Assembly (NCBI RefSeq): GCF_014647375.1 | Contig: NZ_BMPB01000023.1 | Coordinates: 1-61,844 of the forward strand | Length of the DNA: 61,844 nucleotides | DNA from: Parabacteroides faecis | Lineage (GTDB): Bacteria; Bacteroidota; Bacteroidia; Bacteroidales; Tannerellaceae | Direction of reading: 5' to 3' | Part shown: positions 1-61,844 of the stretch, piece after piece | Layout of the letters: every line of letters begins with the position of its first letter | How positions within the stretch are numbered: the first letter of the stretch is position 1 | The notes under the pieces: generated by a model | Database searches by the model: none | What the model saw: only the letters and a program-made list of their open reading frames with translations | Told to the model about the DNA's origin: nothing | Made by a program: the position numbers and the translations under genes

Positions 1-500
1 CCGATCCCCGACCGATGAGCTTGAAAGAAAAACAGCGCATGACACAGTTTATTTTACGCCCCCTGTTCTTATCGGCACTATCCACAATTAGATGGATAGT
101 CCCTTCTTATCAGATTAGGCATTATCTTTATAGCAGGTTGTTAAAGTGATGCAATTCTAAAAATTTTAAAGCAGATCGCACGTTGCTAAACCATACCCCT
201 TTCAAATTATGCACTTCATAACTAATTGTTTTTCAAAAATATAATTCTCAAACACATAGTAGTGGCATATATTAGTTTTCTCCTATCATTTTCTATCTAT
301 CGTATAGCAATTTTCATATTTTAATTGTATCTTTACCCCAACTCAAACAACCACCGCAACACCGAGCAATCTAAAGTATTGTACACGTGGGGTTATTAGT
401 GGGAGAAAAAATTTCGAGCTTACTAAAATATTGGTTCTGTGAAGATTAGAGCTAAGGTTCATCTTCCGTCCGGACCGCTTTCGAAAGAAGCAAAAGATAT
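1..500. other. left flank without a recognised gene
   Basis: I see no convincing gene here. A short open frame runs in from the window edge and stops at 89-91; it could be the 3' end of a rightward gene but its roughly 29 residues match nothing I recognise. The rest is AT-rich and ends in a hairpin terminator that would suit a rightward transcript entering from outside. Confidence 0.4.
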
Positions 501-538
501 AAAGCTCTGTAATATATATTACAGGGCTTTTTCTTTTT
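501..538 (+). terminator. hairpin terminator, copy A
   Basis: Arms 501-513 and 518-530 pair (AAAGCTCTGTAAT with ATTACAGGGCTTT, one wobble) and a T-rich tract follows on the plus strand. The stop codon of the leftward ASCH gene lies inside the hairpin, so it may end transcripts from both sides. A close copy lies at 1583-1620. Confidence 0.6.
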
Positions 539-947
539 CTTCGCTTTGATATACCTTGAACCACTCACAAAGTAGTTTTGTTTCTCCTGTAAGCTTTTTC
601 CCTATTTTTTCTAATAATAAAGAATAATATTCCGTATGTATTCTTAGCCAGTTTTCTAAATTCCCATCACCCTCGGCAATTGCAAACTCTTCTGTTATAT
701 TCTGAAATTCAACAATTTCGATCTTGTTGATTTGTATGATGCATACCTCTCTACCATGTGAATCCAATATAGAGGCATATTCATTCTCTTTTATTGTTTC
801 TTTTAGGTTCATACAGTGATAGTCATATAAGGAAGATGTTGCTATCTTTTCTTTTGTTAGAACTTTCTTTGCTAATTTATCGGTAGTAGTTCCAAACTGT
901 ATTTTATGTTTTATTTCCATTTTTATTGTATTTGTCTTTTTTGCCAA
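519..947 (-). CDS. ASCH-domain protein
   Basis: A 142-residue cytosolic protein that resembles the ASCH domain, a PUA-like fold thought to bind RNA or modified nucleosides. The second half has the family pattern: a strand ending CIIQINKIEIVEF, then EEFAIAEGDGN, a W-x2-H motif and the closing LLCEWFKVY segment. The usual N-terminal 15-20 residues of ASCH proteins are largely missing, so this is a short member. It lies 10 bp downstream of the OmdA-like gene and is probably cotranscribed with it from the promoter at 1464-1471. The stop codon sits inside terminator copy A. The substrate is unknown. Confidence 0.7.
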   Translation of the reverse strand: MAKKTNTIKMEIKHKIQFGTTTDKLAKKVLTKEKIATSSLYDYHCMNLKETIKENEYASILDSHGREVCIIQINKIEIVEFQNITEEFAIAEGDGNLENWLRIHTEYYSLLLEKIGKKLTGETKLLCEWFKVYQSEEKEKAL

Positions 948-957
948 TAAAGTAACT

Positions 958-1434
958 CTAATAAAACTTATCCTCGTTTAGCACTTTGAGTATAGTTTTA
1001 GCGATACGGTCAGCTTTGGTTTGTTCTGTTTTGGCAGAATTGATCCAGTCGATAAATGCCTTTTTCTGGCCATCGCTATAAGTTTCAAACTTTTCTAATG
1101 CTCCCTCTTCATATTCCATACATAAAAGCAATTCTTCCGGAATTATCAATGGAGTTTTATCCTCATATAAAGTAATATGAACTGTGTCAGGAGCTTCCTT
1201 TTTGATTTTCTTTCTTATTGCCGATTTGATGGGTAAACCGATATTTCCGTTCCCGATAGGCATCATATTCAAATTAGAAAACTCATAGTCATCTATCTTC
1301 CCTTTTACTTTCAACATCCCGAATGATATTTTGGGCATAGGGATTTCAGGAATTTCGACAAAGGTCCAACCTCCTTTACCTCCGATTTTGAACAATATAT
1401 AATCTTTGTCTACTAATGGTTTTTCTGTATTCAT
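958..1434 (-). CDS. DUF1905 / YdeI-OmdA family protein
   Basis: A 158-residue protein with two parts. Residues 1-90 fit a DUF1905-type beta barrel (KDYILFKIGGKGGWTFVEIP, then the KVKGKIDDYEF strand and a GLPIKSAIRKKI strand). Residues about 105-155 fit the C-terminal YdeI/OmpD-associated helical module (EFxxYSDGQKKAFIDWI, AKTEQTKADRIAKTI). Relatives have been linked to bacteriocin tolerance in Enterobacteria, but the biochemical role is not established and I do not assign one. It is the first gene of a two-gene leftward operon with the ASCH protein. A TATCTTTG -7 box lies at 1464-1471. Confidence 0.75.
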   Translation of the reverse strand: MNTEKPLVDKDYILFKIGGKGGWTFVEIPEIPMPKISFGMLKVKGKIDDYEFSNLNMMPIGNGNIGLPIKSAIRKKIKKEAPDTVHITLYEDKTPLIIPEELLLCMEYEEGALEKFETYSDGQKKAFIDWINSAKTEQTKADRIAKTILKVLNEDKFY

Positions 1435-1463
1435 AATATGATATATCTATTTTAGTTTTGAAA

Positions 1464-1471
1464 CAAAGATA
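1464..1471 (-). promoter_or_regulatory. -7 box TATCTTTG
   Basis: Matches the Bacteroidetes TAnnTTTG -7 element and lies 30 bp upstream of the OmdA-like start. No clear TTTG -33 element was found. Confidence 0.5.
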
Positions 1472-1582
1472 CTAAGTACGAATGACAGCAGTATGTCAGC
1501 AGCACAAATTATTTTTTATTCTCTGTTTACCAGACGTAGAAAAAAGTTCCTTCTTTCGTACGACCCTCGAAAGATGTAAAGT

Positions 1583-1620
1583 AAAGCCCTGTAATTATCA
1601 CATTGCAGGGCTTTTTCTTT
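1583..1620 (+). terminator. hairpin terminator, copy B
   Basis: Arms 1583-1595 and 1602-1614 pair with one mismatch and are followed by TTTTTCTTT. There is no rightward gene in front of it. The hairpin and about 20 bp before it repeat the copy A region, so it probably arose by duplication. Confidence 0.55.
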
Positions 1621-1763
1621 ACTTTGATAAAAGACTCATTCTAAAAACTCCTTATAATAGATTCAATAATCTATTTTTATAGTTTCGTATTCAATCTTTT
1701 TCCTTGAATGATCCCTTATTATTGTTTCGTTTCTATGTAATTTATTCTTTTATATATCTACGT

Positions 1764-2642
1764 CTATTTTCTGTAATCACTTCTAACGAAAGGTTCTTCT
1801 ATGCTTTCTTCAATAAGCAATTTGTACTTCTGCGGATGCCGGTAAGCATTTCCGTGTACCTCGTCGGCTCTGTATTCCCTGAGTTTCTCAATGGGGAAAT
1901 TGACTATGCAAACCTCTTCATGTTCTCCAGCTTCAGAAATAAGCATATCTCTTGAACCCATTCCTGAGGGATGGTAAGCTATGCCGTCAAATGCACATGA
2001 TCGGCCGTTACAGTCAAGCCTGTTTTTAGGGTAATTGGCGGTTGCAATTCCAACCATATTTTCATAAGCACGGGTTCGGAGTTGCGAAAATCGGTTAATT
2101 TCAATGGGACAAGCATTGGGAACTAAAATGATTTCAGCTCCTTTCAACATGAGTATTCTAGCACTTTCAGGAAATTCTCTGTCATAGCAGATCATGACTC
2201 CGACTTTCACATAACCCTGCACTGTGTTCAAATTTACAACCAGAAAATCATCTCCAGCTGTCAATCTGCATTCATCGCCAAAATCGCAAGTATGTACCTT
2301 TGCATAAATGAGCACGATGTTTCCAAAACGGTCAATCATACACAGTGTATTTCGCGGCAATGGTTCATATTGTTCAAGAAATGTTATTCCGATAGCCATC
2401 TGCAATTCTTTGGCGAGTTCACGAAATGAATTGATGAACGGGCTGTCGATCGCTATGGCACTTGCTTTTAATTTATTAAGGTCTTCGGGTATTTCGTACC
2501 CAACACTCCACATTTCCGGAAACAATGCGATGTCGGCACCTGCATCTTTTGCTATTCTGCAATATTCCATCCCTTTTCTTAAGTTTTTATCCAATGCATC
2601 TTCGGGGAGAAGCTGCAACAAAGCTACTTTTAGATTTTTCAT
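1764..2642 (-). CDS. carbon-nitrogen hydrolase (nitrilase superfamily)
   Basis: A 292-residue cytosolic amidase-type hydrolase. The Glu-Lys-Cys catalytic triad of the nitrilase superfamily is visible: E43 in LFPEMW, K115 in YAKVHTCDFGDE and C152 in MICYDREFPESAR. The layout is closest to the aliphatic amidase / N-carbamoyl-amide branch that releases ammonia from small amides; the exact substrate cannot be read. The length is normal for the family. It is divergent from the AraC gene at 2874, with a 33-bp AraC-type site between them (2767-2799) and its own -7 box at 2703-2710, so regulation by that AraC is likely. Confidence 0.85.
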   Translation of the reverse strand: MKNLKVALLQLLPEDALDKNLRKGMEYCRIAKDAGADIALFPEMWSVGYEIPEDLNKLKASAIAIDSPFINSFRELAKELQMAIGITFLEQYEPLPRNTLCMIDRFGNIVLIYAKVHTCDFGDECRLTAGDDFLVVNLNTVQGYVKVGVMICYDREFPESARILMLKGAEIILVPNACPIEINRFSQLRTRAYENMVGIATANYPKNRLDCNGRSCAFDGIAYHPSGMGSRDMLISEAGEHEEVCIVNFPIEKLREYRADEVHGNAYRHPQKYKLLIEESIEEPFVRSDYRK

Positions 2643-2702
2643 GATGGAGCTATTTTGATGTTATAGTTCTGTATTTATCTTTATTTTTTAATAATCAGAA
2701 AA

Positions 2703-2710
2703 CAAATATA
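2703..2710 (-). promoter_or_regulatory. -7 box TATATTTG for the nitrilase gene
   Basis: TAnnTTTG match 61 bp upstream of the nitrilase start. The AraC-type site lies 56 bp further upstream, which is 33 bp more than the 23 bp seen at other target promoters in this window. Confidence 0.5.
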
Positions 2711-2766
2711 CGAAAAGTGCAGCTTTCTATGCGTTTTTCGCCGAGGAGTCATTTTACTTTCAAGTT

Positions 2767-2799
2767 TATCGAAACTACGGGAAGCATTACCATTATTAC
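2767..2799 (-). promoter_or_regulatory. 33-bp AraC-A operator, site S1
   Basis: Read on the minus strand it starts GTAATAATGGTA, then six variable bases, then CCCGTAGTTTCGATA. It matches the consensus GTRAWAWTGGTA-N6-YCNGTRATNTGTGTA aligned by eye from eight sites in this window. It ends 42 bp from the -7 box of the AraC gene at 2874, close to the 41 bp found at the other three family members. It probably mediates autoregulation and control of the nitrilase gene. Confidence 0.6.
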
Positions 2800-2841
2800 G
2801 GTTTCTTTCCATGCGATGATGAGGATAAGGAAAAAACGAAT

Positions 2842-2849
2842 TACTTTTG
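2842..2849 (+). promoter_or_regulatory. -7 box TACTTTTG for AraC 2874
   Basis: TAnnTTTG match 24 bp before the AraC start codon. Confidence 0.55.
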
Positions 2850-2873
2850 TAGTGGATCAAATATTAATATATT

Positions 2874-3779
2874 ATGGATGAGATTCTTAAAGTAGATACG
2901 ATTGAACAGTACAATGACCTGTTCGGTTTTGAAACCCTCCATCCGCTGGTGGCAATTGTCGACCTTAACAAGCCGGAAAGCCAGCGAAGGGACCGGATGA
3001 CTCTCGGCTTTTATTCTCTTTTCCTGAAGGAGACCAAAGGGTGTGTGATCAATTATGGAAAAAGCATTTATGATTTCGATGCCGAAACAATTGTTGCCAT
3101 TGCACCAGGTCAGACGGTGGGTTATTCCAATGATTTCACGGGAACGACTCCGAAGACCATCGGTTTATTGTTTCATCCTAATTTTATTAGCGGAACGTCA
3201 TTAGGGCAGAAAATCAAAAAATATACCTTCTTTTCTTACGAGTCGAATGAAGCTTTACATCTGTCGGAAGAAGAGCTCCGGATCATAAGGGATATACTGT
3301 CTATCATCCGGACAGAATTGAAACATGCGATAGACAAACATACCAGAGGATTGATATGTACCAATATCGAATTGCTGCTGGATTATTGCATGCGCTTTTA
3401 TGACCGTCAGTTTATCACACGACAGGGCATGAACCTGGACGTATTGGCCCGTTTTGAAAGATTGCTTGACGAATATCTGGATTCCGGACTTGCCGCTAAA
3501 GCAGGATTACCTACGGTTAACTATTTTGCAGACAAGATTTGCCTGTCTCCCAACTATTTTGGAGATCTTGTAAAAAAAGAAACAGGCAAATCTGCTAAAG
3601 AGTACATCCAATTGAAAATGCTCAACTTGGCTAAAGAGGAATTACTGAACCCGGAGAAATCAATCACACAGGTTGCTTATTCACTGGGATTCCAGTATCC
3701 CCAACATTTCGTTCGCTTCTTTAAGAAATATGGAAATATGACACCCAGTGAATATAGACGCGCAAGTTCGTCTTTATAA
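2874..3779 (+). CDS. AraC-family regulator, family A (copy 1)
   Basis: A 301-residue transcription factor. Residues 1-180 form a family-specific sensing domain that opens with a conserved block (YNDLFGFETLHPLVAIVDL), shared with the regulators at 40108, 42513 and 58232. Residues about 195-298 are the AraC double helix-turn-helix, including YFADKICLSPNYFGDLVKKE and the signature region SLGFQYPQHFVRFFKK. It is divergent from a nitrilase-type hydrolase. The 33-bp site at 2767-2799 lies between the two genes and suggests control of itself and that hydrolase. The inducer is unknown. Confidence 0.85.
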   Translation: MDEILKVDTIEQYNDLFGFETLHPLVAIVDLNKPESQRRDRMTLGFYSLFLKETKGCVINYGKSIYDFDAETIVAIAPGQTVGYSNDFTGTTPKTIGLLFHPNFISGTSLGQKIKKYTFFSYESNEALHLSEEELRIIRDILSIIRTELKHAIDKHTRGLICTNIELLLDYCMRFYDRQFITRQGMNLDVLARFERLLDEYLDSGLAAKAGLPTVNYFADKICLSPNYFGDLVKKETGKSAKEYIQLKMLNLAKEELLNPEKSITQVAYSLGFQYPQHFVRFFKKYGNMTPSEYRRASSSL

Positions 3780-3931
3780 CCCGGTTGTCCGTTCCAGTTC
3801 TTCGGGATAACGGTTGCCTGTCAGTTTTATTTTAGAACTGGCCTCATTGATGTTTTTCAACTCATCAAAAGAAGTATTCTAATCCAATGATATAGTTATA
3901 TTTCACTATTGCTCTCGTTAATGAGTAGCCC

Positions 3932-3939
3932 TAACTTTG
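3932..3939 (+). promoter_or_regulatory. -7 box TAACTTTG
   Basis: TAnnTTTG match 23 bp before the acetolactate-synthase-like start. Confidence 0.55.
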
Positions 3940-3962
3940 TACTTTATTTATAGTACATAGAA

Positions 3963-5015
3963 ATGAAGCTATCAGGAACTGAAATATTAATTAAAGTATT
4001 TGCTAATCACAACGTTGATACCATTTTCGGGTATCCGGGGGCTTGTGTAATATCAATTTTAGACAAGCTATTTAACCACGATGAGATAAAGCAAATACTT
4101 GTTAGGCATGAACAAGGAGCAGTACATGCGGCGTGCGGATATGCACAATTGTCAAATAAGCCCGGTGTAGTTATTGTAACATCCGGACCGGGAGCAACAA
4201 ATACAATCACAGGTGTTGCAGATGCATTTTATAGTGAAGTACCTTTGGTAGTAATAACTGGTCAGGTGTCTTCAGGATTAATTGGAACAGATGCATTCCA
4301 GGAAGTAGATATGCTTAGTATCACGGCTCCTATTACCAAGTGGAATTATCAAATTCGCAATGCTGACGAAATGGCAAGTACAGTCGAAAGGGCTTTTGTT
4401 ATTGCGATGGCAGATCCTCCGGGTGTGGTCTTATTGGACATAACAAAAGATGCTCAAACAGGAATGGCAGAATATATTTCAAATAATACACAACTATATA
4501 AAAATAAAGGCTTTGTAAAGAGCGTTTTGGGAGAATGTCAATTTCCAAGAAATGAATTTTACACAGAGATACTAAAATGCCTTAGCGAAAACGGGAGGGA
4601 AATGGTGCTTGTTATCGATAAAGTTCCGAATGATTTTTTTGACGGAGATAATTTCTGTTTCAATAAGGTTATTAAATCAGATATATATGGTGTTTCAGGA
4701 TTTGGGCTGCCTGCTGCAATCGGAGCCCAATATGCAGCTCCGGGTAAGACAATATGTCTGGTGGCAGGAACCTTAGAATTTCAGGCTACCGCCAAAGAAT
4801 TAGGAATGATAAAACAACAGGGGTTAGATATAAAGATTATATTATTAGATGAGACAGCAGCAGATAAATACAAGATTAAAAATCCTGATTTTTTGTCTCT
4901 TGCAAATGCCTATGATATTGAAAGTTGTAAAATTAGCAAAAGTAATGACCTAAATGTTGCAATTCAAAAAATGCTAAACTCGAACCATAGTTATTTATTG
5001 CAAATAACTACCTAA
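3963..5015 (+). CDS. shortened acetolactate-synthase-like ThDP-family protein
   Basis: A 350-residue relative of acetolactate synthase, which normally runs to about 550-590 residues. Residues 1-165 are the pyrimidine-binding domain, with the activating glutamate E50 (RHEQGAVHAACGYA), the SGPGATN loop and ITGQV. Residues about 235-350 resemble the pyrophosphate domain (GFGLPAAIGAQ, then KELGMIKQQGLDIKIILLDE). The central domain is replaced by a linker of about 65 residues. The Mg/ThDP motif GDG reads G269-T270-L271, and the second metal-ligand region reads DE instead of NN. The frame is intact with its own promoter, so this is not simply a decaying pseudogene. Catalysis of the normal pyruvate condensation is doubtful. 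It converges with the LuxR gene with an 8-bp overlap. Confidence 0.75.
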   Translation: MKLSGTEILIKVFANHNVDTIFGYPGACVISILDKLFNHDEIKQILVRHEQGAVHAACGYAQLSNKPGVVIVTSGPGATNTITGVADAFYSEVPLVVITGQVSSGLIGTDAFQEVDMLSITAPITKWNYQIRNADEMASTVERAFVIAMADPPGVVLLDITKDAQTGMAEYISNNTQLYKNKGFVKSVLGECQFPRNEFYTEILKCLSENGREMVLVIDKVPNDFFDGDNFCFNKVIKSDIYGVSGFGLPAAIGAQYAAPGKTICLVAGTLEFQATAKELGMIKQQGLDIKIILLDETAADKYKIKNPDFLSLANAYDIESCKISKSNDLNVAIQKMLNSNHSYLLQITT

Positions 5016-5784
5016 GAATACCGTGTTTACGTCCTAACTCCAATGCTTCAATCGAATGACCAACCTGCATTTTTTGTAGGATGTTTTGCCGATGAATATT
5101 AACCGTATTTACGCTAATAAACAATTTATCGGCAATCTCTTTGCTTAATAACCCCTGTTGAATAAGGATCAAAATATCTTTCTCTCTTGGGGTTAGCTCA
5201 AAGTGAGGTTCATTTGGAAAACTAAAAGGAATCTGTTCTCCTGTTTTCAGATTTATAAAGAAGCTATTAAAGTTAGTTGCATTACTTTGATTCGACAAAA
5301 CATGAATAGTACCTAACATTAGCCATAGATTCCCTGATTTATCAGTTTCTAAAGCTTGCCGTTCCCATGAAACACGAATATATTGATTCTGCATATTTTG
5401 GATTCTCAACTCAAAAACATGTCTAAAATTAGGACGTTCTTCTTTGGTCTGTTGGAGAAGAAAAGCTCCTACTTTTAGCATTGTTTTTTTATAGTCAAGA
5501 AAATCATCGGGATGAATTTTAGAATCTAATAAATTACCATTACTCACACCATCCGACTTATCAGCAGGTGTAAAGCCAAAGATATTCTTAAAATTAGCAG
5601 AAGTATAGACATACTCAAATGTGTGTAAATCGACAATAAAAAAACACCTATCACTAAGCTTTGATAGTCTTTCCAAATCAGATTTATACTTATCTATAAC
5701 CAGATAATCCAAGTTGACATCCTGCAACTTGTGGTCAATATATATTTCTTGTAGAATGTCTTTTATCTCTTGATTCATTATCAA
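5008..5784 (-). CDS. PAS-LuxR transcriptional regulator
   Basis: A 258-residue regulator. Residues about 35-165 form a PAS-like sensor (CFFIVDLHTFEYVYTSANFKNIFGFTP, then KIHPDD and a closing WLMLGTIHV strand). Residues about 195-255 are a LuxR/GerE helix-turn-helix (LTPREKDILILIQQG, SKEIADKLFISVNTVNIHRQ). No receiver domain and no membrane segment are seen, so it should be a one-component cytosolic sensor. The ligand is unknown. The promoter -7 box TACCTTTG is at 5836-5843. It converges with, and slightly overlaps, the acetolactate-synthase-like gene. Confidence 0.85.
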   Translation of the reverse strand: MIMNQEIKDILQEIYIDHKLQDVNLDYLVIDKYKSDLERLSKLSDRCFFIVDLHTFEYVYTSANFKNIFGFTPADKSDGVSNGNLLDSKIHPDDFLDYKKTMLKVGAFLLQQTKEERPNFRHVFELRIQNMQNQYIRVSWERQALETDKSGNLWLMLGTIHVLSNQSNATNFNSFFINLKTGEQIPFSFPNEPHFELTPREKDILILIQQGLLSKEIADKLFISVNTVNIHRQNILQKMQVGHSIEALELGRKHGILR

Positions 5785-5835
5785 AATAGCTATATATCAC
5801 TATTTAGCAGTTCATTTTAGTCAACTACCATTGCA

Positions 5836-5843
5836 CAAAGGTA
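5836..5843 (-). promoter_or_regulatory. -7 box TACCTTTG for the PAS-LuxR gene
   Basis: TAnnTTTG match 52 bp upstream of the start codon. Confidence 0.5.
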
Positions 5844-5935
5844 ATATATTGTTGCCAAATAGTCATTTTGCATTTACTCTTTAATTGATATAAATATGGT
5901 TACCCCATTATCCGAACAGAGATTTTTCCGGCTAT

Positions 5936-6143
5936 TTGATTTTAGCCGACAGCCTTGATCAAAATGAAGTAGGTTCAGTCACTTTCGCCCCCGGAGCCCG
6001 TACAATATACCTCACTGGCATGGAGCAAGTCCCGACAGCGAATTTATTCAGACAGTAATAACCGGACGAGAGAATGGGCTGACTGTATGACTGTATGGTT
6101 GAAACCGGTAAGTGATGAGGAATATAATAGTGACAATAAGTAA
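5936..6143 (+). pseudogene. remnant of a cupin (CMD-cupin type) gene
   Basis: Translation from 5936 gives a cupin strand, NEVGSVTFAPGARTIYLTG, that resembles NVTFEP-RNNWH of the intact CMD-cupin protein at 9784-10611, then a stop near 6056. In another frame, 6075-6143 encodes a tail WLKPVSDEEYNSDNK that matches the intact protein's C-terminus WLEPVTDEEYNKLEQNK. The metal-binding HxH is lost and the middle of the domain is missing. It is a frameshifted, internally deleted fragment and explains most of the gap between 5785 and 6271. Confidence 0.65.
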
Positions 6144-6271
6144 ACTATAATATCTATTTAGTCCCTTTTTGCCGGAATCACTCTGTTTACACCAAAAGAA
6201 TGCTTACATTTACACGATTGGTTTGATTAATCTTATATCGAAAACTAACACAATAAACACTTATCACTAGT

Positions 6272-6706
6272 ATGGAAGAAAAACATCTTTTCCCGGAAAT
6301 TCCCTTCAACTATGCTTTATGCCTTAAACGGGAGTGCCCCAAAGCCTCTACTTGTTTGCGACAGTTAGCAGAACAGGATATTTCGGACAGCGTCGAGCGT
6401 TGGATGATTATTAGTCCCAAATACCAGGTTACACTGGAGGGGGAGTGTCCGCATTATCGTCCTGACGTGAAAGTTATTTATGCCAAAGGCTTTACACGTT
6501 TGTTGGATAATCTGCCTTACGCACAGATGAAAAGCGTCATCTCTCGTTTGAGAAACCTTTTCAGTGAAAGAACTTACTATCGGGTTCGTAAAGGCGAACG
6601 TTTACTTTCTCCTGCCGAACAAAAAGAGATACAGCACATTCTGGTACGATGTGGAATTGATGAACCACCGAAGTTTGATGCCTATGTAGAAGATTATGCC
6701 TGGTAG
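6272..6706 (+). CDS. DUF6078-like hypothetical protein
   Basis: A 144-residue cytosolic protein of the type common in Bacteroides and Parabacteroides; I believe it belongs to DUF6078 but could not check. The N-terminus holds a cysteine motif C-x4-C-x5-C (residues 17-28, CLKRECPKASTC) and a further Cys at about 58, which could bind metal. The centre (GFTRLLDNLPY, then VISRLRNLFSERTYYRVRKGER) is basic. No function is known. It is immediately followed by the 22-bp palindrome array. Confidence 0.6.
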   Translation: MEEKHLFPEIPFNYALCLKRECPKASTCLRQLAEQDISDSVERWMIISPKYQVTLEGECPHYRPDVKVIYAKGFTRLLDNLPYAQMKSVISRLRNLFSERTYYRVRKGERLLSPAEQKEIQHILVRCGIDEPPKFDAYVEDYAW

Positions 6707-6723
6707 TAACGGGGAAAGGATTT

Positions 6724-6850
6724 TGCCATAGGCTTGGCAGGCTACTGCCATAGTAGTGGCAGAGCTCTGCCATGCCTTTGGCAGACTCTTGCCATTACTA
6801 TGGCAAAACATTTCCATCAGTATGACAAGACACTGTCATTTAAAGGACAG
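6724..6850. repeat. six tandem palindromes with an exact 22-bp period
   Basis: TGCCAT-type half-sites start at 6724, 6746, 6768, 6790, 6812 and 6834, and TGGCAG-type half-sites start at 6735, 6757, 6779, 6801, 6823 and 6845. This gives twelve half-sites alternating every 11 bp. The first four units are near perfect; the last two are degenerate (TTCCAT/TGACAA, TGTCAT/GGACAG). The stretch 6757-6772 is a perfect 16-bp palindrome. The period is not a multiple of three and no gene crosses it. It lies between converging genes. Confidence 0.85.
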
Positions 6851-6956
6851 AGCATCTTGCACGGGAAGAGGATTTTCTAACTGTGCAATTGTCGCTCGCT
6901 GTACTTCCTGCATGCCGATACCGCCCATAAAAAGAGGTGTTATCATTATCTGCTGT

Positions 6957-7598
6957 TTAATTGATCTCATTCAGCCAGTCGGCAATCATCGAGTGACAGT
7001 TGGATGTTTGAGATGAACGTATCCATAGGCTTGGTGTGAGGAAGTTTCCGCCCGGAATGAGCCGTTTGGCATCGGACTCGACACCGTTGATCCCGCTGCT
7101 TGCACTCGATACGATCAAACCGATGTTTTTACCTTCCATCTGACTGCCGTATTGAAATAGGAATGTTTGCAGGGGCGCAGCCATATTGCTCCACCAGAGA
7201 GGTGCGCCTATGATGATTCTGTCATAATCGGACAGGTTATCAATTGTCGTTTCAATAGATGGATAAGAATTCGCATCGTTCGGATTATCCCGGATTGCCT
7301 GAATCAATGCACTGCCAATCGCATAATTGTTGGCGGCATAGTCTATCCCTTTTTCGGTAGGTTCAACCCTTACCACATCGGCTTCTATTTGCGTCTGCAG
7401 ATCGTTGATAATAGAATGTACATTATTCGTGTAGCTGTAATATACAATCAGTGTCTTGCCCGTTGGGGCCGGATTCGGATTGTCGGGTGTTTCCGGAGTC
7501 TCGGTCTGCGGGTTATCCGGCTCATTATCATCGGGAGAACATGCATTTAATCCTACCGCTATAAGAGTGGCAAACAGTAGATACAGGTACTTTTTCAT
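6957..7598 (-). CDS. flavodoxin-like lipoprotein
   Basis: A 213-residue lipoprotein. The signal peptide ends in a lipobox (GLNAC, Cys20), followed by a Pro/Glu-rich linker to about residue 45 and then a flavodoxin fold. The FMN phosphate loop is recognisable but altered: it reads YYSYTNNVHSI where flavodoxins have T-x-N-T. IIIGAPLWWSNMA and GLIVSSASSGI are the other flavin-contact segments. It should carry electrons outside the cytoplasm. It is the last gene of a leftward unit, 71 bp behind a Tat-signal aldo/keto reductase, its likely functional partner. Confidence 0.8.
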   Translation of the reverse strand: MKKYLYLLFATLIAVGLNACSPDDNEPDNPQTETPETPDNPNPAPTGKTLIVYYSYTNNVHSIINDLQTQIEADVVRVEPTEKGIDYAANNYAIGSALIQAIRDNPNDANSYPSIETTIDNLSDYDRIIIGAPLWWSNMAAPLQTFLFQYGSQMEGKNIGLIVSSASSGINGVESDAKRLIPGGNFLTPSLWIRSSQTSNCHSMIADWLNEIN

Positions 7599-7669
7599 AT
7601 GATTCTTATTTTATAATTAAACAATTATTCCAATGCTGAAAGTTTGAGAAGTCTTGTAGGATTGATTCT

Positions 7670-8833
<1,164 letters not shown>

Positions 8834-8859
8834 AATTTTTTGTTTTAATGTTCTGTAGG

Positions 8860-8917
8860 CAAAGGTAAAAAGAGAGCCTCGCAACGACTTTGCTGCGAGG
8901 CTCAAAAGGGTTTGTTA
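8860..8917 (-). promoter_or_regulatory. promoter with AraC-B direct repeats, overlapping a terminator
   Basis: The -7 box TACCTTTG (8860-8867) is preceded, on the minus strand, by CAGCAAAGTC (8886-8895) at exactly 18 bp and by TAACAAA (8911-8917) 22 bp further up. The same arrangement occurs at 31617-31674. The likely binder is the AraC-B regulator just upstream (8967-9779). Confidence 0.6.
8868..8903 (-). terminator. strong hairpin terminator behind AraC 8967
   Basis: Perfect 10-bp arms GAGCCTCGCA / TGCGAGGCTC (8874-8883 and 8894-8903) with a 10-nt loop, followed on the minus strand by CTTTTT. It separates the AraC gene from the next reductase gene, and its loop contains part of the AraC-B operator. 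Confidence 0.8.
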
Positions 8918-8966
8918 TAAAGTTCATTTAGTTAAGTAGTGTTTTACGAAAATACATCTCTGTTTT

Positions 8967-9779
8967 TTACCATGATGGGGCAACCCCATACGTTTCCTTA
9001 TATATTTTGGAGAAATGAGACAGGTTTTTGAAACCCACATCGAAACAGGCTTCCGTCACTTTTTTTCTACCTGATTTTATCAAATCATGTGCAGCCTCCA
9101 GGCGACGTCTGATAATCCATTTCTGTGGTGTCAGGTCACTGATTTTGGCGAAGTCTCGTTTGAAAGTCGCCAAGCTACGTCCCGTATAACTTGCAATTTC
9201 ATCCATCGAAAGGTCGCACATATAATTATTATTCAGATAGTCGAGAATGTCTATTTTCCACGGTTCCACAAAATCGAACAACGAGGCGTAAAGGTTCCTG
9301 TCGGTATTGAGTAGTACATATACTCCCTCAGTCATTTTTAACCTCAGTACATCTTCAGACGGTTTTTCGCCTGCATCGAAATAGGGTATGATGGATTCGA
9401 ACAGTGAACGAATGTCCGGTCTGTTGCCTGGTAATACACGCAGACTTACTTTATCGCGTTTAGAATCAGTTGGAATTTGTTGCCGGTTAAGAGTCTGATA
9501 AAATTCTCTCAGAAAAGGTCTTGAGAATTTCAACACGACAGAACGGTACGGTTTCCCATCCTCGACCTTTTTTTGCAACCACATCCGGTTATCGCGCCGC
9601 ATGAAAGCACACTCCCCCGGATGCAAAACGGTTTTCTTGCCACGCTCTTCTATCTCCAGTTCACCGGAGCACAGATAAATAAGCGTATGTTCCCTGTTTT
9701 CGTGGGCACATCCCCGGTCGTCAGTGAAATAGCTCGCTATAAGCACATTCGAGCAATCGAATACATCTAATTGTTCCAT
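8967..9779 (-). CDS. AraC-family regulator, family B (copy 1)
   Basis: A 270-residue regulator. The start at 9779 (MEQLDVFDCSN) is chosen because it aligns with the paralogue at 30536 and lies just after the upstream stop codon; the longer frame to 9821 would overlap that gene. Residues 1-120 are an ExsA-like cupin sensing domain (LIYLCSGELEIEERGK, LHPGECAFMRRDNR). Residues about 165-268 are the AraC HTH pair (YMCDLSMDEIASYTGRSLATF, VGFKNLSHFSKIYKETYG). It lies inside the leftward redox unit behind the CMD-cupin gene and ends at a strong terminator. It probably controls the reductase at 7670. Confidence 0.85.
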   Translation of the reverse strand: MEQLDVFDCSNVLIASYFTDDRGCAHENREHTLIYLCSGELEIEERGKKTVLHPGECAFMRRDNRMWLQKKVEDGKPYRSVVLKFSRPFLREFYQTLNRQQIPTDSKRDKVSLRVLPGNRPDIRSLFESIIPYFDAGEKPSEDVLRLKMTEGVYVLLNTDRNLYASLFDFVEPWKIDILDYLNNNYMCDLSMDEIASYTGRSLATFKRDFAKISDLTPQKWIIRRRLEAAHDLIKSGRKKVTEACFDVGFKNLSHFSKIYKETYGVAPSW

Positions 9780-9783
9780 ATAT

Positions 9784-10611
9784 TTATTGTTTGTTCTGTT
9801 CGAGTTTGTTATACTCTTCATCCGTCACCGGTTCGAGCCATTCATTGGAAGTATTCTCTCCGGGGACTTCGAATGCTAAATGAGCGAACCAACTGTCGGC
9901 TGCAGCTCCGTGCCAATGCTTGACGTTAGCAGGGATATGAATCACTGTGCCAGGCAGAATCTCCACCGCCGGCTTGCCTTCTTCCTGATACCAACCGCGT
10001 CCGGCTACGCCGATGAGCATCTGTCCGCCGCCGCTTTTTGCGCGGTGTACGTGCCAGTTGTTGCGGCAACGAGGTTCAAAAGTAACATTGGCTATCGATA
10101 CTTGCTCTCGGGAAACGGGAGCAAGGTAGCTGTTACCGATGAAGTACTGTGCATATGCAGTATTGGGTTCGCCGATAGGGAAAATCATTTCGCGTTGGAA
10201 AGCGGCCTTGGCGTCTTCACCGGTAGAATCTTCCGCCCATACGCCTTTGGCCAGATTGAATGCCGCCCACGCTTTGGGCCAACCGGCATAGAAACCGATG
10301 TGGGTGATTATTTCGGCAATCTCGGTGCGGGTAATACCGTTCTTCTTTGCCGACTGAAGATGGAAAACGAGCGAATTGTCGGTGATACCCTGGCTAATGA
10401 GAGAGGTGATGGTCACTAAACTGCGGTCGCGCAGACCAAGTTTATCGGTGCGGCTCCATACTTCGCCGAAAAGGACATCGTCGTTAAGTTCTGCAAATTT
10501 GGGGGCGAACTCGCCTAATTGGGTGCGCCCTGCTGTCTGTACTATTTTTTCTTGTGCCATAACATTGAGTGTTAAAATGGTGAATACTGAAATTAAAAGA
10601 ATCTTGTTCAT
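9784..10611 (-). CDS. exported carboxymuconolactone decarboxylase-cupin fusion
   Basis: A 275-residue protein with a cleavable signal (MNKILLISVFTILTLNVMAQ). Residues about 40-120 are an AhpD/CMD-like helical domain (RDRSLVTITSLISQG, HLQSAKKNGITRTEIAEIITHIGFYAGWP). It lacks the CxxC of AhpD, so peroxidase chemistry is unlikely. Residues about 170-250 are a cupin with metal ligands H187 and H189 (NNWHVH) and H232 in HIPANVKHWHG. Proteins of this architecture sit with aldo/keto reductases and flavodoxins in many Bacteroidales; the substrate is not known. A second, broken copy lies at 5936-6143. It is followed 4 bp later by the AraC-B gene. Confidence 0.85.
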   Translation of the reverse strand: MNKILLISVFTILTLNVMAQEKIVQTAGRTQLGEFAPKFAELNDDVLFGEVWSRTDKLGLRDRSLVTITSLISQGITDNSLVFHLQSAKKNGITRTEIAEIITHIGFYAGWPKAWAAFNLAKGVWAEDSTGEDAKAAFQREMIFPIGEPNTAYAQYFIGNSYLAPVSREQVSIANVTFEPRCRNNWHVHRAKSGGGQMLIGVAGRGWYQEEGKPAVEILPGTVIHIPANVKHWHGAAADSWFAHLAFEVPGENTSNEWLEPVTDEEYNKLEQNKQ

Positions 10612-10645
10612 TGCTAATTGATTTATAGGATGAAGTTATTTGTTT

Positions 10646-11782
<1,137 letters not shown>

Positions 11783-11818
11783 TTATGAATGATTGTTATA
11801 AGTTTATTTTTGATAATG

Positions 11819-11826
11819 CAAAGTTA
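11819..11826 (-). promoter_or_regulatory. -7 box TAACTTTG for the AKR/CMD-cupin/AraC unit
   Basis: TAnnTTTG match 48 bp upstream of the reductase start. GTAAAATTGGTA (minus strand, 11870-11881) is an 11 of 12 match to the left half of the AraC-A site at nearly the same spacing; the right half is poor. Confidence 0.5.
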
Positions 11827-11881
11827 GCAAGGCTTGTAAAAGCAGTTGTAACGATAAGTGGGAAGTTTGTACCAATTTTAC

Positions 11882-12493
11882 TGATTTTGGATATCCATAT
11901 TCTTCGGCGTTTCGTTTTCATCATTATCGTTTTCCGGTGTTTCGGGTTGCCCCATCGGTTTGTCACCGGAACGTTACCTGGAAGGATTGCTGGAAGAATA
12001 AATAATTCATATTTACATTTTGCTATTTTATCTTCTTAACCAGTCTTCTGCATGAAGGCTTGGTTAAGGATATCTTTTTTTATGCGTTTCTCCCGACGTT
12101 CAGTAAATACAGAAAGATAACCTAAAAGCTGAACAGATAAATTTTTGTTCTTTATCAGCTGATGACCTGCCGGGTAATTAAAGTACCTGTTAGCCTTTAC
12201 CTCCGAAAGACAAACATATTGTCATTAGATGTTGAGTCCGGTTTTTTCTCGTTATAGAGATAAAAAGAGAAGATTTCGATCCGTTTTCTTATCCGAAGAG
12301 ACCATTTCCTGCTTTTACCTGCCGGGTAAATCACTGTCAGCTGCCGGAAAAAATAAATTATAAGCCGGGTGAAGAGAACTATGACCGTGCAAAAAAGGTT
12401 TATAGGGGAAGAAATGGGAGCGGAACAAGGTGAAATTACCCTGAAAGCGTTCTCCATGGAAAAAGTGATGTTACAAATAATGGAATAAAATGA
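11882..12493. other. long intergenic region before the recombinase
   Basis: No gene is supported. It holds an interrupted inverted repeat (CTTAACCA...TGGTTAAG, 12035-12069), a 10-bp palindrome ATCAGCTGAT near 12155, and a 13-bp direct repeat ACCTGCCGGGTAA at 12165-12177 and 12317-12329. These may be protein-binding sites, but nothing ties them to a gene. Confidence 0.4.
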
Positions 12494-12501
12494 TATATTT
12501 G
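12494..12501 (+). promoter_or_regulatory. -7 box TATATTTG for the recombinase
   Basis: TAnnTTTG match 55 bp before the recombinase start. Confidence 0.5.
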
Positions 12502-12556
12502 ATTTTAATTCCTGTAAAAGTATAACATTTTGATTTACTAATATAACCAATCATGT

Positions 12557-13540
12557 ATGGCAATAACAAAAGAAAACAATCAGAAGAAAAAAGGGCTTTT
12601 TCTGCATGAATATGTCGGTCGACGGGCAGAAAGCAAGCGACTGATGGGAAAAGACAGTACGGCTGATCTTTATCAGGCAGCCGGTCATCATTTTTTTGTC
12701 TTCCAGGGAAACAGGGATATTCGGGTCTGTGACGTAACGGCGACTCAGGTGAACGATTTTCAGGCTTACTTGCAGGCAAAAGGATTAAAGATCAATACGA
12801 TCAATAGCTACCTGAGCAGTCTTCGGGCGATATACAATGCCGCCTTCGACGACAAACCGTTTAAAAGAAAACTGCATCCGTTCCACAAACTGAGACTGAA
12901 ACGCGATATGACGGTCAAAAAGCCATTGTCGGACCAGCAGGTGAAAAAGATGGCGACAGCCGATTTTCGTGACCGTCCCGATCTGACCCTGGCAACGGAT
13001 CTGGCTCTTTTCAGCTTTATGGCGTATGGCATGCCTTTTGTAGACATGGTGCACCTGACGCGGAAGAATATCCATGGACAGGCTATCGTGTACAACCGGC
13101 ATAAGACCGGTATAGAGATACGTGTCGAGATCACCTCCGGCATGTGGCAGATGATCCGTAAATATGAATCATCGGGCAGCGATTACCTTTTCCCTGTGAT
13201 GTTTGCCTCGGCTACTTACCAACAGTATAAGTCCATGCTGTCTGCCCATAACGAAACATTGAAACAGGTGGGGCAGTTATTGGGTATTCATAATAACCTT
13301 ACCTCGTATGTGATGCGTTATACCTGGGCCTCCGAAGCCCGTCGGTTGCATGTGGATATCGCCGTGATCAGTCAGGCATTAGGGCATACGAACGAAAAAA
13401 CGACGCGGGGCTACTTCAACCGACTCGACCAGCCGGAACTCGATCAGGCGAATCGAAAGATTACAAATCCGATTTGTAAAATACTGTCGGATAAGCAGAA
13501 ACGCATAAATTGGCGGGGAGTTGAAGCTACTTATTTATGA
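12557..13540 (+). CDS. tyrosine recombinase, probable promoter invertase
   Basis: A 327-residue site-specific recombinase of the Bacteroidales type. Residues 10-110 are the SAM-like core-binding domain; residues about 125-300 are the catalytic domain. Visible active-site residues are K183 (NRHKTG), R254 (SYVMRYTWAS), H277 (ALGH) and the nucleophile Y286 (RGYFNRL). The first arginine is expected at position 157 (normally RGMxFVDM), but here reads AYGMPFVDM, so RI appears to be Tyr. Its stop codon lies inside the left 18-bp inverted repeat of the adjacent 377-bp segment, and that repeat would be rebuilt unchanged after inversion. The position suggests it flips the pilus promoter. Confidence 0.8.
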   Translation: MAITKENNQKKKGLFLHEYVGRRAESKRLMGKDSTADLYQAAGHHFFVFQGNRDIRVCDVTATQVNDFQAYLQAKGLKINTINSYLSSLRAIYNAAFDDKPFKRKLHPFHKLRLKRDMTVKKPLSDQQVKKMATADFRDRPDLTLATDLALFSFMAYGMPFVDMVHLTRKNIHGQAIVYNRHKTGIEIRVEITSGMWQMIRKYESSGSDYLFPVMFASATYQQYKSMLSAHNETLKQVGQLLGIHNNLTSYVMRYTWASEARRLHVDIAVISQALGHTNEKTTRGYFNRLDQPELDQANRKITNPICKILSDKQKRINWRGVEATYL

Positions 13541-13546
13541 AATAAG
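13529..13546 (+). repeat. left inverted repeat of the invertible segment
   Basis: ACTTATTTATGAAATAAG, the exact reverse complement of 13924-13941. Internally it has 7-bp dyad arms (CTTATTT / AAATAAG) around three bases, as expected of a recombinase target. It overlaps the last codons and stop of the recombinase gene. Confidence 0.85.
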
Positions 13547-13923
13547 AACAATTACGAAATGAATGTTGATTCTTATTCGCTTTTGTCTTAATACCTAATA
13601 CTAGATGTCCACAAAGGTAAGAATATTAGTAAAAATAAAGAAAAAATTATCACACTTTTTATGTGTATAGGTAGTAAAGAAGATCTGGTATTAGTGTTTT
13701 GTCTGTAATTTACAATTTTTTTGCCGGTAATAGCTTGTTTATATTGAATTTGATAAAATGAGAATATGATCGGTCACCCTTCCTTGTGTTTTAACAGCTG
13801 TTATGTGAAAGTAACAGTGGATTTATACTCTTTTAAACACAATTGAAAGATAAAATAAAAGAAAAACTATCCTATTGTCTTTCAGTCTTTCTTTCTCAGT
13901 GTGGTTTTTCCGGGCTGATAAAA
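13547..13923. promoter_or_regulatory. invertible promoter segment, OFF orientation
   Basis: A 377-bp AT-rich, non-coding segment between perfect 18-bp inverted repeats, directly after a tyrosine recombinase and in front of the pilus operon. The only consensus TAnnTTTG -7 box is TACCTTTG on the minus strand (13612-13619), facing the recombinase. I found none on the plus strand. Flipping would put it at about 13851-13858, starting transcription roughly 100 bp upstream of the HTH-repeat gene. A 12-bp palindrome TAACAGCTGTTA lies at 13792-13803. Confidence 0.8.
13612..13619 (-). promoter_or_regulatory. -7 box TACCTTTG on the invertible segment
   Basis: A perfect TAnnTTTG match on the minus strand, so in this orientation it points away from the pilus operon. 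Confidence 0.7.
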
Positions 13924-13941
13924 CTTATTTCATAAATAAGT
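13924..13941 (-). repeat. right inverted repeat of the invertible segment
   Basis: CTTATTTCATAAATAAGT, the exact reverse complement of 13529-13546. It ends 22 bp before the HTH-repeat protein start codon. Confidence 0.85.
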
Positions 13942-13963
13942 TCAAACAAAACCAGCATTAGAA

Positions 13964-15064
13964 ATGGTTGATGATAAAAAGACAACATTTTCTCCTTCTG
14001 TAACCACTCTTTCCGAGAAATACTCGGAAGCGGTATCTTTGTATGCCACCACGGACATGACAAGCAAACAAATAGCCAGTCAATGTGGAGTCAGCCTTTC
14101 CGCTTTCCGCGTCTATCTGAGACGGCATCACCGTGACCTGGTCTTACGACGTTACGGGGTCGAAGCGGATTCGAATGAACTTGCTTCCATCAAGCTGCGC
14201 GGTCGTCGGGGACAAACACCGGCAGCCTACCATAAATATAAGGAAGCCATTGAAGCCTGCGACAACCTGTCTTATATCGAATTTAATATCTCCCAAATCG
14301 CCCGGCAGTTTAACCTGGACGGAACCTCTCTTTCCAACCAGCTGAAACTCCATTATCCGGAGATTCTGGAACGCCGGGAGAAGACTCGCGTACGTTTGGG
14401 GCTGGCCGACAACTTCCTGCGCGGTGCCCATCCCGACAGTGTCGAAGCCTATGCCGCCGCCGTCGAGCTGCTGCGTACGACCGATATGAACCTGCCGGCC
14501 ATTGCCAGGAAGTGCGGTGTGTCGATAGGCGGACTCAGCCAATACCTCCGCTTTTACCATAAGGAACTGCTGGAGCAAAAGAACGGCGAACGGCAGGAGG
14601 CCGCCCAATCCCGTCAACCGGGAAAGGCTAGCGGTAACAGCCGTATCCGCGAACCGCATCCCGAATCGTGCGAGAAATACCGTGAATCGCTGGAGCTTTA
14701 CCGTACGACCGGTCTGACGGTCAAGGAAATCGTAGCTCGTACGGGTGTCTCCTTGGGCGGTTTCTGCAATCACCTTCGCAAATGGCACCGCGACCTCATG
14801 CTCGAACGGCGGGGAGTCGTGCCAGCCTCAGACTGCAATGTCTATGAACTCGACCTGAAGCAGTCGAAACGCTACCTCAAGTCTACCGCCTCCAAATACG
14901 CCGGTGCCATCGAAAGCCTTCGTACGACCCCTCGTCTGTTGGCGCAAGTGGCGTCCGAATACGGTTTCAATCCTGATACTTTCCGCGACTACCTTCACCG
15001 GCACGAGCCTGAGCTGGCGGTAAGCAATGCGGCAAAGCTTCGCATGAAAAGAAAGATACAGTAA
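13964..15064 (+). CDS. protein of five tandem HTH-like repeats
   Basis: A 366-residue basic protein built of five divergent repeats of about 48 residues, near 17-65, 88-137, 160-206, 236-284 and 308-352. The typical unit runs KYxEAVELYRTTDMT, xxIAxxCGVSLGGFxxYLR, xxHRDLxLERRGV. Each looks like a helix-turn-helix; units 2 and 5 are the most diverged. No catalytic domain is seen. It is the first gene after the invertible promoter, 21 bp before the DUF3575 gene. Proteins like this occur in Bacteroidales fimbrial loci, but the role is unproven. DNA binding and control of the pilus operon is the obvious guess. Confidence 0.7.
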   Translation: MVDDKKTTFSPSVTTLSEKYSEAVSLYATTDMTSKQIASQCGVSLSAFRVYLRRHHRDLVLRRYGVEADSNELASIKLRGRRGQTPAAYHKYKEAIEACDNLSYIEFNISQIARQFNLDGTSLSNQLKLHYPEILERREKTRVRLGLADNFLRGAHPDSVEAYAAAVELLRTTDMNLPAIARKCGVSIGGLSQYLRFYHKELLEQKNGERQEAAQSRQPGKASGNSRIREPHPESCEKYRESLELYRTTGLTVKEIVARTGVSLGGFCNHLRKWHRDLMLERRGVVPASDCNVYELDLKQSKRYLKSTASKYAGAIESLRTTPRLLAQVASEYGFNPDTFRDYLHRHEPELAVSNAAKLRMKRKIQ

Positions 15065-15085
15065 CAATAAAATAACAAACAGATT

Positions 15086-15691
15086 ATGATTAAAAGATTA
15101 ACATTTATCCTAAGCCTGCTGATGGCAGGACTTTTCACTCAAGCACAGGAAGCTGTACGGCCTGGCGTGGTGGAAAGTAAAGGTTCGGTTGTTGGTATCA
15201 AGACCAACCTTCCGTACTGGGCTACGGCTACCTTCAACCTGGGTGCTGAAGTACGCCTTGCCCGCCACTGGAGCCTCAGTGCCGAAGTCGGCGTCAATCC
15301 CTTCGACGGGAAGAATGATGACGGCAGCTATGGCCAATCCCTCAAGCACCTGCGTGTCCATCCGGAACTGCGCTACTGGTTTTGCGAAACATTCCACAAG
15401 CACTTTGTCGGCCTGCATGTCCCTTACCTATTATATAATGTATCCGACATCAAGCTGCTGGGTACGGAAGGCGAACGCCACCAGGGATGGGGTACAGGCG
15501 CAGGCATCAGCTACGGCTACTCGTGGCTGCTCTCCAAACACTGGAACCTCGAAGCCACGGTGGGCGTGGGATACCTCTACCTCGAATCGGAGAAATACCC
15601 CTGTGCCAACTGCGGACGCAAGCAGGAGACTGTCAAGAAACATTATTTCGGCCCCACGCAGGCAGCCATCAGCCTGATTTATCAATTCTAA
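15086..15691 (+). CDS. DUF3575 outer-membrane beta-barrel protein
   Basis: A 201-residue protein with a signal peptide (cleavage after TQAQ, near residue 21). The rest alternates in beta-strand fashion (VGIKTNLPYWATATFNLGAE, HWSLSAEVGVNP, LRVHPELRYWF, WNLEATVGVGYLYL) and ends in IYQF, a typical outer-membrane barrel C-terminus. DUF3575 proteins are regular members of Mfa/FimA pilus operons and are thought to help assembly or anchoring. It is in a tightly packed operon: 21 bp after the HTH-repeat gene and 23 bp before the OmpA-like gene. The GC content is high compared with the fimbrillin genes further on. Confidence 0.85.
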   Translation: MIKRLTFILSLLMAGLFTQAQEAVRPGVVESKGSVVGIKTNLPYWATATFNLGAEVRLARHWSLSAEVGVNPFDGKNDDGSYGQSLKHLRVHPELRYWFCETFHKHFVGLHVPYLLYNVSDIKLLGTEGERHQGWGTGAGISYGYSWLLSKHWNLEATVGVGYLYLESEKYPCANCGRKQETVKKHYFGPTQAAISLIYQF

Positions 15692-15714
15692 ACTATCCTA
15701 AACTATCTGAGCAC

Positions 15715-17142
15715 ATGAAAAAGAACAACATACTCATCATGACCGCTGGCCTTTTGCTATCAGCCGTAACTGCCGGCGCACAGGAAATCGTCGTCAAAGA
15801 CAAGATTGTGGAAAAGGCGGGTTCCGCGCTGGTTATGGGCATGACGCTCGACCTGAGCCAAATCCGGCTGGCAGGCAACCGCAGCATCGTCTGCACCCCC
15901 GTCATCGTTCGCGGCGACAGTATACGTCCGCTCGCCCCGGTCATCATCAATGGTCGCAGCCGCCACATCCTGTATGAACGTACGGGCCGCAACCGCCAGG
16001 AAAACCAGGAGATCGAACTGCGCCGCCGCAACGGGAAAGAACAGACGGTCGACTACCAGGTGCGTACGCCCTACGCCTCCTGGATGAACAATGCCGAAGT
16101 GGCCCTTGTCACCGACGAATGCGGCTGCGGATGGGAAGCGATGCAAAGTAACCGTTCGCCGCTCTTCGCCATACAGCTTGAAAAACCGATTATGACCCCC
16201 TTCCTTTGCTATCAAACGCCCAAAATGGAAACCGTCAAAGCACGTGCCAAAGAGGGAAGCGCCTTCCTCGACTTCCCCGTAGGCAAGACAACCATTGCAC
16301 CCGACTATCGCGACAACCGGGCCGAGCTGGCCAAAATACGCGAAACGGTCGAATCCGTACGCAACGACCCGTATGCTACCATCACCGAAGTCTATATTAA
16401 AGGCTTTGCCTCGCCCGAAGGCAGCTATAAGAGTAACAGCTACCTGGCCGAGAACCGTGCCAAGGCGCTCAGCGACTACGTGAAAGGACTCTATCATTTC
16501 GACCGCGCCACCTTCACCGTCGACTTCGAACCCGAAGACTGGGACGGACTGGCCGCACACATCGAAACCTCCGGGCTGGCAGACAAGGCCGAGTTGCTCG
16601 ACATCATCCGTGCCGACCAGCCCGCCGACCTCGACCAGAAGGAATGGAAACTCAAGACGCTCAACGGTGGCGCTTCATACCCTGCTATCCTCCGCGACAT
16701 CTATCCCTCCCTGCGACATTCGGACTATGCAGTGAAGTACACCATCCGAAACTTTTCCGTAGAAGAGGCCAAGGAACTGATCTACACCGATCCGAAGCAG
16801 CTGAGCCTGGACGAGATGTTCCGCGTGGCACAGACCTACGAGCCGGGCAGCGACCAGTACAACGAAGTCTTCGAGATTGCCGTCCGCATGTATCCCGACG
16901 ACCCTGTGTCTAATCTGAACGCTGCCAATACAGCCATCGGTAATAAGCAGTTGGCACAGGCAAAACGCTATCTGAGCAAGGCTGCCGATTCTCCGGAGAA
17001 GCAGTTGGCGGAAGCTTCCATCGTCATGCTGGAGGGTGATCTCGATCGGGCAGAGCAACTGCTCGACCGGCTGAAAGGTACCCCGAGCGTATCGGAAGCC
17101 GTAGAAAAGAATCTGGAGCAAATCCGCCTTTGGCGGGAGTAG
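15715..17142 (+). CDS. OmpA-like pilus-operon protein (DUF3868-type)
   Basis: A 475-residue exported protein. The start at 15715 is chosen because it begins a signal peptide (MKKNNILIMTAGLLLSAVTAGAQ region, cleavage after AGAQ); the open frame extends upstream only as a shadow of the previous gene. Residues 25-200 fit the DUF3868 region found in pilus operons. Residues about 210-330 carry an OmpA-like signature (VYIKGFASPEGSYKSNSYLAENRAKAL). The C-terminus has TPR-like helices (NLNAANTAIGNKQLAQAKRYLSKAAD). It probably anchors the pilus machinery to the envelope. It sits between the DUF3575 and fimbrillin genes. Confidence 0.8.
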   Translation: MKKNNILIMTAGLLLSAVTAGAQEIVVKDKIVEKAGSALVMGMTLDLSQIRLAGNRSIVCTPVIVRGDSIRPLAPVIINGRSRHILYERTGRNRQENQEIELRRRNGKEQTVDYQVRTPYASWMNNAEVALVTDECGCGWEAMQSNRSPLFAIQLEKPIMTPFLCYQTPKMETVKARAKEGSAFLDFPVGKTTIAPDYRDNRAELAKIRETVESVRNDPYATITEVYIKGFASPEGSYKSNSYLAENRAKALSDYVKGLYHFDRATFTVDFEPEDWDGLAAHIETSGLADKAELLDIIRADQPADLDQKEWKLKTLNGGASYPAILRDIYPSLRHSDYAVKYTIRNFSVEEAKELIYTDPKQLSLDEMFRVAQTYEPGSDQYNEVFEIAVRMYPDDPVSNLNAANTAIGNKQLAQAKRYLSKAADSPEKQLAEASIVMLEGDLDRAEQLLDRLKGTPSVSEAVEKNLEQIRLWRE

Positions 17143-17237
17143 CTGGCCGCTATCTTGTTTAAGGTGTCCAGGCAAGGTTTGTTTGCGATATCCAAAAATG
17201 AAACTATTTATCAATAACTTAATTCATAAACTAAAAA

Positions 17238-19238
17238 ATGAAAGTGAACATGAAAAAGAACAGACTTTACGCAGCAATGGCAGCCGTCGTTCTACTTGCT
17301 GCCGGCTGTACAGACAAAATTGGAGATGGTACAGAACTGGAAAATCCGGAAGAACTCAATGGCCAGAAATGCTACCTGACTGTAAATATTGCTACTGGAA
17401 CGAGTGGCGGTTTTACGAAGGCTGGAAGTTCCAATGGTGAAGGTGACCAGTATTTGGAGGAAATTAAAGGATTGAAAGAAGATGAAATTAACGATGTTAA
17501 TATCTTCTTATTTGAAGTTCCTGCAAGTATAACTGAGAATGATAAGTTACTGAAGACTTTGAACGCTGATCTTACTACTGATATAGATATAGCAGGACAT
17601 GGTTATGTAGGCAACCTAAATGAAACACCAAATGGCGGTAGTGAAGCATACCATGATAAAGCTGATGTCGTAGTAACATTGAAAGATCCATTAGGTGATA
17701 ATGAGTCTAAAACGTATCAGGTTTTGACAATTGTTAATGCTGGAAGTTCTCTCACAAATTATACAAAATTATCACAGTTAAGGGATGCAACGTTTGATAA
17801 GGCATGGACTGGTGGTGCATCAGATCTTGCTTCCTATACTAATTTTGTAATGTCTACCCATCAGATGAAGGGAAATACAGCAGAATCAACAGTAGAACTG
17901 AGTAAGAATAATACCAGCGAAGGTAATCCTGCTCACACTACAGTATATGTAGAACGTTTGGCTGCTCGTGTTGATTTGAAGGTTGCAGAGAACTTGTCAA
18001 GCAGTTCAAGAACAGACGGAACATTCGCTGTTACTCGCTATTTACCTGTAAACTTGTGGACTGGTAATACATATATGTTTAAGCAGGTTTCTCCATCTGT
18101 GACTAGCTGGACTGGTGCTATACCAGCTGTGGATGCGGTATATAGTGATGGTGAATATAAATACTTGGGCGATGAAATATGGAACAATACCGGCAATGGT
18201 ACAGGTACGTTTAATTACGTATTGGATCCACAAACAAGAACTAAAACAGCAACTCAAACTGATAATTTTAATAACAACAACTTTTCTTATACTAATCACT
18301 TTATTTCAAACACGACCACTTTAGATCCAACAAATGGGGCTTGGAAAGATGTTTCTGTTTTAACTGGAAGCCAGTATACATCCGGAGACTTTACGCCAAT
18401 CTTGTACACAAGAGAAAATACAACAGCTTACGATCAGCAGAAGAATGGTTTTTCAACTGGTGTGATTTTCGAATCTACATTTACTCCTGGTGAGGGTTTT
18501 GGCGTTAGCCTATATAGTGATGGTGTGATTTCATCTGGAAGAACAAACCTACCTCAAGATAAAAGTTTCTTTGTAGCCAACCACTTGGGTACAGATGGAC
18601 ATCATGTAAAGGTTAATTATGCCGATGTTAAGACAATTGCTGCGATGGCTTTTGTTAATATTGAAGATATGTCAAAGCCGCTGTACGAAGGTTTCATGGA
18701 TGGTAGTTGGCTGTCAAATGGTCCAGACTTAACCACACTAGAATCTATTGTAGACAAAATGCAGGAATCAAATCCGGTTGAAGCTGCGTTTAAAGCCTAT
18801 TTGAAAGGTGTTTTTGATGGAGCCGATGAATCAACTTTTGATGATATTAAAGGTCTTTTGAATTATAATTCTTTTGTAGCTGACGCTAAATATAGCAATT
18901 TAACTCAAGATGATCAATCGGATCAGGCCTACGCTGGTATTCTATATGAAAACTATGAAGTATCCTATTATCTCGGCGGTAAGAGTTATTACAAATTCTG
19001 GATTCGTCACGATGATAACCAGAATCCGAACTTGATGTCTGTAATGGAGTTTGCTATTGTCCGTAACAATGTTTATCAGTTGAGTGTAACAGGTGTTAGG
19101 GATTTGGGCGATCCACTGCCTTTCACTCCTGGCAAGGATGATCCTAACAATCCGGACGAAAGCGATGAATTGAAGATTTCTGTTGAGATTTATGTTAAGA
19201 ACTGGGTAAACCGTCTGAACGACAACATCATTCTCTAA
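17238..19238 (+). CDS. Mfa1-like major fimbrial subunit lipoprotein
   Basis: A 666-residue lipoprotein fimbrillin. The signal peptide ends LLAAGC, with the lipid Cys near residue 24; a second start four codons on (17250) is possible. In type V pili, lipoprotein precursors are exported, cleaved by an Arg-gingipain-like protease and polymerised by strand exchange. The C-terminus ISVEIYVKNWVNRLNDNIIL resembles donor-strand ends and is echoed in the FimB-like protein (FKIQVKDWVIRLNQ). The gene is AT-rich compared with its flanks. A hairpin just after its stop may keep its expression above that of the downstream subunits. Confidence 0.85.
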   Translation: MKVNMKKNRLYAAMAAVVLLAAGCTDKIGDGTELENPEELNGQKCYLTVNIATGTSGGFTKAGSSNGEGDQYLEEIKGLKEDEINDVNIFLFEVPASITENDKLLKTLNADLTTDIDIAGHGYVGNLNETPNGGSEAYHDKADVVVTLKDPLGDNESKTYQVLTIVNAGSSLTNYTKLSQLRDATFDKAWTGGASDLASYTNFVMSTHQMKGNTAESTVELSKNNTSEGNPAHTTVYVERLAARVDLKVAENLSSSSRTDGTFAVTRYLPVNLWTGNTYMFKQVSPSVTSWTGAIPAVDAVYSDGEYKYLGDEIWNNTGNGTGTFNYVLDPQTRTKTATQTDNFNNNNFSYTNHFISNTTTLDPTNGAWKDVSVLTGSQYTSGDFTPILYTRENTTAYDQQKNGFSTGVIFESTFTPGEGFGVSLYSDGVISSGRTNLPQDKSFFVANHLGTDGHHVKVNYADVKTIAAMAFVNIEDMSKPLYEGFMDGSWLSNGPDLTTLESIVDKMQESNPVEAAFKAYLKGVFDGADESTFDDIKGLLNYNSFVADAKYSNLTQDDQSDQAYAGILYENYEVSYYLGGKSYYKFWIRHDDNQNPNLMSVMEFAIVRNNVYQLSVTGVRDLGDPLPFTPGKDDPNNPDESDELKISVEIYVKNWVNRLNDNIIL

Positions 19239-19291
19239 TGCACATAACCGTTGTTTCAATAATCAACTCGCATGAAGCACTCATGTGTGTC

Positions 19292-19333
19292 TAGGGCCAA
19301 GGGAGGGCAACCTCCCGGCCCTTTACCCTTTTT
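19292..19333 (+). terminator. hairpin attenuator between major and minor subunits
   Basis: GGGCC(AA)GGGAGG-GCAA-CCTCCCGGCCC (19294-19321) is an 11-bp GC stem with a two-base bulge and a GNRA tetraloop, followed by TTTACCCTTTTT. It lies in the 126-bp gap after the major fimbrillin and would partly end or stabilise the upstream transcript. Confidence 0.75.
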
Positions 19334-19364
19334 GCTTCAGATGTCTTATTTTTAACACACTAGC

Positions 19365-20516
19365 ATGAATATGAATAATTTATTGCATACCTGTAAACAG
19401 CTGCTCTGCGCCGCAGCCCTTATCGGACTGCCCGCCTGCGACTGGATACACGACGACTCGCTGCCGCTTTGCGAGTATCGTCTGCATTTTAAATACGACT
19501 ACAACATGAAATTTGCCGACGCCTTCCAGCAGGAAGTCGACCAACTGACGCTCTTCTTCTGCGACGAGGCTGGCAACTTCCTCTACCAGCGGCAAATCAA
19601 CCAGGCGGAACTGACCGACGGCTCCATCGCACTCGACCTCGAACCCGGCACCTACCAGCTCCTTACCTGGGCCGGACTCAAAGCCGATAGCTACGAGTTG
19701 CCCCAACTGACTGCCGGCACCTCGACTATTAAAGATATTAAAGCACGCACCCTGCGCAACGCCGACGCCACCCAGCCCAACGAACTGGACGCCCTCTGGC
19801 ATGGCCTCGACACATTGGTGGTGACCCGTGACGTGCCCGAAAGCAAAACCGTCAGCCTGGCCAAAAACACCAACAAGCTGCGTGTCGTCCTCCAAAACGT
19901 GATGGGGGAGGACATGGACGTAAACAATTTCACCTTCCAAATTGTAGCCGACAACGGCTATATGGACTACGACAACAGCCTATTGGAAGACCCCGAAATT
20001 CATTATCTGCCTTACTACACCGAGAACGTGCAGATCGGTGCCGACCCGACCGAAGGAGCCACCATCGGCTCTCAGTTTGTCGCCGTTGCCGAACTCAACA
20101 CCATGCGTCTGATGGACGGCCGCAACTACCGCCTCATCGTGCGCCATGAGGGATGGGAGAACGACGTATTGAACGTCAACCTCAACAACTACCTCCTCCT
20201 CACCAAAATGGAAGGCCACCGCATCTCGGCTCAGGAATACCTCGACCGCCAGGACGAGTACTCCATCATCTTCTTCATGACCCCGGTAACTTGTCCCGAC
20301 TGTCCGGACCCTGAAGATCCGGATCCCGAGAAACCTGACCCCGAAGACCCTGACCCTGAAAAGCCAGATCCCGAAGACCCTGATAAACCTGACCCCAAAC
20401 CGGATCCGGATCCTAAACCCGATCCCGCCCCTGAAGACCCGACAATCGTCGGCTACGCCTGCTTCAAAATCCAGGTAAAAGATTGGGTCATCCGTTTGAA
20501 CCAAGGTGAACTTTAA
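19365..20516 (+). CDS. FimB/Mfa2-family fimbrial subunit (anchor)
   Basis: A 383-residue lipoprotein; the lipobox is GLPAC, Cys25. The body matches the FimB/Mfa2 anchor family (SLPLCEYRLHFKYDYNMKFADAF, LFFCDEAGNFLYQR, EPGTYQLLTWAGLK). This family caps the pilus base and limits its length. Residues about 313-357 are an Asp-Pro-Glu-Lys-rich tract coded by imperfect DNA repeats (20303-20440). After it comes a strand, CFKIQVKDWVIRLNQGEL, like the fimbrillin C-terminus. That fusion of an anchor with a fimbrillin-like tail is a little unusual. GC content is clearly higher than in the genes on either side. Confidence 0.85.
   Translation: MNMNNLLHTCKQLLCAAALIGLPACDWIHDDSLPLCEYRLHFKYDYNMKFADAFQQEVDQLTLFFCDEAGNFLYQRQINQAELTDGSIALDLEPGTYQLLTWAGLKADSYELPQLTAGTSTIKDIKARTLRNADATQPNELDALWHGLDTLVVTRDVPESKTVSLAKNTNKLRVVLQNVMGEDMDVNNFTFQIVADNGYMDYDNSLLEDPEIHYLPYYTENVQIGADPTEGATIGSQFVAVAELNTMRLMDGRNYRLIVRHEGWENDVLNVNLNNYLLLTKMEGHRISAQEYLDRQDEYSIIFFMTPVTCPDCPDPEDPDPEKPDPEDPDPEKPDPEDPDKPDPKPDPDPKPDPAPEDPTIVGYACFKIQVKDWVIRLNQGEL
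20303..20440 (+). repeat. imperfect short repeats coding a PDPE(K)-rich tract
   Basis: Repeated units of the form GACCCTGAAGATCCGGA / CCCGAGAAACCTGAC encode DPEDPDPEKP-type sequence in the FimB/Mfa2-like protein. The tract may vary in length by slippage between strains. Confidence 0.7.
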
Positions 20517-20528
20517 AACAATTATACA

Positions 20529-22175
20529 ATGAAACACTATACATATATATTATATAACAAAGCAGCAGCAGTAGCCTTCACGCTACTGCTCTTGCTGCTT
20601 TCCCCCTCCTGTAGCAAGGAAAGCGGTAGCGGCACCCCCGACCTCCCCGACGAACCGCAGCTTTGCACGGTGACGATTTCGCTGCAGGCACCTAATTCTC
20701 TGCGCCCGATAACAAGAGCTAGTGGAGAGGAGGTTTCGACAGATTGGGCTACCAAAGAAGAAGAATCTGCGTATGAAAGAAATATTTCGGACTGGATTGT
20801 GGTGGCTTATGACGAAAATGGTACTTATGCAGGGCATTTACTAGGTAATCTGTATAATAGTGATGACGAAGATTCCCAGACATCATTGGAAATGCAATTG
20901 CCGACGGGGAGATATAACTTTTATGCTTTTGCAAACTTAGGTAGTTTGGAGAGTGGGGATGGCATAAAAGATAATATTATAAATCCAGAAAAGGGAGAAG
21001 CATATATAAAAGATTTAACAGTCAATGTCGGTGATTTGTCTGCCAAGTTTAATACACCGACATCTGAAGCAAAACAACTTATCCCAATGAGTAGCTACGC
21101 TCAGGAGCAGGCTATTACCCAAGATTCCCAATTGGAGATTCCACTGATTCGTATGATTGGGAAAGTGAAGGTAACTATAAGTAATAGCTTGGATCAAGCT
21201 ATAACGGTCAAAAATCTTACACTGGGAAAGTTTAGGCGTAATGGATTGATTAACTTTTTGCCTTGGGGTGAAAATAAGTATTTGGAGTTTAATGGAGTAA
21301 ATTATCCTAATAAAAATCAAGGACCGCCTTTTGAATCGGATGATTATGCAGAAACATCATATTCTTATGTATTATTGGATGATCAGGGTGAGGAAATAGC
21401 GAAAGATGCTGAAACACAGTCCTACAGTTGTTATGTTGAAGAAACTCTGTTTACAAAACTTAATGAGACAAAAGGCTTGCTTCTGAATTTGGATATAGAG
21501 GGCCGGGAGACTATAGAAAGAGAAACTAATTTCGATTTTGTTCGTCGCAACGACTTGCTGGAAATTCCATTGATGGTAACAGAATTGGATGGAACGATAA
21601 CCATCGGAGATATGCGCCTACCAATTGGCGTATTCCCGACAAAGTATGAATTTGGTGTGGGAAGCTCTATCCAGATTCTTACTCCTATCACTCACTATTT
21701 GCAGAGTGCGGGAGATTTGGTTATTAATTATGCATTGAGTGATCCTGTATCCGGAAAAGTGTGGAAGATTAAATATAAAGAAAATCCAGCTAATCCCGAA
21801 ACAGAGAAATTTAGTAATTATATGTTGATACCAGCTCACTCCGGAAGTGGTAACCTGTTGCTTGATAGAGAAACGAACACAGAGTTAACGCAAAGTAAAA
21901 CAATATATACATTCGATAACCCTGCTGTGTCTGAAGCAGGTTCTGCTGCAGATAAATCAAAGTCAGGTTCCTTTACAATCCGTACGCAAGAACTGGCAAA
22001 AACGGCAAGTGCAACTATCAAACTGACATTGATTGTAGAATATGGGAAAAATGAAAATGAAAGTTTTACAAAAGAAGGAGAAATCGAAATCCCCTACACA
22101 ATAAACATAACAAACGCTCCGGAATCAACAACCGATGAAGGAGGAGAAACAACAACGAAAGGAGGTAAGGCATGA
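20529..22175 (+). CDS. minor fimbrial subunit lipoprotein
   Basis: A 548-residue lipoprotein with lipobox SPSC (Cys28). The N-terminal half has the minor-fimbrillin pattern (VTISLQAP, WIVVAYDENGTYAGHLLGNLYN, LPTGRYNFYAFANLG, MSSYAQEQAI, IPLIRMIGKVKVTISN); a DUF4906-type assignment is possible but unchecked. It is probably an accessory subunit near the pilus tip. The first 180 bp are GC-rich, then composition drops sharply to AT-rich from about 20710 and stays so into the next gene. Its stop overlaps the start of the tip gene by 4 bp (ATGA), suggesting coupled translation. Confidence 0.75.
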   Translation: MKHYTYILYNKAAAVAFTLLLLLLSPSCSKESGSGTPDLPDEPQLCTVTISLQAPNSLRPITRASGEEVSTDWATKEEESAYERNISDWIVVAYDENGTYAGHLLGNLYNSDDEDSQTSLEMQLPTGRYNFYAFANLGSLESGDGIKDNIINPEKGEAYIKDLTVNVGDLSAKFNTPTSEAKQLIPMSSYAQEQAITQDSQLEIPLIRMIGKVKVTISNSLDQAITVKNLTLGKFRRNGLINFLPWGENKYLEFNGVNYPNKNQGPPFESDDYAETSYSYVLLDDQGEEIAKDAETQSYSCYVEETLFTKLNETKGLLLNLDIEGRETIERETNFDFVRRNDLLEIPLMVTELDGTITIGDMRLPIGVFPTKYEFGVGSSIQILTPITHYLQSAGDLVINYALSDPVSGKVWKIKYKENPANPETEKFSNYMLIPAHSGSGNLLLDRETNTELTQSKTIYTFDNPAVSEAGSAADKSKSGSFTIRTQELAKTASATIKLTLIVEYGKNENESFTKEGEIEIPYTINITNAPESTTDEGGETTTKGGKA

Positions 22176-25100
22176 TGAAAAGATATATAAATAAGTTGGG
22201 TAAGATATTACTTGCATCTACTTTATTAATAGGTGGAAGTGGAGGTTTGGTTTATGGACAAGATACTGTGGAAGACGACCATGAGAGTACTACTATAAGC
22301 TTTACTAATACAGGTGATAGAATAAAGCCTACAGAAGAAGTCATTTATGCTTTACCTAATGTCCCTAAAAACATCTATTTCCAGTATGCTTATACGAGAG
22401 ATAATATAGATGGGTTTATTTCGTGGAGGAATTTGAGTAACACCCAAAATCCCAAAGCAAATTTGACAAGACCTCAGGGCTATAGACCTAATTATAGAGT
22501 AGGAGGGGCTTGGGAATGGTCGGATGATGAACCCAAAAATTTCTGGTCTGATGGCAATTACAGATTAGTTGAATACCAAAATGCTTTTGCGTGGTTTAGA
22601 AATAGCGATGATAGTAATACATCTTATTGCTATACCGTAACAAAGAGTAGCAGAGATAATGTAATTGGAGATATTACCCATAAGCGTGATAATTTGAATA
22701 ATTCTTATTCTACACTTGCCAGTACTTGTTATATCACATATCAAAATAATACCATAAATGGTAATGAAATAATAGAATGTTCGGCAAGCTCTGTCCTGCC
22801 GACCTCATGGACTGTAGATAGGAGCAGACAATCCCCAGAGTTAACAGTAATACGTCGCTACCAAATAAAAAATGGGGCAGAAAGAGGTGATAAATTGAAG
22901 AATAACAGAGAGGTGATGGGGACTAGCAAATGGCTTATCAATGTAGATGCAACCTTGCCGGAAGCTTATCGTAACAATCCAGGTACATATTTCATTGAGA
23001 CTCCAGTTATTCATACACCTATGACACGTGGTACGAGTTACCGTCTTGCTGAGAGGCTGACAAACTATTATGTACCGTCAGGCGGTAACTATGCAGAAGC
23101 GGGACAAGTACGTTGGAGAGCGTATGACGAGAATGGTTATCCGTCACAGGGGAATATTGAATTTTATGGGGAGAACAAGAAAACGGCTTCATATACAATA
23201 CAAGAACAAAAAACAGACTTGAATTTGGCGGCAAACGAAAATCGATCTGTGGCAAGTATTTTGAATTTCTATTTTAATTACAATGAAGAGAATTCATCAA
23301 GTCAACAAAAATTTTATCTGACTGCCGAAGTGGCGGCAGAGGGTGGAGATACTTGGTATCCAGTTTCTCTCATTACAGTTTATTTGGAACCTCATTCTGA
23401 TCCGATGACACAAGAGGAACTATGTGATATAAACAATGAAGATGATCCTCTGTATCAGCGAAGATTTTCTTATATAAATAAGCATTATACTTTATTGGCT
23501 AGTGAAACATTTGATGGAGAGCAGGGGGAGAAAAAAGAAATAGAGACTAATCTTAGTTCTAATAATAACTATCGCTCTACCCCTTTTACAAACAGCGAAT
23601 CTTTTTATGCATATACTTATCCTTCAGAGAATAGAGATGAAGGTCGAAAATCGGCAGGTCGAGGAGAATATGGATTGTATAGAACTTTGAATTATGAGGG
23701 TGTATCTCAAACTAACTATACAGATTATTTTAAGAGTGTATATAATCATGAAGTGATAGACCGCAATAAAGAACTTGCTGATAGTAGATTCGAAGAAGAG
23801 AGACCTGAAGATTATGAAGATGGATTTGGTTATTTCTTATATGTAGATGCTGCGGATGAAGCAGGTGTTATAACCAAGTTGAAATTTAATGAGGATTTGT
23901 GTCCTAACACTCGTTTGTTGGTTACAGCATGGGTTTGTAATTTGGGTGGTACTTATGGTTTAAGTGCAGATGTGGGACTGACTTTTAAAGGAGTAAAAGA
24001 TAGTGGCGAAGAAGAAATTCTGAATAAGTTTTATACAGGAGCTGTTAAGAATGTACCGGAAACTAACGATCCGCAGAGACAAACAGTAAAATGGCAACAA
24101 ATCTATTTTTATTTCAACTATTCAGCAACGGAAGATACTTATGAATCGTATGTGTTGGAGTTAGCTAATAACTGTCGCCACTCCGGTGGTGCTGACTACG
24201 CGATTGATGATATTCGAATTTATCGCTCATTGCCAGATATACGTGTAGAGCGCATCAACGATTGTGATGCCACAACGCTGGAAGTAACAACTGACGTATT
24301 GACCCTATTCGCTAATATGAATTGGGATCAAGATCAGCCGGTACTAGAGAGCCAACAGAGAGAAAATGAAATATTGGGCGATTATACTACTCGAAAGTAT
24401 CGGTATGGCTTGATGGGGTTGAAAGAAGGAGGAGTCATAAATGGTGAAGATGATGTGTATTCCGGAAACTTCTATTTTGCTTTTTTGGACAACTTCGATC
24501 CAGAAACGCAAAATCGTGATTATGATTGGGTTGCCATAAACAAAGATGCCCTAGGAAATGTGCCGGAAGCAGTACATGCCGCCCGTGTTTCATTGACAAC
24601 TAAACTTGAGTTAATGCCGAGAAGTGCCGAAAGAGCTTTAATTGCTGAAAGGTATATGAATATTCAGGCAATGATAGACTATAATTCTGATTATCAACAC
24701 GTAAAGGAGAGTTATGACCAATTTACAAATAAAGAGAATCCCGATGCTGAATTTGATGTCTCCTTGGGAAATGGAAGCTCTTTCAAGATGACTGTTACTG
24801 AAGCTATGCAGTTCTTGAATCTGTCAGATGATGGTTCGTCGCAAGAACTCTTGGATCTCACAGCTTTGGTTGATAACACCTCGTCTTCTCCAAATGTAGG
24901 TAGTTGGGATGATAACAAGTTAGCCAAATATACTCAAAATGTTATAGAGCTATACCACCGTTTGCATATCCCTCGCATTCGCTATCCTTGGCTTAGTTCA
25001 GATGGGAGTACGCTTCATATCAGTACGATAGATGTTGATAATACAGATTTGAAATGCTTTGAATACGATTCAAATGGGACGACTGTTAAACATGATGGTA

Positions 25101-28100
25101 AATACCATGTTATGATCTTTACGGCAGAAGAAGTAGCAGGAGTAAATACGACAGAAGTAAGCCCTGTAGGTAAATGTAAGTTGGTTTCTCCATTCCAGGT
25201 GCAAGGTGTTGTACAAATCAATATCATCACAGGAACTCAGCATGAGGCAGCCTTATGCGTCGGCAATCAGAGACAGCTATCTGCTTACTTATTACAATGG
25301 GAAGAAGGTAGTGAGGAACCCACAAAATTGGAGGTAGAAGATGGCTATATTTTTGACTGGTATCTAGGTCCTATGGAAGGGGAAGGAGAGGATGGAATAC
25401 CTAGCTATTCCTCACTGGAGATTAAAGGGGCAGATGATAAATCTTTAACTTTAAAAGAAGCCCTATCTGAATATCGAAACGCTGTTAATAATCCCAAAGG
25501 CGTTATATCAGTTGATGCTTTGGAAGAATGGTCCTCTTCGGTTGGTAACATAAAGGAGGTTCTAATCGACTTGATTCAGCGTGGACTTTTGCAAACAGGA
25601 AAATTTGCAAATGAAACTTTCACAATGATTGTAAGGAGTGATGAAATTGTAGCAATGCCTTATGTCTCTAATCCGGCAGATCAGAATATACACTATTGTA
25701 CAGAAGAATCTCCTGTGGACTTCGGAGAAGTAGGAGATCACTCACCACTACTATATCCAGGATTTAACAATACAGGAGATGATACAGATTTGGCAAGTGG
25801 TATAGCTTATTTGCGTTTGGGGCTGCTCCATCTTGAAAGTGGAAAATCATTAACAGTCCCTGTTCGTAGTAATGTAGAAATGGCAGATGATGCTACTTCT
25901 TTAAGAGAAGGTAGTAATACAAATATTACTTGGACAAATGTGAATACAGGAAATGTTACAACTGTAGGAACAATCACTGCATTAAATGTTACTGAAGCTG
26001 GTGGAACTATAACTTTCCAATGGAATAATTTTGCGAAAGAAAACTTCAAAGAGGGTATAGAATATCATTTGAATATTCCATTTGTACAATATGATGGTAG
26101 TAATATTCTTAGTAATGAATGCGACGGGCTCGCAACCTTGGCAATCAAAATCGTCCCCGAATACCTAACCTGGTCTGGCGATGCCAACGGCCTCTGGTAC
26201 AACGATAACAACTGGGAGCAGTCAACGAAAGGAGAGTTGTATAAGGATGGTGATGCAGGAACATCAACAGATGATGCTAATGGAACAGATGATATCAAAA
26301 ACGCCTTCTCCCCATTATACTTTACGAAGGTAACAGTTAATCCGGAGAAGATTGTTGATGGTAAAGCAAGTGTTTTGCCATTACGAGAAGAGAAAACAAC
26401 TTTTGTTACTGGAACAGGCAAGCATACATTGAACTTTGGAGCAGATGGTATGAATTTGGATGCAGCTACTGATGCAACTTCTAAATCCGGTGTCACCCCC
26501 AATATCCAATACGACATGGCAGTGGATGGCGAAATTACAGATGGTACAGATAAATCTGACAAATGGTCTATCGTCCCTTACTACGGCAACAAAGTTGACC
26601 AAATCTACTTCAAACCCGGTGCTCAATTACAACGTCAGCAAGAATTGAAATACAACACCGCTCGCGTAGAATTTGAGATGGATAAGGATGCCAAGTATTG
26701 GCTGGCTTCTCCGCTTAAGGATGTATATGCCGGTGATATGTATGCTCCGAAAGGAACAGGTAGGCAGACAACGTATGCGTTTGATCCGATTTCTTATTCA
26801 AAGAATGCACCAAATTCCGAAAATGATCGTCAAAATCCATCTTTCTATCAGAAAGCTTGGGATAAAGGGGTGAATATTTACACAAATGCAGATGGAGACC
26901 TAAGTACACTTTACAGCGTTGTCAAATCCAACTGGAGTGTTGAATACAATGATGTAAATGTACCTTATGCTTTGGGTAAAGGTTTCTATGCAAGTGTAGA
27001 AGACTTTACGAATGATGAAAATAAGGCTTTGGTTCGTTTGCCGAAAGAAGATGTTAGCTATACGTATGAAGAGTTGAAGACAAAAGCAGCTACTTCTTTA
27101 TCAAAAACAAATGGTGGTAAATTAGCAGACGGAGCCGAAATCACTGTCACATTATCTAGTGATGATAATGCCAGTGATGCCGATGGCGATGGTAAACATT
27201 TCTTGTTAGGTAATCCATATATGTATCCGTTAAGTCTTGAAAGTTTCTTTGCGGAAAATACAATGTTGGCAAATAAAGTTTGGACATTAAATGGAGGAAC
27301 AGCTATAGTTGGAACTCCAGATTTAGTTAATGGTTGGAATACAGGCGAAAGTTTGACTGAAATTCCCCCAATGCAAGCTTTCTTTGTGGAGTTGAAGGAT
27401 GGTCTGACCGTAGAAACAACAACACAGACAGTCACATTCTCTACAAGTATGATGAAGTCTGATGACGAAACATCCCGCGCCACCCTCCGTTCCTCCATCA
27501 CCGCCTCCCACCCGGTTCTCCGTCTGACGGCTGAGAAGGGAGAGAAGCGAAGCATCGCTTTCCTGACGCAACGCGATGACGCTAGTAACGCTTACGAAAG
27601 TGATAAGGATGCCATCACATTGCTCGATTCGGAACTAACGGAGATACCACAGATCTACACCATTGCCGGTGACCGGGCTGCCGGAGTCAACGCCGTGAAG
27701 ACTATCAATAATATTCCGCTAGGTGTCTACACCGCCTCCGACAAGGACGAAGTGGCGCTGACTATCGAAGGCATCAGCAACCTGCCTGCCGCACTTTATC
27801 TCTACGACGCAAAGACCAAAGAGAATAAGGTATTGACCGGTGACAGCTATACGTTGAACCTGACCGGCGCGACACACGGACGCTACTTCTTGCGTTCGGG
27901 CGATATGCCGACCGGCAATGAAGCCATCGAAGGCAATAATATCTCGATCTATTCCGTAGTAAGAGGCGAAGTAATTGTCAGTGCAACGGAGCCGTTGAAG
28001 CAGATTCAGGTAGTCGCACCTTCCGGCCAGGTGGTACGTTCGTTCTTCCCCAGACAGGCAGTTCATTCTTTCAACTTGCCTCAAGGCATTTACATTATTC

Positions 28101-28150
28101 GTGCCGAAAGCCAGACGGCTATAAAAACAGTGAAATTACAGGTACGTTAA
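22172..28150 (+). CDS. giant pilus-tip / adhesin-like exported protein
   Basis: A 1992-residue exported protein with a signal peptide (cleavage near LVYGQ, residue 30) and no lipobox. Most of it is beta-rich, with low similarity to anything I can name. The last 75 residues form a Por-type sorting-domain-like module (IYSVVRGEVIVSA, IQVVAPSGQVVRSF, FNLPQGIYIIRAESQTAIKTVKLQVR); whether this organism has type IX secretion cannot be seen here. As the last gene of the pilus operon it is the likely tip adhesin. Composition is strongly mosaic: AT-rich to about 27470, then GC-rich for the conserved C-terminus, with GC islands near 26150-26220 and 26480-26660. A terminator follows. Confidence 0.75.
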   Translation: MMKRYINKLGKILLASTLLIGGSGGLVYGQDTVEDDHESTTISFTNTGDRIKPTEEVIYALPNVPKNIYFQYAYTRDNIDGFISWRNLSNTQNPKANLTRPQGYRPNYRVGGAWEWSDDEPKNFWSDGNYRLVEYQNAFAWFRNSDDSNTSYCYTVTKSSRDNVIGDITHKRDNLNNSYSTLASTCYITYQNNTINGNEIIECSASSVLPTSWTVDRSRQSPELTVIRRYQIKNGAERGDKLKNNREVMGTSKWLINVDATLPEAYRNNPGTYFIETPVIHTPMTRGTSYRLAERLTNYYVPSGGNYAEAGQVRWRAYDENGYPSQGNIEFYGENKKTASYTIQEQKTDLNLAANENRSVASILNFYFNYNEENSSSQQKFYLTAEVAAEGGDTWYPVSLITVYLEPHSDPMTQEELCDINNEDDPLYQRRFSYINKHYTLLASETFDGEQGEKKEIETNLSSNNNYRSTPFTNSESFYAYTYPSENRDEGRKSAGRGEYGLYRTLNYEGVSQTNYTDYFKSVYNHEVIDRNKELADSRFEEERPEDYEDGFGYFLYVDAADEAGVITKLKFNEDLCPNTRLLVTAWVCNLGGTYGLSADVGLTFKGVKDSGEEEILNKFYTGAVKNVPETNDPQRQTVKWQQIYFYFNYSATEDTYESYVLELANNCRHSGGADYAIDDIRIYRSLPDIRVERINDCDATTLEVTTDVLTLFANMNWDQDQPVLESQQRENEILGDYTTRKYRYGLMGLKEGGVINGEDDVYSGNFYFAFLDNFDPETQNRDYDWVAINKDALGNVPEAVHAARVSLTTKLELMPRSAERALIAERYMNIQAMIDYNSDYQHVKESYDQFTNKENPDAEFDVSLGNGSSFKMTVTEAMQFLNLSDDGSSQELLDLTALVDNTSSSPNVGSWDDNKLAKYTQNVIELYHRLHIPRIRYPWLSSDGSTLHISTIDVDNTDLKCFEYDSNGTTVKHDGKYHVMIFTAEEVAGVNTTEVSPVGKCKLVSPFQVQGVVQINIITGTQHEAALCVGNQRQLSAYLLQWEEGSEEPTKLEVEDGYIFDWYLGPMEGEGEDGIPSYSSLEIKGADDKSLTLKEALSEYRNAVNNPKGVISVDALEEWSSSVGNIKEVLIDLIQRGLLQTGKFANETFTMIVRSDEIVAMPYVSNPADQNIHYCTEESPVDFGEVGDHSPLLYPGFNNTGDDTDLASGIAYLRLGLLHLESGKSLTVPVRSNVEMADDATSLREGSNTNITWTNVNTGNVTTVGTITALNVTEAGGTITFQWNNFAKENFKEGIEYHLNIPFVQYDGSNILSNECDGLATLAIKIVPEYLTWSGDANGLWYNDNNWEQSTKGELYKDGDAGTSTDDANGTDDIKNAFSPLYFTKVTVNPEKIVDGKASVLPLREEKTTFVTGTGKHTLNFGADGMNLDAATDATSKSGVTPNIQYDMAVDGEITDGTDKSDKWSIVPYYGNKVDQIYFKPGAQLQRQQELKYNTARVEFEMDKDAKYWLASPLKDVYAGDMYAPKGTGRQTTYAFDPISYSKNAPNSENDRQNPSFYQKAWDKGVNIYTNADGDLSTLYSVVKSNWSVEYNDVNVPYALGKGFYASVEDFTNDENKALVRLPKEDVSYTYEELKTKAATSLSKTNGGKLADGAEITVTLSSDDNASDADGDGKHFLLGNPYMYPLSLESFFAENTMLANKVWTLNGGTAIVGTPDLVNGWNTGESLTEIPPMQAFFVELKDGLTVETTTQTVTFSTSMMKSDDETSRATLRSSITASHPVLRLTAEKGEKRSIAFLTQRDDASNAYESDKDAITLLDSELTEIPQIYTIAGDRAAGVNAVKTINNIPLGVYTASDKDEVALTIEGISNLPAALYLYDAKTKENKVLTGDSYTLNLTGATHGRYFLRSGDMPTGNEAIEGNNISIYSVVRGEVIVSATEPLKQIQVVAPSGQVVRSFFPRQAVHSFNLPQGIYIIRAESQTAIKTVKLQVR

Positions 28151-28185
28151 ACGCATTCCTACATTTTACATAAATAAAGTTGTTT

Positions 28186-28222
28186 ACCGGCAGGATTGAA
28201 TCAGTCCTGCCGGTATTTTTTC
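28186..28222 (+). terminator. pilus operon terminator
   Basis: Perfect 10-bp arms ACCGGCAGGA / TCCTGCCGGT (28186-28195, 28205-28214) with a 9-nt loop, followed by ATTTTTTCC. It lies 36 bp after the tip gene. A weaker, similar hairpin (GGCAAGG / CCTTGCC) follows near 28250-28275. Confidence 0.85.
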
Positions 28223-28289
28223 CGTACCTGTCAGCTGTCAGCCGGGGCAGGCAAGGGAATTCATCCTTGCCGGTAAAACATACAATACA

Positions 28290-28820
28290 ATGTACGAAGA
28301 ATTAAAAGCCCTTTTCGGCAAAGAGACCCCATCGGTGAGAAAGTTTCAAAAAATCCTGAACGAGTTACCCCCTGTCCGGCGTTTGCATTATCTCCAGTTA
28401 GCTTATAAGGCAGCCTTTTGTGAATGGGACGTAATGGATGTGCGCTACCGTTTGTTTCTGACCCACCTGTTTACCCGTGACTGGCAGCGTACTCTAAACT
28501 TCCTGCTGGAAAGTACTGTACTCGGCACGTTACAGTTCGACTTGCAGGAACCGGGGATTATTCAGCGTTTTATCGGGCAACTGGAAAATCCGGAGAACAG
28601 CCCGAATCCCTCTTTTCTTCATTTAGCCTTTTCTTTGTCGCTGGTTTTTCCTTATTCCTGGTCGGTCGGGTATCTGGGTGATAAGTTACGGACACAAATC
28701 CTTACTTCGGAGGATCTTCTCCGATTGAATGACAAGACGCTTTTAGGTAGTGATCCGGGAGATAAGTTTCATTGTGACTATAAAGAGGTAATGAAAAACA
28801 AAGGTAAGAAACCATGCTGA
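28290..28820 (+). CDS. hypothetical protein
   Basis: A 176-residue soluble protein that I do not recognise. It starts MYEELKALFGKETPSVRKF, is helix-rich (LPPVRRLHYLQLAYKAAFCEWDVMDVRYRLFLTHLF) and has no signal peptide, membrane segment or obvious catalytic motif. It follows the pilus operon terminator by 68 bp with a small hairpin in its leader. Coding character (codon bias, no internal stops, isolated in its frame) is good. There is no basis for a function; a link to the pilus is only positional. Confidence 0.55.
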   Translation: MYEELKALFGKETPSVRKFQKILNELPPVRRLHYLQLAYKAAFCEWDVMDVRYRLFLTHLFTRDWQRTLNFLLESTVLGTLQFDLQEPGIIQRFIGQLENPENSPNPSFLHLAFSLSLVFPYSWSVGYLGDKLRTQILTSEDLLRLNDKTLLGSDPGDKFHCDYKEVMKNKGKKPC

Positions 28821-28936
28821 TCTGTTCGCTGATTATCTCCTTTATTTTGTTTTTTAACTGTATCTTTACGATCAATTCATAGTAATATGAAACAACAATA
28901 GATGAAAACATAAAACTATAAATCAGGAGGACATAG

Positions 28937-29692
28937 ATGAATAGTGATTATAAAGTAGGCGATTTAATTTATGATGCAAATATTTATGATGGCATGAATA
29001 CCGACCTGACAGATTTGCAATTTTATAAACGGTGGCTGCCGAAAGGTAAGGAGACCCGAATACTCGAACTTTGTTGCGGCACAGGCAGGCTTACTGTTCC
29101 GATAGCAAAGGACGGGTATGATATTACCGGGGTTGATTATACTTCTTCAATGCTTGACCAGGCAAAGATTAAAGCATCCGAAGCAGGATTGGAAATTCCT
29201 TTTATTGAAGCTGATATCAGGACTTTGAATTTACAGGAAAAATACGACCTTATTTTTATTCCATTTAATTCAATCCATCATTTATATAAAAATGAAGATT
29301 TATTTAAGGCATTCAGTGTCGTTAAAAATCATCTCAAAGACGGAGGTTTATTTCTGTTGGATTGCTTTAATCCGAATATTCGATATATCGTAGAAGGTGA
29401 AAAAGAACCGATGGAAATTGCTGCATATACAACAGACGATGGAAGAGAAGTATTGATAAAGCAAACAATGCGATATGAAAATACGACTCAGATTAATCGA
29501 ATCGAATGGCATTACTTTATTAATGGTAAGTTCAATTCGAATCAAAATCTGGATATGAGAATGTTTTTCCCGCAAGAATTGGATTCATATTTGGAATGGA
29601 ACGGTTTTAATATTATTCACAAATACGGAGGATTTGACGGGGAAGCATTTAATGATGATTCGGAAAAACAGATATTCGTTTGCCGGTGTTAG
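28937..29692 (+). CDS. class I SAM-dependent methyltransferase
   Basis: A 251-residue cytosolic methyltransferase. Motif I is ILELCCGTGRLTVPIA (residues about 38-53); the acidic ribose-binding residue follows in ITGVDYTSSMLDQA. Motif III is FIEADIRTLNL, then a FIPFNSIHHL segment in place of the usual motif IV, and GGLFLLDCFNP as the post-motif strand. The substrate cannot be read; the fold is of the small-molecule, UbiE-like type. A TATCTTTA box at 28861-28868 could be its promoter. It converges with the AraC-B gene, with 25 bp between stops. Confidence 0.85.
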   Translation: MNSDYKVGDLIYDANIYDGMNTDLTDLQFYKRWLPKGKETRILELCCGTGRLTVPIAKDGYDITGVDYTSSMLDQAKIKASEAGLEIPFIEADIRTLNLQEKYDLIFIPFNSIHHLYKNEDLFKAFSVVKNHLKDGGLFLLDCFNPNIRYIVEGEKEPMEIAAYTTDDGREVLIKQTMRYENTTQINRIEWHYFINGKFNSNQNLDMRMFFPQELDSYLEWNGFNIIHKYGGFDGEAFNDDSEKQIFVCRC

Positions 29693-29717
29693 TTCTGATA
29701 CGAACGCTTTATTTACG

Positions 29718-30536
29718 TTATCTGCCGGCACTGGGGGCCAACCCGTAAGCCTCCTTATAAATCCTTGAAAAATGTGACAGGTTCTTGAAACCGACATTCA
29801 TCATTGCCTCGCTGACTTTATAATGTTGCTTGGCGATCAACTCGTGGGCGGTTTCCAGCCGTCGCCTGATGATCCATTTCTGCGGAGTAAGTTCGCTTAC
29901 CTTCCGGAAGTCATTCTTAAAGCCTGTCAGGCTTCGTCCGGTGTATGTCGCCAGTTCTTCCATAGACAGGTCGTACATATAGTTTTCCTCCATGAATCCC
30001 ATTAAGTCTATTTTCCAGGGTTCGGTAAAATCGAATAAGGAGGCGTAAACATTGGCATTGGATTTCAGTACGACATATAACCCTTCTTTCAGTTTCATAT
30101 CCAACCACTCCTTATCGGGTGTGTCGGATGAACTGAAATAAGGGAAGATGGACTCAAACAAACTTGTGACATCAGGGCGTGAAGGTATTTTCAGGATACT
30201 TGTCTTGCTCCGTCTGGCTGTTTCCGGAAATTTATCTTTACCCTGATGGCGGTAATATTCCAACAGGAATTTTCGGGGAAAATTCAGAAGGATGGATTGA
30301 TAGACCTGTGTATTCTTATCACTGTATTTAGTCATTTTTATCCGATGCCCTTTGCGGATAAAGGCACATTCCCCGGCACTAACTATAATGGAATGGTTGT
30401 CTTCCCGGAAATCGACCTGACCGGAATAAACATAAAGCAGGCAATGCTCCGGTATGCCGAGATCGCATATCGTGTCCTCACTGACTTTCATATTAAGAAA
30501 GATGTTGGAGTAGTTGATGAAATGTCTGTCTTCCAT
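29718..30536 (-). CDS. AraC-family regulator, family B (copy 2)
   Basis: A 272-residue regulator. The start at 30536 (MEDRHFINYSN) is preferred over the longer frame to 30578 because it aligns with the paralogue start at 9779. Residues 1-125 are an ExsA-like sensing domain (CLLYVYSGQVDFREDNHS, VSAGECAFIRKGHR). Residues about 165-270 are the HTH pair (YMYDLSMEELATYTGRSLTGF, VGFKNLSHFSRIYKEAYG). It lies 64 bp behind an aldo/keto reductase gene with no promoter of its own that I can see, so it is probably cotranscribed with it and regulates that unit through the repeats at 31646-31674. Confidence 0.85.
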   Translation of the reverse strand: MEDRHFINYSNIFLNMKVSEDTICDLGIPEHCLLYVYSGQVDFREDNHSIIVSAGECAFIRKGHRIKMTKYSDKNTQVYQSILLNFPRKFLLEYYRHQGKDKFPETARRSKTSILKIPSRPDVTSLFESIFPYFSSSDTPDKEWLDMKLKEGLYVVLKSNANVYASLFDFTEPWKIDLMGFMEENYMYDLSMEELATYTGRSLTGFKNDFRKVSELTPQKWIIRRRLETAHELIAKQHYKVSEAMMNVGFKNLSHFSRIYKEAYGLAPSAGR

Positions 30537-30600
30537 ATCTATTATTGTTTGAAGGCGAAAATACGATTTTATCCGCAAAAGGAGGAATTTGTACTAAGTT

Positions 30601-31581
30601 TTATTGGTAAAGCCTGGCAATATCTTCGTCTGTCCGGTTACCGTGGATTTCAATATTGGCGAGCTCCGTCTCGATCCGGTTAAACTCTCCGGGAGTTAGT
30701 TCGAGATCGGCTGCATGCAGGTTCTCTGCGATACGTTCCGGTTTACGTGAACCGGGGATCGGAACAAGGAATTTATATTTATACAGCATCCAGGCGAGAG
30801 ATATCTGAGCCGGAGTTGCATTTTTCTCCTGGGCAAACAGATGAAGCAGATCGAGTAACGGTTGGTTGGCTACCATATTTTCTTTCTCGAAACGAGTAAT
30901 TACCCGGCGCACATCATCACCTTTATATTCTTGTGCAGGAGTATATTTCCCACTCAGGAAACCACTGCCCAGCGGACTGAACGGAACAAAACCAATCCCT
31001 AACTCTCCACATGCAGGAATGACTTCTTTCTCGAATGTGCGTTCCATTATGGAATACTCGCTTTGCACGGCTGTCATGGGTGTGACGGCATGTGCCAGAC
31101 GGATTTGTTCGGCAGTGGATTGCGATTGCCCCCAGCCCCGTATCTTTCCTTTCTTTATCAGTTCGCCCATACACCAGGCAATCGCTTCTACCGGGATCTG
31201 TTTGCTGACACGGTGCTGATAATAAAGGTCGACATAATCCGTTTTGAGGCGTTTCAGCGACGCATCCAGATGCGATTCCACGGCCTTCATCAATTGGGGC
31301 ATCGTAGAAACTTCTTCATCCGGATATATTCTGAACTTCGTAGCCAGAATGATATTCTGCCGGATCGGAGCAATGCCTTCGCCCACCAGTTTCTCATTCT
31401 CTCCGGCACCATAGGCTTCTGCCGTATCAAAGAAATTACATCCCAATTCATAAGCATTTCTCATTAAAGCAATAGCCTCGTCTTTCTCCGGAGTTTCACC
31501 GTAACCATGACTTAATCCCATACATCCGTAACCTACAGCCGAAACTTCTAGTCCTGCTGCACCGATTTTTCTTTTCTTCAT
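30601..31581 (-). CDS. aldo/keto reductase, cytosolic (copy 3)
   Basis: A 326-residue AKR without an export signal. The tetrad is complete: FFDTAEAYG, LATKFRIY, YYQHRVSK. The cofactor tail reads PIPGSRKPERIAENL. It resembles the YhdN/AKR11-13 type general reductases of aldehydes and ketones. Its promoter has a TACTTTTG -7 box (31617-31624), with CAGCAAAGTC at exactly 18 bp and a second CAGCAAA 22 bp further up, like the promoter at 8860. It is the first gene of a two-gene unit with the AraC-B regulator. Confidence 0.85.
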   Translation of the reverse strand: MKKRKIGAAGLEVSAVGYGCMGLSHGYGETPEKDEAIALMRNAYELGCNFFDTAEAYGAGENEKLVGEGIAPIRQNIILATKFRIYPDEEVSTMPQLMKAVESHLDASLKRLKTDYVDLYYQHRVSKQIPVEAIAWCMGELIKKGKIRGWGQSQSTAEQIRLAHAVTPMTAVQSEYSIMERTFEKEVIPACGELGIGFVPFSPLGSGFLSGKYTPAQEYKGDDVRRVITRFEKENMVANQPLLDLLHLFAQEKNATPAQISLAWMLYKYKFLVPIPGSRKPERIAENLHAADLELTPGEFNRIETELANIEIHGNRTDEDIARLYQ

Positions 31582-31616
31582 ATTACTTCTTTGTTTATAG
31601 GTTTTATATCTGTTGG

Positions 31617-31674
31617 CAAAAGTAGGGGATAGGAATGATTCGGACTTTGCTGTGCGGACAAACTGTTTTTGCTG
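31617..31674 (-). promoter_or_regulatory. promoter with AraC-B direct repeats (copy 2)
   Basis: The -7 box TACTTTTG (31617-31624) is preceded on the minus strand by CAGCAAAGTC (31643-31652) at 18 bp and CAGCAAA (31668-31674). The repeats are 22 bp apart, two helical turns, as is usual for AraC half-sites. Confidence 0.6.
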
Positions 31675-31743
31675 TGAGGGCTATTACACAAAAGAAGGGC
31701 AGAGGAAATATGATGTAATCATCGCTGATTCTTAAATAATTGT

Positions 31744-31751
31744 TAGCTTTG
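31744..31751 (+). promoter_or_regulatory. -7 box TAGCTTTG
   Basis: TAnnTTTG match 71 bp upstream of the zinc-ribbon / CDF transporter operon. Confidence 0.5.
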
Positions 31752-31822
31752 TAGACAGTTAGAGAGTAATATAGATTTATTCGATATCTGATAATAATTA
31801 TAAACCTAATTAGTAGAACATT

Positions 31823-32092
31823 GTGAACAAACTATTTTGCCAGAGTTGTGGTATGCCACTTGAAAATGACAAGGTAATTGGAACAAACACGGATAACAGT
31901 AAAAATAACGACTATTGTATTTACTGCTATAAGGATGGAACTTTTACACAAGATGTGACTATGAATGAAATGATAGAGATCAGCTTACGACATATGAAAG
32001 AATTGTTTAAAGGCGACCCTGCTTTTGATGAAAAAGCTGCGCTCGATAACATGAACTCCTTTTTCCCACAATTAAAAAGATGGAGTAAATAA
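31823..32092 (+). CDS. zinc-ribbon protein
   Basis: An 89-residue protein that starts with GTG. CQSCGMPL at residues 6-13 and YCIYCYKDG at about 30-38 give two CxxC pairs, the putative zinc-ribbon family (Zn_ribbon_2 type). The C-terminal half is helical (MIEISLRHMKELF). It is 5 bp before the CDF transporter and surely cotranscribed, which suggests a metal-linked role, but the family function is unknown. Confidence 0.75.
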   Translation: MNKLFCQSCGMPLENDKVIGTNTDNSKNNDYCIYCYKDGTFTQDVTMNEMIEISLRHMKELFKGDPAFDEKAALDNMNSFFPQLKRWSK

Positions 32093-32097
32093 TACGT

Positions 32098-33015
32098 ATG
32101 TCACGGGAGAAAATCTTGATAAGAACTTCATGGGTAAGTACGATAGGCAACGCGATACTGTCTGTATCTAAAATTGTTGTCGGCTTGTTGGCGGGGAGTT
32201 TGGCTGTAATTGGGGATGGTATTGATTCGGCAACCGATGTGGTTATATCTGTTGTCATGATCTTTACGGCACGTTTGATGAACAAGCCACCTTCCAAGAA
32301 GTATGTGTTTGGTTATGAGAAAGCGGAGAGTATTGCCACTAAGGTGCTTTCGTTAGTGATCTTTTATGCAGGCGCACAGATGTTAGTGTCGTCGGTTGAA
32401 AGTATCTTTTCGAACGAGACGAAAGAGATTCCATCGGCTATTGCCATCTATGTTACGGTCTTTTCTATTATCGGTAAACTTTTGTTGTCTACTTACCAAT
32501 ATAAACAAGGAAAGAAAATAAACAGTTCCATGCTGATCGCGAATGCTGTCAATATGCGTAATGATGTGGTTATTTCATGTGGTGTCCTGTTTGGATTGAT
32601 ATTTACTTTTATATTTAAGTTGCCTATACTCGACTCAATCACGGGGTTGGTGATCAGCCTCTTTATCATCAAATCGTCTATCGGTATCTTTATGGATTCC
32701 AATGTTGAACTGATGGATGGGGTGAAAGATGTCAACGTATATAATAAGATATTTGAAGCTGTAGAGAAAGTTCCCGGTGCAGGTAATCCGCATCGTGTCC
32801 GGTCGAGAATGGTTGGTAATCTGTATCTGATCACGCTCGATATAGAAGTAGACCCGCAAATGACTTTGATGCGTGCCCATGAGATTGCCGATGAAGTAGA
32901 GAAGAGTATAGAAGACTCGATAGATAATATATATGATATTTTAGTCCATGTGGAGCCTGCCGGAAAATGCCAAACGGATGAGAAATTTGGTATCGATAGA
33001 GACATGGTGAAATAG
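32098..33015 (+). CDS. cation diffusion facilitator transporter
   Basis: A 305-residue inner-membrane metal exporter with about six membrane segments and a C-terminal cytoplasmic ferredoxin-like domain (RVRSRMVGNLYLITLDIEVDP, AHEIADEVEKSIE, ILVHVEPAG). Transport-site residues are the Asp pair in GDGIDSATD (TM2) and NAVNMRND (TM5). In zinc transporters TM5 has His-x3-Asp; here the His is Asn. That suggests a selectivity other than zinc, perhaps Mn or Fe, but this is inference. It is translated right behind the zinc-ribbon gene. Confidence 0.85.
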   Translation: MSREKILIRTSWVSTIGNAILSVSKIVVGLLAGSLAVIGDGIDSATDVVISVVMIFTARLMNKPPSKKYVFGYEKAESIATKVLSLVIFYAGAQMLVSSVESIFSNETKEIPSAIAIYVTVFSIIGKLLLSTYQYKQGKKINSSMLIANAVNMRNDVVISCGVLFGLIFTFIFKLPILDSITGLVISLFIIKSSIGIFMDSNVELMDGVKDVNVYNKIFEAVEKVPGAGNPHRVRSRMVGNLYLITLDIEVDPQMTLMRAHEIADEVEKSIEDSIDNIYDILVHVEPAGKCQTDEKFGIDRDMVK

Positions 33016-33140
33016 AAAAAAATCGGTGTCGGTATAAGTCAAGAAAACTGTAATAATCAAAGCGGATAGCTAATATTTAGAGTCTCAGTCAGATACCAGC
33101 TGTTTTCTCGTTGATAATTATTAACAGTAAATGTTTTGCC

Positions 33141-33186
33141 ATGTTTAAACGATCGTTTAAGTTTGCTTAAACAATCGTTTAAACAT
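33141..33186. promoter_or_regulatory. TetR operator, near-perfect 46-bp palindrome
   Basis: The two 23-bp halves (ATGTTTAAACGATCGTTTAA... and its mirror) match at 20 of 23 positions, and each half is itself palindromic (TTAAACGATCGTTTAA). That gives four half-sites. It ends 3 bp before the TetR start codon, so binding would block its own expression. Confidence 0.75.
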
Positions 33187-33189
33187 AGT

Positions 33190-33807
33190 ATGGTAAAAAA
33201 GAATTCGACATCGGATGTAAGTGACCGGATACTGGATGTAGCCCGTGACTTATTTATTAAGAATGGCTATACGGGAACCAGTGTTCGCGATATAGCAGCA
33301 GCTTCAGGCACTAATGTAGCCCACATCAATTATTATTTTGAGTCGAAGTATAATCTTTTCGAAATAATATTTGATGAGGCATTTGATATTCTCTTTAAAC
33401 GTGTTTCCGCAACTTTGACATCGGATATGCCATTCTACGATATGGTAGAAGCATGGATAACTACCTATTATGAAATATTGTCCGAATATCCTCAGATACC
33501 TATTTTTATCTTGAATGAAGTCAACCAGAGTCCTGATACCCTGATCAAGAAACTGGTGGAACGTAATCCTTTGGCTATATTTACAAGATTGTCTGAAAGG
33601 ATGGCTGAAGAAGTGAAAAAGGGAACGATAAAGGATATTCCGGTGATAGACTTAGGATTAAATATCTTATCCCTATGTGTATTTCCGTTTATGTTCAAAG
33701 GATTGGCCATCAGGATTGCAGACCGTTCGGAAACTGAATATAATGAAATCCTGGCAGAACATAAGAAACGTGTGATTGATTTGATCTTTAGCGGGTTGAA
33801 ACCATAA
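33190..33807 (+). CDS. TetR-family regulator
   Basis: A 205-residue regulator starting MVKKNSTSDVSD. The start at 33190 is chosen over an in-frame TTG at 33136 because that would place the palindromic operator inside the gene. Residues 10-57 are the TetR HTH (ILDVARDLFIKNGYTGTSVRDIAAASGTNVAHINYYFESK). The rest is the helical ligand-binding domain. The 46-bp palindrome directly in front implies autorepression, and the CoA-dehydratase activase gene 93 bp downstream may be under the same control. The ligand is unknown. Confidence 0.85.
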   Translation: MVKKNSTSDVSDRILDVARDLFIKNGYTGTSVRDIAAASGTNVAHINYYFESKYNLFEIIFDEAFDILFKRVSATLTSDMPFYDMVEAWITTYYEILSEYPQIPIFILNEVNQSPDTLIKKLVERNPLAIFTRLSERMAEEVKKGTIKDIPVIDLGLNILSLCVFPFMFKGLAIRIADRSETEYNEILAEHKKRVIDLIFSGLKP

Positions 33808-33900
33808 GTTTTTACTCGCTACATATATAATACCAGGGTAACCACTAATATTTAGCCCTCAATTAAGATTGTCGTATAGATTTATTATAATCGTTTTAAT

Positions 33901-36900
33901 ATGAAACCAAATACTATTTGTAGTATCGGGATCGATGTCGGTTCCACTACATTGAAAGTTGTTGTTTTGAATGACCGGAATGAAATCATTTACAAAGTTT
34001 ACAGACGTCATAAGGCTGATTTTAATACCTTATTTGTTGAAGAACTGAATACTGTCACTTCCCGATTCCCTGATTGCCGGTTTACGATAGCCATTACGGG
34101 ATCGGCTGGCATGGGGATATCCGAACGAACAGGGATTCCTTTTGTTCAGGAAGTCGTTGCATCTATAGAAGTAGTAGATAAAGAATATCCGGACACACAT
34201 ACGCTGATAGATCTGGGTGGTGAAGATGCCAAAATGGTATTCTTTAAAGATGGAAGACAGCCGGATATCCGTATGAACGGAAGCTGTGCCGGTGGAACGG
34301 GAGCTTTTATCGACCAGATGGCCGACCTGATGAATATTCCTGTCGAAGAACTGGGGCGTCAGGCACTGAAGTATGAAAAGTTATACCCGGTAGCTTCCCG
34401 TTGTGGTGTATTTGCGAAAACGGATGTACAAAACCTTATCTCTCGCAACGTGCCGGTTCCCGATATATCCATGTCGATCTTGCGGACTGTCGCCGTGCAA
34501 AGTGTGACTACGCTTGCTCGGGGATGTGATATACAACCGAAGATACTTTGTATAGGCGGTCCGCTGACGTTTATCCCTGCATTAAGAGACTCTTTTGTCG
34601 AACTACTGAACCTGGATGAAGCAGATCTGATCGTCCCGGCAAACAGTGAGTATTTTCCGGCATGGGGAACAGCCCTTTATAACCGGGAGGGAGAGACAAT
34701 CGAAGACATATCCTTGCTGATACAAAAGTTGGGAATAAAGGATCATAAACGGAAAGATGTATTGCCTGCTTTATTCGCGAATGAAGAGGAATATCAGTCC
34801 TGGAAAGAGAACCGGAAGATAAAACCTTTAAAGCGGGCAGAACTCGGTTCGAAGAAAAATATCGAATGCTTTCTGGGTATTGACTCCGGTTCCACGACGA
34901 CCAAGATACTAATTATGGATACGGACGGTGATATCGTTTATACGTTCTATGGCACCAACCAGGGAAATTCCCTGAGGAAGGTGATCGAGGGACTGAACGG
35001 ATTTTATCAGGAAGCCAAAAACAAAGGAGTTACATTCCGTTTTATCTCATCTGCGGCGACAGGTTACGGGGAAGACCTGATCAAGTCGGCATTAAATCTC
35101 GATTACGGGATCGTGGAAACGATGGCGCATTTATCCGGTGCACAATATGTAGACCCGGAAGTCTCCTTCGTACTGGATATCGGCGGACAGGATATGAAAT
35201 CCATATTCACCCGCAACGGAGTCATATCGAATATCGAACTGAATGAAGCATGTTCATCCGGTTGCGGCTCTTTCCTTCAGAACTTTGCGGCAACCATGAA
35301 TATGGGGCTTTCCGAGTTCACGAAAGCAGCCTGCCTGGCAGAATATCCTAGTGACCTGGGATCACGCTGTACTGTTTTTATGAATTCGAAGGTGAAACAG
35401 TCATTGCGTGAAAATGCGGCATTAGGTGATATTGCAGCCGGTTTGGCTTATTCGGTCATCAAGAACTGTCTGTTCAAGGTGCTGAAAATCACGAACCTCA
35501 ACCTTTTGGGAGAACATATCGTGGTGCAGGGCGGAACGTTCCGCAACGATGCTGTTTACCGTGCACTCGAACTCCTGTCTGGCAAATCGGTCAGTACCAC
35601 CGACTATCCCGAATTGATGGGAGCGTTAGGAGCTGCTTTATATGCCCGGAAGATGTGGCAGGCTGATAAGAAGCAGACGCTGTTTACCGGAGAGGAAGTA
35701 TTGCCGGATGTAAATACGGTGGATACAAAAGAATTGCAATGTAAAGGATGTACGAACAAATGTTCGATCCTTCGTTTCCGGTTTGATAACGGGAATATTT
35801 GTTATGCAGGAAATAAATGCGAGAAAGTGTTTTTTAGCAAAACCACGGCTGCGGAGAAAGGCTATAACGCTTTTGACAGAAAGAATGAGATCCTTTTTGC
35901 CCGTAGTAGCGAAAAGCAGACGTCTGTATCCGGTTTACGGATCGGTATTCCGCGGGTGCTGAATATGTTTGAGAATTATCCTTTCTGGCATACCTTGCTT
36001 ACCGAATGTGATTTGGAAGTGGTATTGTCTCCCGAGTCTACAACGGCTCTTTACCAGAAAGGAGTCGGAAGTGTGATGTCTGACAACATCTGTTTTCCGG
36101 CCAAGTTGGTGCACGGGCATATCCTGGCATTGGCAGAGCAAAAGGTCGACCGTATTTTCTATCCGATGATCGTGAAGGAAGAAAAAGAGTTCGATTCGTC
36201 GGTCAATTCATACAATTGCCCGGTCGTGAGCGGTTATCCGGATGTGATCCGGAGTTCTATGGAACCGGAGGAAAAGTTCGGTATTCCGTTCGACAAACCT
36301 GTCGTTACTTTTAGTAATGACAAAGCACTGGAGAAAGCCTGTTTTACTTATCTCTCTTCTTTGGGCGTATCGGAGGTTGTTTTTAGAAAAGCCTTTGTGA
36401 AAGCGCTGAAAGAGCGCAATGAGACGAAAGATGCTTTGCGGGATAAACAAAAAGCTTTGTTCGACCAGGCGGTCAGAGAGAATAAGTTGGTATTCGTGGT
36501 AGTGGGCAGACCTTATCATACAGACCCGCTGATCCATCAGAAGGTAGGGCAAATCCTTTCGGATATGGGAGTATATGTGTTCACCGACGATATTTTCCGT
36601 CATAAGGAAAGTAAAGGGTTCGGTAAACTGAATATAGTCTCGCAATGGTCTTACCCTAACCGGGTCGTACAAGCTGCCATGGAAGTCGCCAAACTTCCTC
36701 AGAACGTGCAATTGGTGCAACTGAACTCTTTTGGCTGTGGTCCCGACTCTTTCTTTATGGATGAAACCGGGGAAATATTGAAGCAAGCAGGCAAGAACCA
36801 TACGATCTTACGTATCGACGAAATAGCCAGTCCGGGTTCTGTCCGGTTGCGTATGCGTTCCCTGATCGAGTCTTTGAAGGTGATAATACCTGATCCGGTA

Positions 36901-38148
36901 ACAGGAACGAAGACATTCCAGGGCTATGACGTTGCCTATAAGAAAGAGGACAGGCAAAAGACGATACTCGCTCCCTGGTTTGCCGATTTTATCTCGCCTT
37001 TCATTCCGGCTCTCGGAGAACTGGCAGGTTATAAGATCGTCAATTTGCCTAAGACCAATACGGTCTCAGCGGAGGCCGGACTTGTCTACGGGCATAATGA
37101 AGTCTGCTATCCTTCCACATTGATTTTGGGAGATATTATCACGGCATTGCAATCGGGTGAATATGACCTGGATGATGTTGTGGTTGCCATTACGCAAACA
37201 GGCGGTCAGTGCCGGGCTACGAACTATCTGGCACAGATCAAATCAGGTTTGATGAACGCGGGATTTTCCAATATTCCGGTGTTGGTGTTTGCTGCCGGAG
37301 AGGTTTTCCAGAATGATCAGAAGGCGTTTAAACTGCCGGTTCTTAAATTGATGGATATTGTCGTTTATATGCTTCTTTATGCGGATGCATTGCAGCAGAT
37401 GTATAGCAGTACGATCATCCGGGAAAAGAAGAAAGGGGAGACGCAGCATCTGTTTGATTTCTATATTGAGAGGGGAGTGGAGGCAATCCGCAGGAACGAT
37501 CATAAAGCGTTGCTTTCCTTGTTGGAACAGGCTGTGGCCGACTTTAACGGAGTTGACATCTACGACCGTGAGTTTACGAAGATCGGCTTGGTAGGGGAGA
37601 TCTATGTGAAATACAATAATTACGGACAGGCTCATATCACCGAATGGCTTCGTTCCCGGAATATGGAAGTGGTCACGCCTCCTATCATCGATTTCGTGAT
37701 GCAGTATTTCGTAAATTCCCAGGCCAACGTAAAGAATGGTTTGCAGAAGGATAATCTCTTTAAGCATTGCCTGAGTCCTATATTCTGGAAATATATGAAT
37801 GACAAGATCAGGAAGGTGGAAGGAATCGTGAAGAGTTATCGTTTTCATGTGCCGTCCAAATCAATATATGTAAAGGCAAAATATGCTTCGGAGATATTGG
37901 ATTTGTCCAATCAGTTCGGTGAAGGTTGGTTGATAGCCGGAGAGGTGGCCAGCTATGCCCGTCAGGGGATAAAGAGGGTTGTCTGTATTCAGCCGTTCGG
38001 TTGCATTGCCAATCATATTGTAGCGAAAGGTATCGAGAAACGGTTGAGGAAGTTCTATCCGGAGATGAACCTGCTGTATCTGGATGTTGATGGCGGCATG
38101 GCGGAGGTGAATTTACAGAACAGGTTACATTTCCTGATTAATGATTGA
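33901..38148 (+). CDS. fused acyl-CoA dehydratase activase (BadF/BcrA-type, DUF2229)
   Basis: A 1415-residue cytosolic protein. It has two ASKHA ATPase domains of the 2-hydroxyacyl-CoA dehydratase activator type: residues about 1-280 (GIDVGSTTLKVVV, SCAGGTGAF with C129, SRCGVF with C168) and about 325-600 (GIDSGSTTTKILI, CSSGCGSF with C451, SRCTVF with C490). The second Cys of each pair fits a bridging [4Fe-4S] cluster. A Cys-rich spacer (CKGCTNKC) and DUF2229 follow (IGIPRVLNMFENYPFWHTLL), then an HgdB-like half to the end. Such fusions are common in anaerobes; the activated partner is not known. It is probably governed by the adjacent TetR. Confidence 0.85.
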   Translation: MKPNTICSIGIDVGSTTLKVVVLNDRNEIIYKVYRRHKADFNTLFVEELNTVTSRFPDCRFTIAITGSAGMGISERTGIPFVQEVVASIEVVDKEYPDTHTLIDLGGEDAKMVFFKDGRQPDIRMNGSCAGGTGAFIDQMADLMNIPVEELGRQALKYEKLYPVASRCGVFAKTDVQNLISRNVPVPDISMSILRTVAVQSVTTLARGCDIQPKILCIGGPLTFIPALRDSFVELLNLDEADLIVPANSEYFPAWGTALYNREGETIEDISLLIQKLGIKDHKRKDVLPALFANEEEYQSWKENRKIKPLKRAELGSKKNIECFLGIDSGSTTTKILIMDTDGDIVYTFYGTNQGNSLRKVIEGLNGFYQEAKNKGVTFRFISSAATGYGEDLIKSALNLDYGIVETMAHLSGAQYVDPEVSFVLDIGGQDMKSIFTRNGVISNIELNEACSSGCGSFLQNFAATMNMGLSEFTKAACLAEYPSDLGSRCTVFMNSKVKQSLRENAALGDIAAGLAYSVIKNCLFKVLKITNLNLLGEHIVVQGGTFRNDAVYRALELLSGKSVSTTDYPELMGALGAALYARKMWQADKKQTLFTGEEVLPDVNTVDTKELQCKGCTNKCSILRFRFDNGNICYAGNKCEKVFFSKTTAAEKGYNAFDRKNEILFARSSEKQTSVSGLRIGIPRVLNMFENYPFWHTLLTECDLEVVLSPESTTALYQKGVGSVMSDNICFPAKLVHGHILALAEQKVDRIFYPMIVKEEKEFDSSVNSYNCPVVSGYPDVIRSSMEPEEKFGIPFDKPVVTFSNDKALEKACFTYLSSLGVSEVVFRKAFVKALKERNETKDALRDKQKALFDQAVRENKLVFVVVGRPYHTDPLIHQKVGQILSDMGVYVFTDDIFRHKESKGFGKLNIVSQWSYPNRVVQAAMEVAKLPQNVQLVQLNSFGCGPDSFFMDETGEILKQAGKNHTILRIDEIASPGSVRLRMRSLIESLKVIIPDPVTGTKTFQGYDVAYKKEDRQKTILAPWFADFISPFIPALGELAGYKIVNLPKTNTVSAEAGLVYGHNEVCYPSTLILGDIITALQSGEYDLDDVVVAITQTGGQCRATNYLAQIKSGLMNAGFSNIPVLVFAAGEVFQNDQKAFKLPVLKLMDIVVYMLLYADALQQMYSSTIIREKKKGETQHLFDFYIERGVEAIRRNDHKALLSLLEQAVADFNGVDIYDREFTKIGLVGEIYVKYNNYGQAHITEWLRSRNMEVVTPPIIDFVMQYFVNSQANVKNGLQKDNLFKHCLSPIFWKYMNDKIRKVEGIVKSYRFHVPSKSIYVKAKYASEILDLSNQFGEGWLIAGEVASYARQGIKRVVCIQPFGCIANHIVAKGIEKRLRKFYPEMNLLYLDVDGGMAEVNLQNRLHFLIND

Positions 38149-38186
38149 GGGCGATATAAGTAATACAGAATTATAAAATTTCAGAT

Positions 38187-38834
38187 ATGGAACCTGTTTT
38201 TCATGTTATAGACAAAACAAGTTGGGAAAGGAGCGTTCATTTTGATTATTACTATTCACAAATAAAGTGCAAGTATAATCTAAATGCCAATCTTGATATT
38301 ACCAATCTTGTAACAAAGCAAAAGGGAAAGAATATAAAATTCTTTCCCACAATGTTATACGTTATTATGAGGGCTGTCAATCAGAACAAAGAATTTCGTA
38401 TGAGCTTTAACGAAAAAGGAGAATTAGGTTATTGGGACGAGGTTGTTCCATGTTATACTATTTTCCATGATGCGGATAAAACATTTACAGATATATGGAG
38501 TGAATACAATGCTGACTTTGACGTATTCTATAAGACCGTTTCAGAGGATATGCAGAAGTATAAGGATATAACAGGAGTGATAAAGGCCCGTCCCGGACAA
38601 CCGAAGAATTTTTGTTCGGTATCTTGTTTGCCCTGGCTAAGTTTCACAAGTTTTGCGCAGGACACATATACGGAAAGTTCTTTCTTGTTTCCTCTCATTA
38701 AATTCGGGAAATATTTTGAAGAGAATGGGAAAATCCTGCTTCCCGTTTCCGTCTTTGTGAGCCATGCGGTGGCCGACGGATATCACACTTGCAAACTTAT
38801 AAATGATATTCAGGAGATAGCACGGAGTTTTTGA
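38187..38834 (+). CDS. chloramphenicol acetyltransferase-like protein (CatA type)
   Basis: A 215-residue trimeric-type acetyltransferase, the normal length for type A CAT. The active-site segment is SHAVADGYH, matching HHAVxDGFH with the catalytic second His and the structural Asp kept. The Asp-rich ADKTFTDIWSEYNADF and the FCSVSCLPWLSFTSF region are also typical. It lies 38 bp behind the activase gene. Many Bacteroidales carry such chromosomal relatives, and real chloramphenicol resistance cannot be inferred from sequence alone. Confidence 0.85.
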   Translation: MEPVFHVIDKTSWERSVHFDYYYSQIKCKYNLNANLDITNLVTKQKGKNIKFFPTMLYVIMRAVNQNKEFRMSFNEKGELGYWDEVVPCYTIFHDADKTFTDIWSEYNADFDVFYKTVSEDMQKYKDITGVIKARPGQPKNFCSVSCLPWLSFTSFAQDTYTESSFLFPLIKFGKYFEENGKILLPVSVFVSHAVADGYHTCKLINDIQEIARSF

Positions 38835-38982
38835 TCAAAAGAGTGATTACTTGAATAATTATAAAGACCTGAATAAAGACTGATATTTAATTTGCATTCG
38901 TTCAAATGGTTATGGTTTTGTGTAGATGCTTTTCTACTCGATTTATCTTCAGACTTTCAAAATAAGGGCGACTGGGAAATAG

Positions 38983-39996
38983 TCAAAGATTTTCATTCGC
39001 TTTTATTTTTGTTCCTCCAAAAACTTCAGACATATTTATTCTGCCGAGCGTATCGTCTATTTGTTTCACTTCTTCCGCTGTCAGTATAATATCGGATGCA
39101 CCGGCATTCTCTTGTAAACGGCTCAGTTGGCGTGTTCCGGGTATAGGAGCGATCCAGGGTTTCTTGCAAAGCATCCAGGCAAGTGATATCTGGGCCGGTG
39201 TAGCGCTTTTTGTTTCAGCAAGATTTCTTATCATGTCTAACAGTTGTTGATTGGCTGCAAAACTTTCGGGTCTGAATTGTGGCATGGAACTGCGATAATC
39301 CGTACCCGGTTCAAACCTGGAATCCTGATTGTATCTGTCGGAAAGCAGTCCGTTGGCAAGTGGTGAGAAAGGAACGAATCCGATGCCAAGCTCTTCCAAA
39401 ACCGGAAACAGGGCTTCATAATGACGTGCCATCATCGAATAACGGTTTTCCACAGCTGTTAGCGGACAGACGCTATGCGCACGCCTGATGACATTTTCTG
39501 TTGCTTCGGAAATACCCCAATGGATGATTTTGCCTTCATTGATCAAGTCCTGCATGGTACCTGCCACTTCTTCCGGAGCGATGCCAGGGTCAATACGGTG
39601 CTGGTAATAGAGGTCGATACGATCAGTTTGTAAGCGGCGGAGGGAACCTTCTACTGATTTTCGGATTGTTTCAGGGCGTGAGTCTGTAATAAGCGGGTAG
39701 GGGACTTTGCCGCTTTCCGTGTCGAAACGGATACCGAATTTAGTGGCAATTACTATTTTATTCCGGAAAGATTTTAAAGCGTCTCCTAATAACTCTTCAT
39801 TATCGTGCGGATTATCCGGTGTCCCGTATGACTCGGCGGTATCGAAAAAGGTATATCCTAAGTCTATTGCCTGAGCCAATAGCTCTGTCATCTCTTTCCT
39901 ATCGGGAACTGTTCCATAAGCATGACTCATTCCCATGCAACCTAAACCGATGGCGGATACTTTCAATCCGCTGCTTCCTAATTCTCTGTACTTCAT
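38983..39996 (-). CDS. aldo/keto reductase, cytosolic (copy 4)
   Basis: A 337-residue AKR without a signal. The tetrad is FFDTAESYG, IATKFGIR, YYQHRIDP, and the cofactor tail is PIPGTRQLSRLQENA. It resembles YhdN-like general aldehyde/ketone reductases. The promoter has a TACCTTTG -7 box at 40041-40048 and a 33-bp AraC-A site exactly 23 bp upstream (40072-40104). The AraC gene that ends at 40108, right behind the site, is the most likely regulator. Confidence 0.88.
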   Translation of the reverse strand: MKYRELGSSGLKVSAIGLGCMGMSHAYGTVPDRKEMTELLAQAIDLGYTFFDTAESYGTPDNPHDNEELLGDALKSFRNKIVIATKFGIRFDTESGKVPYPLITDSRPETIRKSVEGSLRRLQTDRIDLYYQHRIDPGIAPEEVAGTMQDLINEGKIIHWGISEATENVIRRAHSVCPLTAVENRYSMMARHYEALFPVLEELGIGFVPFSPLANGLLSDRYNQDSRFEPGTDYRSSMPQFRPESFAANQQLLDMIRNLAETKSATPAQISLAWMLCKKPWIAPIPGTRQLSRLQENAGASDIILTAEEVKQIDDTLGRINMSEVFGGTKIKANENL

Positions 39997-40040
39997 GATT
40001 CTGTTTCCTTTGTTATTTATGAACTCTTATTTATATATAA

Positions 40041-40104
40041 CAAAGGTAAAGCTAAACTTAGCGTATGTAAATACACAGATTACGGATTAGTAAACCAATA
40101 TTAC
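40041..40104 (-). promoter_or_regulatory. promoter plus AraC-A operator S2
   Basis: -7 box TACCTTTG at 40041-40048, 23 bp spacer, then the 33-bp site at 40072-40104, which reads GTAATATTGGTT-N6-TCCGTAATCTGTGTA on the minus strand. It drives the reductase at 38983. Confidence 0.7.
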
Positions 40105-40107
40105 AGT

Positions 40108-41004
40108 TTAACTCATTTGCCGGTAATCGGTGGGGGCCATTCCTGTCATTTTCTTAAATAACCGGCTGAAGTGATGCGGATATTTGAATCCCATTTCATA
40201 CGCTATTTCATTAATCGTTTTCTCCGGATCGTGTAGCTTTGCTTTTGCCAGGTTAATCACGGTCGACTGTATGTGTTCCTGTGCAGACTTTCCGGTTTCT
40301 TTTTTGATCAGATCTCCGAAATAGTTGGCGGAGAGATGTAAATTATCAGCACAATATTGTACGGATGGCAACCCGATTGTTTCCGGCTTATCCGATTCAA
40401 AATAGTCATTCAGTAACATTTCAAAACGGGTCAGTATATCATGGTTTACCTTTTCACGGGTGACAAACTGGCGATCATAAAAACGCATCGAGTAATTGAG
40501 TAAAACTTCGATACTGGCTGTGATGATGGATTTACTGTGTTTGTCGATGGAGCGTTCCAGTTCCTCTTGTATTTCGTTCAGGCAGTTCAGGAATGTTTGT
40601 CGTTCACGTTCCGATATATGGAGCGACTCATTTGCTTCATAAGAGAAAAATGTATATTCACGCATTTTCTGTCCGAGAGATGTTTTCCATAATAAGTCCG
40701 GGTGAAATAACAATGCCCAGCCTTTCATCTGGTAAGTTTCCCCGGTATCCTCGTTCCCGACAATCTGGCCCGGGGAGAGAAAGACCAGGGTTCCCTCCTG
40801 ATAATCATAGTAATTCTTACCGTAGCGCACATCCCCGCATTTGACATCTTTCAATACAACGGCATAAAAGCCGTATCGTTTGCGGGCATGTCTCAGTGGT
40901 TTCACTTTCGAGAAATCGATAACGCTGATCAGCGGGTGCAACGTTTCGTATCCGATAAAGGAGTGATAGTCGTGAATCGTTTCCAGTTCTAAAATCTTAT
41001 CCAT
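40108..41004 (-). CDS. AraC-family regulator, family A (copy 2)
   Basis: A 298-residue regulator with the family-A sensing domain (YHSFIGYETLHPLISVIDFSK, LKDVKCGDVRYGKNYYDYQEGTLVFLSPGQIVG) and the HTH pair at about 195-296 (CADNLHLSANYFGDLIKKE, MGFKYPHHFSRLFKKMTG). It is divergent from an MFS transporter and lies upstream of an aldo/keto reductase; both target promoters carry the 33-bp site at 23 bp. Its own -7 box (41026-41033) is 41 bp from site S3a, suggesting autoregulation. Confidence 0.88.
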   Translation of the reverse strand: MDKILELETIHDYHSFIGYETLHPLISVIDFSKVKPLRHARKRYGFYAVVLKDVKCGDVRYGKNYYDYQEGTLVFLSPGQIVGNEDTGETYQMKGWALLFHPDLLWKTSLGQKMREYTFFSYEANESLHISERERQTFLNCLNEIQEELERSIDKHSKSIITASIEVLLNYSMRFYDRQFVTREKVNHDILTRFEMLLNDYFESDKPETIGLPSVQYCADNLHLSANYFGDLIKKETGKSAQEHIQSTVINLAKAKLHDPEKTINEIAYEMGFKYPHHFSRLFKKMTGMAPTDYRQMS

Positions 41005-41025
41005 TGTCTTCGTTTTTATCTGTCA

Positions 41026-41033
41026 CAAAAATA
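41026..41033 (-). promoter_or_regulatory. -7 box TATTTTTG for AraC 40108
   Basis: TAnnTTTG match 21 bp upstream of the AraC start and 41 bp from operator S3a. Confidence 0.55.
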
Positions 41034-41074
41034 ACAGTTTTCCGGTACGTAGATACTGGTGAAATCTTAAATAT

Positions 41075-41107
41075 GTAATATTGGTATAAGAAACAGTGAT
41101 TTGTGTT
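41075..41107 (+). promoter_or_regulatory. AraC-A operator S3a
   Basis: GTAATATTGGTA-N6-ACAGTGATTTGTGTT. It is 41 bp behind the AraC -7 box and 61 bp from the start of the second copy S3b. This is the autoregulatory position. Confidence 0.65.
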
Positions 41108-41135
41108 TACTGTCTGTGTGTCAGTAATTAAAAAA

Positions 41136-41199
41136 GTGATATTGGTAGATGAACCTGTAATCTGTGTATGGTCGTGGAGGAATAATGGGCGTATGTTTG
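41136..41199 (+). promoter_or_regulatory. MFS promoter plus AraC-A operator S3b
   Basis: The site at 41136-41168 (GTGATATTGGTA-N6-CCTGTAATCTGTGTA) is 23 bp upstream of the -7 box TATGTTTG (41192-41199). Confidence 0.7.
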
Positions 41200-41248
41200 T
41201 AGCATGAAAAAAGTTCTTTTTAAGTATAAATTATAACTTGATATACTA

Positions 41249-42508
41249 ATGAATAAGACATTGACAGATTCAAAATTCAGATTGTGGTTGTTGTGGGGCT
41301 TTGCCGTATTGCTCTACTTCTTTGCAAACCTGCAAAAAGTGGTTATACCGGGGGCGACCTTTAATGAGATCCAACAGCATTTTTCTACTGCAGCAAGTAG
41401 TGTAACGGGGTTAGGTGCTATATTTATGTATACGTATGCTTTCAGCCAGCTGTTTGTCGGTTTGTTTGTCGATCGCTTCAGCGGGGTGCGTGTGATGGCG
41501 TGGGGCGGATTACTTTTGGTCGTAGGCAGTATCCTTTCGGCATTAGCTCCTTCGTTGTGGATGCTCTATGCTGCACGTATCATGGTAGGAATGGGGTCTG
41601 CCAGTGTCTATCTGAGTATAACCAAAGAGACGAACCGTATCTTTCCCGGTAATTTTGCTTTGATGCTTGGTTTTGTGATGGTACTTGGTTATTTGGGTGG
41701 TGTGGCAGGAAATGCTCCTTTTATAGCAGGTGTACAAGCGTGGGGATGGCAATCGACGTTGATCCTGGCCGGGATCGTTTCGGGTGTGGCTTATGCCGGA
41801 TTTCTTTTGACGAAGGTTTCTCTTCCGATGCCTGTTGTTGCCCAGAGTGCCCGCTTCGACTTTCGTCGTTTTCTGGATGTGTTGAAAAAGCAACATAATA
41901 TATATGTGATTGTCTGTGGTTCATTTACGTTCGGGCTCTATTTTGTGGTGCAAAGTATGATTGGGAAGAAGTTTCTGGAAGACTATTCGGGGATGAGTGC
42001 AGAAGGGGCAGGATGGGTACTGACTGTTCTTATGATAATAGGTGCGGCCAATAGTCTGTTGGCTCCGGGGTTGAATCGTTTGTTGGGCGATCGTCGACGG
42101 ATATTCATGCTTTTTTCCGGAATCGGTACGGCGCTGTCTTTTCTATTGCTTGTTTTGGCTATCGCTTTTGGAATACATAGTCCATGGCTTACCGGTGGAA
42201 GTTTCGTGCTGATGGCATTTGCTGCTAATATATCTCCAATAATAGTTGCGCTTATCAAAGAAACGAATTATTCGGATATCTGGGGTGTGGCACTGAGTTT
42301 ATACACTTTTATTGCATATATGGTGATTGCAGCTTTAGGTAATGTTGTCGGTTTCCTGATGGACAGGTTTGAGCCGGAACATATCGACGGCGTGCAGATA
42401 TATGGCCGCGATTCTTATTTGCTTTCGTTCGGTGTATTGCTGGTTATCTCATTGTTTGCTGTATATAGTGCATTCCGGATACGGGAAACATATGGTAAAG
42501 ATATTTGA
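41249..42508 (+). CDS. MFS transporter
   Basis: A 419-residue inner-membrane transporter with about 12 hydrophobic segments. The cytoplasmic loop after TM2 reads GLFVDRFSGVRVM, the MFS motif A pattern, and GMGSASVYLSITKE in TM4-5 is also typical. It resembles organic-anion/proton symporters of the sugar-phosphate or hexuronate branch, but the substrate is open. It is divergent from AraC 40108 and convergent with AraC 42513 (4 bp between stops). Two 33-bp AraC-A sites precede it. Confidence 0.88.
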   Translation: MNKTLTDSKFRLWLLWGFAVLLYFFANLQKVVIPGATFNEIQQHFSTAASSVTGLGAIFMYTYAFSQLFVGLFVDRFSGVRVMAWGGLLLVVGSILSALAPSLWMLYAARIMVGMGSASVYLSITKETNRIFPGNFALMLGFVMVLGYLGGVAGNAPFIAGVQAWGWQSTLILAGIVSGVAYAGFLLTKVSLPMPVVAQSARFDFRRFLDVLKKQHNIYVIVCGSFTFGLYFVVQSMIGKKFLEDYSGMSAEGAGWVLTVLMIIGAANSLLAPGLNRLLGDRRRIFMLFSGIGTALSFLLLVLAIAFGIHSPWLTGGSFVLMAFAANISPIIVALIKETNYSDIWGVALSLYTFIAYMVIAALGNVVGFLMDRFEPEHIDGVQIYGRDSYLLSFGVLLVISLFAVYSAFRIRETYGKDI

Positions 42509-42512
42509 GTGC

Positions 42513-43424
42513 TCAGTTCTGCATCCGATATTCATTGGGAGTTATTCCAACTACCCGTTTAAACATGCGGCTGAGATGTTGAGGATACTGAAAGCCGAGG
42601 TCGTAGGCTATTTCGCTCATCGTTTTGTCGGATGAGAGTAGTTTTTCCTTTGCCACTCCTATTACTCGGTCCTGTATATACTCAGAGGCGGTACGTCCTG
42701 TTTGTTTACGTATCATATCGCCAAAATAGTTGGGGGAAAGGAAGACTTTGTCGGCGAAATATTTCACGGATGGCAATCCCTCTTTTTGCGGTGCGTCTCC
42801 CTCGAAGTAATCATTCAGTAACTGTTCGAAGCGGACGATGATGTCATTATTTACCTCACCCCGTGTTTGGAACTGACGTTCATAGTAACGCATACAGTAG
42901 TCGAGTAATAATCCGATATTGGCACAGATCAGCCGACGACTGTGTTTATCGATGGCATGTTTCAGTTCGTTTGAAATATTCTGTAAGCAGTCCATGACAG
43001 TTTGCCGCTCTTCTTCGGAAAGATGGAGTGCCTCGTTGGTCTCGTAAGAGAAGAAAGAGTAGTTACTGATTTCCTGACCGAGGGCGGTTCCATGTATCAG
43101 GTCAGGATGAAAGAGAATACCGTGTGCATGAGGCTGTATGTTCGGTAGCATTTCCAGGTCAGTAACCTGTCCCGGAGCGAAGCAGACGATAGTTCCATCC
43201 TGATAGTCATAATATTGACGACCATATTTGATGTTACCGCATTTGACATCTTTCAGGAATAGTGCATACACCCCATATCGGAACCAGGCTCTTTCAGGCC
43301 ATTGTGTGGACTGGGTCAAATCGACGACACTCACCAAAGGATGCTGGGTTTCAAGTCCGAAGATTTTGTTGTAACGATCTACGCTGTCTAGTTCGATAAT
43401 TTCATCTTTATTGATCTCTTCCAT
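42513..43424 (-). CDS. AraC-family regulator, family A (copy 3)
   Basis: A 303-residue regulator with the family-A sensing domain (YNKIFGLETQHPLVSVVDLTQ, LKDVKCGNIKYGRQYYDYQDGTIVCFAPGQVTD) and the HTH pair at about 200-300 (FADKVFLSPNYFGDMIRKQ, LGFQYPQHLSRMFKRVVG). It is divergent from the cyclophilin-like lipoprotein gene. Operator S5 lies 41 bp from its own -7 box (43449-43456) and 23 bp from that of the lipoprotein gene. Confidence 0.88.
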   Translation of the reverse strand: MEEINKDEIIELDSVDRYNKIFGLETQHPLVSVVDLTQSTQWPERAWFRYGVYALFLKDVKCGNIKYGRQYYDYQDGTIVCFAPGQVTDLEMLPNIQPHAHGILFHPDLIHGTALGQEISNYSFFSYETNEALHLSEEERQTVMDCLQNISNELKHAIDKHSRRLICANIGLLLDYCMRYYERQFQTRGEVNNDIIVRFEQLLNDYFEGDAPQKEGLPSVKYFADKVFLSPNYFGDMIRKQTGRTASEYIQDRVIGVAKEKLLSSDKTMSEIAYDLGFQYPQHLSRMFKRVVGITPNEYRMQN

Positions 43425-43448
43425 ATCGCTTTATGTTTTTATACATTA

Positions 43449-43456
43449 CAAATGTA
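43449..43456 (-). promoter_or_regulatory. -7 box TACATTTG for AraC 42513
   Basis: TAnnTTTG match 24 bp upstream of the AraC start and exactly 41 bp from operator S5. Confidence 0.55.
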
Positions 43457-43497
43457 GTTCTTTTCTTCATACGATTTCTATCGTTGTTTCAGAATCC

Positions 43498-43561
43498 ATG
43501 ATTAGGGTACAATTATCAGTAAAATGTATAAAGTCCCGGTGTTTCTGAGACTCTATTTTTG
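43498..43561 (+). promoter_or_regulatory. lipoprotein promoter plus AraC-A operator S5
   Basis: The site at 43498-43530 (ATGATTAGGGTA-N6-TCAGTAAAATGTATA) is 23 bp upstream of the -7 box TATTTTTG (43554-43561). It is one of the more diverged copies; position and the invariant GGT, GT and T bases support it. Confidence 0.6.
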
Positions 43562-43606
43562 TATCAGAATAATTAAAACAAAGATAATCTGATAAATAGT
43601 AGTAAT

Positions 43607-44086
43607 ATGAAAAAGTTTTTATTAATTCCATTGATGCTATTGACCGTTATGTCGATGGCTGCCTGCGGGGGATCGGACGATGATCCGGTGATGCCTGAAA
43701 CACCTGAACAACCTGAAACTCCTACAACATCTATGAAACTAAATATTACAGTCGGGAGCCGGACGATTACGGCTACGATGGAAGACAATGCTGCTGCACG
43801 GGATTTCCTCTCGCGTTTACCTTTGGAGGTGACTCTGAATGATTATAACAATATTACTGAAAAGATTTTTTATCCGTCGCCTGCGCTGACGACGGTTGGT
43901 GTGACACGGGGCTGCTCACCCGTACTCGGTGATATTACAATTTATGTACCATGGGGCAATGTCGCTATTTTCTGTAAAAACTGGTCGCGAAGCAACGATC
44001 TGATTAAGATCGGTCGTATCGACGGTGATGGTATCGGGGTTTTGAATGTGGCGGGTGATATAGCGGTAAAATTTGAAAGACAATAA
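43607..44086 (+). CDS. cyclophilin-like fold lipoprotein
   Basis: A 159-residue lipoprotein; lipobox MAAC, Cys20, then a Pro/Glu-rich linker. The body (MKLNITVGSRTITATMEDNAAARDFLSRLPLEVTLNDYN) fits the cyclophilin-like fold family (Cyclophil_like2) that often accompanies flavodoxins and reductases in Bacteroidales. No isomerase activity is established for it. It lies 47 bp before the monooxygenase gene and is probably cotranscribed with it. The promoter carries AraC-A operator S5. Confidence 0.75.
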   Translation: MKKFLLIPLMLLTVMSMAACGGSDDDPVMPETPEQPETPTTSMKLNITVGSRTITATMEDNAAARDFLSRLPLEVTLNDYNNITEKIFYPSPALTTVGVTRGCSPVLGDITIYVPWGNVAIFCKNWSRSNDLIKIGRIDGDGIGVLNVAGDIAVKFERQ

Positions 44087-44133
44087 AACCAGTGAAGTTT
44101 GGTTTAATATAAGAAACAAAATAAATAAAGCAA

Positions 44134-44550
44134 ATGAAGAAGTTACTAATCATTTTATTACTAACAGCTGTGATTATTCCGGTGATCGCACAAGAAACTG
44201 AAAATATGGTACGTCTGTCGAAAATTACAGTCGATCCGGAACGGTTGGCTGAATATAATGCTTATCTGAAAGAAGAGATAGAAGCCTCCATGCGGTTGGA
44301 ACCGGGTGTACTGCTACTTTATGCAATGGCTGAAAAGGATCATCCGAATGAGGTGACTATACTTGAAATCTATGCGGATGAAACTGCCTATAAAAGCCAC
44401 ATCGAAACTCCTCATTTCCAGAAATACAAACAGGGAACGCTCGATATGGTAAAACATCTGGAACTGATCGATACTACTCCGTTGATTCCCGGGTTAAAGA
44501 TGAAATCTCCTTCAACAGCCGTGAATACGGTTCGACCGAGGCCTTTCTGA
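44134..44550 (+). CDS. exported ABM-family monooxygenase-like protein
   Basis: A 138-residue protein with a signal peptide (MKKLLIILLLTAVIIPVIAQ). The mature part is an antibiotic-biosynthesis-monooxygenase (YgiN-type) ferredoxin-like fold (MVRLSKITVDPERLAEYNAYLKEE, EPGVLLLYAMAE, ILEIYADETAYKSHIETPHFQKYK). Cytosolic relatives oxidise quinols; the exported one has no known substrate. It is cotranscribed with the cyclophilin-like lipoprotein, and its 3' end overlaps the converging peptidase gene by 77 bp. Confidence 0.8.
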   Translation: MKKLLIILLLTAVIIPVIAQETENMVRLSKITVDPERLAEYNAYLKEEIEASMRLEPGVLLLYAMAEKDHPNEVTILEIYADETAYKSHIETPHFQKYKQGTLDMVKHLELIDTTPLIPGLKMKSPSTAVNTVRPRPF

Positions 44551-45256
44551 TCAGGACTCCTTTTTCTCCATGAAGTTCCCCTGAAGCCGGTAGGCAAAGA
44601 CTAAGACAAGGGAGAGGAGGAAAAGTGCCTTCAATACCTTTGCCGTAATCCCAGGTTTCATCCGGTTCGGCTTGATGAACCAGCGTGCAAGGTTGTTCTG
44701 AAGACTGGAGTAGTTGAATGATATGATAACCTGTCAGTATATCGAATCCGCGGTCATTCTCTATGGAAAAGCCCGCTTCGTCTTCCCATCCCTCTTCGGT
44801 TACGTCCAGTATGATGCCGAGGGCGAGGTGAACTTTGTCTTTGTGCAACACATTCATCACTTCGACGGCGCCACCCGAATGGATTTCTTCATCCCCGGTA
44901 AATGCTATAACTACATCGTTATTCAGTTCATCACGCAGCATCAGGTCGATGATTACGGCATTAGTCGCACTGTTGTCGAAAGTCCCTTTCCAACAATCAC
45001 CGGCCTCTTCCATAAAGCAATTCTGATAGACACAATCGATATGAGAAGATATAAGTGTGTTCCATTCGGCCGGATCTGTTTGCCGGGCATAGATAAGTGA
45101 AAGAGGTCCTTCGTGAATTAACCGGTAATTACTTGATTCCAGCAGTCTTTTTATTTCATCTACCCGGTTGCAGATCGTAAATTTATTCCCATCATCTTTG
45201 CTGTCGATGGTGAGACGTTGGAGCAGGGTGGGATATGATAGAGAGTTATGTTGCAT
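44474..45256 (-). CDS. M28/M20-type metallopeptidase-like protein
   Basis: A 260-residue cytosolic zinc-peptidase-like protein. Candidate metal ligands and acid/base residues are H72 and D74 (SSHID), D94 (GTFDNSATNA), E123/E124 (TGDEEIHSGGA), D151 (ILDVTEE) and the late His in GELHGEKGV. The order fits M28/M42-like aminopeptidases, at the short end of the range. Its last 77 bp overlap the ABM gene on the other strand. The -7 box TACTTTTG is at 45283-45290, divergent from the alcohol dehydrogenase promoter. The substrate is unknown. Confidence 0.65.
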   Translation of the reverse strand: MQHNSLSYPTLLQRLTIDSKDDGNKFTICNRVDEIKRLLESSNYRLIHEGPLSLIYARQTDPAEWNTLISSHIDCVYQNCFMEEAGDCWKGTFDNSATNAVIIDLMLRDELNNDVVIAFTGDEEIHSGGAVEVMNVLHKDKVHLALGIILDVTEEGWEDEAGFSIENDRGFDILTGYHIIQLLQSSEQPCTLVHQAEPDETWDYGKGIEGTFPPLPCLSLCLPASGELHGEKGVLIRKASVEPYSRLLKEISSLTRESTE

Positions 45257-45282
45257 GAATATTATGGAATGTTTTTCGAATA

Positions 45283-45290
45283 CAAAAGTA
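45283..45290 (-). promoter_or_regulatory. -7 box TACTTTTG for the peptidase
   Basis: TAnnTTTG match 26 bp upstream of the peptidase start. Confidence 0.5.
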
Positions 45291-45332
45291 GGAAGTTTTT
45301 TTAAGAGTAGGATATGATTATCGTGTAATCGC

Positions 45333-45340
45333 TATCTTTG
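45333..45340 (+). promoter_or_regulatory. -7 box TATCTTTG for the alcohol dehydrogenase
   Basis: TAnnTTTG match 29 bp before the start codon. No AraC-A site is found at the 23-bp position. Confidence 0.5.
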
Positions 45341-45369
45341 TAAAATCTATTAATCAACAGAAAGAGATT

Positions 45370-46404
45370 ATGCTTGCATATACATATATTGAACATGGTA
45401 AATTCGAACTGCGCGAGAAGGCGGAACCGGAAATAAAAGATTCACGTGATGCTATCGTGCGTGTGACGCTGGGTAGTATCTGTACGAGTGACCTGCATAT
45501 TAAACATGGTAGTGTACCACGTGCCGTACCCGGAATAACGGTGGGGCATGAGATGGTCGGTATTGTGGAGCAGGTAGGTCCTGATGTTATTTCCGTCAAA
45601 CCGGGGGATAGGGTAACCGTAAATGTAGAGACATTCTGTGGGGAATGCTTCTTTTGCAAACATGGGTATGTCAATAACTGCACGGACCCTAATGGCGGTT
45701 GGGCTTTAGGATGTCGTATAGACGGCGGTCAGGCAGAATATGTCAGGGTTCCTTATGCCGACAGTGGATTAAACCGTATTCCGGAGACGGTTAGCGACGA
45801 GCAAGCTCTATTTGTTGGTGATGTGTTGGCCACAGGTTTTTGGGCAGCCCGCATTTCGGAGATTTCCAATGATGATACAGTGCTTATCATTGGTGCCGGT
45901 CCTACCGGTATCTGTACATTGCTTTGTGTGATGCTGAAGAAGCCACGACGTATCATTGTCTGTGAAAAGTCCCCTGAAAGAATCCGGTTTGTCCGTGAAC
46001 ATTACCCTGATGTGCTGGTGACGGAACCCGAAAACTGCAAGGATTTCGTACTTCGTAACAGCGATCACGGCGGTGCAGATGTAGTCCTGGAGGTAGCGGG
46101 TAGCGAAGATACTTTCCGTTTGGCGTGGGATTGTGCCCGACCCAATGCGATTGTGACCGTTGTTGCCCTCTATGATAAACCCCAGCTTCTTCCTTTACCA
46201 GATATGTATGGAAAGAATCTGACCTTTAAAACAGGGGGCGTGGACGGTTGCGACTGTGCCGAGATTCTCGAATTGATCGAGCAGGGTAAGATAGACACCA
46301 CTCCGCTTATTACTCACAAATTTCCGTTAAACGAGATTGAAGAGGCTTATCGTGTCTTTGAAAATCGTTTGGATGGGGTTGTGAAGGTGGCTATTTCGGT
46401 TTAG
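45370..46404 (+). CDS. zinc-dependent alcohol dehydrogenase (MDR family)
   Basis: A 344-residue medium-chain dehydrogenase. The catalytic-zinc Cys is in GSICTSDLH; GHEMVGIVEQVG carries the zinc His-Glu pair. The structural-zinc cysteines are CGECFFCKHGYVNNC. The Rossmann motif is GAGPTGICTLL (about residues 176-186), followed by a C-terminal strand with VCEK in the cofactor-selecting position, suggesting NAD over NADP. It should oxidise or reduce alcohols, diols or polyols; the exact substrate is open. It stands alone, divergent from the peptidase. Confidence 0.88.
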   Translation: MLAYTYIEHGKFELREKAEPEIKDSRDAIVRVTLGSICTSDLHIKHGSVPRAVPGITVGHEMVGIVEQVGPDVISVKPGDRVTVNVETFCGECFFCKHGYVNNCTDPNGGWALGCRIDGGQAEYVRVPYADSGLNRIPETVSDEQALFVGDVLATGFWAARISEISNDDTVLIIGAGPTGICTLLCVMLKKPRRIIVCEKSPERIRFVREHYPDVLVTEPENCKDFVLRNSDHGGADVVLEVAGSEDTFRLAWDCARPNAIVTVVALYDKPQLLPLPDMYGKNLTFKTGGVDGCDCAEILELIEQGKIDTTPLITHKFPLNEIEEAYRVFENRLDGVVKVAISV

Positions 46405-46427
46405 TGATACAATAAAAAGTTTTCAAG

Positions 46428-46981
46428 ATAAATCCTTCATTCCTTCATCTTATTGTATTAACTATTTGATTATGCTGTTTTTATATATGAAGGATGTTTG
46501 TCAGGATGAAGGAATGTCTTTTGAATTGTCGTTTTTTCATTCACTAATGATGATTCCGAAACGATAAAAAGAGGGAGTATCCACCGAAAGGTTATTTGTA
46601 TGCTAATGTTATTTTAGTGCTAGGATTACTGGGGCTTAGCTTGGTTGTCCTTTCTTTTTCCCTATCTGTTATCTGTCGAACGCTTGTTTGTCAGTTGTCA
46701 AACGCTTGTTCGATAGTTGTATTATAAGCGTTTGACAATTGACAAACAATAAAAAGATAGTAACTCTCATAATAATAAGTAATTATAGATACCCTTACTG
46801 CTTATTATTTTAACCTTACTCCCTACCTGGCATATAAAGTTATCAGGTAGGAATTTTAGGTAGGAATATGAAGATTTCAGCCCCCAATAAATCTGTTTCC
46901 TTCATGTTGTCAAAATTCCTTCATGTACAAAATATCAATAACCAGCTTGTTAGATCAAGGATGAAGGAATGAAGGATTTAT
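46428..46981. mobile_element. 554-bp inverted-repeat element (MITE-like)
   Basis: Exact 22-bp terminal inverted repeats begin at 46428 (ATAAATCCTTCATTCC...) and end at 46981. Each end carries two CCTTCAT heptamers and, further in, two more in the opposite direction, so the subterminal regions are also inverted. In the centre (46684-46749), 24-bp arms pair with one mismatch around an 18-nt loop. No gene is inside. It fills the gap between the alcohol dehydrogenase and acetyltransferase genes. It may be a non-autonomous mobile element or the remnant of one. Confidence 0.55.
46684..46749. repeat. 24-bp inverted repeat with direct-repeat iterons
   Basis: Arms 46684-46707 and 46726-46749 are inverted with one mismatch. 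The left arm overlaps two direct copies of ACGCTTGTTYG-N2-AGTTGT 20 bp apart. No T-run follows, so it does not look like a terminator. Confidence 0.7.
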
Positions 46982-47028
46982 TTTAGGAAATTTTTGTTGA
47001 GATATTTTTGAAGATGTGATGCTCCGTT

Positions 47029-47595
47029 TTATATTTCTATGTTCCGGATGAACTTTGCCGGAACACCGCCAACTACCGTGTTTGCAGCCACATCTTTTGT
47101 TACGACTGCTCCTGCTGCAACGATGGCATTGTCGCCAATGGTTACGCCTTGTAAAATAGTGGCATTCGAACCGATCCAGACATTTTTGCCAAGTACAATG
47201 GGAGCAGGATAGGTTGTTTTACGGTCTTCCGGTGTAAGGCCGTGATTGAGGGTAGCGAACACAACGTTGTGTCCGATTTGACAATCATCACCGATCGTAA
47301 CACCGCCGTGATCCTGAAAGTGACAGCAGGCATTGATAAAAACATTTTTACCAACTTGTATATTCTTTCCAAAATCAGTATAGAATGGAGGAAATACACG
47401 CAGTGTCGGATCGACTTCGTATCCGAACAATCGCGAAAGTAATGCCCGAACCTCGTCGGAGGTATGATAGGAACCGTTCAGTTCGAAGGTGATACGCCGT
47501 GCCTCATTGCTCATCTCATCCATGAAACGATGGATTTCCGGTGTATTGAGTGGCCCCCGTGTCCGGATAACTTGTAAAAAATCCTTGAGTATCAT
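47029..47595 (-). CDS. sugar O-acetyltransferase (left-handed beta-helix)
   Basis: A 188-residue acyltransferase of the maltose/galactoside acetyltransferase type. The start at 47595 (MILKDFLQVIRTRG) is chosen because the -7 box at 47629-47636 puts the transcription start downstream of the alternative start at 47631. Hexapeptide repeats run through the second half (VGKNVFINACCHFQDHGGVTIGD, IGHNVVFATLNHG, GKNVWIGSNATILQGVTIGDNAIVAAGAVVTKDV), with the catalytic His in NHG. It acetylates a sugar or similar hydroxyl. Operator S7 exactly 23 bp upstream of the -7 box places it in the AraC-A regulon. Confidence 0.85.
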   Translation of the reverse strand: MILKDFLQVIRTRGPLNTPEIHRFMDEMSNEARRITFELNGSYHTSDEVRALLSRLFGYEVDPTLRVFPPFYTDFGKNIQVGKNVFINACCHFQDHGGVTIGDDCQIGHNVVFATLNHGLTPEDRKTTYPAPIVLGKNVWIGSNATILQGVTIGDNAIVAAGAVVTKDVAANTVVGGVPAKFIRNIEI

Positions 47596-47628
47596 AAGCT
47601 TAATTTTTAGATGTATATTTTCATAATG

Positions 47629-47692
47629 CAAAATTACAAGAAATATACATCCTGTTCTATACCCAAATCAGGGGAAAGATTACCCTTTTTAC
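47629..47692 (-). promoter_or_regulatory. promoter plus AraC-A operator S7
   Basis: -7 box TAATTTTG (47629-47636), 23-bp spacer, then the site at 47660-47692, which reads GTAAAAAGGGTA-N6-CCCCTGATTTGGGTA on the minus strand. It is diverged, but spacing and invariant positions hold, although no AraC gene is adjacent. Confidence 0.55.
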
Positions 47693-47731
47693 GGTTTTAT
47701 ACGGACATTTGGCACACCCTTAAGATCTTTT

Positions 47732-50146
47732 TTAATGATTGGTTCCTTCAAACAGATCCCGGTTATCCCGTGAGTTTTGTGAACCTCTCTTGAAGTTATT
47801 GAATGTATAACTGATAGACAAGGTTATAACCGGATAATCCGGTCGTATGCGTGTAATGGATTGTAGGTCTGCTGTTGTAATATCGCTTCTGTAACGGGCT
47901 GAGTTGAATATATCCCGGAAAGAAAGTGTCGATTGCAGGTTGGGATTGAACAGTTGCTGACGGATTGCCAGGTTGACAAACCAGAAAGCATCCGACCGTC
48001 CCTGCGTCGTAACCGACGGACCTACGAAGTTACCGTCCAACTGGATGCGAGTGTTCTTAAATACACGGAACATATTATTTAATGTAATATCATAATTCGT
48101 ACTGGTCTCTTTCTTTCCACCCGATTGAATATCGTTCACTATCTTATAGTAGTAAACGTTTCCGTTTACATTCAGGTTCCACCATTTGTTAATCGTTAGC
48201 TGTCCGTTTAATTCGATACCCAGAGCATGGTCGTTTCCGACATTTGCCATAGAGTCGAGGGTCACTCCGGCTTGATACGGGACACGCAAGCGTTCGATCT
48301 TATCTTTTCGCGACCTGTAAAACAAGCTGGATTGTAATAACTGTTCTCCGAAGTTCTTTTTGTAATTCAGTTCAAAGGAATGTATATATTCAGGACGGAT
48401 GTCTGGATTTCCGATCTCGGCTGTATAGTAATCGCGATACGTGATATATGGCTCCATGTAAAAGAGTTCCGGACGGTTGGTTCGGTACGAATAGGCAAAT
48501 GTCAGTTTCTGTTCATGGGGAAGTGTATATCCGATATGTACGGAAGGAAAAACTTCGAAACGGTTTACTTTCCGATTTGCACCTTCTATGGAGCTGCGTA
48601 ATACCTGGTGCGTATGTTCGCCCCGGACGCCGACCTGTGCATCGAATGCCTTATAACTATCGCTGCCTATCAGATAAACCGAATGGATACCACGTTGAAA
48701 ATAGAATGTGTTGTAAATATCTTCGCGCCAGTAGAACTCCTTTTTCTCCGGGTTCCAGAACTGCATACTGTAATCGCCGTCTTCCAGGTAAGAATGATAC
48801 TGATAGCCGCTCTCCAAATGACCGGTCTTGCTGTAAGGATATTTATAGTCGACATTACCGCGTACCGTCCAACGTATTTCATCCTCCCAGGCACGATGTC
48901 CCTGTTGACGTTGGTCACTTTTATCAAACAGGTCGCTTTGGAAATACTCCATAGGATTTCCTTCATATCCTAACATGAAACTGCCGGAAAGTGCATGTCC
49001 ATCGTCATTGAACTTATGGGAAAATCCGGCTTTCCCGATATTGACAGTCGAGTGCAGATCGAATTCATCGCGGCTGTTGAAGTTGTACGGGGCGGATTCG
49101 CCGGTAGCATCTTTGCGGGTTTCCGTGTAGTCCAGGTTTCCGTCACGGGTGAATTTGTCGTAGACAACCTGCAACTCTGCGTTGACGGATGTTTTCGGAG
49201 AGAAAGAATAATCGATGCCTCCGCGCAATCCGTAATGGTAGTTCTTCCCTTTTCTGGGACCATGAGAGATGGATGTTGTTGTTACATCATCGACAATAGT
49301 TGTTTTTTGCTGATCGAAGTGGCTTTCCCGGATCGGTTGGTTCCAATGCCCGGCAAAATGCCATTGCAATTTATTCAATTGCTGGGAGATAAGGAAGTCG
49401 ACTCCATTGGAAAGGGCTGTACTGCCATACATATTCGCCATACCGTTAATACCCTGGCGTTTATGCTTTTTAGTGACGATGTTGATCATGCCGACTTCAC
49501 CATCCGTATCATAACGTGCCGATGGGGTAGTGATGATTTCCACATTTTCTATCTGTCCGGCCGGTATCTGTTGCAATGCCTGTGTACCAGAATAGAAGCT
49601 CGGCTTTCCATCGATATATACTTTAAAGCCGCTACTCCCTCTGAATGTTACGTCACCATTGACATCGACCCGTATGGAAGGAGTGTTTTCAAGAATATCG
49701 ACAGCCGTACCGCCGCTTCCCATCAGGTTGTTGGAGGCATCGATGATCTTTTTATCCAGTTTATAGATGATCTGCCTTTTCGTACCTTCCACTACGACTT
49801 CGGATAATCCGACTTCCAGTGGTTGCAATTCGATAATACCCAGATCCAATACGGGCTGGGAGGGGCGAAGCGCAATCGTTTCACGGGTATAGACATCATA
49901 TCCGATCAACCTGACCAATAATGAATATTCCCCGTCGTTAATATCCGTTATCCGGAAAGACCCGTCTGTCCCGGATAACGTACTGGAAACAGCTGCCGTT
50001 TCCCCTTTCTTTAATACTATGACATCCGCAAATTCGATCGGATTGCCTGTGCTTTTATCCCGGATCATCCCTTTTATCCGGGGAGAAACAGCCATAACGG
50101 AATGGAAGCTGAATACTAAAAGAATAAGAATTAAAGTACCTTTCAT
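47732..50146 (-). CDS. outer-membrane beta-barrel receptor (CarboxypepD-plug, OMP_b-brl_3 type)
   Basis: An 804-residue TonB-receptor-like protein with a signal peptide (cleavage near SVMA, residue 19). Residues 22-110 are a CarboxypepD_reg-like domain (IKGMIRDKSTGNPIEFADVIVLKKG), and about 115-220 a plug-like domain (VDILENTPSIRVDVNGDVTFRGSSGFKVYIDGKPS). The rest is barrel strands. It is shorter than SusC proteins and has no SusD neighbour, so it fits the OMP_b-brl_3 group rather than a glycan importer. The -7 box TAGTTTTG is at 50172-50179. The hybrid two-component regulator is divergent and may sense the same ligand. Confidence 0.85.
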   Translation of the reverse strand: MKGTLILILLVFSFHSVMAVSPRIKGMIRDKSTGNPIEFADVIVLKKGETAAVSSTLSGTDGSFRITDINDGEYSLLVRLIGYDVYTRETIALRPSQPVLDLGIIELQPLEVGLSEVVVEGTKRQIIYKLDKKIIDASNNLMGSGGTAVDILENTPSIRVDVNGDVTFRGSSGFKVYIDGKPSFYSGTQALQQIPAGQIENVEIITTPSARYDTDGEVGMINIVTKKHKRQGINGMANMYGSTALSNGVDFLISQQLNKLQWHFAGHWNQPIRESHFDQQKTTIVDDVTTTSISHGPRKGKNYHYGLRGGIDYSFSPKTSVNAELQVVYDKFTRDGNLDYTETRKDATGESAPYNFNSRDEFDLHSTVNIGKAGFSHKFNDDGHALSGSFMLGYEGNPMEYFQSDLFDKSDQRQQGHRAWEDEIRWTVRGNVDYKYPYSKTGHLESGYQYHSYLEDGDYSMQFWNPEKKEFYWREDIYNTFYFQRGIHSVYLIGSDSYKAFDAQVGVRGEHTHQVLRSSIEGANRKVNRFEVFPSVHIGYTLPHEQKLTFAYSYRTNRPELFYMEPYITYRDYYTAEIGNPDIRPEYIHSFELNYKKNFGEQLLQSSLFYRSRKDKIERLRVPYQAGVTLDSMANVGNDHALGIELNGQLTINKWWNLNVNGNVYYYKIVNDIQSGGKKETSTNYDITLNNMFRVFKNTRIQLDGNFVGPSVTTQGRSDAFWFVNLAIRQQLFNPNLQSTLSFRDIFNSARYRSDITTADLQSITRIRPDYPVITLSISYTFNNFKRGSQNSRDNRDLFEGTNH

Positions 50147-50171
50147 GATGATATGTTTATGATTGATGTCG

Positions 50172-50179
50172 CAAAACTA
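50172..50179 (-). promoter_or_regulatory. -7 box TAGTTTTG for the OM receptor
   Basis: TAnnTTTG match 25 bp upstream of the receptor start. Confidence 0.5.
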
Positions 50180-50286
50180 ATCAAGTGATTTCTATACGGA
50201 GAAGAGATAATGGGAGATTTGATCGGTGTGTCATGGAGAGAGATATATTTGTCACTGTCAGACATAGCGGAGACAGGAAATAAGAC

Positions 50287-50294
50287 TATATTTG
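50287..50294 (+). promoter_or_regulatory. -7 box TATATTTG overlapping the HTCS start region
   Basis: TAnnTTTG match that ends only 3 bp before the ATG at 50298. Transcription from it would begin about at the start codon, giving a leaderless message. Confidence 0.35.
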
Positions 50295-50297
50295 TCT

Positions 50298-53200
50298 ATG
50301 ATTTCATTCTTCGATATCGCTATTGGGAAGAGAACTTTTTATTGTTTTCTTTTCTTATCGGCCCTTTTACTGATCGCTCCGTCGGTGAAGGGTTTCAACC
50401 TGCGGAAAATAAATAACGCGGAAAACCTTTCCAGTAGCAACATCTTTTCATTCTATCAGGACGAAAAAGGATTTATGTGGATAGGTACGAGCCGTGGGGT
50501 AGATATCTATGATGGAAAACGTATTATAAAGTACAGCCCCAGGGACGGCGAGAAATATTTTGCCGGTAGCCGGATTGAGAAGATAGAGCAGACCGGTGGG
50601 AAGGTCTGGCTTCAGACTTATCACGGATTATATAAGATTGACTTGAAAACATCTGTCACCCGGTCGTTCGATATGTTTAACCGGATAGCTTTTCTCGATA
50701 AAGACAGCCGGGGAAATATCTTCCTGATACAGGGTAACAATAGTATTTATTATACACTTAAGGATCAGGAACAATTTGAGCAAAAGTTCATTCCTGATCT
50801 GGCAGCAAACGATATAGCCGATTTCTTTATCGATGACTCCGATCGATTGTGGATATTCCGGAAGAACGGCGACAACATTTGTTTTTCCATTCAGATAGAC
50901 GAGCAAGGTAATGCGAACCTTTTCCCTTTGCCCGGTTATAAGCATCCCGTCGGTATCGTCTATTGTGCGAACGAAGATAACATCTCGTATTTCGTGGATA
51001 ACACATATACGTTGTATGAATTCGATACATCCAGTCGTAAAGCTTTTCCCGTATATCCTTTAAAGGATTATCTTGCCGGAAAAGACGACATCACATCCCT
51101 TCTGAAATTCCATGACGACTATTTCATCGGCTTTAAGACGAAAGGATTATCCTTGCTTAGGAAAGGTGAATATGGTTATCATTTCGATACATTGGAGATT
51201 ACCGGTGGAATCAACTGTCTGCGTAAGGATAATTATCAGGATATGATTTGGGTAGGAACTTCTGGACACGGTGTATTTACCTGTTCGGAAGACCTGTATT
51301 CCATCCGGTCTGTTCACCTGAATGATCTTCCGTTAAAATTACGGCAACCTGTAAATGCTTTGTTCGTAGACAAAGAGAATACTTTATGGTTGGGTAGCCG
51401 GGGAGACGGCATTCTTCGTGTCTTTGATTTCCAACCGGATAAAAAGGTAGAAGATCACCGTATGGAATTGATCTCTACTTCAAATAGTGGGTTACGGGAT
51501 AATACGATCCTTTCTTTTTCATCCAGTCGACAGGATAACCTCTGGATCGGTAGTGAACACGGACTCAGCTATTTTAACCGGAAAAAAAAACGTATCATTC
51601 CTGTTCCTGTGTTGTGTGGGAATAGAAATGTAGAATTTATATCCGATATATATGAACGAGATTCCCTATTGTGGATATCTACGCTTGGCATGGGGATTAT
51701 ACAGGCAACACTTGAATGGCGGAACAGCCATCCTGTGGTAACGGTTGTAAAACAATTCACTGTCCGTGAAGATGACGAGTTTACCAATCGTTTTCAATAT
51801 ATCTATCCGGAAAACGATTCTATTTTATGGTGCATGAATAAGGGAGAAGGCTTCTTCCGGCTGAATATCGCAACATCTACCTGGGAAAATGTCCGTTTTG
51901 ATGGAAATACGATCAATGAAACCAATGTTATACAGAAAGATTATCACGGAAATTACCTGGTCGGAACCAATTACGGGTTGGTAAAATATGGCCCGGACGA
52001 TTATAAATTATTGAATGAGATCAATAAATACCCAACCAACAGTATTTATAGTATTCTTCCTGATACCATTGCCGGTTATTGGTTAAGTACTAACCGGGGA
52101 CTAATCTTGTATAATACAGATCAGGAATTGTTCCGCACTTACGATCATCATGACGGTCTTTCGATACTTGAATTTAATGAAGGTTCCTCTTTCAAAAACG
52201 AAAATGACGGGACGCTTTTCTTCGGGGGAACCAATGGCTTTGTTACTATCCGTCGCAATTATTATGATGAAGGGCAACACTATATGCCGCCAGTCTATTT
52301 CAGGACGATCACTATACGGGATAGGCAGTATCCTGTTGAGGAATTTATGTCGCAGAAAGGAAAAAAGACGATTCTGAAACTCTCGCATGACGAGAATTTC
52401 TTTACGCTCTCTTTCTCTGCGACCGACTATCTGAACGGTAATGGTTATTCCTATTATTATAAGTTGGATAGCGGTGAAAAGGAATGGATTTCCAACGGAA
52501 GTTCCGATATAATCACTTTCGCTGATCTTCATCCGGGGAATTATACATTGTATATAAAGTATTATAATAAAGTACTGGGAAAAGAAAGTTATATCTATAA
52601 ACTAAATATCGAAGTTTTACCTCCGTGGTATGCTTCATCCTGGGCCCGATGCATTTATTTTTTACTATTATTGGTTGTGACAGGGCTTGTCACTCGGATA
52701 TGGATTGTTTACAATAGAAAGAAAAAAGCGGATCGTCTGCAGAAGATGGAACAGAAACATAAAGAGGAAATATACGAGTCCAAGCTCCAGTTCTTCACAA
52801 ATATATCCCATGAGTTCTGTACGCCGTTAACGCTTATCTATGGCCCTTGCAACCGTTTGATGGATCAGAAGAACTTGAGTGAACCCGCCCGGAAATACAC
52901 TTCCATCATTAAGCAGAATGCCGAGAGGCTGAATTCGCTGATACAGGATCTGATCGAATTCAACCGGATCGAGTCGGGTTATAAGAAACCTGTGATAATA
53001 CCTGTCGATATAACTGCTTTAGCCAATAAACTGGTGGATTCATTCACCGATATGGCGGAGTCGCATGCTGTAAGACTTGAAAAAGAGATATCCCTTTTTA
53101 TTCAATGGAATTCCGACAAGGATTTTATTGTCACCATCCTTCTCAATCTTTTATCCAATGCATTCAAATACGCGGAAAACGAGAAGAAAGTAATTGTCAG

Positions 53201-54347
53201 GATCGGAACCGATTCCAATAATTTATATATCACCGTCTCCAATACCGGAAAGGGGATAGCAGCAAAAGATATTCCTACTCTGTTTGACAGATACCGCATT
53301 CTGCAGAACATTGAACAAAGTGACAATACTTCATTCTGGTCACGTAACGGGTTAGGTCTGGCAATCTCTTACAATATGGTACATTTGCTCGGCGGAACGA
53401 TTGAAGTAGAGAGTATCCCGGATGAATGGACACATTTCAGGATCAAACTGCCTTACCTCGAAGCTTCTCTTGCCGGATCAAACGAAGAGACAGCTGTATT
53501 GTTGCCTGATTATAATCCGGAACGTACACCTGTCTGGCAAATCCCTGAAAGTCCTATCGACACATCGAAACCGACACTGCTTGTCGTGGATGATGAAATA
53601 GAAATCCGCTGGCTTATCTTCGATATATTCAGGGACGATTATAATGTATTGACAGCTGCAGGTCCCATTGAGGCCTCTGAAATATTAAAAGATATACACC
53701 CCGACCTTATCATTTGTGACGTGATTATGCCGGGAACAGATGGCCTGACTTTCTCGCGGCAGGTAAAAGAGGATGAAACAACTGCTCATATCCCTTTTAT
53801 CCTGTTATCGGCTCGACAGGATATTGAAGGGCAGACTGCGGGGCTGAATGCCGGAGCAGAACTTTATATAACCAAGCCGTTTAATGTGGATTTCCTGAAA
53901 TCTTCCGTACAACGCCTGTTGGAGAGAAAAGAAAGTCTCCGTGAATATTTCTCGTCTCCATTGAGTTCATACACGTTAGAGAATGGAAAGCTATCCCATA
54001 AAGAGCATAAGAAATTCGTCAATGATATATTGAAGATCATTAATAAAAACCTAAGGAACAAAGACCTGTCTGCGCAATTGATCGCTGAGAAAATGAACAT
54101 AGGTCTTCGTACCTTTTACCGTAAGCTGGAAGAGATTGAAGAGATTACTCTAGCTGAACTGATCAATAGCTGTCGGTTACTGAAAGCTGCCGATTTGCTT
54201 ATAAAAACAAAACTGACCATCGATGAAATAGTCTTTCAATCCGGCTTCACCAACCGCTCCACTTTTTATCGGGCATTCTCAAAGAAATATAATTGTACCC
54301 CGACGGAGTATAGAAAACAACAGTCGGGGACAATAAATTCTCAATAG
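50298..54347 (+). CDS. hybrid two-component system regulator (HTCS)
   Basis: A 1349-residue one-protein signalling system. Order: signal/TM near residues 12-32; periplasmic Reg_prop propeller repeats (e.g. DEKGFMWIGTSRGVDIYD) to about 690; Y_Y_Y domain; TM near 790-815; HisKA with phospho-His near residue 837 (ISHEFCTPLTLI, where Cys replaces the usual Arg of HEFRTPL); HATPase (NLLSNAFKYAE, GLGLAIS); receiver with phospho-Asp near 1141 (ICDVIMPGTDG); AraC HTH (FQSGFTNRSTFYRAFSKKYN). HTCS proteins normally sense glycan fragments; here no polysaccharide-utilisation genes are adjacent, only the divergent OM receptor. The ATG at 50298 is used rather than TTG at 50292. Confidence 0.9.
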   Translation: MISFFDIAIGKRTFYCFLFLSALLLIAPSVKGFNLRKINNAENLSSSNIFSFYQDEKGFMWIGTSRGVDIYDGKRIIKYSPRDGEKYFAGSRIEKIEQTGGKVWLQTYHGLYKIDLKTSVTRSFDMFNRIAFLDKDSRGNIFLIQGNNSIYYTLKDQEQFEQKFIPDLAANDIADFFIDDSDRLWIFRKNGDNICFSIQIDEQGNANLFPLPGYKHPVGIVYCANEDNISYFVDNTYTLYEFDTSSRKAFPVYPLKDYLAGKDDITSLLKFHDDYFIGFKTKGLSLLRKGEYGYHFDTLEITGGINCLRKDNYQDMIWVGTSGHGVFTCSEDLYSIRSVHLNDLPLKLRQPVNALFVDKENTLWLGSRGDGILRVFDFQPDKKVEDHRMELISTSNSGLRDNTILSFSSSRQDNLWIGSEHGLSYFNRKKKRIIPVPVLCGNRNVEFISDIYERDSLLWISTLGMGIIQATLEWRNSHPVVTVVKQFTVREDDEFTNRFQYIYPENDSILWCMNKGEGFFRLNIATSTWENVRFDGNTINETNVIQKDYHGNYLVGTNYGLVKYGPDDYKLLNEINKYPTNSIYSILPDTIAGYWLSTNRGLILYNTDQELFRTYDHHDGLSILEFNEGSSFKNENDGTLFFGGTNGFVTIRRNYYDEGQHYMPPVYFRTITIRDRQYPVEEFMSQKGKKTILKLSHDENFFTLSFSATDYLNGNGYSYYYKLDSGEKEWISNGSSDIITFADLHPGNYTLYIKYYNKVLGKESYIYKLNIEVLPPWYASSWARCIYFLLLLVVTGLVTRIWIVYNRKKKADRLQKMEQKHKEEIYESKLQFFTNISHEFCTPLTLIYGPCNRLMDQKNLSEPARKYTSIIKQNAERLNSLIQDLIEFNRIESGYKKPVIIPVDITALANKLVDSFTDMAESHAVRLEKEISLFIQWNSDKDFIVTILLNLLSNAFKYAENEKKVIVRIGTDSNNLYITVSNTGKGIAAKDIPTLFDRYRILQNIEQSDNTSFWSRNGLGLAISYNMVHLLGGTIEVESIPDEWTHFRIKLPYLEASLAGSNEETAVLLPDYNPERTPVWQIPESPIDTSKPTLLVVDDEIEIRWLIFDIFRDDYNVLTAAGPIEASEILKDIHPDLIICDVIMPGTDGLTFSRQVKEDETTAHIPFILLSARQDIEGQTAGLNAGAELYITKPFNVDFLKSSVQRLLERKESLREYFSSPLSSYTLENGKLSHKEHKKFVNDILKIINKNLRNKDLSAQLIAEKMNIGLRTFYRKLEEIEEITLAELINSCRLLKAADLLIKTKLTIDEIVFQSGFTNRSTFYRAFSKKYNCTPTEYRKQQSGTINSQ

Positions 54348-54363
54348 ATACCAAGACTTTATA

Positions 54364-54978
54364 TTATCTGATAAAGTTCGTTATTTGCCGCTCTTCAGTT
54401 TCCGGCAATGGCTGTGCCCCGGCTTTTATGTTTTTCAGTAACCAGGCCATATTCTTACCGAGTGTCCGCATGATTTGTAAACCTTCGGCATCCTGTGCAG
54501 CCTCGCCGGGCATGCGACCATGTACGATGTTCCAGTATTGTGAAGAGACGACAGGCATGTTGTTGATCGTAAAATATTTGTTCAGCCGGTCGATTGTAGC
54601 ACTGGCTCCACCACGTCGGCAGACTGCAATTGCGGCTGCCGGTTTGTACGCAAGCATATCCGAACAGGAATAAAAGACTCTGTCGAGGATGGCACAAAGC
54701 GAACCGTTAGGCCCGGCATAATATACGGGAGAACCTACTATCAATCCATCTATATCCTGAAGATTTTCACGTATCTCTTCATACAGTTTATCTTTGAAAA
54801 CGCATCTTCCCAATTCGTTGCACTTGTTACAGGCAATGCAACCTTGTACGGCTTTATTGCTGAGTTGGATGATATGGGTTTCGACGCCATTCTGTTCCAA
54901 AGCTGTTGCCACTTCAGACAAAGCCAGAAATGTATTTCCCTCTTTCCGGGGGCTTCCATTAATAAGTAACACTTTCAT
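54364..54978 (-). CDS. flavodoxin-family NAD(P)H-dependent FMN reductase
   Basis: A 204-residue cytosolic flavoprotein. The FMN phosphate loop is NGSPRKEGNTFLAL (residues 7-20). A C-x2-C-x2-C-style cluster follows (GCIACNKCNELGRC), as in iron-sulfur flavoproteins. GLIVGSPVYYAGPNGSLCAILDR is the flavin-ring segment. It should pass electrons between NAD(P)H, FMN and an acceptor. The -7 box TACTTTTG is at 54998-55005. It stands alone, convergent with the HTCS gene, and may provide electrons to the nearby Fe-S reductase system. Confidence 0.85.
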   Translation of the reverse strand: MKVLLINGSPRKEGNTFLALSEVATALEQNGVETHIIQLSNKAVQGCIACNKCNELGRCVFKDKLYEEIRENLQDIDGLIVGSPVYYAGPNGSLCAILDRVFYSCSDMLAYKPAAAIAVCRRGGASATIDRLNKYFTINNMPVVSSQYWNIVHGRMPGEAAQDAEGLQIMRTLGKNMAWLLKNIKAGAQPLPETEERQITNFIR

Positions 54979-54997
54979 ATATATAGTCTTTATTGGA

Positions 54998-55005
54998 CAA
55001 AAGTA
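54998..55005 (-). promoter_or_regulatory. -7 box TACTTTTG for the flavodoxin-family gene
   Basis: TAnnTTTG match 19 bp upstream of the start codon. No AraC-A site at 23 bp. Confidence 0.5.
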
Positions 55006-55076
55006 GCAGTTTTAAGACAATGCCCTGTTCTTTATTCGTTCAAATTGTTTTTCTTTTTAGCTCATATATCCGGCTG

Positions 55077-56483
55077 CTATAATAAGTTTTGTTTCAACTG
55101 TTCCGTATATTTATCTATACGTAATAACTCTTTCGGAATATCGATGTTCTGCGGACAATAAGGATTACACTGGTTGCAGCCGACACAATGATTGGCCTGA
55201 CGTAACCGGGGAACACTACGGTCGTATCCGACCAGGAAAGCACGACGCGCTTTCGCATAATTTTCATCCTGCCGGCTTTCCGGAATATTTCCGGCATTGA
55301 TACAACGATTATAATGCAAGAGGATCTCCGGAATATCCAAACCATACGGACAAGGCATACAATATTTACAATCATTGCAAGGGATGGTTGGATAACGTAG
55401 CATTTGTACGGCAGTCTCTTCCAGAAAAGCCAGATCGATATCCGTCAGCGGTTCCAGTGGGGAATAGGTGCGGAGATTATCCTGCAGGTGTTCCATATAA
55501 GTCATTCCGCTTAACACTGTCAATACCCCCGAGAATGTTCCGGCGAAACGGAAAGCCCATGATGCGACACTCGAATCGGGACTACGCTGTTTCAGTTTCG
55601 CTGCAATATGGTCGTGTACGTTCGAGAGACGGCCTCCCAGTAACGGCTCCATGATGATGGCGGGGATGTTCCGTTTCTGTAATTCGCCGTATAGATATTC
55701 AGCATCGGTATTCCGGGTGTTGACCTCTTTCGCATGTTTCCAGTCAACATAGTTGAGCTGTATCTGGACAAAGTCCCACTTGATCTCGTCCTGACGGGAG
55801 AGGAGGTAGTCGAATACTTTGATATCTCCATGATAAGAGAAACCCAGGTTGCGGATACGGCCTGCCTTTCGTTCTTCAAGCAGAAAATCGAGCATACCGT
55901 TGTTTATATAACGTCCTTCGAAATCTTCCATACCATTCCCCATACCGATACCGTGCAACAGGTAATAGTCGATATAGTCGACTTGCAGCTCTTTCATAGA
56001 GTTACGATACATAGCCATCGAGTTTTCACGGCTCCATGTCTGGGGCGCGAAGTTGGATAATTTGGTGGCAATATAATAGGTATCGCGCGGATAACGGCTG
56101 AGAGCGATACCTGTGGCATGCTCCGAACGTCCTTTACAATATGCAGGCGATGTGTCGAAATAGTTGATACCATGTGCGATGGCATAGTCGACCAGGCGGT
56201 TGACCATTTCCTGGTCGATCTCATCACTACTGTCTCTTGCACTGCTGTTGGAAACTGTCGGCCAACGCATACAGCCATATCCTAACAAGGATACTTTATC
56301 GCCTGTCGTGGGCGTGGTGCGATAGGTCATTTCGGCAGGAATATCACCGGAACCGTTTCCCCGGAAGGATGCGTTTTTGTCCGGTTTGCAACTATAAAGT
56401 GAGGCTGTCGATGCCAGTGTGCTTCCGCCTAAGACTTTCAGGAATCTCCGTCGGTCTATATTCTTTTTATTCTTTTCTTCCAT
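55077..56483 (-). CDS. Tat-signal lipoprotein aldo/keto reductase with 2[4Fe-4S] domain
   Basis: A 468-residue AKR fused to a ferredoxin. The N-terminus has a twin-arginine motif DRRRFLK and a lipobox SLYSC (Cys32), so a Tat-exported lipoprotein is likely. The tetrad is complete (FDTSPAY, IATKLSN, YYLLHGIG). The C-terminal 90 residues hold two 4Fe-4S motifs: CNDCKYCMPCPYG and CVGCNQCNPYCPQ. The Fe-S domain offers a way to receive electrons without NADPH. It lies 30 bp after the polyferredoxin gene in one transcript under AraC-A operator S4. Confidence 0.88.
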   Translation of the reverse strand: MEEKNKKNIDRRRFLKVLGGSTLASTASLYSCKPDKNASFRGNGSGDIPAEMTYRTTPTTGDKVSLLGYGCMRWPTVSNSSARDSSDEIDQEMVNRLVDYAIAHGINYFDTSPAYCKGRSEHATGIALSRYPRDTYYIATKLSNFAPQTWSRENSMAMYRNSMKELQVDYIDYYLLHGIGMGNGMEDFEGRYINNGMLDFLLEERKAGRIRNLGFSYHGDIKVFDYLLSRQDEIKWDFVQIQLNYVDWKHAKEVNTRNTDAEYLYGELQKRNIPAIIMEPLLGGRLSNVHDHIAAKLKQRSPDSSVASWAFRFAGTFSGVLTVLSGMTYMEHLQDNLRTYSPLEPLTDIDLAFLEETAVQMLRYPTIPCNDCKYCMPCPYGLDIPEILLHYNRCINAGNIPESRQDENYAKARRAFLVGYDRSVPRLRQANHCVGCNQCNPYCPQNIDIPKELLRIDKYTEQLKQNLL

Positions 56484-56513
56484 GATGCTTTGTTTTGATG
56501 ATTTTCGGGTATA

Positions 56514-58061
56514 TTAAATGGTCCGGTGCATTTCGTGTCCTTCCACATAGATGGCACTCAGTGGGCGGGAGGGACAAAGATGTTCGCAGGCTCCGCAACC
56601 GATACAACGTTCGGTATTGATAACCGGTATTTTCGGTGAGTCGGGTGCTTCGGGATCTTTGGGAACCATCTGTATAGCAGCTGTCGGACAATGACGGGCA
56701 CAGTTGCCGCAATCGACACCGTCGGTATTGACTACGCAAAGGTCTTTGATCCATACGGCATGTCCGATCTGAATGGCAGATTTGTCGGCTACACTGATCG
56801 GCTGTATGGCGCTGGTAGGACACACGTCCGCACATTTGGTACATTCCGGTCGGCAATACCCAAGTTCATAGGACATTTCCGGTTGCATCAGGGTCATAAG
56901 GTTACTGGACGGACGCAGTACCTGGTTGGTACAGACGGATACACATAATTGGCAGGCAGTACAATGTCCGGTAAAGTTTCGTGCGCTTAATGATCCGGGA
57001 GGAGTGATAGGAGTGAGGCGTTCCGGCTTTTGTTTGTCTTCTATCGGAGCTAAACCGCCATCTACATTCTTTTCGGGTTTGACTTGTGCCTTCAATGTGG
57101 CTGATACGGCAAACAGGGTGGCGGCCGATAAAAAGTGACGGCGTGAAGCGGCGGATTTTTCTGTGGCTGGAGCCGATGCCGATGGCAATACTGATGCCGA
57201 AGCCGATGGCGAAGTGGTTGTTTCAACCTGTTTCTTAGGCAGCGATTGTCCCGGTACATATTTCAGGGCATTCCGGCGACATTTCCCGATGCAATCCATA
57301 CAAGCCACGCAACGGCTGTAATCGATCCGGTGTTCTTTGGTATCGATGCATGCAGCCTTACAATTCCGGGCACATAATCCGCAACCGTTACATTTTTCGG
57401 TATCGATAACCGGTTTGAAGTAAGAATACCGGGCAAGGAAGCCGAGGATGGTTCCTACCGGACAAATGGTATTGCAGTAGGTTCGTCCGTTACGCCACGC
57501 TAATATAGCCAGTACGATAAATGTTATGATGGCTATGCTGAAAGTGGCTATTCCTTTCATCCAAACATCTACCGTATAAAAGGCATAGCTATCCATCCGT
57601 TCAGCGAGATAGGCGAGTCCATTGTTTGCCCATTGATAGAAAGGAGCGAACAGATTGGAGGCGATCCGCCCATAGGCACTGTATGGAGCCAGCAAAGCCA
57701 AAAGCGAACCGAAACCTCCAATCATCGCAAGTATAAACATAGCAAGTATCCCATAACGTAACCAGCTAACCGCCGGGGAATACGAAAAACGGTTCTTCTT
57801 TTGTTTTCCGGCTATCCATGAAACAACATCCTGAAATACTCCCAGCGGACAAATAACCGAACAGTAGATCCGTCCGAACAGTAATGTCAGGACAACAAGC
57901 CCTATCACTATTCCTATATTCACCGCCAGCAATGCCGGAAGGAATTGTATCTTCGCCATCCAACCGAACCACTGATGTATTGTCCCCGTGAAATCAAGGA
58001 ACAACAAGGTGATCAGGGTAAAGAAAATGACGGCAGCAGTTAGTCTGATTTTTCTTAACAT
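56514..58061 (-). CDS. membrane polyferredoxin, NapH-NapG-like fusion
   Basis: A 515-residue iron-sulfur membrane protein. Residues 1-210 have four to five membrane segments with NapH-type CxxxCP motifs (C67/C71 and C196/C200). Two 4Fe-4S motifs follow (C224-C234 and C251-C261). A Ser/Ala/Pro-rich linker leads to an internal Tat-like signal (SRRHFLSAATLFAVSA, residues 306-321). The last 150 residues carry four more 4Fe-4S motifs (C367-377, C403-414, C442-458, C486-496), like NapG. It could carry electrons across the membrane to the exported Fe-S reductase encoded next. No nitrate reductase genes are present. Confidence 0.85.
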   Translation of the reverse strand: MLRKIRLTAAVIFFTLITLLFLDFTGTIHQWFGWMAKIQFLPALLAVNIGIVIGLVVLTLLFGRIYCSVICPLGVFQDVVSWIAGKQKKNRFSYSPAVSWLRYGILAMFILAMIGGFGSLLALLAPYSAYGRIASNLFAPFYQWANNGLAYLAERMDSYAFYTVDVWMKGIATFSIAIITFIVLAILAWRNGRTYCNTICPVGTILGFLARYSYFKPVIDTEKCNGCGLCARNCKAACIDTKEHRIDYSRCVACMDCIGKCRRNALKYVPGQSLPKKQVETTTSPSASASVLPSASAPATEKSAASRRHFLSAATLFAVSATLKAQVKPEKNVDGGLAPIEDKQKPERLTPITPPGSLSARNFTGHCTACQLCVSVCTNQVLRPSSNLMTLMQPEMSYELGYCRPECTKCADVCPTSAIQPISVADKSAIQIGHAVWIKDLCVVNTDGVDCGNCARHCPTAAIQMVPKDPEAPDSPKIPVINTERCIGCGACEHLCPSRPLSAIYVEGHEMHRTI

Positions 58062-58097
58062 ATACGTCTCTGAATATTTTGTTGATTATTACTGATG

Positions 58098-58161
58098 CAA
58101 AATTATTCTTGTTTTTCCCGTTAACGATTACACATATTACAGGTATATCTACCATTATTAC
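58098..58161 (-). promoter_or_regulatory. polyferredoxin promoter plus AraC-A operator S4
   Basis: -7 box TAATTTTG (58098-58105), 23-bp spacer, then the site at 58129-58161, which reads GTAATAATGGTA-N6-CCTGTAATATGTGTA on the minus strand. This is the copy closest to consensus, and it is also 41 bp from the -7 box of AraC 58232. Confidence 0.72.
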
Positions 58162-58202
58162 TGATTTGCTTTAACAGATGAAAAAATGACGCAAAAAAGA
58201 TC

Positions 58203-58210
58203 TAACTTTG
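58203..58210 (+). promoter_or_regulatory. -7 box TAACTTTG for AraC 58232
   Basis: TAnnTTTG match 21 bp before the start codon and 41 bp from operator S4. Confidence 0.55.
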
Positions 58211-58231
58211 TGAAAACAAAACAGAAAGCAT

Positions 58232-59131
58232 ATGATGGAAATTAGAGAAATGGATCACATTTATCAGTATAATGACCGGATGGGGCTGGAAACATTGCAT
58301 CCGCTGATCAGTATTGTCGACTTTTCAAAATGTGAGGTACAGGTAGAAAGTGCACGTTTGAGATATGGCTTTTACTCAGTCTTTTTGAAAGATGTGAAAT
58401 GCGGTGACCTGCAATACGGGCGTAATTATTATGACTATCAGGAGGGAACGATGGTTTTCACTGCTCCCGGACAAGTGGTAGGTGTTGCCCGGAAAGGAGA
58501 ATATATCCAGCCGAAAGGATGGGCGCTGCTTTTCCATCCCGATTTGATCCGTGGTACTTCTCTCGGTCGTAACATTAAGAATTACCGTTTCTTTTCTTAT
58601 GAAGTGTATGAGGCACTTCATCTTTCGGAACAGGAACGGCAGATAGTAATCGATTGCCTGAAAAATATAGAACTGGAACTACATCATGGAATAGATAAGC
58701 ATAGTAAAATGCTGATCGTTTCGAATATCGAACTGCTATTGAACTATTGCGTCCGTTTTTACGACCGTCAGTTTATTACCCGCGAAGAAGCAAATAAGGA
58801 TACACTGGCTAAGTTCGAGAAGATCATGAACGACTATTTCCAGTCGGATAAACCGCAGGATATCGGGCTGCCATCCGTTCAGTATTGTGCCGACCAGTTA
58901 CATCTTTCGGCAAATTATCTGGGTGATCTGATAAAAAAGGAAACGGGTAAATCTGCGCAGGAGCATATCCAGCTATATCTTATCGATATGGCAAAAGAGA
59001 AAGTGCTCGATACCAGCCGTTCCATCAGTGAGATCGCTTATGAATTAGGCTTTAAGTATCCGCAGCACTTTACCCGTTTGTTTAAAAAGTGTGTGGGAAC
59101 TTCTCCGAATGAGTATCGGATGCAGAATTAA
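58232..59131 (+). CDS. AraC-family regulator, family A (copy 4)
   Basis: A 299-residue regulator with the family-A sensing domain (YNDRMGLETLHPLISIVDFSK, LKDVKCGDLQYGRNYYDYQEGTMVFTAPGQVVG) and the HTH pair at about 195-297 (CADQLHLSANYLGDLIKKE, LGFKYPQHFTRLFKKCVG). By inspection it is closest to copy 2 at 40108. It is divergent from the polyferredoxin operon and shares operator S4 with it. The start could be the first or second ATG. Confidence 0.88.
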   Translation: MMEIREMDHIYQYNDRMGLETLHPLISIVDFSKCEVQVESARLRYGFYSVFLKDVKCGDLQYGRNYYDYQEGTMVFTAPGQVVGVARKGEYIQPKGWALLFHPDLIRGTSLGRNIKNYRFFSYEVYEALHLSEQERQIVIDCLKNIELELHHGIDKHSKMLIVSNIELLLNYCVRFYDRQFITREEANKDTLAKFEKIMNDYFQSDKPQDIGLPSVQYCADQLHLSANYLGDLIKKETGKSAQEHIQLYLIDMAKEKVLDTSRSISEIAYELGFKYPQHFTRLFKKCVGTSPNEYRMQN

Positions 59132-59134
59132 GTT

Positions 59135-59641
59135 TTATTTCTTTTTACGGGTTGCGAAAACTTTTGCTAAAGTGATCCATTCCCCGTCTTCGTTGATGGC
59201 GGTACTTCGCCAGGTGAAAGAATTGTCTGTAATATCAGAGAATATCCATTTCATACCTTGCGAAGTTATCTCCGTCAGGACAATTTCGTCCCCTTCTTTC
59301 CGGGCTTCCAGCCGGGCACATTCTTCCGGACATCCGTAGAAGATTTCCCAAAGACATTTTTCCTGGTTAAATAACCTGAGAGTAGTCCCGTAAGCTGCAT
59401 CCGGTTGGATATCAATCAATCTTTCTGTTCGCGACGGAACAATAAAGACATCTTGTACTGCCATTCCGTCGAGTACCCATGAAAAGATCCATTCTCCTTT
59501 TACGCGTCTGGGAGTAGGTGTGTTGAGGTGGTCGTTCCAGTCAAGATCCCATTCACCGATCACTTTACCGAAGAAATTGAACTCTTCCGGTATTCTTTCA
59601 CTCTTTCCTTCGCTGACTAGTGCTGCTTCAAATTCTTTCAT
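59135..59641 (-). CDS. DUF1579-like hypothetical protein
   Basis: A 168-residue soluble protein of lipocalin-like appearance (EFNFFGKVIGEWDLDWNDHL, GEWIFSWVLDGMAVQDVFIVPSR, TTLRLFNQEKCLWEIFYGCP, FTWRSTAINEDGEWITLAKVFATRK). The pattern of Trp-rich strands is that of DUF1579 proteins; no catalytic residues are evident. It converges with AraC 58232 with 3 bp between stops. Its -7 box TATCTTTG (59680-59687) is 24 bp from operator S6, which it shares with the divergent MBL gene. Confidence 0.65.
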   Translation of the reverse strand: MKEFEAALVSEGKSERIPEEFNFFGKVIGEWDLDWNDHLNTPTPRRVKGEWIFSWVLDGMAVQDVFIVPSRTERLIDIQPDAAYGTTLRLFNQEKCLWEIFYGCPEECARLEARKEGDEIVLTEITSQGMKWIFSDITDNSFTWRSTAINEDGEWITLAKVFATRKKK

Positions 59642-59679
59642 GATTTCTTATTTAATTTGATTCAAGGTTTAATATTTAA

Positions 59680-59687
59680 CAAAGATA
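59680..59687 (-). promoter_or_regulatory. -7 box TATCTTTG for the DUF1579-like gene
   Basis: TAnnTTTG match 38 bp upstream of the start. It is 24 bp from operator S6, although in the opposite orientation to that site. Confidence 0.5.
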
Positions 59688-59711
59688 AGCGAAAATCAAC
59701 AAATAAGAACA

Positions 59712-59775
59712 GTGATAAAGGTAAAAATATCAGTAATCTATCTACCAGACTTCTGATAAAAGGGATGTACTTTTG
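59712..59775 (+). promoter_or_regulatory. MBL promoter plus AraC-A operator S6
   Basis: The site at 59712-59744 (GTGATAAAGGTA-N6-TCAGTAATCTATCTA) is 23 bp upstream of the -7 box TACTTTTG (59768-59775). Confidence 0.65.
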
Positions 59776-59796
59776 TTTTATATAAAAGGATTTGAT

Positions 59797-60885
59797 ATGA
59801 AAATAAAAAATAGATGGTATATGGTAGCAGGACTTATAATAGGTATAGTGATCGTTTTGGGAGTGGCAGTGGTTGCTTTTATCAATCAACCGGCTTTCGG
59901 ACGTCTGCCGCAAGGGGAACGACTGGAAAAAATAGAACATTCTCCCCATTATAAAAACGGAGAGTTTCAGAATATACATCCGACGACGTTAATGACTTCC
60001 GATAAAGGACGTTTGCGCAGCATGTGGGATTTCCTGATCTCCAGACCTGACGGACTGAATCCGGATGTCCCGGTTCCGGCGATCAAATCTGATCTGAAAA
60101 ACTTGGGGGACGATTCGAATGTAATGGTCTGGTTCGGCCATTCTTCCTATCTGCTTCAATTATCCGGTAAACGAATTTTAGTCGATCCGGTGTTCTGTAT
60201 GGCTTCTCCGGTTTCCTTTGTCAATAAGCCTTTTAAAGGAACGGATATATATAAACCGGAAGATATGCCGGATATCGATTATCTGGTTATTAGCCATGAC
60301 CATTGGGATCATTTGGATTATCAGACGGTAATCCGGCTGAAAGATCGCATCCGTAAAGTAATCTGCCCTTTGGGTGTGGGTGAACATTTTGAATATTGGG
60401 GATTCGATAAAGGGAATATTATTGAACTGGACTGGTACGAAAGTGCGTTGCCGGACGAAAACTTTACGGTCCGTTGCCTGCCAGCCCGTCATTTCTCCGG
60501 CCGCGGACTGACATCGAATAAGACTTTGTGGGCTTCTTTCCTTCTGGAAACTCCTTCGTATAAAATCTATATGGGAGGGGATAGCGGTTACGATACTCAT
60601 TTTGAAGAAATAGGCAAACAGTATCCGGATATCGATCTGGCTATTCTGGAAAACGGACAGTACAATGAGGGATGGCGTAATATCCATACGATGCCTCAGT
60701 ATTTGGGGCAGGCAGCCAAAGATTTGAAAGCCCGTAAGGTCGTGACTGTCCATCATTCCAAATACGCATTAGCCAGACACCGTTGGGACGAACCGTTGAA
60801 AAACGAAATTGAGATGGTAAAAGAAAACTCTTTGGAATTGATCGTTCCGGTGATCGGACAGGTGATGAATTTGGATAATAAGTAG
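59797..60885 (+). CDS. membrane-anchored MBL-fold hydrolase (NAPE-PLD/UlaG-like)
   Basis: A 362-residue metallo-beta-lactamase-fold hydrolase. The start at 59797 (MKIKNRW) is used; the in-frame TTG at 59773 lies inside the -7 box. A single N-terminal membrane segment (VAGLIIGIVIVLGVAVVAF) anchors it, probably facing outward. The metal motif HDHWDH follows VWFGHSSYLLQ and RILVDPVF; later ligands are in ARHFSGRG and GGDSGYDTH. The layout fits the N-acylphosphatidylethanolamine phospholipase D-like branch; the substrate is unknown. Operator S6 places it in the AraC-A regulon. The next gene follows at 53 bp. Confidence 0.85.
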   Translation: MKIKNRWYMVAGLIIGIVIVLGVAVVAFINQPAFGRLPQGERLEKIEHSPHYKNGEFQNIHPTTLMTSDKGRLRSMWDFLISRPDGLNPDVPVPAIKSDLKNLGDDSNVMVWFGHSSYLLQLSGKRILVDPVFCMASPVSFVNKPFKGTDIYKPEDMPDIDYLVISHDHWDHLDYQTVIRLKDRIRKVICPLGVGEHFEYWGFDKGNIIELDWYESALPDENFTVRCLPARHFSGRGLTSNKTLWASFLLETPSYKIYMGGDSGYDTHFEEIGKQYPDIDLAILENGQYNEGWRNIHTMPQYLGQAAKDLKARKVVTVHHSKYALARHRWDEPLKNEIEMVKENSLELIVPVIGQVMNLDNK

Positions 60886-60896
60886 ATATAATTTAG

Positions 60897-60904
60897 TAGC
60901 TTTG
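60897..60904 (+). promoter_or_regulatory. -7 box TAGCTTTG for the last reductase
   Basis: TAnnTTTG match 34 bp before the start codon. A poor AraC-A-like match (GGT, C, GT and T positions only) lies at the 23-bp position, 60841-60873, inside the MBL gene. Confidence 0.45.
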
Positions 60905-60938
60905 TCTCAGATGAAAATAATTGATAATTAAAGAGATT

Positions 60939-61796
60939 ATGAAAACAGTAAAATTGAATAATGGCATTGAAATGCCAATTTTAGGTTATGGAGTTTATCA
61001 GGTGACACCTGAAGAATGTGAACGTTGTGTATTGGATGCTTTGAGCGTAGGTTATCGTTCTGTCGACACGGCACAAGCCTATTTTAATGAAGAAGGTGTA
61101 GGGAATGCAATCAGTAAAAGTGGTATTCCACGGAATGAATTGTTTATTACAACCAAGGTTTGGATCTCCAATGCCGGATATGAAAAGGCAAAAGCATCTA
61201 TCGCTGAGTCTTTGCGTAAACTGCAGAGTGATTATGTCGATCTACTCCTGATACACCAACCTTTTGGTGATTATTACGGTACTTACCGTGCGATGGAAGA
61301 GGCTTATAAGGCAGGAAAGGCACGTGCTATCGGAGTGAGTAACTTTTATCCCGACCGTCTTGTCGATCTGGCGGAGTGCTGTGAGATAAAACCGGCTGTC
61401 AATCAGGTAGAAACACATGTCTTCAATCAGCAAATAGAACCCCAGAGGATCATGGAGGAATATGGAACACGGGTTATGTCATGGGGGCCATTTGCAGAGG
61501 GTAAAAATAACTTTTTTACTAACGAACTATTGAAAACAATCGGTGAAAAGTATGGAAAGTCGGTTGCACAGGTTGCTTTACGTTATCTGATTCAACGGGA
61601 TGTGATCGTTATTCCGAAATCGACGCATAAAGAACGTATGATCGAGAATATGGATGTGTTTGATTTCTCCTTATCAGAAGAAGATATGCAGGCTATTACC
61701 ACGCTTGACCAAAAAAAGAGTCTGTTTCTTTCTCATACTGATCCGGAAATCGTAAAATGGATGATTAATATGGTAAAAAAGGAGGCTGTAATTTAA
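60939..61796 (+). CDS. aldo/keto reductase, AKR5-like (copy 6)
   Basis: A 285-residue AKR of the 2,5-diketo-D-gluconate/prostaglandin-F-synthase-like branch, shorter than the others here. The start at 60939 ([13 protein letters not shown]) is the standard family start; the in-frame TTG at 60921 is rejected. The tetrad is [37 protein letters not shown] is the typical NADPH 2'-phosphate-binding segment. It should reduce aldehydes or ketones in the cytosol. It has its own -7 box, although readthrough from the MBL gene is possible. Confidence 0.88.
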
Positions 61797-61827
61797 ACTG
61801 TGTCAGCAAAGCAAACAAATAAAGTAT

Positions 61828-61835
61828 TAACTTTG
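61828..61835 (+). promoter_or_regulatory. -7 box TAACTTTG at the right edge
   Basis: TAnnTTTG match at the window end, probably serving a rightward gene outside the window. Confidence 0.4.
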
Positions 61836-61844
61836 CTAACAGAG

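Follow-up and report, generated by a model that had tools for sequence, protein, structure and literature searches.

A recombinase-adjoined promoter segment, very probably invertible, before a type V pilus operon of Parabacteroides and the genus-wide cassette family to which it belongs

The DNA analysed here, a stretch of 61,844 nucleotides from Parabacteroides faecis (hereafter the window), is part of contig C23 in a 6.66-Mb genome and carries what we hold, with high probability, to be a site-specific DNA inversion switch, in which a tyrosine recombinase would flip a 377-bp promoter segment and so turn a pilus operon on or off. The original prediction read the locus in this way and is supported in its main points. 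The anatomy of the locus, the recurrence of its recombination site and of the place of its promoter box, the existence of inverted forms among close relatives, and the presence of both junctions of a sister locus in one assembly are matters of observation. The unit of recombinase and repeat is a genus-wide Parabacteroides family rather than a single case, and for these recombinase-promoter cassettes inversion is visible in assembled genomes. Such cassettes probably determine in which cells type V pili and other surface proteins are produced, and the window's own segment is very probably flippable, switching pili on and off.

The features of the locus, in window coordinates, are as follows.

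12557..13540, + strand: tyrosine recombinase gene, 327 aa, presumed invertase (Pfam matches)
13529..13546, + strand: left recombination site, ACTTATTTATGAAATAAG; its core recurs beside recombinases genus-wide
13547..13923, no strand: putative invertible segment, 377 bp, non-coding; homologous segments of relatives occur in opposite orientations
13612..13619, − strand: putative −7 promoter box, TACCTTTG, directed toward the recombinase (OFF); boxes of OFF segments sit 43–92 bp from a left site (n = 19)
13924..13941, − strand: right recombination site, exact inverted copy of the left
13964..15064, + strand: first operon gene, 366 aa, five helix-turn-helix units (Pfam HTH families; predicted model)
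15086..15691, + strand: DUF3575 outer-membrane-type protein (Pfam E = 2.5e-67)
15715..17142, + strand: DUF3868/OmpA-like protein, 475 aa (start moved from 15487; signal-like N-terminus at 15715)
17238..19238, + strand: Mfa1-family major pilin (NF038041, 170.3 bits, cut-off 130; Fimbrillin_C)
19365..20516, + strand: Mfa2-family anchor pilin (PF08842, E = 4.9e-76)
20529..22175, + strand: Mfa2/Mfa1-like accessory pilin, Mfa2b (PF08842, E = 1e-6; NF038041, 38 bits, below cut-off)
22172..28150, + strand: 1992-aa secreted protein, candidate tip or adhesin (4-bp overlap with the previous gene)

Recombination sites, recombinase and pilus operon

Perfect 18-bp inverted repeats around 377 non-coding bp had been described at this locus, and the description was confirmed: positions 13529–13546 and 13924–13941 agree as reverse complements at 18/18 bp, and the 377-bp spacer has a longest stop-free stretch of 61 codons and a G+C content of 29%, compared with 43% in the window. 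In 60 dinucleotide-preserving shuffles of the window, searched for inverted repeats within 1 kb and with a spacer of more than 30 bp, the longest perfect repeat was 16 bp, reached in two shuffles, and 18 bp was never reached; since the core of the repeat also recurs in the genus, the repeat is not a product of chance. Each arm is nearly a palindrome (CTTATTT-ATG-AAATAAG), so that the direction of the site is set only by its odd-length centre. The window holds a longer perfect inverted repeat (22 bp, 46428/46981, with 510 bp between the arms), which was considered as an inverton and rejected: the genome has related copies, also with inverted ends, on its contigs C10, C13, and C4, and the tested genes at its sides encode a zinc-type dehydrogenase and a hexapeptide transferase, with no recombinase. 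The stretch 46428–46981 is a dispersed non-coding repeat of approximately 550 bp.

The protein encoded at 12557–13540 matches the Pfam families Phage_int_SAM_5 (E = 2.2e-17) and Phage_integrase (E = 2.4e-11), and a profile of 11 recombinase relatives matches the solved XerA, XerC-like, and XerD proteins. A first scan of the contigs with the single recombinase as query found no relative. The gene adjoins the segment on the left, as predicted, and its stop codon (TGA, 13538–13540) falls within the left repeat; because exchange would restore the whole site, stop codon included, the recombinase would be unchanged by a flip. In an alignment to the XerC-like 4a8e, all 11 aligned members (11/11) have proline in place of the first catalytic arginine and tyrosine in place of the box-II histidine; the second arginine, the third-box histidine, and the catalytic tyrosine are kept in the family. 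The window's recombinase thus does not carry the complete canonical R-H-R-H-Y active site, which is typical of most tyrosine recombinases and which we do not treat as defining for this type of switch. IntDOT of Bacteroides is also without the first catalytic arginine. The two substitutions are no argument against activity, because they are common to all 11 aligned proteins, including members of flipped pairs.

To the right of the segment, the gene content is that of a type V (Mfa-type) pilus operon, as judged from Pfam and NF038041 matches, which place both a stalk and an anchor pilin of the Mfa families in it; the original prediction is upheld on this point. By eye, the N-termini of Mfa1, Mfa2, and Mfa2b each show a cysteine after a hydrophobic stretch, as in lipoproteins. 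The 1992-aa protein yielded no family in the Pfam search and a match to a T9SS tail below the cut-off; relatives of it stand at the same place in other loci. Genes between 13964 and 15715 are separated by gaps of 21 and 23 bp, and wider gaps precede the Mfa1 gene (95 bp) and the Mfa2 gene (126 bp). The predicted model of the first gene product contains five four-helix units, with fair local confidence (mean pLDDT 70.7) and poor global confidence (pTM 0.30); this protein, an array of helix-turn-helix (HTH) units, is likely to have a regulatory role.

A cassette family in Parabacteroides

In a collection holding one genome per species, the exact site CTTATTTRTGAAATAAG occurs in 13 of 39 genus genomes, and 12 of the 13 carry it in both directions on a single contig. 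Across the order it was found in five of 393 genomes, namely the three sampled Parabacteroides genomes and two outside the genus, the latter with a single copy each. The best 31 of the 80 named recombinase loci kept (398 found) all belong to Parabacteroides. We assembled 40 loci around recombinase relatives and sites, hand-picked from longer lists, plus the window; omission of three loci that had no recombinase match (L085, L090, and L091) left 38. Beside 33 of these 38 recombinase loci, the window included, the site pair CTTATT-N5-AATAAG bounds a segment of 115–524 bp. It is absent from five, of which L065, L076, and L099 end at contig ends and L086 and L102 do not. In 32 of the 33, no more than 32 bp separate the recombinase stop from the left site; in L100, the exception, the distance is 171 bp.

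Homologues of the window's Mfa proteins accompany 20 of the 33 cassettes, and in two more the fetched stretch reaches a DUF3575 gene before it ends. The fetched stretch of the other 11 contains neither a pilus-type homologue nor DUF3575; pili are therefore the commonest cargo and not the only one. The first gene after the segment encodes a DNA-binding protein in 14/33 operons, DUF3575 directly in 12/33, and something else in 7/33. The DNA-binding products are HTH arrays in five operons (two recognized by Pfam, three by similarity), HU/IHF-type proteins in five (four by Pfam; L067 by its similar start), and HU-DNA_bdg/DUF4469 proteins in four (one by Pfam, three by similar start). The HTH-array family is present in six of the 39 genus genomes, in one as a fragment, and no pair of sites was found at the copies L193, L194, L195, and L196, the gene of L195 starting 222 bp from a contig end. 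With this distribution, including four copies where the search gave no site pair, the HTH-array gene is no fixed part of the switch; it is one of several kinds of first gene in the cassette family, which refines the earlier account of the window.

The cassettes differ in other respects. Eight of the 33 segments (L063, L064, L068, L071, L072, L074, L077, and L097) have a second exact site in tandem on one or both sides, 23–34 bp from the first. Judged from their arrangement, tandem sites would give a switch with more than two states. The possibility that the centre of the site keeps the loci of one genome apart was rejected: in genome G038, loci L063, L064, and L069 share the centre TATGA and L083 has it in reverse. 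Sister loci in genome G012 differ in site centre.

The window's genome holds at least four more cassettes of the family: L079 (G000:C1:631480-631913), L093, L094, and L095. Three cassettes of this genome, on contigs C11, C3, and C7, have the common centre TATAT and nearly identical segments, and exchange between them is conceivable from their sequences. A lone copy of the site with one mismatch is also present (G000:C5:99181-99197, in L005 and L090), with no recombinase match in the 16 kb around it.

Promoter orientation and inverted forms

TAnnTTTG is matched 69 times in the window, compared with a mean of 52 in shuffles, so that a single match is weak evidence; what makes the window's box credible is that its position recurs in relatives. 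As had been noted, only one of the 69 matches lies within the segment (13612–13619, minus strand), and it points away from the pilus genes. No clear −33 element was seen in the sequence before it. Inversion would carry the box to 13851–13858 on the plus strand, 105 bp upstream of the ATG at 13964; the predicted distance of about 100 bp before the HTH-repeat gene agrees with this arithmetic and with the places of boxes in relatives.

We counted outward-facing exact TAnnTTTG boxes 40–110 bp from a segment end in the 33 segments. Nineteen segments have such a box beside the recombinase (OFF) and one has it beside the operon (ON); 13 have no exact match at the tested place, so the OFF/ON count rests on the other 20. 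With seven near-duplicates, chosen by eye, removed, boxes were found at the left in 12 and at the right in one of 26 segments, which still include related ones; the shuffle means were 1.4 and 1.5 and the maxima in 300 shuffles 5 and 6, respectively. The sole operon-end box belongs to L097 of P. distasonis, whose flipped relative L098 carries its box at the recombinase end. In addition, the box TAACTTTG on contig C36 of the P. goldsteinii assembly G013 lies 72 bp away from the right site and points at pilus genes; this locus stands outside the 33 segments because its contig is without a recombinase. In the list of named loci, which partly overlaps the 33, L131 (Parabacteroides sp.) has an operon-facing box 67 bp from the end and is a candidate for another ON form, and in L130 each end carries a box; both cut against the OFF excess. 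These box positions, together with the two relatives whose boxes face a pilus operon (L097 and C36), support the reading, proposed from the window by itself, that its segment is in the OFF orientation, like that of its closest relative, L063 of G038.

Comparison with related genomes, a check that the original prediction had called for, revealed inverted forms. The assembly G013 holds both junctions of a sister locus. On contig C53, a recombinase 76% identical to the window's is followed by the site and one end of the segment, the promoter end adjoining the recombinase. On contig C36 (reverse strand), the same 60 bp of recombinase end and site are followed by the other end, and beyond the segment come DUF3575, DUF3868, and a Fimbrillin_C pilin. 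At each side, C53 and C36 are identical over a stretch of 77 bp, as would be expected of an assembly graph forking between two orientations. No second junction was found at the contig-end loci in G033 and G022.

Four comparisons of homologous segments are inverted, on a scale where the wrong orientation gives 53–62% identity in five direct pairs. The C36 segment matches that of L064 in G038 at 94% inverted and 62% direct; the corresponding values are 82% and 63% for L097 and L098, 76% and 59% for L071 and L072 (two loci of one genome), and 80% and 66% for L075 and L096. Flanks are parallel in the last three pairs. For C36 and L064, the sequences adjoining the sites agree in parallel (77 and 34 bp), and it is this comparison only that gives parallel flanks, the 60-bp flanks being 54% and 52% identical because a tandem site displaces the left flank in L064 and, on the right, the two sequences part soon after the site. 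Among 26 pairs of similar segments, 23 agree in orientation and three are inverted.

The window and L063 share one orientation, at 97% identity across the segment, and their recombinases are 98% identical; no inverted form of the window's own copy was present among the loci compared. Their similarity breaks off approximately 11 bp past the right site (window 13942–13952; L063 about 17997–18023, minus strand), where the HTH array of the window stands against an HU-type gene in L063. Such a break beside recombinases and segments so alike suggests that the switch cassette has been exchanged between operons.

Mechanism, alternatives and known switches

The switch would work as follows. The recombinase would bind the two inverted, nearly palindromic sites, pair them, and flip the 377-bp segment, with strand exchange, to judge from the sequence, within the 5-bp centre. 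As the half-sites are symmetric, the odd centre, which reads ATG or CAT by direction, would leave inversion rather than excision as the only matched exchange. A single promoter is proposed approximately 70 bp from one segment end. In the sequenced orientation it would fire at the recombinase and leave the pilus operon OFF; inverted, it would read through the right site and transcribe the HTH-array gene together with the DUF3575-DUF3868-Mfa1-Mfa2 operon. If transcription is assumed to start 5 bases beyond the box, the start, in the sequenced form some 67 bp beyond the recombinase stop and directed at it, would come to lie some 100 bp upstream of the first gene of the operon. We infer from sequence that the recombinase acts on these sites, that the window's copy inverts, and that transcription follows orientation.

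Several alternatives were weighed against this scheme. The 18-bp repeat might be a pair of transcription terminators, a dispersed repeat, or a chance match; its arms are self-complementary and could form a weak hairpin (−3.9 kcal/mol), but only one pair of the stem is G-C, a T run is missing, site pairs go together with recombinase ends, and both the shuffles, which stayed below 18 bp, and the segments seen inverted contradict such a reading, which we regard as next to impossible. It is very improbable that G013 owes its opposite junctions to a pair of paralogous loci and not to inversion. C53 and C36 do share only short stretches, and the full second form is not in one piece; against this, the shared stretches are exact and of equal length, like a fork in an assembly graph, the next recombinase among the matches listed in G013 is 50% identical and partial, and G038 has a matching locus in the other orientation. 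A switch that is a fossil, its family inverting elsewhere and the window's copy being locked, is likewise improbable. The shared orientation of the window and L063, with no inverted form in the compared loci, is what a locked copy would show, yet both sites are perfect, the recombinase reading frame is open and almost identical to that of L063, and the sister locus in P. goldsteinii is found in both forms.

A further alternative agrees with the inversion scheme up to the last step, and the two probabilities are not exclusive: the segment would mainly control the recombinase, through antisense transcription or read-through, or the HTH-array regulator, and the pilus genes would use a promoter of their own downstream. 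The OFF promoter facing the recombinase from so near its stop, the variety of first genes, and the wide gaps before the Mfa1 and Mfa2 genes are in its favour; between the OFF promoter and the start of the recombinase gene, the search for an antisense terminator gave only one match, at chance level (12838–12854). The tight spacing of the genes from 13964 to 15715 and the 12 loci in which DUF3575 comes first, with no regulator between, speak against it, and we think it unlikely.

The inversion switch may, moreover, be wired to itself, a proposal that we advance tentatively and as possible rather than probable. Antisense RNA from the OFF form would run over the recombinase gene, damp inversion, and hold cells OFF; in the ON form, the first gene product, DNA-binding in 14 of the 33 operons, would act back on this or other switches, the whole being a modular, movable cassette. 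If so, cassettes with conserved half-sites and variable centres would be self-biased memory elements that can move between operons. The OFF excess could be built in by such an arrangement, given an OFF promoter facing the recombinase and no convincing antisense terminator, or it may result from selection in culture. Together with a DNA-binding first gene, it raises the testable question of what biases switches of this kind.

Within the Bacteroidales, Bacteroides is already known to invert promoters by means of tyrosine recombinases encoded at the locus, and the window is a well-supported further case. In B. fragilis, the recombinase gene of Tsr19 (BF2766) is described as having an invertible promoter, IVp-I, immediately downstream, with a TAnnTTTG box that was shown to matter (PMC4747536). 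By description, this resembles the window in the order of recombinase and promoter and in the box, and by this likeness the window's switch may work as IVp-I does. IVp-I is reported to be mostly OFF in broth, with 1.03% IVp-I-ON in an inoculum (PMC4747536), and among invertible promoters of resistance genes in metagenomes, four of 96 cases are given as mainly ON (PMC8748976); the OFF excess in Parabacteroides fits these cases. IVp-I also has several repeats on one side, as do the eight tandem-site segments, and more repeats between it and its genes are reported to go with lower expression (PMC4747536); tandem sites may, by analogy, tune operon output. Unlike the window's segment, IVp-I is described as controlling extracellular polysaccharide genes and a distant second promoter (PMC4747536). 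Also in B. fragilis, an outer-surface-protein locus with a tyrosine recombinase (Weinacht et al. 2004) is cited as phase-variable and linked to a fimbrial protein (PMC12632263).

The fim switch of E. coli offers a second, non-homologous parallel. There, genes for tyrosine-type recombinases lie upstream on the same strand, and FimE is under orientation control; the geometry of the window would allow a similar coupling of its recombinase to orientation. The fim segment, served by FimB and FimE, is described as an invertible promoter of 314 bp before the pilus operon and as acted on by IHF (PMC8777976), and HU/IHF-type genes open five of the 33 Parabacteroides operons. The two systems differ, as far as fim is described there, in their unrelated pili, 9-bp repeats, two recombinases, and another promoter type.

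In the open-access literature that was searched, we found neither this site nor pilus switches of this kind described for Parabacteroides. Numerous inversion sites are reported in P. distasonis (PMC5903667), and the present loci may be among the tables of that work. PhaseFinderDC describes inverton groups in which fimbrillin genes are possibly driven by invertible promoters, and states that nearby invertases are usually not driven by these promoters (PMC11892184); Parabacteroides has 0 occurrences in its main text. The present analysis adds a cassette family that spans the genus, inverted examples from assembled genomes, and the question whether a DNA-binding first gene or antisense RNA feeds back on the switch. 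With half-sites and centres known, the pilus state could be scored from metagenome reads.

Outside the genus, a different inverted repeat of at least 13 bp lies near the recombinase end in 24 of 42 named loci of distant recombinases, many of these repeats being nearly palindromic (loci of B. fragilis, Phocaeicola, and Prevotella); a few of the 24 may be due to chance. The layout thus seems to be old and the sequence of the site particular to each lineage. In the 24 repeat-bearing loci, near-identical pairs included, a left-facing box stands within 110 bp in 14 and a right-facing one in three. One such locus, L145 of B. fragilis Q1F2, has in order a recombinase, a 20-bp inverted repeat, a left-facing box, DUF3575, DUF3868, and clostripain; it differs from the window in its site sequence, ACTCTTTCTTATAATGAAAG, and its recombinase is 38% identical.
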